Shown here: positions 1 through 43,624 of the stretch, piece by piece
How the letters are laid out: every line of letters starts with the position of its first letter
How positions within the stretch are numbered: position 1 is the first letter of the stretch
Virus record (IMG/VR): IMGVR_UViG_3300046694_000290
Span: 1-43,624 of that record
DNA length: 43,624 bases
From: a virus
Strand: one strand, 5' to 3'
Notes under the pieces: model-generated
What the model was told of the DNA's origin: nothing
The model's input: the letters and a program-made list of their open reading frames with translations, nothing else
Database searches by the model: none
Position numbers and translations under genes: made by a program

Positions 1-32
1 GCAGGGGTGCCGATCACGTCTATCTCGATCAC
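1..32 (-). other. Truncated 5' end of the RusA-like gene (repeat copy)
   Basis: These bases repeat the first codons of the RusA-like gene found complete at 43110-43529. The GTG start overlaps the TGA stop of the next leftward gene in a GTGA arrangement. It is not a separate gene; it exists only because the contig is written with a terminal overlap. Confidence 0.9.
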
Positions 33-127
33 CCGGTGAGCCTCATTCGCTCCATGTCGGCATCTAGGTAAAGGATCATCGCGCCGGACGCGTCCGCCTT
101 CCCCGTACGGTTCTTCACGACGGAAAC
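1..127. repeat. Left copy of 127-bp direct terminal repeat
   Basis: Bases 1-127 are identical to 43498-43624. The repeat covers the start of the RusA-like gene and the 3' end of the helicase-like gene, so the two genes become contiguous once the contig is circularised. The length of 127 equals a common assembler k-mer, so an assembly overlap on a circular or circularly permuted molecule is more likely than a biological terminal repeat. Confidence 0.95.
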
Positions 128-823
128 GCCCATCTGTCGAGAACCGTCTTCGCCGATCCGGTGAAGGGTCAGGATCATTTCCGGCACGCGGCCTATCTGT
201 CCCTTGATCTGAGACAGGGGAACGGGCTGGTTACCGTCGTTGCTGTCGCCCTTTACGTGGTGCAGGGCGACCACACACGCACCCGTCATCCGGGCGAGTT
301 CGTGAAGGTACTCACAGACCTTTTCCAGGGCGACGTAAGAGTTACTGTCGCCCTCGGCATCCGGCACCACATTGGAAATGTTGTCCACGATGATCAGTTC
401 GGGCCAGGCCCCATAAGTGACCGCGAACGCCTTCAGTTCGGCTTCGAGGTCATCAATCGTGAGCGACGCGGTGAAGTCCCACCGAAGGTGATCGAGGCCG
501 TCTAGCTGAGCTTCTACGGCGTTCGTCTTGCCGTGCTCTAGGGCATTCTCGATATCCCTGGTAGACCAGCCCGAGACGTTCGCAGCACAACGCACGAACA
601 TGGTTTGAGGGTCGGTGTCCGCGCTGAAGTAGAAGGCCGGTACGCGGGCATGTAGGGCCAGGGCCATACTCAGGGCGGACTTACCGACACCGGGGGCCGC
701 AGAGATGATCGTGAACTGTCCTCGGCGGAAGTGCACAGTATTCGCGGCGAAGGTCTTAAAGAGCGTGGGAAGGGGTTCGCCGGTCTTTCCGGCATCGCCC
801 TTAGCTCGAACGATCGTGTACAA
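29..823 (-). CDS. DnaB/RepA-like RecA-fold ATPase (replicative helicase candidate)
   Basis: A 264-residue P-loop ATPase. Walker A is visible as APGVGKSA near residues 43-50 and Walker B as ELIIVDNI near 142-149. A histidine-rich ALHHVKGDS stretch and a QIKGQIGRVP stretch follow, as in the AAA_25/RepA and DnaB C-terminal helicase families. It probably unwinds DNA at the phage replication fork. The start is TTG, chosen because AAGGGA lies six bases upstream. The gene lies between a winged-helix-like protein and a RusA-like resolvase, with which it shares a GTGA overlap. It lacks a DnaB N-terminal domain, so a RepA-type hexameric helicase or a RadA-like recombination ATPase are alternatives. Confidence 0.8.
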   Translation of the reverse strand: MYTIVRAKGDAGKTGEPLPTLFKTFAANTVHFRRGQFTIISAAPGVGKSALSMALALHARVPAFYFSADTDPQTMFVRCAANVSGWSTRDIENALEHGKTNAVEAQLDGLDHLRWDFTASLTIDDLEAELKAFAVTYGAWPELIIVDNISNVVPDAEGDSNSYVALEKVCEYLHELARMTGACVVALHHVKGDSNDGNQPVPLSQIKGQIGRVPEMILTLHRIGEDGSRQMGVSVVKNRTGKADASGAMILYLDADMERMRLTG

Positions 824-844
824 GGGCGTTCCCTTCGCGGGCTC

Positions 845-1144
845 TTAGACGGACGACCAGACAGGCAGGGGGGCACAGTTGCGATAGCGGCTCTTCCGGA
901 ATTCGCCGGTCGTGGCGATCAGTCCGCGCTTCGCGGCTCGACGCATCACGGGGCCGAGGGCGCGCGGCTCACGCGGCTTGATCAAGCCCAGGTCCCAGAG
1001 ATCGTCAGTCGTGAAGTCGTCGAGAACGCCGGACACTTCGGCGACGAAGCCGAGGGCGTATCGCTTCCACTCGTCATCCGCATTCGCGTCCACCTGGGCG
1101 ATAGCAGCGTCACGGGTCTTCTGGGCGTCGAGGTTCGTAGGCAT
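845..1144 (-). CDS. Small winged-helix-like protein next to the helicase
   Basis: A 99-residue protein. Its second half (VMRRAAKRGLIATTGEFRKS and following residues) looks like a winged-helix recognition segment often seen in small phage proteins encoded beside DnaB-type helicases. It may bind DNA or load the helicase; that is inference from position. The ATG start has GGAG upstream. The leader of about 80 nt between the upstream element at 1227-1243 and the start carries a GTTTACAC site. Confidence 0.6.
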   Translation of the reverse strand: MPTNLDAQKTRDAAIAQVDANADDEWKRYALGFVAEVSGVLDDFTTDDLWDLGLIKPREPRALGPVMRRAAKRGLIATTGEFRKSRYRNCAPLPVWSSV

Positions 1145-1162
1145 GGGGCACTCCGCGGGCTT

Positions 1163-1170
1163 GTGTAAAC
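1163..1170 (-). promoter_or_regulatory. GTTTACAC site (dispersed operator-like motif)
   Basis: GTTTACAC on the minus strand, in the direction of transcription, 19 bases upstream of the 845-1144 gene. It is one of 24 GTTTAAAC/GTTTACAC sites in the genome. Confidence 0.5.
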
Positions 1171-1226
1171 GGGCATGAAGAGGGCGCGTTGGGCGGCCTT
1201 ACGGCCTGGCAGTCGCGCCCCTGCCA

Positions 1227-1243
1227 TTTCAAATATGAGCTTC
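1227..1243 (-). promoter_or_regulatory. 17-bp dispersed upstream element
   Basis: On the minus strand this reads GAAGCTCATATTTGAAA, matching the element near GAARCTANNATTTGGAA found at about twenty starts. It lies between the zinc-tailed protein gene and the leader of the winged-helix gene. Its TTTGAAA could be a -35 box, but no good -10 follows. Confidence 0.5.
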
Positions 1244-1247
1244 GGGC

Positions 1248-1694
1248 CTACTTAATGAACTCCAGGCCGCACGCGTCCGGGGTGCCCTGCGGGGCCGGGC
1301 AACCCCAGGCACGCCAGGTGCCAGGCTTGTTCCGGTAGGGCTTCTCGACGAACCGCTTCGTACCGTGCGGGCACGTCGGGGGCGTGCCGTAGGGGGTCTG
1401 GCCGGCCGGAGCCTGAGAAGGCGCCTGAGAAGGGGCCTGAGCGCCGTTGTGGCCGCCTCGGTCATAGCTTCCGGGGTGTTCGACCGGACGGGCCCCGAGC
1501 TGGGCCCCAAGGATCTCTTCGGCCCGAAGGGCGGTCACGGCCTCACCGATAAGGGCGGACACGCCAGACTGAGAGAAGCCGTTCAGAAGGTCGACCAGCT
1601 CAGTCTGAGAATCCGCCTTCACGACAACCCACGTAGCGTCATGGCCGCCGTGGCTCTTCATGGTCACGGTGAACTTCTCGGGGATGTCAGTCAT
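1248..1694 (-). CDS. Hypothetical protein with C-terminal Cys-rich tail
   Basis: A 148-residue protein in three parts: an N-terminal half of strands and helices, a central glutamine/alanine/proline-rich low-complexity linker (residues about 86-103), and a C-terminal segment with C-P-H-G, GCPAPQG and ACGLEF motifs that could bind zinc. The same tail occurs in small actinophage proteins of the replication module. A role in binding single-stranded DNA is possible from the layout but not shown. The ATG start overlaps the end of the nuclease gene by eight bases, with GGAG upstream, which suggests coupled translation. Confidence 0.6.
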   Translation of the reverse strand: MTDIPEKFTVTMKSHGGHDATWVVVKADSQTELVDLLNGFSQSGVSALIGEAVTALRAEEILGAQLGARPVEHPGSYDRGGHNGAQAPSQAPSQAPAGQTPYGTPPTCPHGTKRFVEKPYRNKPGTWRAWGCPAPQGTPDACGLEFIK

Positions 1695-2520
1695 TCACAG
1701 TCTCCTGATAGGGGTATTGGCGGGCGTCGACTCCGTTGAAGTCGCAGTAACGCCGAACGGTGCAGGTGCGGCACGCGTCGCCAGGGTTGGGAAGGAACAG
1801 GCCGAGACGAACGGCCTTATCCATGTTGCGGAACCATCGGGTGACCTTCTCTAGCGAGTAATCCTGAAGGTTCCACGCGTCGGTAGGGGCGTTGTTCTTC
1901 GCCATGAAGTAATCGCCGAAGCCGGGCTTCTCGCCGAACATGTCGTTCACGGCATGGTCGTAAATGGCTAGCTGAAAAGCCGTGTCGGGAAGCTTCGTAC
2001 CGGTCTTCAGGTCACGCACTCGAAGGTGACCATCCGGGTATTCGACGATCTGGTCAATGAAGCCTCGGATCATGATTCCGCCGAGATCGAGCGTGAATCC
2101 AAGCTCGACGGCCGGCTGACCTTCGATCGGTTCCCAGACACGTTCGGGGGCTTCTATCGCGTACTCGAAGTACGCTTCTACCTGATCGCGGCCACGCTCA
2201 CGGCGCTTCTTAATGTCGTTCTCGGGCTTCGTGGTGCCACCGGTGAGCCACCGGGAAACGTCCGGCTCGACGGCCAGGGCGGCGGCCATGTCCCGTTCCC
2301 AGGCTTCTTCGAACCACTCGGCCATCTGGTCGGGGCCGTAGGCCCGGTGGCTCTTCTCCCACTTCTCTACGGCTTCGTGGTAGGCCGTTCCCTGAATGAA
2401 CCACGCGGCTTGATTCTGCGGGGCCTTAGCGACCTTCTCTAGCCGGTAAGCCTCACCGCAGCGTACGAAGCTCCCGTACTGCGATACGGAGCGATGCGTT
2501 ACGGGTTCGCCCATGGTCAC
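1687..2520 (-). CDS. Cas4/RecB-type PD-(D/E)XK exonuclease
   Basis: A 277-residue nuclease. A cysteine in RCGEAY near residue 21, and C-terminal cysteines in DACRTCTVRRYCDF, fit the four-cysteine iron-sulphur site of Cas4/AddB-like nucleases. The catalytic core shows GTAYHEAVEKW, GFIDQIVEY and DLKTG, the usual histidine, aspartate and D-x-K residues. It probably resects DNA ends during phage recombination or replication. The GTG start overlaps the TGA of the preceding gene; an internal ATG two codons later is an alternative start. It sits in the leftward replication operon. Confidence 0.85.
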   Translation of the reverse strand: MTMGEPVTHRSVSQYGSFVRCGEAYRLEKVAKAPQNQAAWFIQGTAYHEAVEKWEKSHRAYGPDQMAEWFEEAWERDMAAALAVEPDVSRWLTGGTTKPENDIKKRRERGRDQVEAYFEYAIEAPERVWEPIEGQPAVELGFTLDLGGIMIRGFIDQIVEYPDGHLRVRDLKTGTKLPDTAFQLAIYDHAVNDMFGEKPGFGDYFMAKNNAPTDAWNLQDYSLEKVTRWFRNMDKAVRLGLFLPNPGDACRTCTVRRYCDFNGVDARQYPYQETVND

Positions 2521-2768
2521 GCCCTGGCGGGGGTCGGGTTGCCGGTGGCGACGTTCTCGATCTCGCCGAGGAACGCGGCCATGGTCACGATGTCCACGAA
2601 GTTCGGAACGGTGGCGTTCGAGAGGCGGACGGTAGCGCCGTGAACGACCAGCTCGACGACGTTTCGGCCGAGGCCCGCGTCATGGATGGGGCGCACGGTG
2701 ACCGCGCGGCCGTCAACGTCGGTGAAGCTCTTCGCGGGGGTGTTCTCCGAGGTGCCGAAGGCAGTCAT
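2517..2768 (-). CDS. Hypothetical 83-residue protein, first gene of the leftward replication operon
   Basis: A small acidic protein with no motif I recognise. The ATG has a GAGAGAGAA ribosome-binding stretch, and the dispersed 17-bp element lies 17 bases upstream, so it is probably the first gene of the replication and recombination operon. Its stop overlaps the nuclease start (GTGA). Confidence 0.6.
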   Translation of the reverse strand: MTAFGTSENTPAKSFTDVDGRAVTVRPIHDAGLGRNVVELVVHGATVRLSNATVPNFVDIVTMAAFLGEIENVATGNPTPARA

Positions 2769-2784
2769 GGGGTTCTCTCTCTCG

Positions 2785-2801
2785 TTCCAAATATGAGCTT
2801 C
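2785..2801 (-). promoter_or_regulatory. 17-bp dispersed upstream element
   Basis: On the minus strand GAAGCTCATATTTGGAA ends 16 bases before the ATG at 2768. It is a close match to the consensus seen before the capsid, primase and cassette genes. It probably contributes to the promoter or control of the replication operon. Confidence 0.6.
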
Positions 2802-2814
2802 AGGGCAAACGGAA

Positions 2815-2838
2815 GGGGCACCCTGGGGGAGGTGCCCC
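2815..2838 (-). terminator. Hairpin terminator after the 2865-3155 gene
   Basis: An eight-base-pair GGGGCACC/GGTGCCCC stem with a short loop lies directly downstream of the preceding leftward gene. The run of T after it is weak. Confidence 0.55.
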
Positions 2839-2864
2839 TAGAAGTCTTTTGAGTTGTTCACGGC

Positions 2865-3155
2865 CTAGTGGAAGATCCAACAAGCCGTAGTGTATTCGTC
2901 GTCATGTCCGCACCCGAGGGTGTCACTCGGGTATCCCTTCAGGGGAACCGCGTTGTTCGGCGACATGGACCGAGCTATTTCGTAGTCGTCTTCATCTGCG
3001 TTCTGCCGACAGTACGCGAATTCCATTCGCGTTCCGTTCGCGTACCTCAGTCTCGCGACCGAGAGAACTTTCGGTAGGTCGTACAGAACGTCAACGCCCT
3101 GAAGATCGGTCCCCGCATTGTTGAGGTCCAATCCTTGAGAGCTGTCTACCAACAT
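2865..3155 (-). CDS. Hypothetical 96-residue protein
   Basis: The open frame extends to 3278, but an ATG at 3155 preceded by GGGGAA is the better start, and the sequence before it has the base composition of non-coding DNA. The 96-residue product is acidic in its middle (NADEDDYE), with cysteines near the end (LGCGHDD, ACWIF). I recognise no family. It ends just before a hairpin, and lies between the replication operon promoter and the WhiB-like gene. Codon use includes more A/T-ending codons than its neighbours, so it may be a recent acquisition. Confidence 0.5.
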   Translation of the reverse strand: MLVDSSQGLDLNNAGTDLQGVDVLYDLPKVLSVARLRYANGTRMEFAYCRQNADEDDYEIARSMSPNNAVPLKGYPSDTLGCGHDDEYTTACWIFH

Positions 3156-3356
3156 GGGCTGTTCCCCGAGGCCGTTGCAACTTCTTCCGCATGCCCCCAA
3201 CCTGTGACCCGCGTCCTGAGTCCCTGTGAGGTTGGTGTCTGAAAACTGTAACTGGAAACGTTCACTCCGCACACACATTTCGGACCATGAACGTTCACCT
3301 GTTACATGTTCGTAACGCGCAAATCTGAACGCGCAAGTAAGGAAGGCGACCCTTAC

Positions 3357-3692
3357 CTAGGCGGCCAGGCCCGTCATTCGGCGAAGCCGGTCCGCCAAAG
3401 TCTTACGGGGCATGCTGAGTTCCCTGGCCATGGCCGAGATCGAAGTACCTTCAGCATGCATCTGCCGGATGCGAGCGTTGCTCTGCTCTTCGAGCAAAAT
3501 GAGCAAAAAGCGCTGAGCGCTTCGCCGATCCTCGGGGGTCATGCCGCCCCAAATGCCGAACTCCTCATTCTTACCCAACTCGGCACACTCGGCGCGAACG
3601 GGGCAGAAGCCGCAAGCTTCCTTCGCCTGGGCTATGTTTTCGGCCGTCTCGGAAAACCAAACGTCCGGATCAGCCTCGCAGGAATGCGACAA
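3357..3692 (-). CDS. WhiB-like transcriptional regulator with C-terminal HTH
   Basis: A 111-residue WhiB-family protein. Cysteines at 5, 27, 30 and 36 (CGFCPVRAEC) form the iron-sulphur site, followed by the family turn GIWGG near 46-50 and EDRR. The C-terminal third (GTSISAMARELSMPRKTLADR) looks like a helix-turn-helix, longer than the basic tail of ordinary WhiB proteins. WhiB proteins bind the principal sigma factor and redirect transcription, and phage versions are known to modulate host or lysogenic genes. The start is TTG with GAGG just upstream; an in-frame TGA immediately before rules out a longer protein. It has its own leader and the upstream 17-bp element at 3816. Confidence 0.88.
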   Translation of the reverse strand: MSHSCEADPDVWFSETAENIAQAKEACGFCPVRAECAELGKNEEFGIWGGMTPEDRRSAQRFLLILLEEQSNARIRQMHAEGTSISAMARELSMPRKTLADRLRRMTGLAA

Positions 3693-3775
3693 GATGCCTC
3701 ACTTATGCCGGGGGTTTCGTTTGCTCGGTTTCGCTCACGTCCCCGACTTTCTCGCCGGTTCCTCCGTGGCCTTCC

Positions 3776-3833
3776 CTCGCTGACATGTATATCTTCGCCC
3801 GACGCCCCTGGCGGAGTCAAATGATAGTTTCAG
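3776..3833 (-). promoter_or_regulatory. Promoter and leader region of the WhiB-like gene
   Basis: On the minus strand the 17-bp element (GAAACTATCATTTGACT) is followed by GATATACA and then directly by TGTCAGCGAG, the leader motif found at the predicted start of most cassette mRNAs. The gap from TTGACT to the TATACA-like -10 is longer than the usual 17-18 bases, so an activator may be needed. The leader to the TTG start is about 90 nt. Confidence 0.55.
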
Positions 3834-3843
3834 AACGCAGGAA

Positions 3844-3867
3844 GGCCGCCCCATACAAGGGGCGGCC
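3844..3867 (-). terminator. Terminator of the HTH gene at 3901-4386
   Basis: A nine-base-pair GGCCGCCCC/GGGGCGGCC stem with a six-base loop lies downstream of the leftward HTH gene. Confidence 0.65.
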
Positions 3868-3889
3868 CATCGGCGCACACGCGGATTCG

Positions 3890-3897
3890 GTTTAAAC
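3890..3897. promoter_or_regulatory. GTTTAAAC site at the 3' end of the HTH gene
   Basis: Palindromic GTTTAAAC four bases beyond the HTH gene stop codon and before its terminator, a position like that of phage stoperators. Confidence 0.45.
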
Positions 3898-3900
3898 GGG

Positions 3901-4386
3901 CTACGCGGTGCCCGAAGGGTCGACCACCTTTGAAGAGTCGTCGTTCGGCTTCTTCTCTTCCTCGAAGCGAATCAGGCTGTCGCCATCCGAAGGCCGGCGC
4001 TTCGAGTAGTACCAACCGCCCGTAGGGCTAGCCGGATTGGGGGCCATTTCCCGGTTGTAGCAGACCACAACATCGGCGGCCTTGACCTCTTCAAGCCACT
4101 TATCCAACATGCGCTCTTTCACGGCGGGAAGCTTCTCGCCCTGCTCTCGGCGCGAGTAGAGGCGAAGCATGCCGTTCGGGCGTGCCTGGGCATGCTCGGT
4201 CTTCACGGTCCAAGGGATGTACTTGCTGTGATCCGGGCGAGGCTTCGAGATCTTGGCATCACGCAACTGAAGGTAGACGGCACCCTTCGTGACGCCGTAC
4301 TTCTCGCCGATCTCCTCATAGGTCAAGCCCTTTTGGCGGTCGGCCCGCAGCACGTCACTGGATGGGAGCCTTCTCGGAGCCGGCAT
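3901..4386 (-). CDS. HTH DNA-binding protein divergent from integrase; candidate immunity repressor
   Basis: A 161-residue protein from an ATG at 4386 with GAAGGG upstream; the open frame continues to 4458 but overlaps the promoter. Residues about 20-45 (GLTYEEIGEKYGVTKGAVYLQL) form a clear helix-turn-helix, and the rest is basic then acidic. It is transcribed away from the integrase gene, the classic place for the lysogeny regulator, and has a good promoter (TTGACA, 18-base spacer, TACCTT). I infer that it is the repressor or a lysis-lysogeny switch protein; its family is not one I can name. Confidence 0.6.
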   Translation of the reverse strand: MPAPRRLPSSDVLRADRQKGLTYEEIGEKYGVTKGAVYLQLRDAKISKPRPDHSKYIPWTVKTEHAQARPNGMLRLYSRREQGEKLPAVKERMLDKWLEEVKAADVVVCYNREMAPNPASPTGGWYYSKRRPSDGDSLIRFEEEKKPNDDSSKVVDPSGTA

Positions 4387-4416
4387 AGGGGGAAACCCTT
4401 CAGGTCTGACGGTCGG

Positions 4417-4458
4417 AACTAGTTGATCAAGGTAGGGAAGTGCGCAAGTAGCTGTCAA
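4417..4458 (-). promoter_or_regulatory. Promoter of the HTH gene with palindrome at the start site
   Basis: On the minus strand TTGACA (4453-4458) and TACCTT (4429-4434) are 18 bases apart. The palindrome TTGATCAA inside CTAGTTGATCAAG overlaps the predicted start of transcription and would suit autoregulation. Confidence 0.6.
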
Positions 4459-4605
4459 CTGGAAGCTTGGTTGGCGACCAGTGTCTAGCTACGCGTCGAG
4501 TATAGAACGCGTAGAGCTTGGAAGGTTGTACGTATCGGGGAGAAACCTTAGATTGACGTGCGCCTCTATTCGGATTTTTGTTCGAATAGCACGTTCGAAG
4601 TCCCC

Positions 4606-4634
4606 TTGACGCCCCTTCGGGCGGTCCCTATCTT
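4606..4634 (+). promoter_or_regulatory. Predicted integrase promoter
   Basis: TTGACG and TATCTT are separated by 17 bases on the plus strand, with a C/G-rich inverted repeat in the spacer. The predicted start of transcription is about 140 bases before the preferred integrase start. Confidence 0.55.
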
Positions 4635-4697
4635 TGGGGTTTAAGCCGTACGTTTCCGCAGGTCAGAGCGCAAATCCTAGTTGTCCTGGAAGCTAGT

Positions 4698-4710
4698 TTC
4701 CAAATGTTAG
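4698..4710 (+). promoter_or_regulatory. 17-bp element variant before integrase
   Basis: TTTCCAAATGTTAG lies directly before the first possible ATG of the integrase. This orientation, with TTCCAAAT first, is the one seen in the spacer of the second class of cassette promoters. Confidence 0.4.
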
Positions 4711-4780
4711 GATGCCTGGGAAGTTGCTGTTCAGTCCTGCCGTACGGCGGTCAACTGGACCGACGAAGGGCGTATTGGGA

Positions 4781-5827
4781 ATGGCCAGGTCTGCTACTCC
4801 AAAAGTCAGCTATGCGGGGAAGCTCTACGTAGAGCAACGGGAAGCCCAGACGGGGCACGGCCGGCCCCTGCACTACCTACGGAGCCTCTTCCGGCGCTTC
4901 GCGGTGCACGTCGAGGACTGCCACGTAAGCAGCCTCCGGGCTCAGCACATCGAAGCCTTCTTCTACGGCCCTGGGGGCCTTCACGAAACGTGCCAGGCAA
5001 CGACCCTGGCCAACTACCGGGCGACCATGCGTAGCTTCCTGCGGTTCTGTGAGCGTCGGGAATGGACGCTCCGCACCATGGAGGTTCTGACCGAGGGCCT
5101 GAAGGAGAAGAGCACTCAGACGAACCGGAACCGCTACCGGATGACGCGGGAAGAGGTGCTTCTACTCCTCGAAGCGGCGGAGCATCCGCGCGACCGTGCC
5201 CTAGTCGCCTTCCTGGCGAACACGGGCCTTCGCATCTCCGAGGCCGTACGCATGCGGGTGCGTGACGTGGCCTTCAACAAGGGGGAGCTTTACGTGTACC
5301 TCCCGAAGACGAAGGAGGAGGTGACCGTTCCCCTGTCGCTCGACCTCGAACGGGAGCTTCGGGACTGGCTTCGCGCCTACACGGAAGAGGTCGGCACCGT
5401 GAAGCGCTCTTACTACCTCTTCCCGGTGTTCCATAAGGCGTTCTTCATGCACGGTCACGCCCAGGTCCCGAACCGTGAGCGTCGACTGAACCCCGAAGGC
5501 TGGATCTCTCACCCCACGTACATCATCAAAGACATTGCGGTGAAGGCGGGCATCGAGCTTGACCCTGGCGACGCGTGGCACACGCTGAGGCGGTCGTTCG
5601 CGCGCATCCTCTATGAGGACGCGCGAGAGCACGGCCACGACAACGCCCTTCGGATCGTTCAGGCCGCACTGAATCACAAGGAAGTCAGCACGACGGAGCG
5701 ATACCTAGGATTGGACATCGAGCGTCAGCGTTACGCCGACATGATCAAGGGGAAGCCGTTCCTGACCGCGAACGGGGACGGCGGTAAGATCATCCCGCTT
5801 GACGAGAGGAGGGCGGGCCGTGGCTAA
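4781..5827 (+). CDS. int: Tyrosine site-specific recombinase (integrase)
   Basis: Integrates and excises the prophage at attP/attB. Counted from the ATG at 4712 (371 residues), the catalytic residues are Arg174 in TGLRISEA, His290-x-x-Arg293 in HTLRR, His322 in LNHK and the nucleophile Tyr331 in TERYLG, all present. An N-terminal core-binding (SAM-like) domain occupies roughly residues 33-125. The ATG at 4781 (348 residues) is preferred because AAGGGC lies upstream, while the ATG at 4712 has no ribosome site. The next gene is translationally coupled. The set is complete, so the enzyme is probably active. Confidence 0.93.
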   Translation: MARSATPKVSYAGKLYVEQREAQTGHGRPLHYLRSLFRRFAVHVEDCHVSSLRAQHIEAFFYGPGGLHETCQATTLANYRATMRSFLRFCERREWTLRTMEVLTEGLKEKSTQTNRNRYRMTREEVLLLLEAAEHPRDRALVAFLANTGLRISEAVRMRVRDVAFNKGELYVYLPKTKEEVTVPLSLDLERELRDWLRAYTEEVGTVKRSYYLFPVFHKAFFMHGHAQVPNRERRLNPEGWISHPTYIIKDIAVKAGIELDPGDAWHTLRRSFARILYEDAREHGHDNALRIVQAALNHKEVSTTERYLGLDIERQRYADMIKGKPFLTANGDGGKIIPLDERRAGRG

Positions 5828-6062
5828 GGAAGTGATCTCCCGGTGCGACGAGTGCGGCACGACGGAAGACGTGCAAGAGTTCACGATCACGTACGGGGGC
5901 GAGACGAAAGACGTTGACCTCTGCCCCGAGCATGGCGGGCCGGTCCTGAAGGTCTTCACCCTGGGCACCGAGGTTCAGAACAGCACCCCGAAGCCTCGGA
6001 AGTCTTCGCGGTCGAGTCACGCCGTAGTGGCTATCGAGGATTGGAAGCCCGAAGAGCGGTAG
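5820..6062 (+). CDS. Small zinc-finger protein coupled to integrase (directionality-factor candidate)
   Basis: An 80-residue protein starting at GTG with GGAGG seven bases upstream; the start overlaps the integrase stop. The N-terminus has CDECG and a later DLCPEH, a plausible four-ligand zinc site, around short strands that resemble the Lsr2-type VEFxxxGxxYxIDL pattern. The C-terminal half is basic. Co-expression with the integrase suggests a recombination directionality factor or accessory DNA binder, but this is inference from position. A rightward/leftward terminator follows. Confidence 0.65.
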   Translation: MAKEVISRCDECGTTEDVQEFTITYGGETKDVDLCPEHGGPVLKVFTLGTEVQNSTPKPRKSSRSSHAVVAIEDWKPEER

Positions 6063-6082
6063 GCCGCCAGGCCCCAACACAG

Positions 6083-6113
6083 AAGCCCCCGAACCCTGTT
6101 GGGTCGGGGGCTT
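6083..6113. terminator. Bidirectional terminator between integrase operon and clamp gene
   Basis: A 13-base-pair near-perfect stem starting AAGCCCCCGA and ending TCGGGGGCTT, with a TGTT loop, sits between convergent genes. Confidence 0.75.
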
Positions 6114-6140
6114 CCTGCTGTCAGCGCGGGAATCCGCGGT

Positions 6141-6785
6141 TCACCAAAGCCCCTCGGGGCCTACGTTCTCTTCGTGCACTTCGCGGTCAATCGGCATGAT
6201 CACGCCCCTGAAGGTGGGGCCGATCTTGCACAGGATCGGTTCTTTGGCGTTGAAGACGCACATGTCGAGGGCGCGACCTAGGCCGTCCTTCCCCTTCGGG
6301 GCCTTCACCTTCGAGAACCGGGCCAGTAGGGCAGGGTCGAACGCGACCAGCTCGGGCATGGCCAGGGGCCGCCCTTCGAGCCGTGTAAACAGGCCGTCGA
6401 TGAACTCCCAGACAGGTTCGGCCGTGGCCGAAGCGTCCTGGGCCGCCGTAGGGGTGTCGTTGTTGCCGGGCCGGAACACCAGCCCGTCACCGGGCCGTAG
6501 TTCGAGCTTCCCGAAGCCCTTCTTGTCCTTCCGTCCGGCCGTGTCGAGGGCGGCCAGGGTGTCACGGTCGACATGCACCGTGACCCCCTCGGGAGGGCCT
6601 TCGTAGTCCTCAACAACGGCCGTGTCCTGGCCTATGGCGTATCCGTCTGTACCCGTGAACCGCAGGCCGGCGGGGCCGAGTTCAACCCGCGCGGTCGTCA
6701 CCATGGATCGGGCCGGAATGAAGGCGTGCGCGTTGTACGCGGCCCTGGCCATCTCTTCGCTAGGCAGCGTCACCGACGCTTGCAA
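6141..6785 (-). CDS. Beta sliding clamp (DnaN)-like protein, short form
   Basis: The product resembles DNA polymerase III beta-clamp domains. GLRFTGTDGYAIGQDTA matches the strand-turn-strand of a clamp domain, and PILCKIGPTFRGVIMPI matches the clamp C-terminus that ends in a MPxR-like motif. At about 214 residues it is well short of the usual 370, so it holds about two of three domains. It may act as a phage-specific processivity factor or a clamp mimic that competes with the host. The start is uncertain: TTG at 6785 has the strongest ribosome site (AGAGGAG); the frame extends to GTG 6857. It overlaps the end of the methyltransferase second frame. Confidence 0.7.
   Translation of the reverse strand: MQASVTLPSEEMARAAYNAHAFIPARSMVTTARVELGPAGLRFTGTDGYAIGQDTAVVEDYEGPPEGVTVHVDRDTLAALDTAGRKDKKGFGKLELRPGDGLVFRPGNNDTPTAAQDASATAEPVWEFIDGLFTRLEGRPLAMPELVAFDPALLARFSKVKAPKGKDGLGRALDMCVFNAKEPILCKIGPTFRGVIMPIDREVHEENVGPEGLW
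6383..6390 (-). promoter_or_regulatory. GTTTACAC site inside the clamp gene
   Basis: GTTTACAC on the minus strand, aligned with transcription, within coding sequence. Confidence 0.4.
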
Positions 6786-7590
6786 CGTCTCTCCTCTCAA
6801 GCTCCCCGAGAAGGTGGGCGAAGGCATGGAAGGCTTGTTGCGGGACAACCCCGTCACCAATGGCCTTCAACTGTTGGCCTCGGTCGAGGCCCGCAACCTT
6901 CGTGATCCATCCGGGCACGATCCCCATAAGCCACTCACCGAACCGAGGGGCCAGGCGAAGGCCGCCGCGCGGCCCGTACTCGACCGGCACGGGGGCCGGT
7001 TGCCCGGTGAGCACTTCCCAACGGCGTACGGCGGGGGCGAAGTCTCCCCACCATTCCGAGGGGCTGAAATCGCCCCCATAGTCGGCCCCAGGCTCGACGG
7101 CCAGGAGGAAACACACTTCGTCTTCGAGGGTCGGCCCGTGGCCGCCCTGCTTCCTCTTGTCGGGATGCTGGGGGGCACCGTTCCGCCCGAGATTCGCGGT
7201 AGGCGTCTTCAGTAGCTTCTCGGTCTTGTCTCGGGGCCACAGTCGAGCCATGGCGGTTACGAGATCGTCGCCACCGGCCCCAGGGCGGGCCGCTTTCGCG
7301 TAGTCCGGTCCTCGGCGACTGTCAGCGGCCGTGGGAGTCGGAAGGCACGGCAACGAGAAACCACCTATCGCGATGGTGGGGGGCACCAGCGGCGGACGCT
7401 CGATAACACGTCCATTGCGCGTCATACCCGCACGCGGCCAGGTCCCCGAGTACGCGGGCGAGTCCTCGGCCTCGGATCGCGGAGACGTTTTCCAGGAAGA
7501 CGAGCTTCGGTCGAAGAACGCGAACGGCTTCAGCAACGTTCGCCCAGATTCCCGAGCGCGACCCTTCGATACCAACCCGTTTCCCCGCAT
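6760..7590 (-). CDS. C5-cytosine methyltransferase, C-terminal part (second frame)
   Basis: A 276-residue frame starting at ATG 7590 with AGGA upstream. Near its end it carries GEWLMGIVPGWIT and RGQQLKAIGDGVVPQQA, the motif IX-X end of C5 methyltransferases. Its N-terminal half has an SSSSWKTSP and TWPRAGMTRNGR segment, then LPTPTAADS-type motifs; I recall the same combination from other phage methyltransferase-associated proteins. The first 269 bases overlap the first part (7322-7849) in another frame, and both frames look like real protein there. It may be a separate subunit, as in two-chain C5 enzymes such as M.AquI, or be joined by frameshifting. Confidence 0.7.
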   Translation of the reverse strand: MRGNGLVSKGRARESGRTLLKPFAFFDRSSSSWKTSPRSEAEDSPAYSGTWPRAGMTRNGRVIERPPLVPPTIAIGGFSLPCLPTPTAADSRRGPDYAKAARPGAGGDDLVTAMARLWPRDKTEKLLKTPTANLGRNGAPQHPDKRKQGGHGPTLEDEVCFLLAVEPGADYGGDFSPSEWWGDFAPAVRRWEVLTGQPAPVPVEYGPRGGLRLAPRFGEWLMGIVPGWITKVAGLDRGQQLKAIGDGVVPQQAFHAFAHLLGELERRDVASVGDAA

Positions 7591-7849
7591 TCGAAATGTC
7601 CTGGCACGGAAAACCGGCCGTCAGAATGTCTACGCCCTCTTCAGCGAGCGTCGCCCAATCAATCAGGGTGATATCCCCGAGATTCGGCACCCCAGGGAAG
7701 CGACGTTCGAGAATCAGGGCCTTACTCGGATCGTTGTCCGCTACCCACGTAACGCGACCCCCCGTTAGTGCCTCTACGGCCATCCCCAGGCCGCCGTAAC
7801 CGGCGCAGAGTTCCAAGATGCGGGGGGCCGTAGAAGGCCACTTACTCAC
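7322..7849 (-). CDS. C5-cytosine DNA methyltransferase, N-terminal catalytic part
   Basis: A 175-residue protein with the catalytic half of a C5 methyltransferase: SAM-binding CAGYGGLG at 15-22, the catalytic Cys82 in GFPCQDISNAG, ENV at 120-122, and AAGAPHHRDRWF near 153-164 (motif VIII). It stops right after motif VIII, so the target-recognition domain and motifs IX-X are missing and lie in the overlapping frame at 6760-7590. It would protect phage DNA from host restriction. The GTG start overlaps the stop of the preceding small gene. Confidence 0.85.
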   Translation of the reverse strand: MSKWPSTAPRILELCAGYGGLGMAVEALTGGRVTWVADNDPSKALILERRFPGVPNLGDITLIDWATLAEEGVDILTAGFPCQDISNAGKRVGIEGSRSGIWANVAEAVRVLRPKLVFLENVSAIRGRGLARVLGDLAACGYDAQWTCYRASAAGAPHHRDRWFLVAVPSDSHGR

Positions 7850-7985
7850 AGTCGTTCGCGGCCTCTCCGAAGAGGTCGCGAAGGATTCGCTCTCTCTCCT
7901 CGGCCGGAAGGCTGTCTAGGTCGATCGCCTCCCAATCTCCGGTCACAGGAAAGCCCGCACAGCAGAAACAGCGACCCTTAGCCAC
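7842..7985 (-). CDS. 47-residue Cys-rich small protein
   Basis: The start is GTG at 7985, with AAGGGGAA five bases upstream, rather than the longer open frame. The product begins AKGRCFCCAGFP and has an acidic C-terminal half (SLPAEERERILRDLFGEA). Three cysteines cluster at the N-terminus, which may bind a metal. The start overlaps the end of the 44-residue membrane peptide gene by eight bases and the stop overlaps the methyltransferase start. Function unknown. Confidence 0.55.
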   Translation of the reverse strand: MAKGRCFCCAGFPVTGDWEAIDLDSLPAEERERILRDLFGEAANDCE

Positions 7986-8112
7986 GGCGCTTCCCCTTTC
8001 CGCGCCAGGACCGAAAGAGGTCTTCGAGGGCGAAGCCCACAATGAAGACCAGAGTGAGAAGGCCGAGGATCGGCCACCCGTACCGCTGAATGTCGTTCAG
8101 GGCCTCGATCAC
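7978..8112 (-). CDS. 44-residue single-span membrane peptide
   Basis: A short gene from GTG 8112 to TAA 7978. The product begins VIEALNDIQRYG, has a hydrophobic span GWPILGLLTLVFIVGFAL, and ends in a basic tail RSWRGKGKRRG, so it should sit in the membrane with the C-terminus inside. Its start overlaps the preceding gene's TGA (GTGA), and its stop overlaps the next gene's start by eight bases. This tight linkage is the main support that it is real. Function unknown. Confidence 0.6.
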   Translation of the reverse strand: MIEALNDIQRYGWPILGLLTLVFIVGFALEDLFRSWRGKGKRRG

Positions 8113-8300
8113 GCGGTATCGGCCTTTCCGTAGCTCACGCTGTAGTCGTAGGCGACGAAAGCGTTCCGGATTCGGTAGGCGGCCCCGTGAAGCTCCCGCT
8201 TTCCCTTGGTCGCCGCTACGTGAAGTTGAGCCACGGCGGTTTCGTAGTGGGGAAGGCCCTCAAAGGGCCGGATCATCTGAATAGCCTTGACCAGAGTCAC
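8109..8300 (-). CDS. Hypothetical 63-residue protein
   Basis: A small alpha-helical protein (begins TLVKAIQMIRPFEGL after a GTG start). The GTG at 8300 is preferred because GGAAAGG lies nine bases upstream; that ribosome site is part of the 17-bp element at 8313-8329. The stop is coupled to the membrane peptide gene. No family recognised. Confidence 0.5.
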   Translation of the reverse strand: MTLVKAIQMIRPFEGLPHYETAVAQLHVAATKGKRELHGAAYRIRNAFVAYDYSVSYGKADTA

Positions 8301-8312
8301 CGAGGCCACCCT

Positions 8313-8329
8313 TTCCAAATACTAGTTTC
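8313..8329 (-). promoter_or_regulatory. 17-bp dispersed upstream element
   Basis: On the minus strand GAAACTAGTATTTGGAA, an exact fit to the consensus, leads straight into GGAAAGG, the ribosome site of the 8109-8300 gene. It also overlaps the end of the 8322-8531 gene. Confidence 0.6.
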
Positions 8330-8531
8330 CGGCCTGAGCAATGCGAGCCATGGCCGAAGCCGCGCGGCCCTTCTTCTCGTCCTTCGGGGCGGGGCTGGTC
8401 GTGCTGTAGCGGAGGATTCCGCCCGAGAATTCGACCCTGCCTCGGAAGTCGTGCTTGAAGGACGGGTTACGGTCCTCGGGGCCGTTCTCGACGTAGCGGT
8501 TCGTGGCAGCAACGGTCTTGGGGTGCAGCAC
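8322..8531 (-). CDS. Hypothetical 69-residue basic protein
   Basis: The start is GTG at 8531 with AGGAAAGAGG upstream; the longer frame would read through the promoter. The product begins VLHPKTVAATNRYVENG and is basic in its second half (KDEKKGRAA). No family recognised. It is the first gene of the leftward operon running to the clamp gene. Confidence 0.5.
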   Translation of the reverse strand: MLHPKTVAATNRYVENGPEDRNPSFKHDFRGRVEFSGGILRYSTTSPAPKDEKKGRAASAMARIAQAGN

Positions 8532-8552
8532 GCGGAGCCTCTTTCCTGGGCG

Positions 8553-8560
8553 GTTTAAAC
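8553..8560. promoter_or_regulatory. GTTTAAAC site in the leader of the 8322-8531 gene
   Basis: Palindromic GTTTAAAC 22 bases upstream of the GTG start. Confidence 0.45.
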
Positions 8561-8586
8561 GGCTTCTTCTGTCAGCTCCCGGCCCT

Positions 8587-8626
8587 TCCTGGGCCGTTCC
8601 CTGCTGACGTTCCAAAACATAGCTTC
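8587..8626 (-). promoter_or_regulatory. Leader motif variant and 17-bp element before the 8531 operon
   Basis: On the minus strand GAAGCTATGTTTTGGAA is followed by GTCAGCAGGGAACGG, a diverged copy of the TGTCAGCGAG leader, and then by a GGCCCAGGAAGGGCC hairpin. The layout resembles the cassette leaders at 32-38 kb. Confidence 0.5.
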
Positions 8627-8690
8627 GATGCCCTGGCGGGTTCAAGGCTCCCCAGGTCAGAGGCCCTATGTGGGGCCTCGGCCGTGGCAA

Positions 8691-8974
8691 CAGGTCTACA
8701 GGCTCCGTAGGGGGTAAGGGGGTCGGCTGTAGAGAGTGAGCGGAGCGAGCGAACGAAAGCCGGGGGGATCGGGGGACAGAGATAGCTATAGAGCTACTGC
8801 GAACGAGAGAGAGCAGTAGCAGAAGGGCGGCCCTCCCGAGGCCGCCCCTATATAAGGAATCTCTGAAGGCCAGGGCATTAGAAGCCCTGGCTCTAACAGG
8901 TCTATAGCTAGTGCAAGAGCGGCCGGCGGGCCGCTTCTAAAGGGGGTGCCCCCCTAACAGGGAGGGTGCACCCA
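8691..8974. other. Divergent intergenic region with several hairpins
   Basis: No gene seen. Inverted repeats are GCTACTGC/GCAGTAGC (8793-8820), GGGCGGCC/GGCCGCCC (8825-8847) and CCAGGGC/GCCCTGG (8870-8890), plus a GC-rich stem near 8920. Since the flanking genes diverge, the late rightward promoter should be here or nearby, but I found no convincing -35/-10 pair. The stretch 8894-8918 is similar to 23152-23176 in the tape measure gene. Confidence 0.5.
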
Positions 8975-9298
8975 ATGCCGTACAGCATGTGCAGTCGACA
9001 TAAGAAGCTCTATCCCCTGGGCACATCATGTGCCCTCTGTGCTAACCCACCACGTAAGCACAAGAGCAAGAACACTCGAAGGCCAGGGCGGTACGACTAT
9101 CAATGGCAGAAGGTAAGAGCAGAAGCCATAAGGCTTCAGCCCTACTGTCTGTTCTGCGGTACCGATAAGGACCTAACCGGAGATCACATCATCCCTCTGA
9201 AAGAGGGAGGCACGAACGTACTAGACAACGTTCGTGTTCTCTGTCGCTCATGTAACACGACAAGAGAGAACGACCTTCGAAAGGGAAAGCGTTACTAG
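8975..9298 (+). CDS. HNH endonuclease
   Basis: A 107-residue HNH nuclease. Zinc cysteines are in CALC, CLFC and CRSC, and the core is GDHIIPLKEGGTNVLDNVRVLC followed by CNTTREND. HNH proteins beside terminase genes take part in DNA packaging in many cohesive-end phages, which fits its place at the start of the packaging genes. The ATG at 8975 has GGAGG eight bases upstream; a GTG three codons earlier is an alternative. A second HNH gene lies at 10942. Confidence 0.88.
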   Translation: MPYSMCSRHKKLYPLGTSCALCANPPRKHKSKNTRRPGRYDYQWQKVRAEAIRLQPYCLFCGTDKDLTGDHIIPLKEGGTNVLDNVRVLCRSCNTTRENDLRKGKRY

Positions 9299-9686
9299 CC
9301 CCACCCCCTCACCTTCGAGCCGGTAAGGCTCGACCAGGAACACCACAGAGCAACCGATGCGACCGGCGAAGCCGGGGAGTCAACCGCTCTAGTGGCCCAA
9401 TCCATCCGAGAACACACCAGATGAAGCACTGTCAAGCAATCTGGCTCAGATTCTCAGGATTCTTTGGGGTAGGGGGAGGTCGAAAGGATTTCGGGACGCT
9501 TCCCCGCACCCGCCGCCTTCCCTCGGCGTGAGCGCGCGGGGGTTCGCCGGTGTTCGTGGGAATGCGGGTGGCTCCGGATGAGCGAGCGAGCAACCGCCTA
9601 GGCCGTTGACCAGCGCGGATGACTCCGCGCGAATTACTTAATCGTTTCCCAGAGAGGGGAATTCAGACCCGAGAGAGGTTGCAGCC
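9299..9686. other. Non-coding region before the small terminase (packaging-site candidate)
   Basis: 388 bases with no gene. Hairpins include TCGAGCC/GGCTCGA near 9317-9335 and GCGCGGA/TCCGCGC at 9613-9630, followed by an A/T-richer stretch. The region between an HNH nuclease and the small terminase is where cos or pac sites usually lie. Neither a cohesive end nor a promoter can be assigned from sequence alone. Confidence 0.45.
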
Positions 9687-10148
9687 ATGCCCGGACCGCC
9701 CCCGACCCCTTCCAAGCTGGTCGAGCTGAAGGGGAATCCCTCGAAGAAGAAGCTTGCCGGTGCCGAACCGGAGCCTAGGCGGGGTGCCCCTCGGCCCCCT
9801 GCCGACCTGAAGGGCGAAGCACTCGCCGAGTGGGGCCGTATCGTCCCCGAGCTTGACCGCCTCGGCCTTCTGACGCTGGTTGACCGGGCCTATCTGGTCG
9901 CCTACTGCGAAGCCTGGGCGTCCTTCAACGCGGCCAGGGAAGCCCTTTCCGAGTACGGCCCCCTTGTGGCCGGCCGGGACGGCGGCCTAGTCAAGAATCC
10001 GGCTTCTCAGATCATGCGAGACGCGGCCGATCTGATGTTGAAGTTCGGTAGCCGCTTCGGCCTGTCGCCTAGCGACCGTACGCGGCTCTCTGTGCCCTCT
10101 GGAAACGAAGACGGCCCCGACGCTCAGGTTCTCTCTCTCCTGAGCTAA
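9687..10148 (+). CDS. Terminase small subunit (P27 family)
   Basis: A 153-residue protein of the P27-like small terminase family: a basic, proline-rich start (PGPPPTPSKLVELKGNPSKK), then LKGEALAEWGRIVPELDRLGLLTLVDRAYLVAYCEAW, then LMLKFGSRFGLSPSDRTRL near the end. It recognises phage DNA and hands it to the large subunit. ATG with GAGAGG upstream. It lies between a likely packaging site and the tRNA cluster. Confidence 0.9.
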   Translation: MPGPPPTPSKLVELKGNPSKKKLAGAEPEPRRGAPRPPADLKGEALAEWGRIVPELDRLGLLTLVDRAYLVAYCEAWASFNAAREALSEYGPLVAGRDGGLVKNPASQIMRDAADLMLKFGSRFGLSPSDRTRLSVPSGNEDGPDAQVLSLLS

Positions 10149-10160
10149 GAGGGGCACTCA

Positions 10161-10178
10161 GGCCCCTTCTCGGGGGCC
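10161..10178 (+). terminator. Hairpin after the small terminase
   Basis: GGCCCC/GGGGCC stem with a short loop 12 bases after the stop. There is no T-run, so it may only attenuate or protect the mRNA 3' end. Confidence 0.4.
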
Positions 10179-10242
10179 TCGGGGTTGAGCCCCCACGTTG
10201 ACCCGCGAAGGGCGGTCGCGGTCCGTGGGTGGCTCCCCTGAA

Positions 10243-10315
10243 GGGAACGTAGCTCAGTCGGAAGAGCTACCGGGTGAAATCCGGTGCGTCGGGGGTTCGA
10301 ATCCCTCCGTTCCCA
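10243..10315 (+). tRNA. tRNA-Phe (GAA)
   Basis: A full cloverleaf: acceptor GGGAACG/CGTTCCC, D-arm GCTC/GAGC, anticodon stem ACCGG/CCGGT with loop GTGAAAT (anticodon GAA at 10276-10278), and T-arm with TTCGAAT. The 3' CCA is not encoded. Confidence 0.93.
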
Positions 10316-10425
10316 CTGGTGCAGACAATAGGCCGTGACTGGCCAACGATATGCACCCTGGGTGAAACCGGCCCCTAGTAGCACGGCTAGTCACCGTGAC
10401 GAACCGGGCGGCGAGTAGCCCTCAA

Positions 10426-10498
10426 TGACGTGTAGCTCAGTTGGCAGAGCAGAGGATTGTTAATCCTCGGGTCACTGGTTCGAATCCAGTCACGTCAG
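10426..10498 (+). tRNA. tRNA-Asn (GTT)
   Basis: Acceptor TGACGTG/CACGTCA, D-arm GCTC/GAGC, anticodon stem GAGGA/TCCTC with loop TTGTTAA (anticodon GTT at 10459-10461), and a canonical TTCGAAT T-loop. The CCA is not encoded. Confidence 0.95.
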
Positions 10499-10554
10499 CA
10501 GTGGGGTAGCTCCCCTGTTCCTGAAACTCCCCCTGATCAGGGGATGGAGGGAAC

Positions 10555-10629
10555 GCGCGCTTCGTCTAGCGGCTAGGACTCCTCCCCTTCCGGGAGGTAA
10601 CGCGGGTTCGAATCCCGCAGTGCGCCCCA
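10555..10629 (+). tRNA. tRNA-Glu (TTC) with atypical anticodon loop
   Basis: Acceptor GCGCGCT pairs with AGTGCGC (one G-U), the D-arm GTCTAGCGGCTAGGAC is typical of glutamate tRNA, and the T-arm GCGGG/CCCGC has TTCGAAT. The encoded 3' end is CCCA, so CCA is present. The anticodon stem is CCTCC/GGAGG with loop CCTTCCG: the anticodon would be TTC, but the normally invariant U33 is C, and positions 37-38 are C-G instead of the usual purine and C. C32 and G38 could also pair. It may be a modified-function or nuclease-resistant tRNA, or a decaying one. Confidence 0.75.
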
Positions 10630-10633
10630 ATGC

Positions 10634-10641
10634 GTTTACAC
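10634..10641 (+). promoter_or_regulatory. GTTTACAC site between tRNA-Glu and the 10664 gene
   Basis: GTTTACAC within GCGTTTACACGC, aligned with rightward transcription, in non-coding sequence. Confidence 0.45.
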
Positions 10642-10663
10642 GCCTTCTCGAATGGATCTTGTC

Positions 10664-10927
10664 ATGGCTCAGGTAACTACTTCCGACCGGGCTTACCGGT
10701 TCTTCTTCGCCGAGGACGTTCCTACGGAGACGTTCACTCTTACCGAGGGCGTCGAGCGGACGCCCGAGCTTGATCAGGTCGCAATGGACTATTTGAAGGC
10801 GAAGCTCGCCCTTTACGCGGCCGTGAACCCTGGCCGCATCTTCCCTGATCGGAATCTCTACTTCTCGGGGACGCTCACGGTTTCCGAAGTGTCCTCGGAG
10901 AGTTCCCGGCTTTACCCGACTGACTAG
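10664..10927 (+). CDS. Hypothetical 87-residue protein between tRNAs and HNH
   Basis: A small protein (AQVTTSDRAYRFFFAEDVPTETF at its start) with no motif I recognise. ATG 10664 is preferred by comparison with the ATG four codons upstream (10652), but neither has a strong ribosome site. It precedes the second HNH gene by 14 bases. Confidence 0.55.
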   Translation: MAQVTTSDRAYRFFFAEDVPTETFTLTEGVERTPELDQVAMDYLKAKLALYAAVNPGRIFPDRNLYFSGTLTVSEVSSESSRLYPTD

Positions 10928-10941
10928 CAGGAGTAACCCCG

Positions 10942-11262
10942 GTGCAGACCCCTAAGAAGCGACGTAGGCGACGGCCGGCGGGGTGGCTCTCTCGGCGCGA
11001 GTACGCGCTAAAGCTTCGCTGCGAACAATGGGGCGTGCCCTACTCGAAGGTGAGTCGAGCGAAGGTCTTCAACCGGGACGGTTGGGTTTGTCAGCTCTGC
11101 GGTGAACCTATCGACCGGGTGATTCGGTTTCCGAAGCCGCTCAGTAAGTCACTCGACCACATAGTTCCCCTGTCACACGGCCCCGGTACTCCGGGGCACG
11201 TCGAGAGCAATTGTCAGGCCGCACACCTGGGCTGCAATTCGTCGAAGGGTAATCGGGTGTGA
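10942..11262 (+). CDS. HNH endonuclease (second copy)
   Basis: A 106-residue HNH nuclease, distinct in sequence from that at 8975. After a very basic start (PKKRRRRRPAGW) it shows FNRDGWVCQLCGEPID, then SLDHIVPLSHGPGTPGHVESNCQAAHLGCNSSKGNRV, the complete H-N-H core with zinc cysteines. GTG start with AGGAG upstream. It lies just before the large terminase, where HNH proteins stimulate cos cleavage in related phages. Confidence 0.9.
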   Translation: MQTPKKRRRRRPAGWLSRREYALKLRCEQWGVPYSKVSRAKVFNRDGWVCQLCGEPIDRVIRFPKPLSKSLDHIVPLSHGPGTPGHVESNCQAAHLGCNSSKGNRV

Positions 11263-11324
11263 GGGATCTCCCGGCTTAACCGGTCTTTGGGATATGCGAA
11301 GACAACGGAAGCCGGGGGTGAACA

Positions 11325-13073
11325 GTGAACGACGGACTCGTTCTCTCACCCTTCGGCCCGATCGAACCGCGTGAAGGCTTCTTCTATTACGACGAAGCGA
11401 AGGCCACGCACGCTATCAACTTCATTGAGAAGCTGATTGTGCACACGAAGGGCCGCCATGCTGGTGCGCCCTTCCTTCTCGATCCGTGGCAGAAGAACGA
11501 GATCGTACGGCCGCTCTTCGGAACGGTCATGTGGGATGACCAATACGAGGAATACGTTCGTCAGTACCGCATTGCGTGGCTTGAGATGGCGCGCAAGAAC
11601 GGGAAGTCAGAGCTTCTTTCCGCGTTCGCTTTGCTGGGTCTAGTTGGAGACTTCGAGGAATCCGCCGAAGTGTATTCGGTCGCGGTTGACCGCGATCAGG
11701 CCGGACTCGTCTACAACACAGCTAAGCGCATGGTCGAGCTGAATCCGATTCTGAACAAGCGACTCGAAATCATCGACTCGAAGAAACGGATTATCGACCG
11801 GAAGACGAACAGCTTCTATCAGGTGTTGCCCGGTGACGCTGCGGGTGCACTCGGAACGAACCCTTCGATGGTTCTGTTCGATGAGGTTCTTACGCAGAGG
11901 GACCGGCACCTTTGGGATTCCATGCGACAGGGTTTCGGTACCCGTCGACAGCCGATCATGATTGCGGCGACAACGGCCGCATATCGAACCGCGGCCTTCG
12001 CCCTCGAAGAGCATGAGCATTCGCTTCGTGTTCGCGAGGATCAGAACATGGACCCCGCGCGGTTCGTGTTCGCGCGAAACGTTCCTGATGACTGGGACTG
12101 GAAAGACGAAGGCAAACCGCCCTCGGCCGAACACCCGAAGGGAACGGGTTGGTACCTGGCGAATCCCGCCCTCGGTTCCTTCCTGAACATCAACAACCTT
12201 CGGGCCGAAGCCATGGAAGCGGCCGAGAAGCCCACGGCTCAGAACGCGTTCCGCGTGTTCCGCCTTAACCAGTGGGTTAGCCAGGCTAACCGGTGGCTCG
12301 ACATGCACCTATGGGACGAGAACGGTTCGCCGAAGGTGGACCGGGACCGGCTGAAGGGCCGCCCCTGCTATGCCGGTATCGACCTGGCCGCTACGGGCGA
12401 CTTCAACGCATGGGTTCTTCTCTTCCCCGGAACACCGACCGATCCGGAAGCGGACGGCTGGACAGTCGTTCCTCACTTCTGGGTTCCTCGGCCGGCGGTC
12501 GAGAAGCGATCCAACATGAAGGCGTCCTTCGAGGTTTGGGAGCGTGAAGGCTTCCTTACCGTGACCGAGGGACCGACTACGGACTTCAAGGCAATCTTCC
12601 GGCACATCGCCCAGGATGCCGAGACGTTCCGGATTCGGTTCTTCGGCTATGACCCGTGGAACGCAACTCAGCTTGTGAACGAGCTTGAGGAACACGGCCT
12701 TACGGCCGTGAAGGTGCCGCAGAGTGCCGCTCGACTCAATGACCCATGTAAGGCCATTGAGAGCGCGCTAGCGGCCCGTGGGCTGCATCACGGCGGTCAC
12801 CCGGTGCTTCGTTGGATGGCGGATAACGTCGAGCTTGACGTGACCGGAGACGGTTTGGTTAAGCCCTCGAAGGCTAAGAGCGGCGAGAAGATCGACGGTA
12901 TCGCGGCCATGGCTAACGCCTTCTTCCTTACGGCTTTGCCGACCGAGGAAGAGGCACATGTGACGTTCGTGAACTTCAACGACGACTTCACAGACGACGA
13001 ACTCGAAGCCCTTCTTACTCCTGCCAAACGGCAGGAAGAGCGGGAAGCGTACTTCTTCCCCGAAGACGATTAG
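11325..13073 (+). CDS. terL: Terminase large subunit
   Basis: A 582-residue packaging motor and nuclease. Walker A is MARKNGKSE near 88-96, Walker B with the catalytic acid is MVLFDE at 182-187, and the RNase H-like nuclease begins YAGIDLAATGDFNAWV near 343-358. Length and motifs fit the Terminase_1 family of HK97-like phages. GTG start after a GGGGGTG stretch. The order HNH, TerL, portal, protease, capsid is the standard HK97-type head module. Confidence 0.95.
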   Translation: MNDGLVLSPFGPIEPREGFFYYDEAKATHAINFIEKLIVHTKGRHAGAPFLLDPWQKNEIVRPLFGTVMWDDQYEEYVRQYRIAWLEMARKNGKSELLSAFALLGLVGDFEESAEVYSVAVDRDQAGLVYNTAKRMVELNPILNKRLEIIDSKKRIIDRKTNSFYQVLPGDAAGALGTNPSMVLFDEVLTQRDRHLWDSMRQGFGTRRQPIMIAATTAAYRTAAFALEEHEHSLRVREDQNMDPARFVFARNVPDDWDWKDEGKPPSAEHPKGTGWYLANPALGSFLNINNLRAEAMEAAEKPTAQNAFRVFRLNQWVSQANRWLDMHLWDENGSPKVDRDRLKGRPCYAGIDLAATGDFNAWVLLFPGTPTDPEADGWTVVPHFWVPRPAVEKRSNMKASFEVWEREGFLTVTEGPTTDFKAIFRHIAQDAETFRIRFFGYDPWNATQLVNELEEHGLTAVKVPQSAARLNDPCKAIESALAARGLHHGGHPVLRWMADNVELDVTGDGLVKPSKAKSGEKIDGIAAMANAFFLTALPTEEEAHVTFVNFNDDFTDDELEALLTPAKRQEEREAYFFPEDD

Positions 13074-13080
13074 GAGATTC

Positions 13081-13269
13081 ATGGATCGGCCCAACCTGGG
13101 CCGCTCCCTCCGTAACGTCGCATCTTCCTTTGTCCCGAACGTCTTTCAGGTCGGCAGTCTCGGTTTTTTGGCCGCTTCTGCCTATGACGTTTCGCGCCCC
13201 CTCGGGCATTTCGCGGTGGCCGTGTGCCTCGGGCTGGTCGGTTACGCGACGGACGGGGGCAAGCGGTGA
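13081..13269 (+). CDS. 62-residue small membrane-type protein before portal
   Basis: A short protein with a hydrophobic middle (FQVGSLGFLAASAYDV and FAVAVCLGLVGYAT). ATG with AGGAG upstream; the stop overlaps the portal GTG in a GTGA arrangement, so translation is coupled. No family is recognised; a small head protein is possible from its position. Confidence 0.6.
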   Translation: MDRPNLGRSLRNVASSFVPNVFQVGSLGFLAASAYDVSRPLGHFAVAVCLGLVGYATDGGKR

Positions 13270-14603
13270 GCCTGTTTACACGCATCGGTGAGCTTCGAAC
13301 GGCCGTGTCCGGCATGGCTTCCGATTGGGAAAGGGGCGTCGAGTCGTCCGGCTTCATGCGGACGGCTTCGGGCCGGAAGGTTTCCCGGCGGAACAGTCTT
13401 CAGATGGTGGCGGTATACGCCTGCCAATCGCTGATTGCGGACGCCGTGTCTTCCCTGCCGGTGGACCACTACACGAAGATTAACGGCCGGAAGGAATCCT
13501 TCGATCCGATCCGTTCGCCCCGTTGGGTTCGTCAGCCGAACCCCTTCCAGACCTCTTACGACTTCTGGTTTCGGGTTGTCGTCAGTCTTCTGACGGACGG
13601 GAACGCGTTCCTCTACACCATGCGGAACGACCGAGGCGAAGTCGTCGCCCTGTACTGCCTTCACCCGCAGTACGTGAGCATTCTCGACGGCCCGCTAGGC
13701 GATAACCGCTATGAGGTCAGCGACGACCAGGGGGCCGTTCAGGGCGTCCTCGATCGCACTCAGATACTCCACATTCCCGCGTTCACGCTTCCGGGCGTGA
13801 GCCGTGGCCTGTCGCCCGTCGACATGGCCCGAGAGGCTATCGGCCTGGGTCTCACGGCCGAGGAATTCGGTTCCCGCTTCTTTGAGCAGGGAACCACGAT
13901 GGCCGGCGTAATCGAGCATCCGGGAACGCCTCGGCCGGACGAAGCGAGGCTTCTCCGGGACATGTTCCGGAAGTCGCACGCGGGAGTTAAGAACTCTCAC
14001 AGTGTGGGCGTCCTTACCGGCGGGGCTCAGTTCAAGCCGATCACGCTTTCCCCGGAACAGGCTCAGTTCCTCGAAACGCGGCGATTCCAGAAGGCCGAGA
14101 TTGCCCTTCTGTATCGCGTGCCCGCGTATCTGGTCGATAGCTCGGTTAGCTCGACCTGGGGAACCGGTATCGAGGAACAGAACAAGTTCTTCGTAGACCA
14201 AACGCTTATGCCGTGGATTGTTCGTATCGAGCAAGCCGTGTCGACGTTCCTTCTTCCTGGCCTTCAGTACATCCGATTCAACGTTGACGCCCGACTTCGG
14301 GCGAAGACGAAGGACCGTTACGAGTCGTATCAGACGGCCCTGAATAACGGGTTCCTGAACGCGGACGAGATTCGCGCAATGGAAGACCTGGCCCCGCTTC
14401 CTAAGAAGCTCGGTCAGCGTTACTACCGGCCCTTGAATCTCGGGGTTGTTGGCGACGAAGACAAGGAACCGGCGAAGGCCGAGAAGCCTCCCCAGGCTCC
14501 GCCGGCTGCACCGGTTGCCCCTGATCCAAACGCGGACCCGAACGCACTACAGGACCCGAACGCTACGGATCAGAAGGACAACGGCAATGCAGATGGAGCG
14601 TAG
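13266..14603 (+). CDS. Portal protein (HK97 family)
   Basis: A 445-residue portal forming the dodecameric DNA gate in the capsid vertex. Recognisable stretches are AVYACQSLIADAVSSLP, VVSLLTDGNAFLY, SPVDMAREAIGLG, and the C-terminal YESYQTALNNGFLNADEIRAMEDL typical of the HK97/Phage_portal family. The last 40 residues are proline/alanine/asparagine-rich (PDPNADPNALQDPN). GTG at 13266 is the start, coupled to the preceding gene; the longer frame is not needed. A GTTTACAC site lies eight bases inside the gene. Confidence 0.93.
   Translation: MSLFTRIGELRTAVSGMASDWERGVESSGFMRTASGRKVSRRNSLQMVAVYACQSLIADAVSSLPVDHYTKINGRKESFDPIRSPRWVRQPNPFQTSYDFWFRVVVSLLTDGNAFLYTMRNDRGEVVALYCLHPQYVSILDGPLGDNRYEVSDDQGAVQGVLDRTQILHIPAFTLPGVSRGLSPVDMAREAIGLGLTAEEFGSRFFEQGTTMAGVIEHPGTPRPDEARLLRDMFRKSHAGVKNSHSVGVLTGGAQFKPITLSPEQAQFLETRRFQKAEIALLYRVPAYLVDSSVSSTWGTGIEEQNKFFVDQTLMPWIVRIEQAVSTFLLPGLQYIRFNVDARLRAKTKDRYESYQTALNNGFLNADEIRAMEDLAPLPKKLGQRYYRPLNLGVVGDEDKEPAKAEKPPQAPPAAPVAPDPNADPNALQDPNATDQKDNGNADGA
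13274..13281 (+). promoter_or_regulatory. GTTTACAC site at the start of portal
   Basis: GTTTACAC at codons 3-6 of the portal gene, using an ACA codon that is rare for this genome. Aligned with transcription. Confidence 0.45.
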
Positions 14604-15273
14604 GGCGGTCCCTACTGAGTTCGAGGTTCGTTCCGAGGGCGGGAAGTTCAACTTCTATGGCTACGCGCTGAAGTGGGACGCCCGTTCTTCGAACCTCGGG
14701 GGCTTTCGCGAGCGTGTCGCCCAGGGGGCGACTTCCGAGAGTATCGGGCGGGATGACATTCGCGCCCTGTTCAACCATGACCCGAACCTGATCCTCGGCC
14801 GGAACCGAAGCGAAACGCTTCGTCTTTCCGAGGACACCGAGGGTCTTCATTACGAAGTCGACATGCCCGATACGAGTTACGCCCGTGACCTGGCTACGGC
14901 CATGGAACGCGGGGACGTTTCTCAGTCGAGCTTCGGCTTCAAGACTTCAGGACCCGAGGGCGATTCCTGGGCCGAGGACGACGACGGTTTCCCGCTTCGG
15001 ACTCTTCAGAAGGTCGCTCTGTTCGACGTCTCGCCGGTGACGTACCCGGCTTACACCGACTCCACTTCGGGGGTTGGTTCCCGCGCTCTTCAGCTTCTCG
15101 CCGAGAAGCGCGGTCTTTCTGTAGCGCGGCTGGATTCGCCGGAAGCGATCCGGGCCGCTATTCGGGGCGAGATTGAAGTTCCGGCGCTCACTACTGAAGC
15201 GCGGACGCTCTACCCCCGTTACGAGCTTCCTACCGATCCGGTGGCGGCTCTTGCGGCTCTTCGTCGCTTCTAG
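14587..15273 (+). CDS. Prohead maturation protease (HK97/S78 family)
   Basis: A 228-residue protease that removes the scaffold domain of the capsid protein. The family pattern is present: FYGYALKWDARSSNLGGFRERVAQGA, the catalytic His in LFNHDPNLILGR, the catalytic Ser in VSQSSFGFK, and FDVSPVTYPAY. ATG at 14587 has AGGA eight bases upstream and overlaps the portal end by 17 bases, out of frame. The longer frame upstream is out-of-frame portal sequence. Confidence 0.92.
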   Translation: MQMERRAVPTEFEVRSEGGKFNFYGYALKWDARSSNLGGFRERVAQGATSESIGRDDIRALFNHDPNLILGRNRSETLRLSEDTEGLHYEVDMPDTSYARDLATAMERGDVSQSSFGFKTSGPEGDSWAEDDDGFPLRTLQKVALFDVSPVTYPAYTDSTSGVGSRALQLLAEKRGLSVARLDSPEAIRAAIRGEIEVPALTTEARTLYPRYELPTDPVAALAALRRF

Positions 15274-15280
15274 CTGGTCT

Positions 15281-15297
15281 GAAACTATCATTTGGAG
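15281..15297 (+). promoter_or_regulatory. 17-bp element and ribosome site of the capsid gene
   Basis: GAAACTATCATTTGGAG lies six bases before the capsid ATG, and its GGAG serves as the ribosome site. TATCAT inside it could be a -10 box, which would give a near-leaderless capsid mRNA. The same element precedes the gene at 19213. Confidence 0.6.
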
Positions 15298-15302
15298 CGT
15301 TC

Positions 15303-16487
15303 ATGGACTTCGCGTCCGTTGCTAAGGCTGCGCTGGAGAAGCGGGCCAACCTGATTTCCGAGCTTCGTTCCGTCGAGGCTGACACCGCCCTTTCCGAGGC
15401 CGAGAAGCGCGAGCGAGTCGAGCGAATCGACACCGACGTTCGCGCCCTTGAGGTCGAGGCCCGAGACGCGGTCGAGCGCGGTGAGCGTGAGGCGGAGGTT
15501 CGTTCTCTGGCCGCGCGTGCGGGCGGCCTGGTCCTGCCTGGCACCCCCGAGGCCCGCCAGGGCGAGCGCGACGAAGCGGCCGAGCTTCGCTCCGTTGCGC
15601 GTGGTGACCTTCCGGGCGTCGACTTCGACCTTCGGACCGCGACCACCGGCACCGCCGCGAACGCGGGCAACACCTACGCAACGACCTTCGTTGCTCAGGT
15701 CATTGAGGCCATGCGTGTTCGGAGCGACTTCTTCTCGAAGGCCCGCACGCTCACCACGGGTTCCGGCGAGACGCTTGAGTACCCGGTGAAGAACGGTCGC
15801 CCGACCGCCGCACAGGTCGCCGAGAACGCGCAGTACGGCAAGAGCGATGGTTCTTGGAGCAAGACGAACATCGGCGCGTACAAGTACGGCGTGATCGTCG
15901 AGGCCACGAACGAGATCGTCGATGACTCGCAGCTCGACATTCTCGGCATTCTCGCCGAGGACGCGGGCGAGGCTGTCGCCGATAAGGTCATGGCCGATCT
16001 CCTGATCGGCAACGGCACCGGTAAGCCCTGGGGCTGGATCACCCGCGCTACCGGCGCGGTGAACGCGGCGAACCTGGCGGGTGTCACGACTGACAACCTG
16101 ATCGACCTTCAGCACTCCATTCTGAAGCCGTACCGCCGGAACGCGGTCTTCATGACCTCGGATTCTGCGGTTCAGGGTCTCCGGAAGCTGAAGGACACGA
16201 CCGGTAACTACATCTGGCAGCCGGCGCTGACCGCTGGTGCCCCGGACACGATCCTTGGTACCGCGATCATGACTGACCCGAACGTCGTCACCTCTGGTGC
16301 GGGCGCGAAGGTTCTCGTCTACGGCGACCCCTCGAAGTACCTCATCCGACAGGTGAAGTCGCTTCGCGTTGTCCGGTCCGACGAGTACGGCTATGACCGT
16401 GACGTGGTCGCCTTCAAGGTCACTTGGAGGGGTTCGGGCGACCTGTTCGACCTGGCTTCCGTCAAGGCTCTGACCGTTACCGCGTAA
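15303..16487 (+). CDS. Major capsid protein (HK97 fold) with N-terminal delta domain
   Basis: A 394-residue capsid precursor. Residues 1 to about 100 form an alanine/glutamate/arginine-rich coiled-coil scaffold (delta domain: AEKRERVERIDTDVRALEVEARDAV). The mature fold follows with TTGTAANAGNTYATTFVAQVIEAM, LEYPVKNGRPTAAQVAENAQY, GKPWGWITRATGA and DPNVVTSGAGAKVLVYGDPSKYLIRQV, all typical of HK97-type capsids. Cleavage near residue 105-115 is likely. A strong UUCG-loop hairpin after the gene would set up high and separate expression. Confidence 0.95.
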   Translation: MDFASVAKAALEKRANLISELRSVEADTALSEAEKRERVERIDTDVRALEVEARDAVERGEREAEVRSLAARAGGLVLPGTPEARQGERDEAAELRSVARGDLPGVDFDLRTATTGTAANAGNTYATTFVAQVIEAMRVRSDFFSKARTLTTGSGETLEYPVKNGRPTAAQVAENAQYGKSDGSWSKTNIGAYKYGVIVEATNEIVDDSQLDILGILAEDAGEAVADKVMADLLIGNGTGKPWGWITRATGAVNAANLAGVTTDNLIDLQHSILKPYRRNAVFMTSDSAVQGLRKLKDTTGNYIWQPALTAGAPDTILGTAIMTDPNVVTSGAGAKVLVYGDPSKYLIRQVKSLRVVRSDEYGYDRDVVAFKVTWRGSGDLFDLASVKALTVTA

Positions 16488-16496
16488 GCGGCTTGA

Positions 16497-16520
16497 GGGG
16501 CCGCCCTTCGGGGCGGCCCC
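16497..16520 (+). terminator. UUCG-loop terminator after the capsid gene
   Basis: A perfect ten-base-pair GGGGCCGCCC/GGGCGGCCCC stem with a TTCG loop ten bases after the stop, probably attenuating transcription into the connector genes. Confidence 0.8.
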
Positions 16521-16547
16521 TCGGTCATTCCAACGGGAGTTGAGGTT

Positions 16548-16766
16548 ATGAAGGTTCGCATTCTTGAGAGCGGTTCGGGGCTTCTCGATGGGGCTCCGTT
16601 TCCGGCTGTAGGCGAAGAGGTCGAGCTTCCTTCGGGGCTTGCCGTGTCGCTCATCAATGACAAGCGCGCTGAAGTCGTGGCCGAGAAGGCCGCAGAGACG
16701 CGCGAGACGGCCGCAGCGTCGGCCCCCGAGAAGCGGGGCCCCGGTCGGCCCCGCAAGACCGCGTAA
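16548..16766 (+). CDS. 72-residue small head protein with AT-hook-like tail
   Basis: A small protein with a folded first half (MKVRILESGSGLLDGAPF...VELPSGLAVSLI) resembling the short proteins encoded after capsid genes in siphoviruses. An alanine/glutamate helix follows, then RGPGRPRKTA, a good match to an AT-hook minor-groove binding motif. ATG with a GGAG further upstream. The AT-hook could contact packaged DNA; this is inference. Confidence 0.65.
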   Translation: MKVRILESGSGLLDGAPFPAVGEEVELPSGLAVSLINDKRAEVVAEKAAETRETAAASAPEKRGPGRPRKTA

Positions 16767-16775
16767 GGGGGCACT

Positions 16776-17609
16776 GTGCGGTTTCTGAGCGGTAGGGGCG
16801 TCAAGCTGACGCACACCTTCCTTGACGACGAGTCGCCCCTGATCGTCCCTGCCGTGTCAGTGACCGTGCGGGATGCCTCGGGCGCGACCGTTTACACGGG
16901 CGACGCGACCAGCTCGGGCGACGAGTGGGCGGCCACCTTCCCGGCGGTCCCCGAGGGCGTTTACACGGTGTCGTGGCAAGCCGGCCAGACGGCCACGGAC
17001 GCCACCGGCTTCGAGGTAGTTGGGGGCTTCCTGTTCACCCTGCCCGAGGCCCGCGGATCGGACATGGACCTAGCGGACTCGGCACGGTTCCCCACGGCCG
17101 AGCTGAAGCACTACCGGGAAGTGGTCACGGATGAGTTCGAGACCATCACGGCCCGGTCGTTCGTGCCGCGTACGGCACGCGTCGAGGTCGAGGCGGACGG
17201 CACTTCGAGCCTGTACCTGGGGTACTTCGATGTGACCGCACTGAAGGCCGTAGACGGCCCCTCGGGGGCCGTAGACCTGGCGGGGTGGACCGTTGACCCC
17301 TCGGGCTTCGTGAAGGCCCCCTTCGAGCTTCGAGAGGGCGACCGGTACACGGTCACCTTCGGGTACGGCTTCGGCCAGGTCCCCGAGGACGTGAAGCGTG
17401 CGGGCTTGCTGCGGCTCCGGTCCGTCCTCACTGCTGAGCGGTCCGGCATCCCTGATCGAGCTACGGCCTTCGTGGCCGCCGAGGGCGGGAACTTCACGCT
17501 CGCTACTGCGGGCCGGAACGGTTGGGAAACCGGCATCCCGGAAGTCGACGCGGTTCTGAAGCGATACAAGTTCGGCATTTTCTATGACGTGTTCGGGGTG
17601 GCCCGGTGA
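16776..17609 (+). CDS. Head-tail connector with N-terminal Ig-like domain
   Basis: A 277-residue protein in two parts. Residues 1 to about 90 look like an Ig-like beta sandwich (VSVTVRDASGATVYTGDA..., EGVYTVSWQAGQ). Residues about 95-277 resemble head-tail adaptor proteins (DSARFPTAELKHYREVVTDEFE, SFVPRTARVE, TVTFGYGFGQVPEDVKRAGLLRL). It likely closes the portal exit. GTG start with GGGGG upstream; the stop overlaps the next GTG. Two GTTTACAC sites lie in the Ig-like part. Confidence 0.75.
   Translation: MRFLSGRGVKLTHTFLDDESPLIVPAVSVTVRDASGATVYTGDATSSGDEWAATFPAVPEGVYTVSWQAGQTATDATGFEVVGGFLFTLPEARGSDMDLADSARFPTAELKHYREVVTDEFETITARSFVPRTARVEVEADGTSSLYLGYFDVTALKAVDGPSGAVDLAGWTVDPSGFVKAPFELREGDRYTVTFGYGFGQVPEDVKRAGLLRLRSVLTAERSGIPDRATAFVAAEGGNFTLATAGRNGWETGIPEVDAVLKRYKFGIFYDVFGVAR
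16890..16966 (+). promoter_or_regulatory. Two GTTTACAC sites in the connector gene
   Basis: GTTTACAC at 16890-16897 and 16959-16966, 69 bases apart, both aligned with transcription. Both encode V-Y-T in the same frame, so codon preference could explain this pair. Confidence 0.4.
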
Positions 17610-18028
17610 GTACGCATGCCTTCGAGGCGAAGGCCGCCCTTCGCGACATGATCAAGGCCCTTCCGGCACTGGCCGGCTATCAAGTCACCTGGGGCTTCCC
17701 GTCCCGAAGCCCTGAACGCCGTTGGGTGTTCGTGGGCGAAGTGATGTGGCCGGATTCCCAGTGGGTGACCAATCGAAGCCGTGAAGAGGTCTTCGAGATA
17801 AGCGTCATTGTGAACTGTCAGCTTTCCGGGGCGACTTCGGAAGAGGTCGAGGGGGAGCTTCAGCGCATGGCCGCCGGGATCGAGGACGGCATGAAGGCCG
17901 CCCCGAATCTCGGTATTCAGTCCGTCGTCACGTCGGACTTCGTCCCTAAGAAGCTCTCTAGCTTCCCGTCAGATCAGGTCTATGAAGGCCAGTTCGAAGC
18001 GGTTGTTCGCGTGAAGGCGAGGCTGTAG
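17606..18028 (+). CDS. Head-tail joining / tail-completion protein
   Basis: A 140-residue protein in the place of the tail-completion proteins. It has WVFVGEVMWPDSQWVTNRSREEVFEISVIVNCQLSG and a C-terminal YEGQFEAVVRVKARL strand, a pattern seen in neck proteins of siphoviruses. GTG start overlapping the preceding stop by four bases. Role assigned mainly from gene order. Confidence 0.65.
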   Translation: MSTHAFEAKAALRDMIKALPALAGYQVTWGFPSRSPERRWVFVGEVMWPDSQWVTNRSREEVFEISVIVNCQLSGATSEEVEGELQRMAAGIEDGMKAAPNLGIQSVVTSDFVPKKLSSFPSDQVYEGQFEAVVRVKARL

Positions 18029-18192
18029 TGAAGACCGTTGCTTACAACGGGCCTTATTCGGCGGTAGAGGTTCCCTCGCTGGGTCTTACCGCCGTGAAGG
18101 GCGACCCTATCGAGGTCGCCGACGATATCGCCCCGGCGCTTCTTCGCCAGGGTTGGCAAGAGATCAAGGCGAAGAGGGAGACGGCTAAGTAA
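18028..18192 (+). CDS. 54-residue small protein between connector and tail tube
   Basis: GTG at 18028 shares a base with the preceding TAG, and the TAA shares a base with the tail tube ATG, so it is fully coupled. It reads VKTVAYNGPYSAVEVPSLG at the start and ends WQEIKAKRETAK. The compact 'value, then ADDIAPALLRQGW' layout is like small proteins that sit by head-tail connectors in other siphoviruses. Function unknown. Confidence 0.7.
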   Translation: MKTVAYNGPYSAVEVPSLGLTAVKGDPIEVADDIAPALLRQGWQEIKAKRETAK

Positions 18193-19160
18193 TGGCCACG
18201 GTTCACGATTCATACTTTGGTGCGGCGGACGAGTCCACATACGGCACCGCTGTTGCCCCCTCGAAGTTCTTCGAGTTCACCGATGAAGGCATTGAGGGTA
18301 AGTACGAGCGGATTGATTCCGAGGCGATCCGCGCCGGTACCCGCGTCCTTCGAAGTGACCGCTTCGCGCCGAACGCTAAGGGTGCCGAGGGTGACGTGAA
18401 GATGGAGGTTCTTTCCGGGGGCTTCGACTTCTGGCTGAAGCACATGTTCGGCACCGTTTCCGCTGGTGCCCCCTCGGGCGGCTTCACCACGTACACGGCA
18501 ACCCTGGGCGACCTGAACGGGAAGAGCTTCACGGCTCAGGTTGGCCGAGTGGACAACACCGGCACGAAGGTTCCCTTCACTTACCAGGGTGGCAAGGTCA
18601 AGGAATGGGAGCTTACGAACGCCGTTGACGAGCTTCTGAAGCTCTCGGTTACGTGCGACTTCGCGAAGGAAACGATCGGCGCGGGTACCGGTGCTTACGC
18701 CCTGGCGACTCCGACGTACGTAGCGAACACGAAGCTCTTCAGCTTCGGCGGGGGCACGGTCACCGTTGGCGGTTCGTCCTTCGATATCAACGACTTCTCT
18801 CTGAAGGCGTCCAACGGCCTGAAGGATGACCGGTACTTCATCCGGAACAACGGCATGAAGTCTGAGCCGCTTGAGTCCGAGCTTCGAAAGTACGAGTGGA
18901 GCGTTAAGGGCGAGTTCAGCGGCACCACGCACGTTAACCGCGTTGCTGCGGCTATCGCGAGTGGGGCTGTCGCCGATCTAACGGTTCTTTGGGATGGGCC
19001 GGACGGTTCTCAGTTCAAGGTTCAGATGCCCTTCGCCCGGTTCGACGAAGGCCCGGTGTCCGTGGGCGGCCTCGAAGTCGTGAGTCACGACCTTTCGGGT
19101 ATCGCCCTTACGGACGGCACGGCTTCGCCGGTCACGATCACCTACAAGGCTATTTCGTAA
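18192..19160 (+). CDS. Major tail (tube) protein
   Basis: A 322-residue tube protein. It begins ATVHDSYFGAADESTYGTAVAPSKFFEFTDEGIEG and has EGDVKMEVLSGGFDFWLKHMFG, typical of the Phage_tube_2-type proteins of actinophages, with the length and serine/threonine/glycine-rich beta content expected. It polymerises into the tail tube around the tape measure protein. Confidence 0.88.
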   Translation: MATVHDSYFGAADESTYGTAVAPSKFFEFTDEGIEGKYERIDSEAIRAGTRVLRSDRFAPNAKGAEGDVKMEVLSGGFDFWLKHMFGTVSAGAPSGGFTTYTATLGDLNGKSFTAQVGRVDNTGTKVPFTYQGGKVKEWELTNAVDELLKLSVTCDFAKETIGAGTGAYALATPTYVANTKLFSFGGGTVTVGGSSFDINDFSLKASNGLKDDRYFIRNNGMKSEPLESELRKYEWSVKGEFSGTTHVNRVAAAIASGAVADLTVLWDGPDGSQFKVQMPFARFDEGPVSVGGLEVVSHDLSGIALTDGTASPVTITYKAIS

Positions 19161-19180
19161 GGGCTCTCTCTTTTTGCCCT

Positions 19181-19197
19181 GAAGCTACTATTTGGAA
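19181..19197 (+). promoter_or_regulatory. 17-bp element before the gp10-like tail gene
   Basis: GAAGCTACTATTTGGAA lies 15 bases upstream of the ATG at 19213, in non-coding sequence after the tail tube gene, aligned with transcription. Confidence 0.55.
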
Positions 19198-19212
19198 CGA
19201 GGGTGCTGGGCT

Positions 19213-19677
19213 ATGGCCACTGAAGGCATTTACGCAAATGTCGAGGGCCTATCCCAGTTCACCCGCGCTCTTGCGCGTGCTGGTGCTGACGGCACGAAGC
19301 AAGAGGTGAAACAGGCGAACTTCGATGTCGCCGACAAGCTGACTCAGGCCGCCAAAGAGAAGGCCGGTGGCCTGAGTCGGCAGCAAAGGGCAGCGGCTCA
19401 ATCCCTTCGCGCTACGAAGACACAGAACTATGCGGCCGTTCGCCTCGGCTCCGCCCGAAAGGGCTATGCCCTCGGTGCCGAGTTCGGCGCTAAGAAGCTG
19501 ACGCGTAACGGCCGTATCGCCCGAGGATTCCGCCCGTGGCGAGGAAACCAGTTCGACGGTTGGGCCGGCGGACCGGGCTACTTCCTGCACCCCGCGATTC
19601 GTGAAGAGGGCCCCGCCCTTATTCGCGAGTACATGAACCACATTGACCGCCTAATGTCGGAGGCTTTTCCAGAATGA
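19213..19677 (+). CDS. HK97 gp10-like tail component
   Basis: A 154-residue protein resembling HK97-gp10/minor capsid-tail joining proteins: LSQFTRALARAGADGTKQEVKQANFDVADKLTQAAKEKA, then GAEFGAKKLTRNGRIARGFRPWRGNQFDG and a WAGGPGYFLHPAIRE end. ATG 19213 is preferred over the codons upstream, which overlap the control element. The stop overlaps the chaperone gene start. Confidence 0.75.
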   Translation: MATEGIYANVEGLSQFTRALARAGADGTKQEVKQANFDVADKLTQAAKEKAGGLSRQQRAAAQSLRATKTQNYAAVRLGSARKGYALGAEFGAKKLTRNGRIARGFRPWRGNQFDGWAGGPGYFLHPAIREEGPALIREYMNHIDRLMSEAFPE

Positions 19678-20015
19678 GCAAGAACCCCGAGACGATTTCT
19701 CTTCGCGTTGACCCGGACGTTCTGACGATCGGTGACCTTGAGGACTTCGAAGAGGTCGTAGGCGCCGCTATCTATGACGTGCTTTCCCCTCGGCCGGTTA
19801 TCGGCCCGGATGGAAAGAAGGTCCTCGACGAGAAGGGCCGCCCCGAGCTTGAGACGAAGATCCCGACTAAGGCCCTGAAGGCCCTTATCTGGATTACGCA
19901 GCGTGCCGAGAATCCGGGCTTCTCTCTTGAGGACGCGCGAAACGTTCGAGTCTCCGCGCTTGAGCTGGTCGGCACCGAGGACGGCCAGGGAAACGACGAC
20001 GCGCAGAACGCCTAA
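19674..20015 (+). CDS. Tail assembly chaperone (short product)
   Basis: A 113-residue acidic chaperone (lambda gpG analogue) that holds the tape measure protein during tail assembly. It sits between the gp10-like gene and the tape measure gene, where this pair is always found. Near its end the codons Q-G-N are written with the heptamer GGGAAAC, a -1 slippery site in the correct frame, leading to the long product below. Confidence 0.85.
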   Translation: MSKNPETISLRVDPDVLTIGDLEDFEEVVGAAIYDVLSPRPVIGPDGKKVLDEKGRPELETKIPTKALKALIWITQRAENPGFSLEDARNVRVSALELVGTEDGQGNDDAQNA

Positions 20016-20155
20016 AGGATCGGGCGGCGTTCTGCCGGTTCTACCGCATGACTCCCGGTGAGGTTCGCGGCCTTACGGCCGCCGAGTATCGCGCTTTCTG
20101 CGAGTACATGAACGAATACAACGCTAGTCGGGAGTCACACCATGGCGGATTCTAG
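19674..20155 (+). CDS. Tail assembly chaperone, -1 frameshift product
   Basis: After slipping back one base at GGGAAAC (19988-19994, in frame as G-GGA-AAC), ribosomes read about 54 more codons, including FCRFYRMTPGEVRGLTAAEYRAFCEYMNEY, to TAG at 20153-20155. This is the lambda G-GT arrangement: the extension overlaps the tape measure start at 20142. The extension has a typical gpT-like acidic/aromatic composition. No strong pseudoknot was seen. Confidence 0.85.
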
Positions 20156-23100
20156 GACGCTTCGCGTTGTCATTGTCGGCAACGCGGATTCCGCCGAAGA
20201 CGCGATTCAGGGGCTCGCTGACACGTCCCAGGACGCGGGCGGCCAGGTCGACGCCATGGGCGGGAAGTTCGGGAAGTTCAAGGGCGTTCTAGCGGGCATG
20301 GGGGCCGCCGTTCTGGCGGCCCTTCCCCTCGCTGGTCTTATGGCCTTCTCGAAGGGTCTCGACGAGATCGAGAACCGGTCGAAGCTTGCGGCTCAGCTCG
20401 GTCTTACGGGCAAGGATGCGGCTCAGGCCGGCAAGCTTGCGGGCGACCTTTACGTTTCCGGCTTCGGCGAGTCGACGGCCGAGACTGGCGAGATAGTCAA
20501 GCGGGTCTCTCAAGACCTGAACATGTCGGTTAACGACGTGGACTTTAAGCCGATCGCCGATAAGGTCGGCACCATTTCGAAGGTCATGGATCAGGAGATA
20601 GGCGGCACTACTCGGGCCGTTACCAACCTTCTCCGAAATGGCCTGGCGAAGAATGCTGACGAAGCTCTCGATATTGTCGCCGCGGGCTTCACTCACGGAG
20701 TCGACAAGAGCGAAGACTTCCTTGACACCCTGAACGAATATGGAACTCAGTTCAGGAAGATGGGTCTCGACGGTGCTACGGCTACCGGCATTCTTTCCCA
20801 GGGCCTAAAGGGTGGCGCGCGTGACGCCGACTTGGTCGCCGATGCGATCAAGGAATTCTCTATTCGCGCGATTGACGGCAGCAAGACCACAGCTGACGGA
20901 TTCAAGGCTATCGGTCTTAACGCGGGCGACATGGCGAAGCGTATCGGTAAGGGCGGTAAGTCTGCCTCAGACGCGCTTCAGGAAACCATGGACAAGCTTC
21001 GGGGGATGAAGGACCCGGTTAAGCAGAGTGCCGCCGCTACGGCGCTTTTCGGTACTCAGTCCGAGGATTTGGGTAAGGCCCTTTACTCGATTGACCCGAA
21101 GAACGCGGTTGCCTCCCTGGGCAAGGTTGGCGGTGCGGCCGATCAGATGGCCGACACCATGCACAACAACGCTGCGGCGAAACTGGAGACGTTTAAACGG
21201 AAGCTCGAAATGGGCTTCACGAACGCTGCGGCTTCAGCGATTACCGCGTTCGACGGCCTCGGCCAGAAGCTCGGTCCCACCTTCGACAAGATCGGCCAGG
21301 CTACGGCCCCGTTCATGCGGGGCCTGGGCGAGATCGGATCGAGGATCAAGACCAGCTTCGAGACGGGGGCCGCACGTACCGCGCTCGACCAGCTCGGGCA
21401 GAAGCTCTCTGGTATCTGGTCGGTGGTTGGGCCGGCCCTGTCTCAGTTCGTGACGTTCTTCAAGACTCAGCTAATGCCGGTCTTTCAAGAGCTTTGGACG
21501 AAGGCTCAGCCTGTTCTCGTTCAGCTCTGGCAGACCTTCATGACCTATCTCGACTTTATCAAGGTTGAGATCCAGGGATTCATAACCGTTGTGAAGTGGC
21601 TTTGGCAGACCTTCGGGGCCACGATTATCAGCTATGTGAAGGTCGCATGGGATGCCGTGTGGCAGGTCATTTCCGGTGTGCTCTCGGTTATCCAGGGAAT
21701 CTACAACGTCTTCATAGGCGTCTTTACTGGTGACTGGTCGAGGGCCTGGCAGGGTATCAAGCAAATCTTCTCGGGTGTCTGGAACATCATCGTTGGGCTT
21801 TTCCGGGCCGTCTGGAACACGATAAAGACGGTTCTGAAGCTCGGTGTCGACGCCGTGAAGGGGATTTGGTCCCTGGCTTGGAAGGCCGTTAGCTCGCTCT
21901 TCAAGAGCATTTGGAGCGGGATAACCGGACACTTCTCTAGCGTCATGAGCACTCTTCGCGGCTATGCGTCCTCGGGCGTTAACGCCGTGAAGAACTTCTT
22001 CGTGAACGGCTTCACGTCCCTGTATACGGCGGCGAAGGGCAAGCTCTCTAGTCTCGTCTCGGCCGTGAAGGAGATTCCCGGTAAGGCGAAGGCCGCCCTG
22101 TCTGGTCTTCCTGGCCAGATGCTCAGCATCGGCAAGAACATCATTCAGGGAATCGTCAACGGCATCCGGGGTTCCCTCGGCTCCGTGATGAGCGCGGCTC
22201 AGGCCATCGTCGACAAGATCCCTGGCCCGATTAAGAAGGCCCTGGGAATCCACTCGCCTTCCCGCGTCATGAAGGAAATCGGTAAGTGGGTCACCGAAGG
22301 TCTCGTTAAGGGCATGCTCGGCGGAACCAAGAAGGTTGCGGCTACCTCGAAGAAGCTTCATGAGCTGGTCACGAAGGCTTACAAGGGTAAGGCTATTTCG
22401 AAGAAGAAGGCGAACAGCCTTCACGACTACATCTCGAAGCAGAACAAGAAGCTGACGAAGCTTTCAAAGCAGCGTGAAGATGTTGCTAAGAAGATCACGG
22501 CCGCGAACGCGAAGCTGACTGATCTCAAGAAGGCTAAGGCCGATATGGCTTCTTCGGTGTCCTCGAAGGCGAAGGACTACGGCTCTTTCATGGGGGCTCT
22601 CGACACTTCGCAGTACGGGGACAACTCGGCTAGCGCGATCATCGGTCGCCTGAAGGCGAAGCTGAAGGGCATCGTCGACTTCCGAAAGAACCTTGCCACC
22701 CTGGCGAAGCGTGGCCTCGGTAAGGGCATCATTTCGGAACTTGCCCAGGCCGGCCCCGAAGAGGGCGGCCAGATGGCCGCGGCCCTTCTTAACGCGGGTG
22801 GCGGACAGATCAAGGAACTGAACTCGACCTACTCGGCGATCGGTTCGCAGTCTGACGCTCTCGGCAAGCAAGTGTCGAGCAACTACTACGATGCGGGCAT
22901 TCACGCGACCGAGGGCCTTATTCGCGGCCTGAAGGCCCGAGAGAAGCACCTGACTAGGTCTATCGAGAACATGTCGAAGGCCATGGTTAAGGCCCTGAAG
23001 AAGGCCCTGGGGATCAAGTCTCCTAGCCGTGTCTTCATGGGCCTGGGCGGCTTCACCGCTCAGGGCTTCGAGCATGGCATTCGGAAGGGCCAGGGCGACA

Positions 23101-23339
23101 TTCAGAAGGCTGTCGACGAGATGGCGGGCACTCGCCCGACCGGTCGGCTTGCTAACAGGTCTATAGCCCGTGCAATGGCCCTTCAGGGGGCCTCGGCCGG
23201 CCAGGCCGCCCCGGTGGTTCACGTCACCGTTCAGGGCAACGTCACGGCCGAGAAGGCTCTAGCCAAGAGCATTGCCACCACCATTCGAGACGAGATCGTT
23301 CGCAACGGAAAGCGCAACGGGGGAAGGACGGGACTCTAA
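20142..23339 (+). CDS. Tape measure protein
   Basis: A 1065-residue protein setting tail length. It has glycine/alanine-rich hydrophobic stretches near the N-terminus (GVLAGMGAAVLAALPLAGLMA), a long tryptophan-rich membrane-like region around residues 480-600 with repeated IW/VW patterns, and a lysine-rich helical part near 740-800. Twice it has PGPIKKALGIHSPSRVMKEIG-like motifs, as seen in many tape measure proteins. Its length predicts a tail near 150 nm. ATG with GGAG further upstream. Confidence 0.93.
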   Translation: MADSRTLRVVIVGNADSAEDAIQGLADTSQDAGGQVDAMGGKFGKFKGVLAGMGAAVLAALPLAGLMAFSKGLDEIENRSKLAAQLGLTGKDAAQAGKLAGDLYVSGFGESTAETGEIVKRVSQDLNMSVNDVDFKPIADKVGTISKVMDQEIGGTTRAVTNLLRNGLAKNADEALDIVAAGFTHGVDKSEDFLDTLNEYGTQFRKMGLDGATATGILSQGLKGGARDADLVADAIKEFSIRAIDGSKTTADGFKAIGLNAGDMAKRIGKGGKSASDALQETMDKLRGMKDPVKQSAAATALFGTQSEDLGKALYSIDPKNAVASLGKVGGAADQMADTMHNNAAAKLETFKRKLEMGFTNAAASAITAFDGLGQKLGPTFDKIGQATAPFMRGLGEIGSRIKTSFETGAARTALDQLGQKLSGIWSVVGPALSQFVTFFKTQLMPVFQELWTKAQPVLVQLWQTFMTYLDFIKVEIQGFITVVKWLWQTFGATIISYVKVAWDAVWQVISGVLSVIQGIYNVFIGVFTGDWSRAWQGIKQIFSGVWNIIVGLFRAVWNTIKTVLKLGVDAVKGIWSLAWKAVSSLFKSIWSGITGHFSSVMSTLRGYASSGVNAVKNFFVNGFTSLYTAAKGKLSSLVSAVKEIPGKAKAALSGLPGQMLSIGKNIIQGIVNGIRGSLGSVMSAAQAIVDKIPGPIKKALGIHSPSRVMKEIGKWVTEGLVKGMLGGTKKVAATSKKLHELVTKAYKGKAISKKKANSLHDYISKQNKKLTKLSKQREDVAKKITAANAKLTDLKKAKADMASSVSSKAKDYGSFMGALDTSQYGDNSASAIIGRLKAKLKGIVDFRKNLATLAKRGLGKGIISELAQAGPEEGGQMAAALLNAGGGQIKELNSTYSAIGSQSDALGKQVSSNYYDAGIHATEGLIRGLKAREKHLTRSIENMSKAMVKALKKALGIKSPSRVFMGLGGFTAQGFEHGIRKGQGDIQKAVDEMAGTRPTGRLANRSIARAMALQGASAGQAAPVVHVTVQGNVTAEKALAKSIATTIRDEIVRNGKRNGGRTGL
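21191..21198. promoter_or_regulatory. GTTTAAAC site inside the tape measure gene
   Basis: The only full palindrome GTTTAAAC in the rightward late block, inside coding sequence. Confidence 0.4.
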
Positions 23340-23341
23340 GC

Positions 23342-26149
23342 ATGGCTTCAATCCCGAAGGTCACCGTCGAAGTAGCCTTTGACGGTGGCCCCTTCTCCTC
23401 CTCGTATTCGTGGACCGACATTAGCGATTACGTCGAGGGGTTTCAGGTCCGGCGCGGCCGGAACAATGAGCTGGACCGGATCGAGGCGGGAACACTTTCC
23501 CTGAAGCTCGATAACAGCGATGGGCGTTTCACCCCCGGCAAACAGAAGTTGGGGGGGAACATCCTCTCTGGCTTTGATGGTGTCTATACGTGGGATCTCA
23601 GTAACCGCGCGAACAACACGATCATTTCGACTATCAATATCGGCCAGGTGGACAACGACCAGAAGACGCGGGTTATGTCCCGAACGGTCTGGACGAACGG
23701 CCGCCCGGTCTCCTGCTATTTCGCTGTGAAGTGGCTCGACGCGAGCGGGAACACGATTCGATGGGTGCAGGGAACGCGCTTCGTGGCCGACTGGACGAAG
23801 GCCGTTTACACGCACGAAGAGGCTCCCCCCGCCGGAACGGCTACGGCCGTTCTGTACATCTACGCGGACACCTACCCCGAGGGAAACACGGGCGTCTTTG
23901 AGGCGTACGGGGAAAAGGCCGAGTGGTACAAGACTCAGCCGTATTACCCGAACGTTCTCCCTCGGCGACGCGTCCGCGCTCGTACCTCGAACCTCACCCC
24001 GAAGGACGTTTCAACGGGCGGGGATATCACGCGCAGTACGAACAACTTCAGCGTGTTCGGTACGGGCACGTCAATGATTTGGGACAACGGAACCGCGAAG
24101 TCGGGTTCGGGTTCCATCCGTCCGACCTTCGGCAACAACGGCACTAGCGATTTCGCTAGCTACCTGAGATGCGGTTTCGTGTCGAGCGGGAAGATTCTCG
24201 GCCTGGCCCGAGTCGTTCCCGGTACTGGATACAGTGCGGCTGCACAGATTCAACGCCACTGGAATTCCGTTCCCGTGAACGTGGCCGGCCGTGTCCGCTG
24301 GTTCGACGTGAACGGAAACAGCCTGGGCACGTCGGCCCTGGGAACGCAGGTAACGCCCGGTATCGGGTCTTGGACCCAGGTGTCTGCCGTTGGTCAATGG
24401 TCGCCCTCGGGGGCGGCCTGGGCGGCCTTTGAGATCGGCTCTATAGGGGGCGACAACAGCGCCGTTATCTTCGTCGAGGAAGTTCAGTTCGAGCTAGGTA
24501 CTTCACTCTCTCCGTGGACTCCGGGCGGTTCGATCTTTCACGGGTACATCGAGAAATGGCCCGTTGCTGTCGACGGCCTTACTGCCTCGGTCGACGTTTC
24601 GGCCGTGGACGGTTTCTCAGTCCTCAGCAACACCGATCTTCGGGCCGCTATGCAAGCCGAGATACTTCGGGCCGAACCCCTCGGGTATTGGACCCTCGGC
24701 GATGCGGTCGGCTCGACCAGGCTTGAGAATCTGGCGAACGACCAGCAACCGGCGAAGCTTCTTTCTTCGAAGTACGGTCCGGGCACTCCCCTTCTCGGTG
24801 CTGACTCCATTGTGGCCAGGGATGCGACCACCTGTTACAGCCTGGCGAACGTGTCGAGCAATCAGGGAACGGTCGTTGATATCTGCGAAGCCGGTACGAG
24901 AACGTTCCCCCTGGGAACGGATTTCACGGTTGGCTTCTGGACCAACCCGACTCGGCCGAGTTCCGGTAACTGGGTAACCCTCTTTCAGGGGTGGGCGGAC
25001 ACCGGTAACGAATTGCTGAAGATCCGAATGGACAGTAACGGCTATCTCGGAGTCACGACGACTTACACGGACGGCACGGTTACTAGCTTCGTGTCTGGCT
25101 CCGCCCTAAGCTCGGGCGTTTCGCACTTCATCATGGTTCACATTGAGCAGGGCGTTACGCGGCTGTACTACGACGGGGATTTCCGGGATTCGGACACCGG
25201 TCCGACTCCGACGAACAAGGATATCCGTGACCTTCGGTGGGCGTCCTTTGGCGGTAGGCAAGCCGGTACGATCGCCAACGAATACGCGAACGGCCGGCAC
25301 GGCCACCTGTTCATCATGGATCGTCGTATGTCCTGGCAGGAACAGCGGGATATCTGGAGTCTCGGCCAGGGTGCAGCCTTGACCGAGAACGAGAACGCTC
25401 GCATCGGGCGTATCGCGGACATGGCGAAGTATGAGGGCGAGACGGCCCTAGACGCGGGTCTCAGCACGCTTCTAGAGCCTGACTGGAGTACGGGCGCGAG
25501 TGCGCTTGACGAGCTTCAGGGGGCCGCTCAGGACGCTTCCGGGTACCTCTTCATGGATGGTGACGGAACGCTTACGTATCACAACCGGGCGCGGCGTCAA
25601 GCGGCGGCGGTTCGGTTCACGTTGGGCGATAGCGTGGGGCTTCCTTGGGAGCCTGGCCTTCAGTTCGAAATGGACGATGACCGCATTATCAATGAGGTCA
25701 CGTACAAGCGGACAAACGGCGTTGAAGGTGTCCTGAAGGATCAGGCTTCGATTGCTGCGTACGGCCGTAAGTCGACGAGCATTGAGCTAGGGGTGACTTC
25801 GGATCAAGCGATTCAGGATGCGGCTTACACGCGGCTGAATACGTACGCTCAGCCTATGGTTCGGTGCGATTCGGTGACGCTGAAGGCTTCGGCTACTCCG
25901 GGCCTGTTCTTCGTCGCCCTGGGCGTCGAGATCGGCGACCGGATCACGCTTACCGATCTGCCTACGGCGGCCCCGGATTCGGAACTTGACTTCTATGTCG
26001 AGGCGATCGACACCGACGTTTCCGTGAGCGGGTCAACCCTCGAATGGGTGACGACTCTTTCCCTGTCACCGGCCGATGGTTCCGACGTGTGGATTCTCGA
26101 AGATTCCGCGCTAGGCAGGCTCGACCGTACGGCGGTCCTGGCCTACTGA
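23342..26149 (+). CDS. Large minor tail protein with LamG/concanavalin-like domain
   Basis: A 935-residue tail-tip protein. The first 100 residues (SSYSWTDISDYVEGFQVRRGRNNELDRIEAGTLSLKLDN) are of the distal-tail type. Residues about 500-680 (FTVGFWTNPTRP...WVTLFQGW, LYYDGDFRDS, RWASFGGRQAG) form a LamG/concanavalin-like sugar-binding fold, and the C-terminal part again looks baseplate-like. It probably joins host adhesion with the tail-tip hub. It starts three bases after the tape measure stop. Confidence 0.8.
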   Translation: MASIPKVTVEVAFDGGPFSSSYSWTDISDYVEGFQVRRGRNNELDRIEAGTLSLKLDNSDGRFTPGKQKLGGNILSGFDGVYTWDLSNRANNTIISTINIGQVDNDQKTRVMSRTVWTNGRPVSCYFAVKWLDASGNTIRWVQGTRFVADWTKAVYTHEEAPPAGTATAVLYIYADTYPEGNTGVFEAYGEKAEWYKTQPYYPNVLPRRRVRARTSNLTPKDVSTGGDITRSTNNFSVFGTGTSMIWDNGTAKSGSGSIRPTFGNNGTSDFASYLRCGFVSSGKILGLARVVPGTGYSAAAQIQRHWNSVPVNVAGRVRWFDVNGNSLGTSALGTQVTPGIGSWTQVSAVGQWSPSGAAWAAFEIGSIGGDNSAVIFVEEVQFELGTSLSPWTPGGSIFHGYIEKWPVAVDGLTASVDVSAVDGFSVLSNTDLRAAMQAEILRAEPLGYWTLGDAVGSTRLENLANDQQPAKLLSSKYGPGTPLLGADSIVARDATTCYSLANVSSNQGTVVDICEAGTRTFPLGTDFTVGFWTNPTRPSSGNWVTLFQGWADTGNELLKIRMDSNGYLGVTTTYTDGTVTSFVSGSALSSGVSHFIMVHIEQGVTRLYYDGDFRDSDTGPTPTNKDIRDLRWASFGGRQAGTIANEYANGRHGHLFIMDRRMSWQEQRDIWSLGQGAALTENENARIGRIADMAKYEGETALDAGLSTLLEPDWSTGASALDELQGAAQDASGYLFMDGDGTLTYHNRARRQAAAVRFTLGDSVGLPWEPGLQFEMDDDRIINEVTYKRTNGVEGVLKDQASIAAYGRKSTSIELGVTSDQAIQDAAYTRLNTYAQPMVRCDSVTLKASATPGLFFVALGVEIGDRITLTDLPTAAPDSELDFYVEAIDTDVSVSGSTLEWVTTLSLSPADGSDVWILEDSALGRLDRTAVLAY
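23804..23811 (+). promoter_or_regulatory. GTTTACAC site inside the minor tail gene
   Basis: GTTTACAC aligned with transcription, within coding sequence. Confidence 0.4.
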
Positions 26150-26156
26150 TAAGCAC

Positions 26157-26164
26157 GTTTACAC
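26157..26164 (+). promoter_or_regulatory. GTTTACAC site after the minor tail gene
   Basis: GTTTACAC eight bases after the minor tail stop and just before a terminator hairpin, aligned with transcription. Confidence 0.45.
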
Positions 26165-26170
26165 GCCCTG

Positions 26171-26193
26171 GGGGCGGCCTTCCTGGCCGCCCC
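26171..26193 (+). terminator. Terminator after the minor tail gene
   Basis: Nine-base-pair GGGGCGGCC/GGCCGCCCC stem with a short loop followed by TTT. Confidence 0.7.
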
Positions 26194-26228
26194 TTTGGTG
26201 TGTCTTCCCCCTTTGGAGTCTGGCCGCT

Positions 26229-26771
26229 ATGGCTACCATTCCCGCTACTCAAAGCTTCCTCGCGGGTGAGAAGGTCACGGCATCGAAACTGATTGCTGCG
26301 GCTAAAACCCCGATCGACTTCCTGATGAACCCGCCGCGTGTAAACGCGTATGCGAGTGCTGTCACTCCCTTGACTACCTCCGTAAGCACGTTGATTCCGT
26401 TCGATACGGAACCGTGGGACACGGATTCGATGCACTCGACGACGACTAACCCGAGTCGCATCACAATCAACACTTCTGGTCAGTACCTGGTGACCTTCTA
26501 CGGTCGCTTCCTCAGCAACTCGGCCGGCTACCGACAGTTGAACCTTCGGCTCAACTCGGGCGGAAACTCGGGTGCAGGAAACACCGTGAGTACCGTGAAC
26601 TATGCCGCCGTTAACGGGTCTTCTACTTTCGTAACACGAACTTTCGAACTCGCTTGCGTTGCTGGCGACCACTACGAACTTTTCGCCTGGCAAAACTGCG
26701 GCTCGACGCTGAACCTCGAATCGGGTCAGCGCGTGACCGGAATGGAATTCCGTTGGCTCGGTATCTCCTGA
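26229..26771 (+). CDS. Tail fibre / receptor-binding protein candidate
   Basis: A 180-residue protein. A short N-terminal anchor (ATIPATQSFLAGEKVTASKL) is typical of proteins attached to the tail tip; the rest (LIPFDTEPWDTDSMH, YLVTFYGRFLSNSAGYRQLNLRL, FELACVAGDHYELFAWQNCG) looks like a C1q/TNF-type jelly-roll receptor-binding head. ATG start. Host-range role is inferred from its place before the lysis genes. Confidence 0.75.
   Translation: MATIPATQSFLAGEKVTASKLIAAAKTPIDFLMNPPRVNAYASAVTPLTTSVSTLIPFDTEPWDTDSMHSTTTNPSRITINTSGQYLVTFYGRFLSNSAGYRQLNLRLNSGGNSGAGNTVSTVNYAAVNGSSTFVTRTFELACVAGDHYELFAWQNCGSTLNLESGQRVTGMEFRWLGIS
26338..26345 (-). promoter_or_regulatory. GTTTACAC site in reverse orientation
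   Basis: Reads GTGTAAAC on the plus strand, so it is opposed to transcription of the fibre gene. It is one of only two reversed sites. Confidence 0.4.
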
Positions 26772-26790
26772 TCATCTGAAAGATAGTCCC

Positions 26791-27120
26791 TTGACTCTCC
26801 TCGGTATCGCCGGATGGGTCTTCGGTGCTCTCGCTTCCCTCGGCGCCCTCGGGGCCGCCTACGTCCGTGTGCGATCGGATGCGGATAACGCTACGGCCGA
26901 GATTTGGAAGGGCGAGGCAGAAGCACAGAAGGCCCGAGCTGATCGGCTCGAAGCACAACTTGACGAACTAAGCGGCCGTGTCGCACGGCTCGAAGCCGAG
27001 AACCGGCACCTTTCCGAGCTTGTCACTGGGCAAGCCGCTATTGCCGATCTGAAGGCCCTTGTCCTGGCCCAACACCAGGAACTCACTTCCCTTATTCGAA
27101 CCGCCCCGGAAGGAAACTGA
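26791..27120 (+). CDS. Membrane-anchored coiled-coil protein of the lysis module
   Basis: A 109-residue protein starting at TTG. An N-terminal membrane span (LLGIAGWVFGALASLGALGAAYV) is followed by a long coiled coil (EAEAQKARADRLEAQLDELSGRVARLEAENRHLSEL). It sits directly before the endolysin, so it may be a second holin-like or lysis-regulating protein. The ribosome site is weak (GAAAG). Topology rather than sequence family supports the call. Confidence 0.65.
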   Translation: MTLLGIAGWVFGALASLGALGAAYVRVRSDADNATAEIWKGEAEAQKARADRLEAQLDELSGRVARLEAENRHLSELVTGQAAIADLKALVLAQHQELTSLIRTAPEGN

Positions 27121-27122
27121 CA

Positions 27123-27977
27123 ATGGATTTCGTACAGGCTAAGTGGTACGGCCCTGGCCGGACCGTTCCCATTCGCGTGATCGTCATTCACGACATGGAG
27201 GCCCCCGAGGGGCCGCTTACTGCCGAGAACATCGCGCATTGGTTCGCCACTATGTCCGCTAGCTCGAAGGCTTCGGCGCATGTGTGCGTGGACAACAACA
27301 GCGCCGTTCGCTGCGTCGCCGATGGTGACCGGGCCTGGCATGCACCGGGTGCGAACTCTGACGGCCTGGGCATCGAGCTTGCCGGGTACGCGCGCCAGTC
27401 TCGGGCCGAGTGGCTTGACCAGTATTCGAAGGGCGTGCTCGACCAGGCCGCGCGTGTGGTGGCCGGCTGGTGCCAGAAGCACAACATCCCGGCCCGGAAG
27501 CTCACCGCTTCCGAGCTGAAGGCCGGTAAGCGCGGGATCGTCGGTCACCGTGACGTGTCGGCGGCCTACGGCCAGACTGACCACACCGACCCCGGCCCCA
27601 ACTTCCCTTGGGACTACTTCCTTTCGCGGGTGAACGCGTACCTGAACCCGAAGCCTTCGGCCCCTGCCCCTGCCCCGGCCCCGAAGCCCTCGGCTCCGAA
27701 GCCGAAGCCCCCGAAGTACGTCCCCCCGAAGTTCCCGACCGGCCTGAAGCCGGATAGCTCGAAGCCCTCGGCGAAGACGCTTCAGCGTGCCCTGAAGGCC
27801 GCTGGATTCATGAACAAGAGCGTTCCCGAGTCGGCCAACTACGGCCCGAAGACTCAGGAAGGCGTCGGGATCTTCCACCGGAAGTTCCCGCAGTACGCGG
27901 CCCAGGGCTCAACCTGGGATGTAGCTATCGGCCCCAAGGGTTGGGCCGCTCTCTTCAACCGCGCCTATGGCAAGTAA
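27123..27977 (+). CDS. Endolysin: N-acetylmuramoyl-L-alanine amidase
   Basis: A 284-residue endolysin that cuts the amide link between muramic acid and the peptide stem. The Amidase_2 zinc ligands are His23 in VIHDME, His142 in VGHRD, and the DPG motif at 156-158. A proline/alanine/lysine linker (residues about 178-205) joins it to a C-terminal peptidoglycan-binding domain (LQRALKAAGFMNKSVPESANYGPKTQEGV). ATG start three bases after the preceding gene. Confidence 0.93.
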   Translation: MDFVQAKWYGPGRTVPIRVIVIHDMEAPEGPLTAENIAHWFATMSASSKASAHVCVDNNSAVRCVADGDRAWHAPGANSDGLGIELAGYARQSRAEWLDQYSKGVLDQAARVVAGWCQKHNIPARKLTASELKAGKRGIVGHRDVSAAYGQTDHTDPGPNFPWDYFLSRVNAYLNPKPSAPAPAPAPKPSAPKPKPPKYVPPKFPTGLKPDSSKPSAKTLQRALKAAGFMNKSVPESANYGPKTQEGVGIFHRKFPQYAAQGSTWDVAIGPKGWAALFNRAYGK

Positions 27978-27986
27978 GGAACCTCA

Positions 27987-28217
27987 GTGAACTTCGTCAA
28001 GACTCATCCGGCGCGCGTGTACGCGCTTGTCGTGGCCGTCCTCGGCCTAGTGGCCTCCCTGGGCGTCCACGTACCCGAAGGCCAGGTTCTCGGCGTCCTG
28101 GCGGCCGTCCTCGGCCTTCTCGGCGGTGAAGCCGTTCAGCGCGTCGAGGACGCGAAGACGCGTGACGCTCTCCTGTCTCCGTCGCCCGGTCATGTCGGCC
28201 TGGCCGACGAAGGCTAG
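27987..28217 (+). CDS. Holin
   Basis: A 76-residue protein with two close membrane spans (VYALVVAVLGLVASLGV and VLGVLAAVLGLLGGEAV) and a charged tail. It starts at GTG with AAGGA upstream, nine bases after the endolysin, and is followed by a strong terminator that ends the late block. It probably forms the hole that lets the amidase reach the wall. Confidence 0.85.
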   Translation: MNFVKTHPARVYALVVAVLGLVASLGVHVPEGQVLGVLAAVLGLLGGEAVQRVEDAKTRDALLSPSPGHVGLADEG

Positions 28218-28228
28218 GCAGCAACGAA

Positions 28229-28257
28229 CCCCCCGCACCCTTCAGGGTGGCGGGGGG
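28229..28257 (+). terminator. Late-operon terminator after the holin gene
   Basis: CCCCCCGC-ACCC pairs with GGGT-GCGGGGGG with one bulge around a TTCA loop, followed by CTTT. Confidence 0.8.
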
Positions 28258-28277
28258 CTTTCGTCGTTCTACGGGGC

Positions 28278-28285
28278 GTTTACAC
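28278..28285 (+). promoter_or_regulatory. GTTTACAC site after the late terminator
   Basis: GTTTACAC in the intergenic region before the XRE-family gene, aligned with transcription. A weak promoter candidate (TTCGGT, 18 bases, TACCAT) follows it at about 28317-28346. Confidence 0.4.
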
Positions 28286-28385
28286 GGGCCCGCGGTGCCT
28301 CCCTTCGGGCTTCTCCTTCGGTCGCGCCTCCGCGTGGACCTACCATCGAGAGAGAACCGCGCTACTGCGATCCTTCGAGGTGACC

Positions 28386-29597
28386 GTGAGCAACTGGGCC
28401 GAACTGACGAACGGCAAGCGGATCAAGAGCCTTCGAGGCTCCGATATGACACAGCAGGGCCTAGCCGATGCTTCCGGGCTCTCCCTCGCCCTGGTGCAGA
28501 AGGCCGAACAGGACCGAGGGGAACTGTCTGTCGGTTCGCTCCTCAAACTTGCTAACGCCCTGAACACCGATGTCTCCGTGATCCTTGGGCAACAGGCCCC
28601 GCGTCGAGGGATGAACCGGGGCGACAGGGCCGCCCTTCTCCAGTTGTCCGATGCCGTTCATGAGAGCGCACTGGGGGAGTGGGAAGGCATCGAGGACCCG
28701 AGCAGCATTGAGGCCCTGGCCGAAGCCCGCGATCGGGCTTGGTCCGCCTACTGGGCCAGCGATACGGCGAACGTGGCTACCTACGCCGCGAAGGTCCTTA
28801 TGGAGGGGCAAGTCAGGTACGACAGTGCCACGGGTGCCGACCGCGACCGGTTGGGCTCCATCCTGGCAAGCACGTACCGGGTGGCCGCTTCGTGCTCCAC
28901 GGGCTTCGGCCAGCGAGACCTAGCCTTGAGTGCTCTCACGTCGGCGAAGCATCTTGCGCGAGAGGCCGGCGACCCGGTGTTGAGTGCGCTTCTGGAGTCG
29001 ACACTGTCTTGGGTCTACTTGCGTGGGGCGAAGCTTCCCCGAGCGGTGGCCGTCGCGGAACGCGCGGCTTTGGCAATCGAACCGTCATTCAGCAACGGCT
29101 CTCGGCCCGAGCTGGTCGCGTATGGGCGGAACATGATCTCTGCGGCTGTCGCCGCATCTCGGCGCGAAGACCAGGAAGCGGCGGACAACTACCTGTCACA
29201 GGCGCATGCAGCCGCCGCGCGGCTCGGGCGTGACGAGAAGCTTTACGGGACCAGCTTTGGGCCAACTGCCGCGAAGACAGAGGCGGTTGGAATCCATGTC
29301 GCCCTCAAAAACTGGGGTACCGCCCTTCAGCTCGCTGGTCAGCCGGACATGCAAAAGCTTCCCAGGACCATGACGAAGATTGCCCGGAACCGCTATCGGC
29401 TCGACGTTGCTCTAGCGCAGGCCGCTACCGGCCTGTACGACAAGGCGGGTGACACCCTCGTAGAGGTTGGGTTGGACGCGCCCGAGTGGGTGAAGCACCA
29501 GGCCCTACCTGGCGTGATCGGGAAGCGTCTCGCGAAGGTCTCGACGGCGAAGGTGCGTCACATCGGCGAGCTGATCGGCGTTCCCTTGATCTCATGA
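28386..29597 (+). CDS. XRE-family regulator with helical-repeat C-terminus (chromosome-like accessory gene)
   Basis: A 403-residue protein. The N-terminal HTH (residues about 8-58: NGKRIKSLRGSDMTQQGLADASGLSLALVQKAEQDR) is of the XRE type, followed by LGQQAPRRGMNRGDRAALLQLSDAVH and a long alpha-helical, TPR-like region. The same architecture and motif order is common among Streptomyces chromosomal regulators, so I infer acquisition from the host. GTG at 28386 is five bases after GAGG; GTG 28380 is an alternative. It may be expressed from the prophage. Confidence 0.85.
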   Translation: MSNWAELTNGKRIKSLRGSDMTQQGLADASGLSLALVQKAEQDRGELSVGSLLKLANALNTDVSVILGQQAPRRGMNRGDRAALLQLSDAVHESALGEWEGIEDPSSIEALAEARDRAWSAYWASDTANVATYAAKVLMEGQVRYDSATGADRDRLGSILASTYRVAASCSTGFGQRDLALSALTSAKHLAREAGDPVLSALLESTLSWVYLRGAKLPRAVAVAERAALAIEPSFSNGSRPELVAYGRNMISAAVAASRREDQEAADNYLSQAHAAAARLGRDEKLYGTSFGPTAAKTEAVGIHVALKNWGTALQLAGQPDMQKLPRTMTKIARNRYRLDVALAQAATGLYDKAGDTLVEVGLDAPEWVKHQALPGVIGKRLAKVSTAKVRHIGELIGVPLIS

Positions 29598-29691
29598 GTC
29601 GTACGGAGCGTAGGAGTTGAGGCCCTGTCGGTTGGCTCGGTCCTACGAGTCATCACTTCACTATGCGTGATCGAAGCGCCACGATTGATGC

Positions 29692-30174
29692 ATGGTCAGC
29701 GAGAGAGAGCATGGGCGGGAGACAGCTCCCCAACGGCGTACCGTCGGTGACATTCAGCGGCGGAGGAGCCTTGCCGACGCTGCGGCCGGCGTCCAACTGG
29801 ACGCGGCCGACGCGAACAGTGCGGCCCCGAAGGTCGGCAAGTTCCGCGTAGTCATCTACCTGTGCGGCGCCCCGAACGCGGACATCAGCGGCCCCGCCCA
29901 GGCGTGCCGGGAGTACGCCGACGCGTTCAGATGGGAAGTCGTCGCGGAGATCGAAGACCGTCACGGCCTCGGGGTGCCCGAGGGCCGTGAGGGCTTGAAG
30001 CGGGCAGTAGAGCTGATCGAGCGGAGGGAAGCCGGGGCGGTGCTCACGCCCTGGCGCTCGATGATCTCGCCGGTACCGGAGGAGTACGCGGAGGTTGCCC
30101 GCAAGATCGAGAAGTGGGGCGCTTTCCTTCAGGTGATGGACTCTGACCGCGTGCGAGCCCGCGCAGACCGGTGA
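29692..30174 (+). CDS. Degenerate serine-recombinase (resolvase)-like protein
   Basis: A 160-residue protein. After a low-complexity N-terminal stretch it has VVIYLCGAPNADISGPAQACREYADAF, GREGLKRAVELIERREAGAVLTPWRSMISP and YAEVARKIEKWGAFLQVM, the shape of a serine-recombinase N-terminal domain. The catalytic serine (usually in RVS near the first strand) is replaced by C-G-A, so it should be inactive as a recombinase. Similar proteins sit beside XRE/TPR regulators in Streptomyces. The start is uncertain. Confidence 0.6.
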   Translation: MVSEREHGRETAPQRRTVGDIQRRRSLADAAAGVQLDAADANSAAPKVGKFRVVIYLCGAPNADISGPAQACREYADAFRWEVVAEIEDRHGLGVPEGREGLKRAVELIERREAGAVLTPWRSMISPVPEEYAEVARKIEKWGAFLQVMDSDRVRARADR

Positions 30175-30398
30175 CCACTCGCACCGCGCAAAGGGCGGGC
30201 CGCCGTGCCTTCGATCCTGGCCGCCCTTCGCTAATCGAGTGGCTTATCAGCGTCTCGGACATCTGCGGCTTGTGCGCCGGTCACCGGGAAGTCTGTTGCC
30301 CCATCTGCCTTGGCTTTGACGGGTGTTGGGCGTGCAACTTCCGCACATGGGTCCAGTGCCCGGACTGCGCGGGCGGACGGCTGGACATTTTCCGATGA
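30171..30398 (+). CDS. 75-residue Cys-rich zinc-finger protein
   Basis: GTG start in a GTGA overlap with the resolvase-like gene. CGLC, CCPIC, CWAC and CPDC pairs could hold two zinc ions in a DnaJ-like fold. It belongs to the host-like accessory operon. Confidence 0.65.
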   Translation: MTTRTAQRAGRRAFDPGRPSLIEWLISVSDICGLCAGHREVCCPICLGFDGCWACNFRTWVQCPDCAGGRLDIFR

Positions 30399-30414
30399 TC
30401 ACGGAGCCGAATAC

Positions 30415-30603
30415 ATGAGAACCCGGCCCCTGGTTTCTGGCTGGTGCGTGCTCTGCCGCAACGCGGGAATGGTCGTGTGGATTGGCCCGGTCGAGCACAA
30501 CGGCCAGAGCGCTCCCGCCTACGCCTGTGAGCCGTGCTGCGAGTACGTACGGCAGTACATCAGCTTCTACAACGAGCAGTGGGACGCACGTCCCGCCAGT
30601 TGA
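30415..30603 (+). CDS. 62-residue small Cys-rich protein
   Basis: ATG with CGGAG upstream; begins MRTRPLVSGWCVLCRNAGM, with a second pair in CEPCCEYV. It is like small proteins encoded next to XRE/TPR regulators in Streptomyces. Last gene of the accessory operon before a pair of large hairpins. Confidence 0.65.
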   Translation: MRTRPLVSGWCVLCRNAGMVVWIGPVEHNGQSAPAYACEPCCEYVRQYISFYNEQWDARPAS

Positions 30604-30605
30604 CT

Positions 30606-30672
30606 CCCTGCCCTGCCGGGCAACGCGATACGAAGGCTCCCCCGTACTTCGTGCGGTCCTGGCAGGGCAGGG
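30606..30672. repeat. Long inverted repeat, first of two
   Basis: CCCTGCCCTGCC (30606-30617) pairs perfectly with GGCAGGGCAGGG (30661-30672), with an inner stem ACGAAG/CTTCGT. It starts immediately after the stop of the Cys-rich gene. Confidence 0.85.
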
Positions 30673-30678
30673 CCCGAC

Positions 30679-30728
30679 CTCCCCCCACCGGGAACCGCGA
30701 TCCGCAAAGTCCGCCCCGGTGGGGGGAG
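30679..30728. repeat. Long inverted repeat, second of two
   Basis: CTCCCCCCACCGGG (30679-30692) pairs perfectly with CCCGGTGGGGGGAG (30715-30728) around a 22-base loop, seven bases after the first inverted repeat. Together they could act as a strong terminator or an mRNA-stabilising structure. Confidence 0.85.
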
Positions 30729-30787
30729 TTGCAACCCCGTAGGTTCAACAACCGACGCACGCACGTAACCCCCAAGGAGAGTGCAGC

Positions 30788-31375
30788 GTGACCATTCCGA
30801 CTACGCCCCTTCCCCCCGTCGAGAAGGTGGCGACACGGGCGAAGGCAATCCTGTCCCTGATCGAGGGCGATCGGGAGTTCGGCGCCTTCCGGGCCGCGTC
30901 CCTGAAGTACGACGCAGACTGGACGTGCTACACGGGTACGCCGATCATCAGCCGGTACAACCAGGTCGAGGACGCGCCCCATCTGTTCGTCGAGGGCCTT
31001 CGCGCCCTGTCGATGAAGGCGGCCGTCTTCGAGCTGACGGGCGACGAGAAGGCGGCGGAAATCCCCATCGCGATTCCGGTGGACGAGATGACGCACGCGA
31101 TGATCGCTCAACCCCAGCTTCTCGCGCGCATCACCGAGCGGGTCGAAGTCCAGATCATCCACCAGACCGACCAGGAGCACACGGACTGGCGAGAGGGCGA
31201 CTACACCCACCGGGCCTACACGCTCGCCTGGGGCGACCCGCCCCCGCGCTACTGGGTCGACCAGGACGAGGCCACCCGCCGACTCTCGATCCTGCGCGAG
31301 CGGTACGAGGCGGCGGGATTCCACGACTACGGACAGCGCCACACGATCGAGTTCGGCGAACTGGTCGCGGTGTAG
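30788..31375 (+). CDS. Hypothetical 195-residue protein
   Basis: GTG start with AGGAG eight bases upstream. The product has a mixed alpha/beta appearance and includes VEKVATRAKAILSLIEGDREF, PHLFVEGLRALSMKAAVFEL and YWVDQDEATRRLSILRERYE. I recognise no family. Its codons are G/C-ending and it lies in the chromosome-like island. It converges with the next gene with only three bases between, and no terminator is visible there. Confidence 0.7.
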   Translation: MTIPTTPLPPVEKVATRAKAILSLIEGDREFGAFRAASLKYDADWTCYTGTPIISRYNQVEDAPHLFVEGLRALSMKAAVFELTGDEKAAEIPIAIPVDEMTHAMIAQPQLLARITERVEVQIIHQTDQEHTDWREGDYTHRAYTLAWGDPPPRYWVDQDEATRRLSILRERYEAAGFHDYGQRHTIEFGELVAV

Positions 31376-31378
31376 CGG

Positions 31379-31783
31379 CTAGCTGAGGGCGCGGCGCAGC
31401 GTCGCGATTGGGTCGAGGTCGGGGAAGGCTTGCCGAATCTCCGCCGTGGCCTGGTCAATGAGGTCTTCGAGCAAGACCGGCGCTGCGCCGTACAGCAATT
31501 CGCGAAGGTACGGGACCACCGCGGCTTCGTCCTCGGGCAACTCGACGGCGGCCTTCAGGGGCGCGTCTTCGCTCTTGTAGCGGCCGGCGGGGAGCCCGAC
31601 CTTCTCGGGGTGGACACAGACCGGCGTTCCGTCGCTCAGGTACCGGTGTCCGTCTTTCGGGTTGAACGGGCATTCCTTCGAAGGCCGTTCGAAAACATCG
31701 AATTCCCCGATGGCGTACCGACGCGAAGGACACACGCCGCATGCAAGGTGGTGCACATCGCCACTGACGAAAGCTTCTGCCAT
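31379..31783 (-). CDS. Hypothetical protein with N-terminal Cys/His cluster
   Basis: A 134-residue protein. VHHLACGVCPSRR and KECPFNPKDGHRY, TPVCVHPEK suggest a zinc site in the first 60 residues; the rest is acidic and helical. A TAGGCT box seven bases before the ATG, with no ribosome site, suggests a leaderless mRNA. It is the last leftward gene before the island. Confidence 0.6.
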   Translation of the reverse strand: MAEAFVSGDVHHLACGVCPSRRYAIGEFDVFERPSKECPFNPKDGHRYLSDGTPVCVHPEKVGLPAGRYKSEDAPLKAAVELPEDEAAVVPYLRELLYGAAPVLLEDLIDQATAEIRQAFPDLDPIATLRRALS

Positions 31784-31942
31784 GACGCAAAGCCTAGCCT
31801 CAATTGGCAGGGCGTAGACGCCCGTTCCGGCCGTCCCCCACCCGTGGACAGGTCGAGCGGCTGGAACGGGTGCAGTGCCCTCTTTCGCGGCGCGCGGCGA
31901 CCGCTTGAGAGGACGAGGGGCCCGACGCTTGGGCCCTAACGA

Positions 31943-31974
31943 CGAAGGGGCGGCCCCCTCGGGCCGCCCCTTCG
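31943..31974 (-). terminator. Terminator of the 31982-32389 cassette
   Basis: A perfect 14-base-pair stem CGAAGGGGCGGCCC/GGGCCGCCCCTTCG with a four-base loop, directly downstream of the gene. Confidence 0.8.
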
Positions 31975-31981
31975 TTCTTCG

Positions 31982-32389
31982 CTACGCCTGGCAACGCTGG
32001 TATTCATCCGAGAAGGCGCAGGACAGTCGGACGAAGCTCATTCCCGCTATCTTCGCGGCTTCGTGAATGTCCGTGGTCCCGTAGTTCTCTCGAAGCCACC
32101 ATTCCCTAGCCGTGTCGCGGTGCTTCATCTCTTCGTATTCGGCCTTCCTGCGGGCCGCTTCGGCGGCTTCCTTCTTCGCCCTATCGGCGGTCCTGGCCGC
32201 CGTGGTCACGGCCTTCTGAGTCCATCCGGCGGCCTTCGCCGCGCAACTCGAACCGTAGTAGTGATCTGCGAAGTCGTTCCCGTCCGCGTCAAGCTCGATC
32301 ATCTGGACCGTGCCCCGTAGCTCGGGCTTCCCGCAGAGTTCACAGGTCGTGATCTGGTCAGTCGTTCCGCCGACTCGAAAGACCTTCAT
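31982..32389 (-). CDS. Zinc-binding cassette protein with basic helix
   Basis: A 135-residue protein; ATG at 32389 has AGGGGAAA upstream, and codons before it belong to the leader. N-terminal CELCGKPELRGTVQMIELDADGN...YYGSSCAAKAAG is a small Cys-based domain found in Streptomyces and its phages, followed by a long alanine/lysine/arginine helix (about 60-100). Own promoter, leader and terminator. Function unknown. Confidence 0.7.
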   Translation of the reverse strand: MKVFRVGGTTDQITTCELCGKPELRGTVQMIELDADGNDFADHYYGSSCAAKAAGWTQKAVTTAARTADRAKKEAAEAARRKAEYEEMKHRDTAREWWLRENYGTTDIHEAAKIAGMSFVRLSCAFSDEYQRCQA

Positions 32390-32457
32390 CGGTCGTTTCC
32401 CCTCTTGAGTTATCAAGCCCGGCCCCTTCTGGGGCCGTTCCCTCGCTGACAGGTGAA

Positions 32458-32499
32458 ACTCTACGGCGTTTAAACGGGCTATGTCAAATGATAGTTTCG
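32458..32499 (-). promoter_or_regulatory. Cassette promoter, class A (gene 31982-32389)
   Basis: TTGACA (32482-32487) and TAGAGT (32458-32463) are 18 bases apart, with GTTTAAAC in the spacer and the 17-bp element overlapping the -35 (GAAACTATCATTTGACA). Leader motif TGTCAGCGAG begins at the predicted start of transcription. Confidence 0.8.
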
Positions 32500-32508
32500 A
32501 GGAACGAC

Positions 32509-32535
32509 AAAGGCCCCCGCCGAAGCGGGGGCCTT
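32509..32535 (-). terminator. UUCG-loop terminator of the 32544-32855 cassette
   Basis: AAGGCCCCCGC/GCGGGGGCCTT stem with a TTCG loop on the transcribed strand. The same hairpin recurs at 34708, 35037 and 38517. Confidence 0.8.
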
Positions 32536-32543
32536 CTCTGCTG

Positions 32544-32855
32544 TCAGTGCTTGCAACCGTACTTCGCGCATCCGTGAGCGTTGACGCTGTAACCGCAGCG
32601 TCCGTGACGCTGCGCCCACCGGATCAGGTCCGCGTCTTCGCGCATGTCCCGGATATCGGCCAGGATGGCCGCACCGGTCACAACGTCCGCCGATTCGCCC
32701 TTAGCGGCTTCGCGCCGGAAGGCCGCGCGGTAGGTGTTCACGTCGTCCTCGTAGGCGGCCAGGTCGAACAGGCTCCCACGGTCGCGCTCCGAGTAGGAGA
32801 GGCACAGGAAGACAGTCTTCGCGGCGGTCGCGTTCACGTTGGTCGCAATGAACAT
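32544..32855 (-). CDS. Hypothetical 103-residue cassette protein
   Basis: ATG with AAAAGGGGAAA upstream. The protein is helical (LFDLAAYEDDVNTYRAAFRREAAKGE) with a histidine/cysteine tail (HGRCGYSVNAHGCAKYGCKH) that may bind metal. Own promoter, hairpin leader and terminator. No family recognised. Confidence 0.65.
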   Translation of the reverse strand: MFIATNVNATAAKTVFLCLSYSERDRGSLFDLAAYEDDVNTYRAAFRREAAKGESADVVTGAAILADIRDMREDADLIRWAQRHGRCGYSVNAHGCAKYGCKH

Positions 32856-32917
32856 TGCGTTTCCCCTTTTGAGTTTTCATCCGGGCCGGCCTGGCCCGTC
32901 TCTCGCTGACAAGAAGA

Positions 32918-32958
32918 ACTCTAGGGCGTTTAAACGATCGTGTCAAATGATAGTTTCA
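32918..32958 (-). promoter_or_regulatory. Cassette promoter, class A (gene 32544-32855)
   Basis: TTGACA and TAGAGT are exactly 17 bases apart, a near-ideal housekeeping promoter, with GTTTAAAC (32928-32935) in the spacer and GAAACTATCATTTGACA over the -35. TGTCAGCGAG follows the -10 by six bases. Confidence 0.85.
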
Positions 32959-32970
32959 GGGCAACGAGAA

Positions 32971-32992
32971 GGGGGCCGGTTTCCCGGCCCCC
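32971..32992 (-). terminator. Terminator of the 33002-33184 cassette
   Basis: GGGGGCCGG/CCGGCCCCC stem with a short loop right after the gene. Confidence 0.75.
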
Positions 32993-33001
32993 TCGGTCTT
33001 G

Positions 33002-33184
33002 CTACGCGTTCACAACGGCTCGACACCGGTCGCACACGCAGTCTCGGTCATGCACGCTGGTGCACTGTTCCGAGAAGGGCGACTGTCCCGAGTCGAGGAT
33101 GGTTCCACAGTTCCGGCAGAAGGTGACGCTCTCTTCCACGAAGAAGAGCCACCGGTGAACACCCTTACGAAGCGTAACGCTCAT
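33002..33184 (-). CDS. 60-residue zinc-finger cassette protein
   Basis: ATG at 33184 with AAGGGAAG upstream. After MSVTLRKGVHRW it has CRNCG and CVCDRCRAVV pairs, enough for one or two zinc sites. The longer frame runs through the promoter and leader and is rejected. Own promoter and terminator. Confidence 0.7.
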   Translation of the reverse strand: MSVTLRKGVHRWLFFVEESVTFCRNCGTILDSGQSPFSEQCTSVHDRDCVCDRCRAVVNA

Positions 33185-33240
33185 CTGTCTTCCCTTCATC
33201 CGGCCCCCGGTTGGGGGCCGATCTCTCGCTGACAAGGAAG

Positions 33241-33281
33241 ACGATAGCACCGTTTAAACGAGATTCCAAATGACAGCTTCA
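33241..33281 (-). promoter_or_regulatory. Cassette promoter, class A (gene 33002-33184)
   Basis: TTGGAA and TATCGT are 17 bases apart with GTTTAAAC (33252-33259) in the spacer; GAAGCTGTCATTTGGAA covers the -35. The leader motif follows. Confidence 0.8.
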
Positions 33282-33292
33282 GGGAAAGCAAA

Positions 33293-33314
33293 GAGGGCCG
33301 GTTGCCCGGCCCTC
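33293..33314 (-). terminator. Terminator of the 33317-33616 gene
   Basis: GAGGGCCGG/CCGGCCCTC stem overlapping the region just after the stop. Confidence 0.7.
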
Positions 33315-33316
33315 GG

Positions 33317-33616
33317 CTACTCGCTCAGTCCCTTAGCTTGCTCCCACTCGGCCACCTGCCACGCGTCCACGCGCACGACTTCCACGGGCCACCCGGCCCC
33401 CTCGTACGCGGCCCGTACGGTTCGGCCGGCCACGGCCCCAACGTCCCACAGGGACGGTACGCGCACGGTCATGGTCCACTCGGTCACGTCGTCCCACATC
33501 TGGGCCGTGGCCCCGTAGTCGACCAGCTCACCGGTAACGGTGTCGAGCACGTCGGACGACTCGGCCAGGTTCCGCCCGTGGTGCCTCGCTCGCACTACGG
33601 CCTGATAGTCGCGCAT
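33317..33616 (-). CDS. Hypothetical 99-residue cassette protein
   Basis: ATG with GAGAGAAGG upstream. The product includes GYGATAQMWDDVTEWTM-like strands and EVVRVDAWQVAEWEQAKG at the end; no family is recognised. It is the exception in the array: it has the TGTCAGCGAG leader and a GTTTAAAC palindrome (33618-33625) touching the start codon, but I see no promoter between it and the preceding terminator, so it may depend on read-through. Confidence 0.6.
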   Translation of the reverse strand: MRDYQAVVRARHHGRNLAESSDVLDTVTGELVDYGATAQMWDDVTEWTMTVRVPSLWDVGAVAGRTVRAAYEGAGWPVEVVRVDAWQVAEWEQAKGLSE

Positions 33617-33617
33617 G

Positions 33618-33640
33618 GTTTAAACCTTCTCTCTCGCTGA
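33618..33640 (-). promoter_or_regulatory. Leader motif plus GTTTAAAC at a start codon
   Basis: On the minus strand TGTCAGCGAGAGAGAAGG is followed by GTTTAAACC and the ATG. The operator-like palindrome lies between the ribosome site and the start, so a bound protein or an RNA structure could block translation or transcription here. Confidence 0.6.
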
Positions 33641-33649
33641 CACAGTGAA

Positions 33650-33671
33650 GGGGGCCGGTCGCCCGGCCCCC
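33650..33671 (-). terminator. Terminator of the 33682-33894 cassette
   Basis: GGGGGCCGG/CCGGCCCCC stem right after the gene. Confidence 0.75.
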
Positions 33672-33681
33672 GTTGGGGAGG

Positions 33682-33894
33682 TTACAGAATCCCGAACCTT
33701 CTCGCTACGGCCTCATTGTTTCTCTGGCCCCTGCCCCCGGTGTTCCGGGAGATCCACTCGGCGGGCTTCTTCGTTCCGTCCGGATTGAGGGCGGTCGGAT
33801 AGCAAAGCCATCCGTGATTCCGGCGCTCGACCTTGAATCCTGCGCCCTTGATTGCCTCGGCGAGACCTTCCGGAGTCCTGCGAACCTTTGCCAC
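33682..33894 (-). CDS. 71-residue basic cassette protein
   Basis: GTG at 33894 has AGGAAGG eight bases upstream. The product (AKVRRTPEGLAEAIKGAGFKVERRNHGW at the start) is basic, with a fold that could be a small alpha/beta nucleic-acid binder; no family is assigned. The longer open frame crosses the promoter and is rejected. Confidence 0.65.
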   Translation of the reverse strand: MAKVRRTPEGLAEAIKGAGFKVERRNHGWLCYPTALNPDGTKKPAEWISRNTGGRGQRNNEAVARRFGIL

Positions 33895-33935
33895 TGTGAC
33901 GCCCTTCCTTGCCGTTCTCTCGCTGACAAGAGGAG

Positions 33936-33964
33936 ACGTTACTAGTATTTGGAATCCCTGTCTA
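33936..33964 (-). promoter_or_regulatory. Cassette promoter, class B (gene 33682-33894)
   Basis: TAGACA and TAACGT are 17 bases apart. The spacer holds the 17-bp element in reverse (TTCCAAATACTAG) running into the -10. Leader motif follows. No GTTTAAAC here. Confidence 0.75.
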
Positions 33965-33965
33965 G

Positions 33966-34513
33966 TGGCTCCGGTGGGTTGGGTTGTTGTTGCTGTTGCC
34001 TTTCGTCTTTCCCCATGCCTCGGGTGCCTTGAGCGGGTGGAGTGGATTGGACCCCCCCTTGAAGCAAGCAATAGGCCCCCCACGTATGGAGGTTACTCAC
34101 TTCAAGAGGGGAGCCTGTCAGTCGTACTCGGTACGCCTGTCACGGTATGTCGCTTACAGGACCGGTTAAGGGAATTAGCCTCACCGCAGGGCCGGGAAGT
34201 GTGATCAGAGCTAGGGGCCGCACGCCCGTTCCCTCTGCGGGAACACCGGTCCGGGCCTGCCTTCACCCGGTCTGTCTGTCACTCGGTATGCCGTTCCCCG
34301 AAGGGCTTCTCTACCGTCCGGTGGCTGAATCCGGAGTCAGCTTTTGTTGAGGGAGAGCCGTTCTCTTACTCCCGACTGATCTGGACTCCCCAGGGCGTCA
34401 ACCTGGGGCCTCAGAAGCGGCTTCCTGGGGCCGCTCAACCCTTGGCATGTCGTTTCCCCCCGGTGCCATCCGTGGGGCCGTCCTACGCGGCCACGGCCAA
34501 GATCGACCGTGCC
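33966..34513 (-). ncRNA. Orphan transcription unit: non-coding RNA or long leader candidate
   Basis: A strong class B promoter at 34520-34549 reads into about 550 bases with no convincing protein. The only well-formed start is at 34448 (ATG after GGGGGGAAA), giving a 16-codon peptide that ends inside a CCCCAGG/CCTGGGG hairpin near 34381-34404. Further hairpins include GGGAG/CTCCC near 34350-34375. The unit has no own terminator I could find, so the RNA may continue into the next cassette. It may be a regulatory RNA, an attenuator with leader peptide, or a decayed cassette. Confidence 0.4.
34398..34448 (-). CDS. 16-codon leader-peptide candidate
   Basis: ATG at 34448 with a GGGGGGAAA ribosome site eight bases upstream, reading MPRVERPQEAASEAPG then TGA. 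The stop lies in the stem of a hairpin. It may be a translated leader peptide in the orphan transcript; chance is the main alternative. Confidence 0.3.
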   Translation of the reverse strand: MPRVERPQEAASEAPG

Positions 34514-34519
34514 CGAGGG

Positions 34520-34604
34520 ACGTTACTAACATTTGAACTATACGCGCAAGCTATACGCGTGTGATCAACGCCACGCGTTTACACACGTTCCACATGACAG
34601 CATC
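34520..34604 (-). promoter_or_regulatory. Orphan promoter region, class B, with extra motifs
   Basis: TTGCGC (34544-34549) and TAACGT (34520-34525) are 18 bases apart, with TTCAAATGTTAG in the spacer. Upstream are a direct repeat CTATACGCG (twice, 14 bases apart), GTTTACAC at 34577-34584 in the opposite orientation, and a diverged 17-bp element at 34588-34604. This is the most elaborate promoter of the array and has no gene directly after it. Confidence 0.6.
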
Positions 34605-34707
34605 CGTGCGCGAGCGTCCGCGCCCTGGGCGAGAAGGCCGGCCGAGGGTCGAGGGGCCGCTACGCGGGCCGTATAGGGCCGTTCAGGGTGCGCGCGGACA
34701 CGGAGAA

Positions 34708-34729
34708 GGCCCCCGCCGAAGCGGGGGCC
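34708..34729 (-). terminator. UUCG-loop terminator of the 34749-34940 cassette
   Basis: The GGCCCCCGC/GCGGGGGCC hairpin again, 20 bases after the gene. Confidence 0.8.
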
Positions 34730-34748
34730 GTAGGGGGCTCTCAGGGGC

Positions 34749-34940
34749 TCAGTAGCCGCGCCGGTCCGTGTACGTCTCGATGCGGTGCTCACTGACCTTG
34801 ACGTGGTGGAAGTCGGACGACGTGTCCACGCGGTACATGCCGTTCTCGGGCATCACGCGGGTGATCCTTCCCGCCAGGCCGAAGCCGGGGCGGTTCACGT
34901 AGACATTGGTTCCGGGCTTCAGGAGTAGTACGCGGTACAT
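34749..34940 (-). CDS. 63-residue SH3-like cassette protein
   Basis: ATG at 34940 with AAGGGGAAG upstream. The product (MYRVLLLKPGTNVYVNRPGF then GRITRVMPENGMYRVDTSSD) looks like a small beta-barrel of SH3/KOW type, with a C-terminal helix. Possible nucleic-acid or protein binder. Own class B promoter and terminator. Confidence 0.65.
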   Translation of the reverse strand: MYRVLLLKPGTNVYVNRPGFGLAGRITRVMPENGMYRVDTSSDFHHVKVSEHRIETYTDRRGY

Positions 34941-34990
34941 GGGTCTTCCCCTTCTCTCGGCCCCGAGGGGCCGTCTCGCTGACAAGGAAG

Positions 34991-35028
34991 ACGTTACTAT
35001 CATTTGGAATCCGGCGCAACGTTTAAAC
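34991..35028 (-). promoter_or_regulatory. Cassette promoter, class B (gene 34749-34940)
   Basis: TTGCGC and TAACGT are 17 bases apart with TTCCAAATGATAG in the spacer; GTTTAAAC (35021-35028) lies directly upstream of the -35. Leader motif follows the -10 by six bases. Confidence 0.8.
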
Positions 35029-35036
35029 ATGACGAA

Positions 35037-35058
35037 GGCCCCCGCCGAAGCGGGGGCC
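35037..35058 (-). terminator. UUCG-loop terminator of the Lsr2 operon
   Basis: GGCCCCCGC/GCGGGGGCC hairpin 18 bases after the Lsr2 stop. Confidence 0.8.
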
Positions 35059-35076
35059 GTGGTCGAGCTGGTCGAG

Positions 35077-35409
35077 CTACGCGGCGTTGGCCTTCTCGTA
35101 CGCCTCACGGATGCTCGCAGGTACGCGGCCCCGGTCGTTCACGTCATGGCCGTTGGCCTTCGCCCAAGACCGGATAGCGGCCGTGTCCTCGGCGGGCTTG
35201 CCGGAACCCATGCGGCGAACCGTCGCGCGGCCCCCGCCAACCCTCCGCCCCTTACCGATGTACGGGGCCAGGGCTTCCCGAAGCTTCGCGTTGTTCTCGT
35301 CGTTCAGGTCGATCTCGTACGTCTTCCCGTCGAGGCCGAAGAGAACCGTCTGACTCGCCTCGGAGCCGTCAAGGTCGTCTTCGAGAGTCGTGATTACCTT
35401 CTGAGCCAT
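35077..35409 (-). CDS. lsr2: Lsr2-like nucleoid-associated xenogeneic silencer
   Basis: A 110-residue Lsr2 protein. The N-terminal oligomerisation domain reads AQKVITTLEDDLDGSEASQTV and FGLDGKTYEIDLNDENNAKL; the C-terminal minor-groove DNA-binding domain reads AIRSWAKANGHDVNDRGRVP and includes the AT-hook-like RGR motif. Lsr2 proteins bind A/T-rich DNA and silence transcription. Phage copies may control host defence or phage genes. ATG 35409 has AGAAGGA upstream. The frame also continues in phase to GTG 35553 (next entry). Confidence 0.93.
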   Translation of the reverse strand: MAQKVITTLEDDLDGSEASQTVLFGLDGKTYEIDLNDENNAKLREALAPYIGKGRRVGGGRATVRRMGSGKPAEDTAAIRSWAKANGHDVNDRGRVPASIREAYEKANAA

Positions 35410-35553
35410 GGTGTGTTCCTTCTCCGGGAAAAGTTCGATTACGTTCGTGGACTTCTTACCAGCGTGGCAACTACAGCCACAAGCTAGGCCGCTTACCGTG
35501 CGGACGGGGCACGTTTCATGGTGCCCCGTCATGCACCACCCGAGACGCGTCAC
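35077..35553 (-). CDS. Longer Lsr2 form with N-terminal Cys/His domain (alternative start)
   Basis: The Lsr2 frame is open upstream to a GTG at 35553 that overlaps the stop of the DUF2637-fusion gene (GTGA), the coupling used all over this genome. The extra 48 residues include MTRLGWCMTGHHETCP and CGCSCHAGKK, a Cys/His cluster able to bind zinc. So the locus may make a 158-residue zinc-finger-Lsr2 and a 110-residue Lsr2 from one frame. The alternative is that the coupled start makes a separate small zinc protein that has lost its stop. Confidence 0.5.
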   Translation of the reverse strand: MTRLGWCMTGHHETCPVRTVSGLACGCSCHAGKKSTNVIELFPEKEHTMAQKVITTLEDDLDGSEASQTVLFGLDGKTYEIDLNDENNAKLREALAPYIGKGRRVGGGRATVRRMGSGKPAEDTAAIRSWAKANGHDVNDRGRVPASIREAYEKANAA

Positions 35554-36203
35554 GGGGTGACCAGCGTTCCGCCGTGCGCCCTGGCGTACGCCTTCAGGAC
35601 GTTGTCAGGAATCCGCCCGGTGTCCTTCACCGTGAAGCCGTTCTGACGCGCCCAGGACCGAATCACGGCGCTCGAATCCGTGGCCACGGTCACGGCCGGA
35701 ACCTTCGCCATCGAGGCCGCGAAGATGGGGGCCTGAACCGCCGGGGCCTCCCAGGCCGGCCACGGCTCATCCGACAGGGGCTCTTCGAGGTCCTGGCCGC
35801 CCTCGGCGACCAGCTCGACCAGCTCGGCACCGACAGGCTCACGGCGCTTCAGAAGGTGCGTGAACAGGTGGACGGCCAGGGGCACGGCCAGGGAGGGCAC
35901 TCCGCGGATTACCGGCCCCGGAACGGTGTCCGGAAGGCTGTTCGACCAAAGCGAGTACGCGAAGAACAGGGCGGCCAGAATCCACGGGTAGGCCGTGGCC
36001 TTCCACCCGAAGTCACGGAGCCGGTAGGCGACCCATACGGCCACCGTGACGAACCCTTCCACGATCAGCGGGTATATGGGGCTTAGGTCGCGGTCCCCGT
36101 CGCTCCCCAGGTAGACGTTCTGAAGAGCCTCATACGAGAGCGTGAAGGCCCCCGCCGCAATACCGGCGACCACGCTAGCGGCGGCCTTATCAGTCTTCTG
36201 CAC
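35550..36203 (-). CDS. DUF2637 membrane protein fused to an Lsr2-type DNA-binding domain
   Basis: A 217-residue protein. Residues 1 to about 118 contain four hydrophobic spans (ASVVAGIAAGAFTLSYEAL, LIVEGFVTVAVWVAYRL, WILAALFFAYSLW, AVPLAVHLFTHLL) like DUF2637/SpdB-type proteins of Streptomyces plasmids and phages. An acidic, alanine-rich linker follows, then residues about 178-212 (SAVIRSWARQNGFTVKDTGRIP) match the Lsr2 C-terminal domain, with TGR in place of RGR. It could tether DNA or Lsr2 filaments to the membrane. It is followed by the Lsr2 gene in a GTGA overlap. Confidence 0.8.
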   Translation of the reverse strand: MQKTDKAAASVVAGIAAGAFTLSYEALQNVYLGSDGDRDLSPIYPLIVEGFVTVAVWVAYRLRDFGWKATAYPWILAALFFAYSLWSNSLPDTVPGPVIRGVPSLAVPLAVHLFTHLLKRREPVGAELVELVAEGGQDLEEPLSDEPWPAWEAPAVQAPIFAASMAKVPAVTVATDSSAVIRSWARQNGFTVKDTGRIPDNVLKAYARAHGGTLVTP

Positions 36204-36248
36204 TGGATTCCCTTCCGGCCCTTCGGGCCGTTTCTCGCTGACATTGGG

Positions 36249-36290
36249 AACCTAGCACTTATCCGGATCGGATTTCAAGTCTTAGCTTCC
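36249..36290 (-). promoter_or_regulatory. Promoter of the DUF2637-Lsr2 operon
   Basis: TTGAAA and TAGGTT are 18 bases apart, with GAAGCTAAGACTTGAAA (diverged 17-bp element) over the -35. The GTTTAAAC motif is absent, so this unit may escape the control that acts on its neighbours. TGTCAGCGAG leader present. Confidence 0.7.
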
Positions 36291-36299
36291 AAAAGCGAG

Positions 36300-36327
36300 A
36301 AGGGGCACCCCTTCCGGGGTGCCCCTT
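36300..36327 (-). terminator. Terminator of the 36335-36529 gene
   Basis: Twelve-base-pair AAGGGGCACCCC/GGGGTGCCCCTT stem with a short loop. Confidence 0.8.
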
Positions 36328-36334
36328 GTGCCGC

Positions 36335-36529
36335 TCAGAAGTACAGAAGCTCTACCTTCACGGCCGTGATCTCGCATTCCGGCATCTGCCGTTCAGCGAA
36401 GATTTCGCGGCCCCTCTCTTCGGACCGGTCGCGGTTCTCGGCTTCTATCGCGTAGTTCAGCGTCAAGGCCCGACCCTGGTAGGTGTAGGAGAAGGTCAGG
36501 TAGTAGGTGTGAAGCGTCTTCGCTCGCAT
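36335..36529 (-). CDS. Hypothetical 64-residue protein
   Basis: ATG with AAGGGG upstream. The product (YYLTFSYTYQGRALTLNYAI, then a charged helix and EITAVKVELLYF) suggests a small alpha/beta fold. I see no promoter of the cassette type before it, so it may be read through from the 36596 unit past a weak hairpin. Confidence 0.6.
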   Translation of the reverse strand: MRAKTLHTYYLTFSYTYQGRALTLNYAIEAENRDRSEERGREIFAERQMPECEITAVKVELLYF

Positions 36530-36568
36530 GGGTGGCCCCTTTGGTCGGTGCTGAGTTCCGGGCGGGAA

Positions 36569-36588
36569 GGGGCCCCTTTCGGGGCCCC
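36569..36588 (-). terminator. Hairpin after the 35-residue gene
   Basis: GGGGCCCC/GGGGCCCC palindromic stem with TTTC loop. Confidence 0.7.
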
Positions 36589-36595
36589 AGGTCGA

Positions 36596-36703
36596 CTACT
36601 TCTCGACCTTCACCCACTTGAAGCGGTGAGCGTGGTTCGGGTTCTCGTCACATCCCTTGTGCCAGACACAAACGAGCTTCCAGTTCGGGTCAAGGAAGTG
36701 CAT
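36596..36703 (-). CDS. 35-residue micro-protein cassette
   Basis: ATG at 36703 with AAGGGGA upstream, to TAG at 36596. It begins MHFLDPNWKLVC and continues VWHKGCDENPNHAHRF, so two cysteines and three or four histidines could bind zinc. It has a complete class B promoter, leader and terminator of its own, which is the best argument that so small a gene is real. Confidence 0.65.
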   Translation of the reverse strand: MHFLDPNWKLVCVWHKGCDENPNHAHRFKWVKVEK

Positions 36704-36763
36704 TTTCGTTCCCCTTCACGTTGTGCACCGGGTCTCTCCCGGTGTCTCTCGCTGACAAGAGGA

Positions 36764-36802
36764 ACGTTACTAGTATTTGGAACGCTGCGCAAGCGTGTAA
36801 AC
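36764..36802 (-). promoter_or_regulatory. Cassette promoter, class B (35-residue gene)
   Basis: TTGCGC and TAACGT are 17 bases apart with TTCCAAATACTAG in the spacer; GTTTACAC (minus strand, 36795-36802) lies just upstream of the -35. Leader motif present. Confidence 0.8.
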
Positions 36803-36820
36803 GGGCCGGGAACGAAGAAA

Positions 36821-36840
36821 CCCCCCGCCGAAGCGGGGGG
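36821..36840 (-). terminator. UUCG-loop terminator of the 36854-37018 cassette
   Basis: CCCCCCGC/GCGGGGGG stem with a TTCG loop on the transcribed strand. Confidence 0.75.
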
Positions 36841-36853
36841 CCTTCGAGGCACC

Positions 36854-37018
36854 TTAGATCAGGTGCCACTTCGCAACACCGGTCCATCCGGCACCGGGAA
36901 CGAACCACCGGCCGTAGACGAAGTGGTCGGTACGGCCGGACGGCATCTTTACCGTGCGACGCTCTTCAACCGCGATGGTCCAGAACATCCCGTTGGCGCG
37001 AACCTTGACGTAGTTCAT
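36854..37018 (-). CDS. Hypothetical 54-residue cassette protein
   Basis: ATG at 37018 with AAGGGGAA upstream. Aromatic and basic (MNYVKVRANGMFWTIAVEE, then GRWFVPGAGWTGVAKWHLI), likely a small beta-rich protein. Own class A promoter and terminator; the longer frame covers the promoter and is rejected. Confidence 0.65.
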   Translation of the reverse strand: MNYVKVRANGMFWTIAVEERRTVKMPSGRTDHFVYGRWFVPGAGWTGVAKWHLI

Positions 37019-37073
37019 TTGGCTTCCCCTTCGCTCCGCACCGGGCGTTTCCCGGTGTCTCGCTGACAAGAGA

Positions 37074-37114
37074 AAGCTAGCACGTTTAAACGCAGATTCC
37101 AAATGACAGCTTCG
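37074..37114 (-). promoter_or_regulatory. Cassette promoter, class A (gene 36854-37018)
   Basis: TTGGAA and TAGCTT are 17 bases apart with GTTTAAAC (37084-37091) in the spacer; GAAGCTGTCATTTGGAA covers the -35. Leader motif present. Confidence 0.8.
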
Positions 37115-37126
37115 AGGGAAAGAGAA

Positions 37127-37144
37127 GGCCCCCTTCCGGGGGCC
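37127..37144 (-). terminator. Terminator of the 37153-37593 cassette
   Basis: GGCCCCC/GGGGGCC stem with a short loop just after the gene. Confidence 0.75.
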
Positions 37145-37152
37145 GTTCCCTG

Positions 37153-37593
37153 TCAGCCTTCGTACTCGGCCACTCGGCGCGACCAGTACGCGCGAGCCGC
37201 TTCGGTGTTGCCCGACTTCGCAAGTTCGATGAAGTTCTTCGGGGCCTTACCGGGCTTCTTAGCGGGGGCCTGGGGCTTCTCCTCGGCCTGGGGCTTCTCG
37301 GCCGTCTCAGGGGCCTTCACGGCCTTCTTCCGGGGCCGCTTCGGCTTCGCCTCGGCCTCGGCCGGCTGACCGTTCACGGGACCCGCGAAGATGACCGTTC
37401 CCGAACGGGAGTGAAGAACCTCTTCGGCAGTCTCCGCGTGAATCAGCTTGACGATTCCTCGGGGGTGAAGCTCGACCTTGACCGGCACCAGTTCCTTCTT
37501 CGCGGTCTTCCGACCGGCGGCCTTACCGCCGAAGAGGAACACGCCCTTCGAGTCAGTGACGTTGGCGGTCTCGGAAATCTTCATGGTCTGCAT
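37153..37593 (-). CDS. Hypothetical 146-residue cassette protein with Lys/Ala/Pro-rich linker
   Basis: ATG with AAGGGGA upstream. Residues 1 to about 72 look folded (SKGVFLFGGKAAGRKTAKKE, VKLIHAETAEEVLHSRSGTV). Residues about 76-118 are lysine/alanine/proline/glutamate-rich, similar to histone-H1-like tails. A short helical end follows (NFIELAKSGNTEAARAYWSRR). The composition suggests DNA binding. Own class A promoter and terminator. A second ATG three codons in is an alternative start. Confidence 0.65.
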   Translation of the reverse strand: MQTMKISETANVTDSKGVFLFGGKAAGRKTAKKELVPVKVELHPRGIVKLIHAETAEEVLHSRSGTVIFAGPVNGQPAEAEAKPKRPRKKAVKAPETAEKPQAEEKPQAPAKKPGKAPKNFIELAKSGNTEAARAYWSRRVAEYEG

Positions 37594-37638
37594 TGCGCGT
37601 CCCCTTCGGGCTGTTGTGCTCTCTCGCTGACAGGGAAG

Positions 37639-37680
37639 AAGCTACCGCGTTTAAACGGGGCGTGTCAAATAACAGGTTCA
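37639..37680 (-). promoter_or_regulatory. Cassette promoter, class A (gene 37153-37593)
   Basis: TTGACA and TAGCTT are 18 bases apart with GTTTAAAC (37649-37656) in the spacer; GAACCTGTTATTTGACA covers the -35. Leader motif present. Confidence 0.8.
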
Positions 37681-37692
37681 GGGAACGCGAAA

Positions 37693-37712
37693 GGGCCCCC
37701 CGAAGGGGGCCC
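37693..37712 (-). terminator. Terminator of the SprT-like cassette
   Basis: GGGCCCCC/GGGGGCCC stem with a short CGAA loop. Confidence 0.75.
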
Positions 37713-37721
37713 TGGGGGCCT

Positions 37722-38384
37722 CTAGCCGCGCTCCATTTCCGTTCCCTTGGGGCAGAAGGGCATGCCCACTTCGAGCCACTTTTCAGTAGTGCGGAGGATC
37801 ATCCCGCCGCACTCGCATTCCTTGCTGCACATGACCTTCACCATGCGGGTTCCCTGCTTCTTCGGGCCAGAGGAAACCGGGGGCTCTTCCGGGTCTTCCT
37901 CGGGGTCTTCCGGGGAAGGCTCCGTCTTCGGCTGAATCGGCTTGCCCATGGGGTAAAGCGTGGCGTGAGCGTACGGGCCGAGACCCTTAGCCAGCTCCCG
38001 AAGCTTCTCCGTCAGTTCGGGGGTGGCAACCGTGGCGGTCATCTTGCCCGTAAGGCCGAGAGCCTTAGCGGCCTTCGCGAAGGCCCCCTTGTGGCCACTC
38101 GCGCAGTCATCCGCAGCGTGCACCAGCTCATGAATCAGAACGTCGAGGACGCGTGCCGCATCGTTCATTTCGGGGCTGATGAAGATGTGGTTCACGCCAT
38201 CCTCGGAAACTCGGCTAGCCCAGCACTGGCCGAGGATCGTAGCGCTTTCGCGCTTCGCGCCGTAGCCGAAGCCGACGCTGACGTGAATCTTCTCGGGAAG
38301 GGGGAAGTCGATCTTCTCGAACTCGGGGCGCAGGGCGTCAATCGCCAGGTGAAGCCACTCTTCGCGGGTGATCTCGCGGGCCAT
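37722..38384 (-). CDS. SprT-like zinc metalloprotease
   Basis: A 220-residue protein. The HExxH site is His85-Glu86-Leu-Val-His89 in LIHELVHAADD, with His98 in SGHKG as third ligand, as in SprT/Spartan-type proteases. An acidic proline linker (EDPEEDPEEPP) leads to a C-terminal zinc ribbon (VMCSKECECGGM ... PFCPKG). Spartan-type proteases cut DNA-protein crosslinks; a phage enzyme might remove covalent DNA-bound host proteins or mature a phage protein. Own promoter, leader and terminator. Confidence 0.85.
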   Translation of the reverse strand: MAREITREEWLHLAIDALRPEFEKIDFPLPEKIHVSVGFGYGAKRESATILGQCWASRVSEDGVNHIFISPEMNDAARVLDVLIHELVHAADDCASGHKGAFAKAAKALGLTGKMTATVATPELTEKLRELAKGLGPYAHATLYPMGKPIQPKTEPSPEDPEEDPEEPPVSSGPKKQGTRMVKVMCSKECECGGMILRTTEKWLEVGMPFCPKGTEMERG

Positions 38385-38440
38385 GATGTCTCCCTATCTC
38401 TTCCGGCCGGTCTTTCCGGTCGGTCTCGCTGACAGGAAGA

Positions 38441-38505
38441 ACGTTACTCATATTTGGAACCTGTGTCAACGTTTAAACGGGCTGCGTTAGATGCTAGTAT
38501 CAGGG
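38441..38505 (-). promoter_or_regulatory. Cassette promoter, class B with extra upstream element (SprT-like gene)
   Basis: TTGACA (38464-38469) and TAACGT (38441-38446) are 17 bases apart with TTCCAAATATGAG in the spacer. GTTTAAAC lies at 38471-38478, and a diverged 17-bp element (GATACTAGCATCTAACG) lies further upstream. It combines the motifs of both promoter classes. Confidence 0.8.
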
Positions 38506-38514
38506 CATACGAAA

Positions 38515-38540
38515 ACGGCCCCCGCCGAAGCGGGGGCCGT
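38515..38540 (-). terminator. UUCG-loop terminator of the 38.6-40.2 kb operon
   Basis: ACGGCCCCCGC/GCGGGGGCCGT stem with TTCG loop. Just beyond it, at 38559, a copy of the leader motif lies in the opposite (plus) orientation with no gene behind it. Confidence 0.75.
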
Positions 38541-38618
38541 CGCACCGACCTACTCAAGTGTCAGCGAGAGATAGGGGAAGGTGCAGGTTCGAGAGTAGCG
38601 GAATCACCCTGGCGGAAG

Positions 38619-38852
38619 CTATCCGGACCGGGCTTCGAGGGCGCGGGCGTGGTTGTCGAGGGCGCGGGCGTCCGGCCGTAGGTGCCAGGTACCGCACCGG
38701 ACTACGCGGACACCGTGAAGGCCGTACAGGGCCTGAACGTCTCGGGCATAGGTGACGTGCCGCGCCTCGGGGTCGAGGCCGGCCGAACGGCACCACTGGC
38801 GGAACTGGGCCAGGCTTCCGGCCAGGACTACAACGCGTTCAGGTTTGGTCAC
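38619..38852 (-). CDS. Hypothetical 77-residue protein
   Basis: GTG at 38852 with GAAGGG upstream; overlaps the end of the preceding gene by 14 bases. VVVLAGSLAQFRQWCRSAGLDPEARHVTYARDV looks like a small Rossmann-like segment seen in many actinophage genomes. Function unknown. Confidence 0.65.
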   Translation of the reverse strand: MTKPERVVVLAGSLAQFRQWCRSAGLDPEARHVTYARDVQALYGLHGVRVVRCGTWHLRPDARALDNHARALEARSG

Positions 38853-39153
38853 CCGCGGACCCTTCGACCTTCCACGGGAGAGCGCTGGTCGGCGTGCCCT
38901 TCTCGACGCGATAGACCAGCTCCCAACCGTCCGCCGCGCGCCGGTAGATCTCCCCGCCTCGGGGCCGCCCCACATACCGCCCGGTGTCGGGGTCCTGGAA
39001 GCCTTCGCTGTAGGCAACGGCGCTCTTCGCGCGCCCGATACTCCCGTGATACTTCAACTCGGGCGTACGGGCCGGAACGATGCTCGCGAACGGCTCACCT
39101 TTGAGCTTGTCGCGGTACACGGCGCAACGCCGCTCCATCGGGGTTTCGGTCAC
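38839..39153 (-). CDS. Hypothetical 104-residue protein
   Basis: GTG at 39153 with GAGGGGG seven bases upstream, overlapping the preceding stop (GTGA). The product (RCAVYRDKLKGEPFASIVPA, then SEGFQDPDTGRYVGRPRGGEIYRRA) is basic with a strand-rich second half. No family recognised. Confidence 0.6.
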   Translation of the reverse strand: MTETPMERRCAVYRDKLKGEPFASIVPARTPELKYHGSIGRAKSAVAYSEGFQDPDTGRYVGRPRGGEIYRRAADGWELVYRVEKGTPTSALPWKVEGSAGDQT

Positions 39154-39371
39154 TGCTCGGCCCCCTCGGCGATGTACTGCGCCGATACGTCCTCGGTCCC
39201 ACGGACGCGGGTCACGGTCGTCTTCGCGTACTTCGCCGCGCTGTACTGGCCCTTCATGCCAGACAGGCAACGCTTCACCTGCCGGTCAAGGCTCTCTTCC
39301 GTCTCGGCCTCGATCACCCGAGGAAACTTCGGGTAGTAGGCGTGCGGGTTGTCGACGATGACCCGTATCAC
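39150..39371 (-). CDS. Hypothetical 73-residue protein
   Basis: GTG start overlapping the previous TGA. IRVIVDNPHAYYPKFPRVIEAETEESLDRQVKRCLSG suggests a small alpha/beta protein. No family recognised. Confidence 0.6.
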   Translation of the reverse strand: MIRVIVDNPHAYYPKFPRVIEAETEESLDRQVKRCLSGMKGQYSAAKYAKTTVTRVRGTEDVSAQYIAEGAEQ

Positions 39372-39529
39372 GGCTGCACCCCCACGGGGCGGACGGCATC
39401 CCTGGTGACCGCGAGAGCCTGGCTCTCGGTAAAGCCCGCGTCCTTCAGGGCCTCGAAGAGGGCGTACAGGGCCGTAGCCGCAGCGATCATGTCAGCGGCC
39501 ACGCTGAACGGGTTGTAGGGCTTGCTCAC
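39368..39529 (-). CDS. 53-residue helical small protein
   Basis: GTG at 39529 and TGA at 39368, each in a GTGA overlap with its neighbour, so all five genes from 39894 to 38619 are coupled. It begins VSKPYNPFSVAADMIAAATALY and contains a long alpha helix. Function unknown. Confidence 0.65.
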   Translation of the reverse strand: MSKPYNPFSVAADMIAAATALYALFEALKDAGFTESQALAVTRDAVRPVGVQP

Positions 39530-39894
39530 GCGAGAAACCTCCGGGTCTCTATCCCTGCCTTCTCGGCAAGTTGGGCGGTCATGGAAGCCCCTCGGCTTCC
39601 GTTTCGGATGAAGGCCAGGCAGATATCAGGCTGTAGCTCGACCAGCTCGACGTTCCGCAGGAACCCCGCACGCTTCCCGTGCTGGTCCCAATCGGCGGGC
39701 CGCCGGATCACATGCATTCCGGTCGCCCTGGCGTATTCGTCGGCGAGAGCATCCGCCCCGGTGGGGCAGGCTCCGTGAAGTAGTACGGCGTGATCGAAGG
39801 GCGTCTTCGCCTCATACAAAGCCCGGAACATCTCAAGCTCGATGCTCCGGGCGTCGGTCCAGTCGCGTGAACCGGTTACGAGAAGCTTCAGCAA
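39526..39894 (-). CDS. SLOG-fold DUF2493 protein
   Basis: A 122-residue protein of the DUF2493 (YspA/YpsA-like SLOG) family: LLVTGSRDW near the N-terminus, LLHGACPTGADALADEYA, then PADWDQHGKRAGFLRNVELVE and SRGASMTAQLAEKAGI. SLOG folds bind nucleotides or nucleotide-derived signals, and in phages may act on defence signals or NAD-like ligands. The start is TTG at 39894, which overlaps the preceding gene end; the longer frame upstream is not protein-like. Confidence 0.8.
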   Translation of the reverse strand: MLKLLVTGSRDWTDARSIELEMFRALYEAKTPFDHAVLLHGACPTGADALADEYARATGMHVIRRPADWDQHGKRAGFLRNVELVELQPDICLAFIRNGSRGASMTAQLAEKAGIETRRFLA

Positions 39895-40187
39895 GAGCCG
39901 TCGTTGTCCACGTACACGGGCACCGGAACAACGGTGGTCGAGTGTCCGCCGCTCGACGGAGACGAAGGCCGGTACGGCCTCGGGGCCGGGGCCGGCCGAG
40001 GGGCGGAAGGCTTCGAGAAGGACGGGGCACGGGGGGCCGGGGCAGGGGCGGGCCGAGGGGCACCTATGCCCATGGGGGCCGCACACGCGCTTTCCTGGTC
40101 ACACGACACGATGCCGATAGCGGCCAGAAGGGCGGCGGCCAGGGCCACGGCAAGCCGCTTCGAGCGGCTGAGCGTCTTACGGGTCAT
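39888..40187 (-). CDS. Proline-rich lipoprotein (surface protein candidate)
   Basis: ATG at 40187 with GAAAGG nine bases upstream. A basic start (TRKTLSRSKRLA) precedes a hydrophobic span (VALAAALLAAIGIVSC), and Ile-Val-Ser-Cys29 fits a lipobox. The mature part (about 70 residues) is alanine/proline/serine-rich (APRPAPAPAPRAP). A secreted lipid-anchored phage protein in a replication operon suggests superinfection exclusion or surface masking, but this is inference. It has its own promoter. Confidence 0.7.
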   Translation of the reverse strand: MTRKTLSRSKRLAVALAAALLAAIGIVSCDQESACAAPMGIGAPRPAPAPAPRAPSFSKPSAPRPAPAPRPYRPSSPSSGGHSTTVVPVPVYVDNDGSC

Positions 40188-40264
40188 TCGGCGGGGCCTT
40201 TCGGGAATTGGAACGGAGGGGGGCCGGGACTCTTCACCGGCCGCCCTCCGCATTTCGTGTTTCC

Positions 40265-40306
40265 AGTATCAGGGGCCAGGGGTGGCGGTTTCAAATAGTA
40301 GTTTCA
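40265..40306 (-). promoter_or_regulatory. Promoter of the lipoprotein operon
   Basis: TTGAAA and GATACT are 18 bases apart, with GAAACTACTATTTGAAA (17-bp element) over the -35. It overlaps the end of the sigma-like gene. No GTTTAAAC in the spacer. Confidence 0.7.
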
Positions 40307-40924
40307 GTGATCGGAAGAAGTGGCGTACTGGGCGTACGCGTTCGACGTAGCCGCACGGCCACCGGGGCCGGAATGCGCCTTAGCTTCCTGCTGACGCTTG
40401 ACGACACTGTTGTTCAGCGTCCGAACGATCTTGTCGATAGCCCGAGAAAGCCGCATCGTTTCGGCCGAGGAAAGAGACTCGCCCTGCTCGTACCGCTTCG
40501 CGATCACCTGGGAGTCGAGGACGGGCAGAAGGCCGTAAGCGCGGTCAAGGTCCCAAAGGGCGACGACGACACCCCCGGCGGCGACGGAAACGGCGTCGTC
40601 CTTCGTCGGGGCCTTCTCCCAAAGCTCAGGCTGGAAAAACGCCTTCTCGAAGAGCTGTCGCACTTCCGAGGACGTGTAAACGTACTCCGCCGAATGGTAG
40701 ATGTACGTGTAGCGCTCTTTCCCCGCGTAGCTGACAGCAATCTTCCGGAAGTTGTTCCGAAGCTGTCCATCGGGGTACTCGGCCGCTTCGTACACGGCTT
40801 CCTTCTCGACAACGTGAAGAAGGATCTCCTGTCGAATGTCCTCGGCCTCGATACCGGGGTACTCCTCGGCCACTCGACGCGCGACACCCTCGGCAATCTT
40901 CGTGTACTTCGTCCAGTCAGTCAT
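40304..40924 (-). CDS. Sigma-factor-like DNA-binding protein
   Basis: A 206-residue protein. AEGVARRVAEEYPGIEAEDIRQEILLHVVE near the N-terminus resembles sigma region 2 (xxDIxQE), and SQVIAKRYEQGESLSSAETMRLSRAIDKIVRTLNN the HTH of region 4. It may direct RNA polymerase to phage promoters, or bind DNA in another way. ATG start. The dispersed promoter motifs in this genome are attractive targets. A GTTTACAC site lies inside the gene. Confidence 0.7.
   Translation of the reverse strand: MTDWTKYTKIAEGVARRVAEEYPGIEAEDIRQEILLHVVEKEAVYEAAEYPDGQLRNNFRKIAVSYAGKERYTYIYHSAEYVYTSSEVRQLFEKAFFQPELWEKAPTKDDAVSVAAGGVVVALWDLDRAYGLLPVLDSQVIAKRYEQGESLSSAETMRLSRAIDKIVRTLNNSVVKRQQEAKAHSGPGGRAATSNAYAQYATSSDH
40674..40681 (-). 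promoter_or_regulatory. GTTTACAC site inside the sigma-like gene
   Basis: GTTTACAC on the minus strand, aligned with transcription, in coding sequence. Confidence 0.4.
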
Positions 40925-40944
40925 TTGCGAGTCTCCTAAGTGGC

Positions 40945-41703
40945 CTACTGGCCGTAAGTCTTGCCTTCGACCACGAAGGTTCCGTTCGGCTTAATGAACA
41001 CCGGGGCAGGGGTGACCCGGTTCTTATCGACGTACAGGATTCCGAAGCCCTGATTCCAGTTGGCGTGACCGGCCTTCAGGTAGCTTGCGCACTTCAGGTC
41101 CATAAGGTTTCCGACCTCGAACCCGAAGCGTTCCTTGACCAGCTTCGAATTCACGGCCATGTGTTCGTGCTGGATTCCGAGCTTGTGAGTGTGGCCGCAC
41201 ACGACCGAGTAACCCCACTTCCGCGCCAGGGCCAGGGCGGTACCGCCGGGAGCGCGAGAGCTTCCCCCTTCGTCGCCATGGGCGAGAAGCCAACCGGGGG
41301 CGATCTCGTACGGCTCTACGTGATAGGTCACGCCGTACTTCTCGAAGTCGAGCAAGCTCGGCACTTCGAGGGCCTTCAAGCCCATAAGGCCAGGGGCACG
41401 CGAACGGACGTAGTTAAGGGGCCGGTCCATGTGGTTCGATCGGCTTACGTGAATCGGTCCGTCGTGAACGGCCCGCAGGCCGGCCAGGACCCGCTTCCCC
41501 GCGTCACAGTGCGCCTGAAGATCCCCCTTGTACTCTCCCGCCATTCCTCGGGTCCAACGGCTGATCTGCGGGAAGTCGACTTCATCCCCCACGCTCGCTA
41601 TCTCGTCCGGCTTGTACTCGGCCAGGAAGCCGAGGACGTTACGAACGGCCCGCTTGTCGTGATAGGGAATCTGCATGTCGGACAGAACAACGATGCGCTT
41701 CAA
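40945..41703 (-). CDS. Metallophosphoesterase
   Basis: A 252-residue calcineurin-like phosphoesterase. The metal-binding motifs are SDMQIPYHD near 8-16, SVGDEVDF near 37-44, SRSNHMD, LLAHGDEGG and VCGHTHKLG. It may act on nucleic-acid ends or cyclic nucleotides; in phage replication operons such enzymes are common. ATG start, four-base overlap with the previous gene. Confidence 0.88.
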   Translation of the reverse strand: MKRIVVLSDMQIPYHDKRAVRNVLGFLAEYKPDEIASVGDEVDFPQISRWTRGMAGEYKGDLQAHCDAGKRVLAGLRAVHDGPIHVSRSNHMDRPLNYVRSRAPGLMGLKALEVPSLLDFEKYGVTYHVEPYEIAPGWLLAHGDEGGSSRAPGGTALALARKWGYSVVCGHTHKLGIQHEHMAVNSKLVKERFGFEVGNLMDLKCASYLKAGHANWNQGFGILYVDKNRVTPAPVFIKPNGTFVVEGKTYGQ

Positions 41704-41948
41704 AGGGTGACGCCCTTCTCTCGAAGGGCTTCTTCGAGCTTCTTCAATCGGATATCCAGCATGGCCGCATAGACGGCCAGGTCTTGAGCTTCTTCACGGG
41801 CGTACACGACCAGCTCGACCAGCGGCATAGTTTCGAACTTCTGTTGTCCGTTGCCTTCGTCGTACTGTTCGGCACCGACCCCGAGGATTCGGGACCGGCA
41901 CGCCCGGATGAAGTGGCCGACTTCATCGGCCAGTTCGTCACTGGTCAC
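41700..41948 (-). CDS. Conserved 82-residue actinophage protein
   Basis: GTG start in a GTGA overlap. The motifs GAEQYDEGNGQQKFETMPLVEL and AREEAQDLAVYAAMLDIRLKKLEE recur in small actinophage proteins and recall the helices of a MazG-like or all-alpha nucleotide enzyme, but the usual catalytic EExxE set is not evident. Function unknown. Confidence 0.65.
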   Translation of the reverse strand: MTSDELADEVGHFIRACRSRILGVGAEQYDEGNGQQKFETMPLVELVVYAREEAQDLAVYAAMLDIRLKKLEEALREKGVTL

Positions 41949-42214
41949 AGGTGGTCCCCCTCGTACGCGTTTATCTCGCGGTCGCGGTCGACTAGACCGG
42001 CCTTCACGAAAGTCGTTACAGCGCTCCGGAAAACTGCCTCTTCGGCGGTCTCCCAGTCGTTGGGAAACACGTCAGTCTGTGCCACTAGGGCGGAACCGAT
42101 ACGGCGCTTCTCGCGAATCTGCAATCTCGGCCCGTAGGTGCCGATAACTACTCGATAGAAGCGACCTTCCGGAATCTCGGGGCTATCCGGGGGAAGGGGC
42201 TTGCGGGCCTTCAT
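41945..42214 (-). CDS. Hypothetical 89-residue protein
   Basis: ATG at 42214 overlaps the primase stop (ATGA). The product (MKARKPLPPDSPEIPEGRF, then RIGSALVAQTDVFPNDWET) is followed by the next gene in a GTGA overlap. No family recognised. Upstream codons in the frame overlap the primase and are rejected. Confidence 0.6.
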   Translation of the reverse strand: MKARKPLPPDSPEIPEGRFYRVVIGTYGPRLQIREKRRIGSALVAQTDVFPNDWETAEEAVFRSAVTTFVKAGLVDRDREINAYEGDHL

Positions 42215-42819
42215 CGCTTGATCTCCAGTTGGTCTAGAAGGGCCTCGGGGCCGTTGGCCAGTACGAAACTGTTCACGTCGTGCCCGGCCGGCATGGGGCT
42301 TATTCGAGCGTTCTTGATCTGCTCGGCGACCTTCTCGGCGAACTCCATCCCCTGTCCTTTGTCGTCCTGGTCGGCGAGGATGTACACGGCCCGATAGCCC
42401 TTGAAGCACCGGGCGAAGTAGCTTTTCCACGCGCTCACACCGGCGATCCCAACGGCCGGAATACCGGCCAGGGTGGCGGTCATTGCGTCGAATTCGCCTT
42501 CACAGATGGCGATATGGTCGGAGGGGACGAGAAGTGCATTCGCGTTGAAGATGCGGGGAGCGTCACCGGGAACGCTGCGGTACTTCGGGCCTTCACCTTC
42601 GCCTAGGCGCCGGAACCGCACAGTCATTACCCCTGCCCGAGTGAGGTAGGGAACCGAGAGCATGCCTCGGGCGGTTTCATGCCCCGGCAAGGGGCTTTCG
42701 ACGTACCCCAGCCTGAAGAAGGCTGCGTTGTCCTCGGACAGGCCGCGACTCTTCAAATACTCCACGGCGGTAGGGCTTCTCGTTAGGTCCCCCTCGTATC
42801 GCGCCGTAGCTTCCTCCAA
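42211..42819 (-). CDS. DnaG-like primase, TOPRIM part (second frame)
   Basis: The catalytic part of a primase. LEEATARYEGDLTRSPTAVEYLKSRGLSEDNAAFFRLGYV is the usual DnaG linker, VPSDHIAICEGEFDAMTATLAGIP is the TOPRIM glutamate strand, and YILADQDDKGQGME is the DxD motif. The frame has no ATG or GTG near its beginning; the listed TTG at 42819 has no ribosome site at a usable distance. So the protein probably needs a +1 frameshift from 42677-43066, or the sequence has a one-base error. Confidence 0.75.
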   Translation of the reverse strand: MEEATARYEGDLTRSPTAVEYLKSRGLSEDNAAFFRLGYVESPLPGHETARGMLSVPYLTRAGVMTVRFRRLGEGEGPKYRSVPGDAPRIFNANALLVPSDHIAICEGEFDAMTATLAGIPAVGIAGVSAWKSYFARCFKGYRAVYILADQDDKGQGMEFAEKVAEQIKNARISPMPAGHDVNSFVLANGPEALLDQLEIKR

Positions 42820-43066
42820 GAAGCTTTTCAGTGCAGGATCGGGTACAAGAGAAATCGCGGCATCCTTCCTGGTCGGCGATTACGTCGAAGCTGTCGCCCG
42901 AGATATCGCAAGCGAAGCACCGAAAGCGGTTCTCTTCGGTGCACACGGAAGCCGATGCATTCCGGTCTTCGTGAAAAGGGCACTTCATCTTTCGGAAGCG
43001 CGACCCTTCCGGAACGTCAGTAGCTCCGTAGTGCTCTAGCACTTCCGCAATCGGCGGCTTCTCCAT
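42677..43066 (-). CDS. DnaG-like primase, zinc-finger part (first frame)
   Basis: The N-terminal part of a DnaG-like primase: KPPIAEVLEHYGATDVPEG, then CPFHEDRNASASVCTEE and RFRCFACDISGDSFDVI, the CHC2 zinc finger. After residue about 85 the frame turns to out-of-frame-looking sequence until its stop at 42677, while the TOPRIM part continues in the +1 frame from about 42825. The two together make a normal primase. ATG at 43066 with GAGGG close by. Confidence 0.8.
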   Translation of the reverse strand: MEKPPIAEVLEHYGATDVPEGSRFRKMKCPFHEDRNASASVCTEENRFRCFACDISGDSFDVIADQEGCRDFSCTRSCTEKLLGGSYGAIRGGPNEKPYRRGVFEESRPVRGQRSLLQAGVRRKPLAGA

Positions 43067-43077
43067 CCGCCCTCACA

Positions 43078-43094
43078 TTCCAAATACTAGTTTC
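43078..43094 (-). promoter_or_regulatory. 17-bp element before the primase
   Basis: On the minus strand GAAACTAGTATTTGGAA lies 11 bases upstream of the primase ATG, aligned with transcription. Confidence 0.55.
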
Positions 43095-43109
43095 GGACGG
43101 GTGGCGGAA

Positions 43110-43529
43110 TCAAAGAGTGGGGAAGACCTGAATCCGCGCGCCCGGTTCGCTGCGGTCGGCGAAGACCTTCCGGGCGTCGAGAACGACCACCAGGGCGTCA
43201 TCCTCGAAGGCCCCGCCGGCCTTCAGGCCGTCGAGAGTCGAGCGACAGAGCTTGTCGAGGTCGGGATACTTCGCCGGATACAGGGGGGCATCCGCCCTGA
43301 GCTGGTCGGCAAACCGACCGGTGCGGTAGTGGCTCTTCGGCCGCTTCAGTCGGAACACCACAGAGACACCGACGTACGGCCAGGGGCCGAAGGTGTGGTT
43401 CAGGGCCTCGGCCGCAATGGCGTTACGCCACGGCTTGACCTTCTTCGAGGACTCCACCATTCGGCCCCCGCCAACGTGCCTCTTACTGCCCTGGGGGGCA
43501 GGGGTGCCGATCACGTCTATCTCGATCAC
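43110..43529 (-). CDS. RusA-like Holliday junction resolvase
   Basis: A 139-residue endonuclease of the RusA family. It begins MIEIDVIGTPAPQGSKRHVGGG, then has SVVFRLKRPKSHYRTG and the acidic active site PDLDKLCRSTLDGLKAGGAFEDDALVV, with the aspartates expected. It cuts four-way junctions during recombination-dependent replication. GTG start overlapping the helicase stop (GTGA) across the contig junction; the following gene is the primase. Confidence 0.9.
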   Translation of the reverse strand: MIEIDVIGTPAPQGSKRHVGGGRMVESSKKVKPWRNAIAAEALNHTFGPWPYVGVSVVFRLKRPKSHYRTGRFADQLRADAPLYPAKYPDLDKLCRSTLDGLKAGGAFEDDALVVVLDARKVFADRSEPGARIQVFPTL

Positions 43530-43624
43530 CCGGTGAGCCTCATTCGCTCCATGTCGGCATCTAGGTAAAGGATCATCGCGCCGGACGCGTCCGCCTTCCC
43601 CGTACGGTTCTTCACGACGGAAAC
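43498..43624. repeat. Right copy of the 127-bp direct terminal repeat
   Basis: Identical to bases 1-127. It includes 99 bases of the helicase-like gene's 3' end (43526-43624). In the circular form only one copy is present. Confidence 0.95.

Follow-up and report, generated by a model that had tools for sequence, protein, structure and literature searches.

Catalytic and recognition halves of a putative two-chain phage cytosine-5 methyltransferase read from overlapping frames of the same DNA

The stretch of DNA analyzed here in full (hereafter the window; 43,624 nucleotides) comes from a virus record, IMGVR_UViG_3300046694_000290, and its closest named relatives are Streptomyces phages, for example, Samora, phiBT1, and Lilbooboo. 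An earlier note made from the letters alone had described a C5 methyltransferase split over two overlapping frames with 269 bases in common, and both open reading frames were found as described. The first, alpha (7849-7322, minus strand; 175 aa, GTG start, TGA stop), is the predicted catalytic subunit with C5-cytosine methyltransferase motifs I-VIII, recognized from its ORF, PF00145, and phrog_363. The second, beta (7590-6760, minus strand; 276 aa from the first ATG), is read +1 relative to alpha and contains target-recognition modules together with motifs IX-X. It reaches 562 bases beyond the end of alpha, which terminates approximately 12 residues past motif VIII. The overlap (7322-7590, minus strand), delimited by the ORF coordinates and marked by reduced alpha third-position variability, is read in both frames. 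Within it, the +1 constraint profile defines a dual-coded core (7387-7536, minus strand) in which beta KPFAFFDRSSSSWKTS...TWPRAGMTRNGRVIERP lies over alpha motifs VI-VIII. This core includes the alpha ENV of motif VI (7484-7492, minus strand), where CTGGAAAACGTCTC reads as LENVS in alpha and as WKTS in beta. The candidate beta start (7588-7602, minus strand) consists of an ATG at 7590-7588 and an AGGA at 7602-7599 with a spacing of 8 nt, and a TTG at 7575 on the same strand is a second possible start. A further ORF on the minus strand (6141-6860) matches phrog_12598 weakly (E 1e-6) and, with a TTG start, would share as many as 101 bases with the end of beta.

The motifs are divided between the frames as had been proposed, with I-VIII in one and IX-X in the other. 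The alpha match to PF00145 in Pfam is confined to positions 2-165 of 324 (E 1.1e-36); alpha also matches phrog_363 (E 4.3e-56) and positions 205-375 of phrog_116. It provides the catalytic motifs I, IV (PCQ), VI (ENV), and VIII of the PF00145 family, with FPCQ as motif IV and HHRDRWF as motif VIII; the ENV and motif VIII that had been assigned to the first frame within the overlap are both read in the alpha sequence. A Pfam search of beta returned no match. Beta belongs to phrog_1008, named "DNA methyltransferase" (E 7.8e-46, profile positions 64-320 of 329), and its overlapped N-terminus by itself matches positions 72-124 of that profile. Because the beta C-terminus matches phrog_116 at 409-496, downstream of the part matched by alpha on the same profile, beta is the IX-X half that alpha lacks. 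Within the window, motif IX (RLAPRFGEWLMG) and motif X (AIGDGVVPQQA) occur in beta only, and it is through beta that both are found downstream of a variable recognition region, as in PF00145-type enzymes. Motif X (beta residues 244-249) has GD in the window clade in place of the usual GN of relatives. These phrogs are sequence clusters, dividing beta (phrog_1008, overlapped N-terminus included) from alpha (phrog_363 and phrog_116), and their names are silent on shared DNA or on one joint enzyme. Relatives of beta were found by tblastn in 570 phage records. The recognition modules of the window beta read LPTPTAAD and LLKTPTANLG; in the window (6760-7590) and in loci L007, L054, L060, L066, and L099, the recognition regions are tandem LPTPTAxD modules that vary in number and order, with examples such as DWKSGASNLHG, NLGxNGxxQHPDKRKxGGHGPTL, and GPHGGPNxR. 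These tandem modules look like exchangeable specificity cassettes.

The earlier note had based its suggestion of selection on an SSSWKTS/WPRAGMTRNG segment in the second frame. This segment is present in beta, but it is partly forced by LENVS and GYDAQW in alpha and is insufficient as an argument for selection. The motif-VI DNA (CTG GAA AAC GTC TC) that gives LENVS in alpha gives WKTS in beta, and the DNA for GYDAQW reads as [GAVD][MT][MT][RPQL][SN]G in +1, from which the M/T-M/T part of beta GMTRNG derives. Since alpha fixes WKTS and part of GMTRNG, motif resemblance alone proves nothing. Moreover, because alpha conservation yields some +1 conservation for free, a null model was needed in which the alpha protein is held fixed and its synonymous codons are resampled. 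The same dictated residues lend some credence to a reading in which alpha alone is functional and the conservation of beta is forced by alpha together with GC-rich codon usage. However, the resampling fails to reproduce that conservation. In a set of 80 gapless, non-identical alpha genes, some from loci retrieved through beta, +1 stops within 50 codons from ENV were found in 0/80, whereas 31 were expected (at least 19 in each of 200 resamplings). For pairs with less than 65% alpha identity, +1 amino-acid conservation was 66.7, compared with 21.5 ± 1.4 expected from alpha alone. Because some of these loci had been found through beta, the stop test was rerun on a set of 31 loci for which alpha had been the only query, with duplicates removed at 80% DNA identity. 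Over motifs VI-VIII, a +1 stop occurred in 0/31 against 12.8 ± 2.5 expected (minimum 4 of 1000), and the +2 frame of the same 31 loci contained a stop in 26 against 20.9 expected. A stop test on loci L125-L237 was discarded, as the region length there was set by the beta ORF and zero +1 stops were therefore built in.

The constraint has a sharp position along alpha. Conservation in +1 is flat or weak to codon -16 relative to ENV, with no onset of constraint in codons -35 to -16, rises abruptly at -15 (z 28.6), and stays high to codon +34 (z 11-30 for each 10 codons); at columns 0 and 26, conservation does not exceed the synonymous-codon null. Conservation in +2 likewise rises at the same point, as expected with frozen third positions. 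Single alpha codons are also locked: the Arg of "LRP" is CGA in 85/91 genes (background 19%; 30/31 after de-duplication), the Gly of GYD is GGG in 75/76 (background 26%; 27/28 after de-duplication), and the Leu of LENV is CTG or TTG in all 76 of 76 (background 40%). At these positions, alpha is held to codons that beta alone requires. Within the window clade (n=9), variable alpha third positions fall from 63/84 codons before the overlap to 25/70 within it (p=1.5e-6), and variability inside the overlap rises instead at alpha first positions, the third positions of beta. The +1 frame is open even in phages of 44% GC, in which +2 is full of stops, and beta runs past alpha with conserved modules and motifs IX-X, which leaves a functional alpha with a merely forced beta frame exceedingly improbable. 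The synonymous-codon null, the codon locking, and the third-position loss in the window clade all agree with the earlier suggestion that both frames are under selection. They show that selection maintains both readings and that the overlapping pair is real and widespread, not the remains of a broken gene.

How beta is translated bears on whether it exists as a chain of its own. In-frame starts upstream of the constrained segment were found in 90/97 loci, compared with 66 expected, and ATG starts in 64, compared with 37. Given that constraint sets in at -15, the beta start must precede that codon; its position is not conserved and lies at -33, -28, -25, or -24 in different clades. Alternatively, programmed +1 ribosomal frameshifting near the alpha stop could produce one full-length chain, with beta never made alone. 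In the window, the alpha stop sits in the context CGC TGA C, and termination at UGA is weak when the next base is C; in addition, PRFect predicts frameshifts in methyltransferases beyond the annotated cases and cites known frameshifted ones (PMC10885494). Nevertheless, under such frameshifting the beta segment before the alpha stop would stay untranslated, yet precisely that segment is constrained, and a shift placed where constraint begins would bypass ENV. Across relatives, alpha stops differ in place, codon (TGA, TAA, TAG), and context, with no conserved slippery site at the alpha stop, and in relatives with beta nested inside alpha, a chain shifted into beta would be without motif X. Frameshifting is therefore considered unlikely, and internal initiation of beta is the preferred reading.

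As a control, 17 genomes carrying the overprinted locus were searched for all PF00145 genes. Matches to the whole family in these genomes had a +1 frame mostly closed within 51 codons, and the beta motif was absent from every full-length PF00145 gene. Among the partial matches examined (to approximately position 165), nine had a +1 frame open for 60 codons together with the motif; two others without the motif resemble ordinary methyltransferases carrying a large insert. In a scan of bacterial genomes and viral contigs with a consensus peptide representing the beta N-terminus, 99/99 motif-detected beta N-termini lay in +1 exactly over the alpha xEN motif, a figure that locates the motif and says nothing on constraint. 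Ten loci missed by the pattern were found by inspection to have the beta N-terminus over xEN as well, and no free-standing beta N-terminus was seen in the scanned genomes and contigs. The possibility that the locus is a degenerate, frameshifted single-chain gene, with alpha a truncated remnant and beta a functionless leftover frame, could draw on the existence of single-chain relatives (L112, with modules in the alpha frame) and on the phiBT1 record, which calls alpha possibly inactive. However, both frames are conserved across highly diverged phages, the window clade keeps both open with reduced third-position change, and many phyla are represented among the phages, plasmids, and bacterial genomes that share the layout, so that decay is very unlikely. 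The frameshifting, pseudogene, and codon-bias readings were accordingly rejected on the constrained +1 segment, the conservation across diverged phages, and the synonymous-codon null.

The overprinted genes occur in four layouts. In the nested layout, which is that of most of the divergent relatives (L118, L120, L159, L190, and others), alpha carries I-VIII and X, and beta lies inside alpha and ends in LNPxWVEWLMGFPxGW, which is motif IX; it was found in Salmonella, Microcystis, Sulfitobacter, Lacticaseibacillus, and Paenibacillus phages, a Leptospira plasmid, and E. coli prophages. In the window type, alpha carries I-VIII and beta carries the modules with IX and X, and this layout, with both motifs in beta, is a derived one. 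In the recognition-only layout (L071, L083, L086, L080, L103, L115), alpha continues from I-VIII through an out-of-frame spacer to IX-X, and beta consists of modules only. Substitutions in the module region of these six related loci by alpha position 1/2/3 are 0.262/0.105/0.119, and past the end of beta the peak is back at alpha position 3 (0.246); because the peak moves to position 1 and then returns to 3, the coding frame goes to +1 and comes back. In-frame alpha spacers of the ADADGERR type are out-of-frame readings of LPTPTASD modules. Lastly, L112 is a natural single chain in which the modules are read in the alpha frame and the +1 motif has disappeared. The window alpha is 61% identical to the N-terminal part of L112, and window beta residues 83-269 align with L112 residues 248-408 at 40%. 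In this alignment, beta residues 1-82 have no counterpart in L112, which is the point in favor of a reading in which beta, although produced alongside alpha, acts as an independent regulator or adaptor and not as the recognition half of the enzyme. Against it, motifs IX-X of the window are in beta only, alpha has no recognition region, and the aligned part of beta corresponds to the recognition and IX-X part of L112; such a separate role for beta is highly improbable.

In a tree of the alpha core, all overprinted genes cluster together (114 rows, SH-aLRT 97), separate from the ordinary methyltransferases, and they thus descend from one overprinted clade. The window-type, recognition-only, and single-chain layouts lie in a mainly actinobacterial subgroup (35 rows, SH-aLRT 98) that includes L112. 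The tree was quick, with some weak forks and a midpoint root, and several of its "nosig" rows are pattern failures, not losses. The earlier note had held that homologues with one intact frame and no constraint in the second would speak against its reading; L112 alone is of this kind and, by its place in the tree, appears to be a derived loss inside the overprinted clade, and other relatives with IX-X in alpha keep the +1 constraint. We lean toward a history in which a single ancient overprinting put the recognition subunit of a C5 methyltransferase into +1 over the catalytic domain of the same enzyme. Phages, plasmids, and prophages of many bacterial phyla would since have retained the dual coding, even as motifs IX and X shifted frames and whole recognition modules were swapped, such that one DNA stretch would encode both enzyme halves and a swappable specificity subunit. 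A subgroup comprising Wile, Andrew, Catdawg, Raleigh, and PFR1 (L008, L010, L245, L005, L011) has an insert after ENV (ENVRGLLSA...), with the +1 motif after the insert or nearer motif VIII. Long G runs in or at the end of the gene in L062, L070, and L119 are probably assembly artefacts at contig ends.

Taken together, we consider it probable (approximately 0.85) that the locus encodes a two-chain DNA cytosine-5 methyltransferase. From sequence, we infer internal initiation, assembly, activity, a target site, and an anti-restriction role. Alpha would supply the AdoMet-binding and catalytic domain (I-VIII), and beta, translated from its own internal start in the +1 frame of alpha, would supply the recognition region and motifs IX-X. 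The two chains, made separately, would join into one enzyme, in which the overlapped beta N-terminus would most likely serve assembly or DNA contact, and the likely role of this enzyme would be methylation of phage DNA against host restriction. An AlphaFold2 model of beta built from 37 sequences had a mean pLDDT of 54.6 and suggested, at low confidence, two pairs of strands (21-27/32-35 and 55-58/61-64) within the overlapped N-terminus. A Foldseek search of the PDB with this model gave nothing at E <= 0.001, the top-ranked but non-significant entries being C5 methyltransferases, and a beta profile search against PDB sequences gave no match. The poor beta model and its lack of a significant structural match weigh against the two-chain reading, as do the shifting position of the beta start, the GD of motif X, and the inactive label on the phiBT1 alpha, although in that record beta had been left unannotated. 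For L112, AlphaFold without an alignment reached a pLDDT of 33.9.

Annotations of these loci commonly retain beta only, alpha only, or a late beta start. In phiBT1 (NC_004664.2, L003 1418-2347), alpha is gp9.1, annotated as "may be inactive," and an intact beta ORF is unannotated. One partner is dropped or trimmed in Jinkies (L009, without an annotated alpha), Samora (L002), a Microcystis phage (L242), a Salmonella phage (L238), and E. coli PT62 (L247), and the prophage alpha of E. coli PCP07014 (L248) is annotated as a pseudogene with an internal stop. If the proposed reading is true, many phage and prophage methyltransferases labelled as short, inactive, or two unrelated genes would be two-chain enzymes, and many "truncated" phage methyltransferases would be annotated half enzymes. 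Cloning the annotated ORF alone would then give a dead protein, and methylome-to-gene assignment would therefore fail for such phages. Long same-strand overlaps with constraint tested in both frames are seldom documented in dsDNA phages, and here the products of the overlapping frames would be halves of one enzyme. The series of nested, M.AquI-like, recognition-only, and single-chain revertant layouts would offer a natural series in which to study the origin of an overprinted pair, its domain exchanges, and its reversal. Natural split methyltransferases are also useful as tools.

Two-chain C5 methyltransferases are already known. The beta chain of M.EcoHK31I is read from an alternative frame inside alpha, and we know of no long out-of-frame dual-coding segment in M.AquI. 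Both are natural split C5 enzymes, and split forms can work; in M.SssI, complementation is best with C-terminal fragments whose first residue lies between motif VIII and the recognition domain (PMC3404938). In M.AquI (CYCGRG), alpha carries I-VIII and beta the distal variable region with IX-X (PMC3404938). The window shows the same division, although the M.AquI alpha holds part of the variable region, whereas the window alpha, ending approximately 12 residues after VIII, does not. In M.EcoHK31I (YGGCCR), the larger chain carries I-VIII and X together with the recognition domain, and the smaller chain carries IX (PMC3404938). Likened by the description of its motif layout, this division is that of the nested relatives, in which IX alone is in the smaller chain. 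In contrast, the window beta holds IX with X as well as the recognition region; its position in an alternative overlapping frame (+1, 269 bases, both frames constrained) follows the M.EcoHK31I plan. The two-chain enzyme proposed in the earlier note is the best reading of the window, and its comparison with M.AquI fits the I-VIII/IX-X division, but M.EcoHK31I is the better precedent for the wider family.

Among SEA-PHAGES annotations, adjacent "DNA methylase" pairs (for example, Samora 34/35, Wile 75/74, Andrew 43/44, Catdawg 6/5) represent the same type of locus recorded as two genes, with beta often trimmed past most of the overlap (Samora 35). The ShiLan domain, an HNH endonuclease out of frame inside a phage methylase, is also a second protein within a methylase gene (PMC11855218). 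This domain, however, is inserted as a mobile element into a different methylase (gp65), whereas the window beta would be the methylase's own recognition subunit. Our literature search found no paper describing an overlap of the present kind in phages, which is weak evidence of absence. What appears to be new is the demonstration of constraint in both frames, the breadth of the family and its single clade, and the joining of an M.AquI-like division with a long out-of-frame overlap.

Follow-up and report, generated by a model that had tools for sequence, protein, structure and literature searches.

A conserved, structured non-coding RNA of Streptomyces phages and plasmids: a candidate RNA-based replication origin

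Introduction

What does a phage transcribe from a promoter that has no gene behind it? The question is raised by a minus-strand locus in a Streptomyces phage, within the stretch of 43,624 nucleotides that was analysed as a whole (the window). A preliminary description, made from the letters alone, regarded the locus as a possible orphan RNA, whether regulatory RNA, attenuator, or a site controlling packaging or replication. The RNA itself has held up, as a conserved, covarying structured molecule; among the roles offered, replication is favoured, and attenuation and packaging are disfavoured. Homology and the exchange of replicons suggest that the locus is probably an RNA-based origin of replication.

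Earlier descriptions of RNA-based origins concern one group of mycobacteriophages. In cluster A, most extrachromosomal phages have no RepA and depend on a region of ~600 bp upstream of parA, from which a non-coding RNA is expressed in the reverse direction and which by itself enables plasmid replication (Wetzel 2020, PMC7157519). Experimental tests of the origin cover RedRock, Alma, Gladiator and LadyBird (PMC7157519). Together with parABS it stands in place of an integrase in these phages, and its removal leaves lytic growth unaffected; the paper gives no covariation-supported structure for the RNAs (PMC7157519).

The locus and its upstream elements

The promoter-like element TTCCAAATNNTAGTAACGT occurs in six copies in the window at no more than 3 mismatches in a pattern search, against 0.01 by chance, and three of the copies are perfect. 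The copy at 34520 heads the RNA unit, with transcription expected to start just downstream, at about 34513. It had been called as good as any in the array; with its 2 mismatches it is a weaker copy than the three perfect ones. The extra upstream motifs that had been pointed out, the CTATACGCG repeats and GTTTACAC, are found as placed (Table 1). In relatives the repeat block reads TCTAG-TTGCGCG-(T)CTAG and is conserved in the alignment, as is the GTGTAAAC block. The direct repeats are possibly a regulator site.

Elements of the promoter type form an array on the minus strand (window 33936, 34520, 34991, 36764 and 38441), several copies being followed by a repeated CTTGTCAGCGAGAG leader. The phage encodes a sigma-K-like factor (40304-40924, minus strand) that might read this array. 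A protein in which DUF2637 and Lsr2 DNA-binding domains are fused is encoded at 35550-36203 (minus strand), adjoining an Lsr2 gene at 35077-35409. DUF2637 proteins are present on the plasmids that carry the RNA as well.

No coding gene is supported within 34010-34513, in agreement with the earlier observation that the 550 bases behind the promoter hold no plausible gene. The exception made there, a 16-codon peptide, exists as a reading frame but is not a conserved peptide, since a one-base deletion interrupts the frame in most of the aligned relatives and its ATG is absent from several plasmid relatives. Its stop had been placed in a hairpin, and sits in the loop of one that covaries (34388-34408). 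An unrecognised small protein gene is scarcely credible here: the 16-codon frame has a good ribosome site and there is a 52-codon GTG frame at 33942-34100, but one-base indels, substitutions that keep base pairing and the missing ATG all speak against it.

Table 1. Features of the RNA locus (window coordinates)
Feature	Position	Strand	Evidence or remark
Conserved structured non-coding RNA, candidate RNA-based replication origin	34010..34513	-	homologs and covariation
GTGTAAACG motif, upstream of promoter (GTTTACAC at 34577-34584)	34576..34584	-	hardly varies among the 7 phages of the first alignment
Two CGCGTATAG direct repeats (CTATACGCG on + strand)	34538..34559	-	single repeats at 34538-34546 and 34551-34559
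Phage promoter-type element GTTCAAATGTTAGTAACGT, start of RNA unit	34520..34538	-	2 mismatches to consensus; conserved in relatives
5' motif CGACATGCC	34444..34452	-	matches CGACACGCC at the corresponding position of mycobacteriophage origins
16-codon frame, rejected as a gene	34398..34448	-	frame broken in relatives
Hairpin P2	34416..34435	-	compensatory changes, e.g., AGAGG/CCUCU in L005
Hairpin P3, holds stop of 16-codon frame	34388..34408	-	both bases changed in two pairs, 96% paired
Hairpin P4, conserved loop UAAGAGAACGGCU	34351..34373	-	three compensated pairs, 98% paired
Hairpin P5	34317..34335	-	CG/UA compensation, 100% paired
Hairpin P8, GCAGA loop	34228..34244	-	5 of 6 pairs compensated, 100% paired
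3' core (model R1), part common to mycobacteriophage RNA origins	34128..34207	-	contains hairpin P9 (34164-34185)
Long terminal hairpin	34054..34111	-	seven compensated pairs in 19-bp stem
Run of seven G, 3' arm of terminal hairpin	34052..34058	-	conserved in alignment
Promoter element of next downstream unit, far boundary of RNA region	33936..33954	-	perfect match

Conservation and structure of the RNA

The RNA, about 500 nt in size and encoded behind the repeated phage promoter element, is conserved in 11 Streptomyces phages and prophages (this phage and ten further). Homologs were found by searches from a neighbouring protein and from conserved DNA, and their carriers include viral contigs and two integrated Streptomyces prophages. 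A more divergent form is found on seven Streptomyces plasmids and in further genomes. A G+C-rich pattern scan of genome contigs returned mainly chance hits; its two genuine members, L083 and L117, were identified by profile search. A model (R2) run over two sets of 394 genomes added two new ones, L215 and L217, and weaker R2 hits of 25-31 bits were judged on inspection to be chance. Rfam covariance models gave no match to the RNA at either gathering or permissive thresholds, and megablast and blastn gave none among known phage records.

Covariation in relatives, one of the checks that the preliminary description had proposed, was run and supports a structured RNA. Ten helices with 62 pairs were defined, and in the 11 phage sequences 97.8% of cells are paired. 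Compensatory changes on both sides are seen in 22 pairs of these sequences, compared with 8.9 ± 1.9 in shuffles. Controls in which the register was slid gave 45-61% paired and 1-5 compensated pairs. In the hairpin of the 3' core, 100% of cells are paired across 20 phage and plasmid sequences. The folding energy alone is not unusual (z = -1.21), so that the case for structure rests on covariation. A predicted closing helix, CATGCC/GGCATG, was not counted, since on visual inspection some of the phages, and the plasmids, do not retain it.

Relationship to mycobacteriophage RNA origins

Motifs in RedRock and Alma occur in the same order as in the Streptomyces RNA and on the transcribed strand. Model R1, a covariance model built from Streptomyces RNAs alone, was run over 224.5 kb from ten mycobacteriophages. 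Its nine best hits fall on the RNA strand in the origin regions of nine of the ten (RedRock, Alma, Gladiator, LadyBird, Phlei, EagleEye, Steamy, Refuge and Benvolio), the region in five of the nine being assigned by similarity to RedRock. They score 19.1-26.5 bits with modest single-model E-values (0.0009-0.047), and they are not independent because the mycobacteriophages are related to each other. The best R1 hit outside origin regions reaches 14.1 bits; at the origin of Bachome R1 has no hit. The reciprocal search, with a mycobacteriophage model on the Streptomyces loci, gave no significant top hit, and six of the 25 listed hits lie on the RNA.

Bridging sequences from environmental phages were collected by a pattern scan of IMG/VR. 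For example, L241 matches both the LadyBird origin (E 2e-10) and the Streptomyces plasmid-type sequence L182 (E 1.5e-7), the E-values being those of small local comparisons. L251 matches RedRock, and the Streptomyces phage group is matched by L244 and L236. Judged by eye, the bridging sequences have a long hairpin after the core and a G-run of three to six. The Streptomyces phages have a spacing of 241-258 nt from 5' motif to core, against 324-338 nt for the plasmid group and 312-353 nt for the mycobacteriophages.

The locus has distant sequence and structure homology to validated origin RNAs, and it is a non-coding region with no conserved ORF, as the broken frame and the covariation indicate. 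A linked parABS that replaces the integrase, the third character of the cluster A origins, is not found; it characterises the host phages and not the RNA. Sequence comparison makes it most likely that the Streptomyces RNA is distantly homologous to the mycobacteriophage RNA origins, of which it would form a new, distant branch.

Plasmids and the exchange of RNA for protein

Pfam scans of two plasmids with the RNA detected no replication initiator family among 31 proteins of L187 and 29 of L185; MobF and a few short ORFs lay outside the scans, which a novel Rep family would also escape. The proteins that neighbour the RNA on L188 showed no relation to those on L185. Plasmid GC skew gives no clear origin signal.

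Two sister plasmids, L254 and L255, have a backbone in common with L185, L187 and L212 but lack the RNA. At the equivalent locus, after a homologous small gene and leader, they carry a protein of ~500 amino acids (L254:6835-8340, minus strand; L255:31595-33190, plus strand; 91% identical to each other). The small gene and leader of L187 (19429-19962) align to L255 at 77%. None of the five RNA plasmids compared encodes this protein, which has no relatives in Pfam, NCBIfam or PDB. In PLSDB the protein has matches on seven plasmids and the RNA on seven others. Such an exchange is the pattern that would be expected of two interchangeable replication modules, the protein being a candidate for a new replication initiator.

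On six plasmids (L185:11987-12268, L187:19452-19652, L212:17988-18173 and others) the small gene immediately precedes the RNA, and on the sister plasmids it likewise precedes the ~500-amino acid protein. By eye its product is ribbon-helix-helix-like, and among the L185 proteins there is one weak RHH_1 match (E 0.0007). The gene is possibly a copy-number repressor. That gene and the hairpins with conserved loops would also fit an RNA of copy-number control or incompatibility, regulating another part of the replicon and not itself starting replication; this reading is quite improbable, as the mycobacteriophage relatives alone suffice for replication.

The plasmids bear on two further roles. The RNA is directed toward the gene at 33682-33894, as a 5' leader or attenuator of that gene would be, but a perfect promoter element (33936-33954) stands between the two, and the genes downstream vary among plasmids, where they may have the opposite orientation; we give this role very little credence. 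Even less is given to a packaging RNA or packaging site. The carrier phage does have terminase and portal genes, but the same RNA is carried by conjugative-type plasmids that have no annotated packaging genes. A role in replication is favoured because of the homology to mycobacteriophage RNA origins together with the interchange with a plasmid protein module.

Integration and the time of action

The phage integrates: prophages are found integrated at a site near window 4679-4690. The likely attP, at about 4679-4690, lies beside a tyrosine integrase gene (both within window 4679-5827), and it is there that the two ends of an integrated prophage come together. The integrase is present in the window and in two of four other near-full-length records, and no AAA_31 (ParA) match was obtained in the window or in those four. 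Four other viral records that bear the RNA match the integrase protein of this phage, and two of the four bridging records match the integrase family.

Because this phage integrates and gave no ParA match, its origin may act on the excised or lytic genome. The RNA would most likely be used on excised DNA, in lytic growth or before integration. Its use may be lytic or transient, given that lytic growth of the mycobacteriophages proceeds without the origin.

Proposed mechanism and significance

From these comparisons we infer transcription, origin activity, a priming step and the timing of use. The promoter at 34520 would start an RNA of ~500 nt that folds into ordered hairpins, the last of them long and bearing a G-run. 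Homology to the mycobacteriophage origins suggests that this RNA, not a protein, would let replication begin on a circular element. The origin is probably of the primer type. If the analogy with ColE1 RNA II holds, the folded transcript would remain hybridised to the template close to the 3' end, where it would prime a DNA polymerase of the host or the phage.

The Streptomyces RNA supplies a covariation-supported structure for the RNA-based origin family. It widens that family to Streptomyces phages, integrating ones among them, and to conjugative-type plasmids with no recognised initiator. A single family of protein-free RNA origins may extend across Actinobacteria, in integrating phages, extrachromosomal prophages and conjugative plasmids, and be exchanged at one plasmid locus with the unclassified ~500-amino acid protein, which would in that case be an initiator of a new type; the chances of this broader view are about even. 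The natural swap of RNA for protein offers a way to test how replication starts, and cloning vectors for Streptomyces are a possible yield.

Comparison with known systems

The GOLLD and ROOL RNAs are likewise large, ornate structured RNAs from phages and mobile elements. The RNA described here could be of that kind, a large regulatory or structural RNA with no role in initiating replication. Similar size, structure and occurrence in phages and plasmids would suit this reading, and no Rfam hit ties the RNA to another class. However, the Rfam models of GOLLD and ROOL themselves do not match it, it is homologous to RNAs that are required for replication, and it and the protein module are mutually exclusive at one plasmid locus. 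A GOLLD- or ROOL-like function is accordingly unlikely, if less so than the other alternatives, and an RNA-based origin is preferred.

ColE1 RNA II is a structured transcript of ~550 nt that has a G-run near its 3' end and needs no Rep protein. The phage RNA is also structured and would resemble it in the conserved G-run near the 3' end; this likeness is one of analogy, and a relation in sequence is not expected.

The Streptomyces RNA differs from the cluster A mycobacteriophage origins in occurring in integrase-encoding phages with no detected ParA and on conjugative-type plasmids, and the similarity in sequence is mostly limited to the 3' core. In both, however, a non-coding RNA region of similar length carries a 5' CGACAYGCC and a 3' core of CATCCCGG-hairpin-GAGTAAT-CCC, in the same order and on the transcribed strand.
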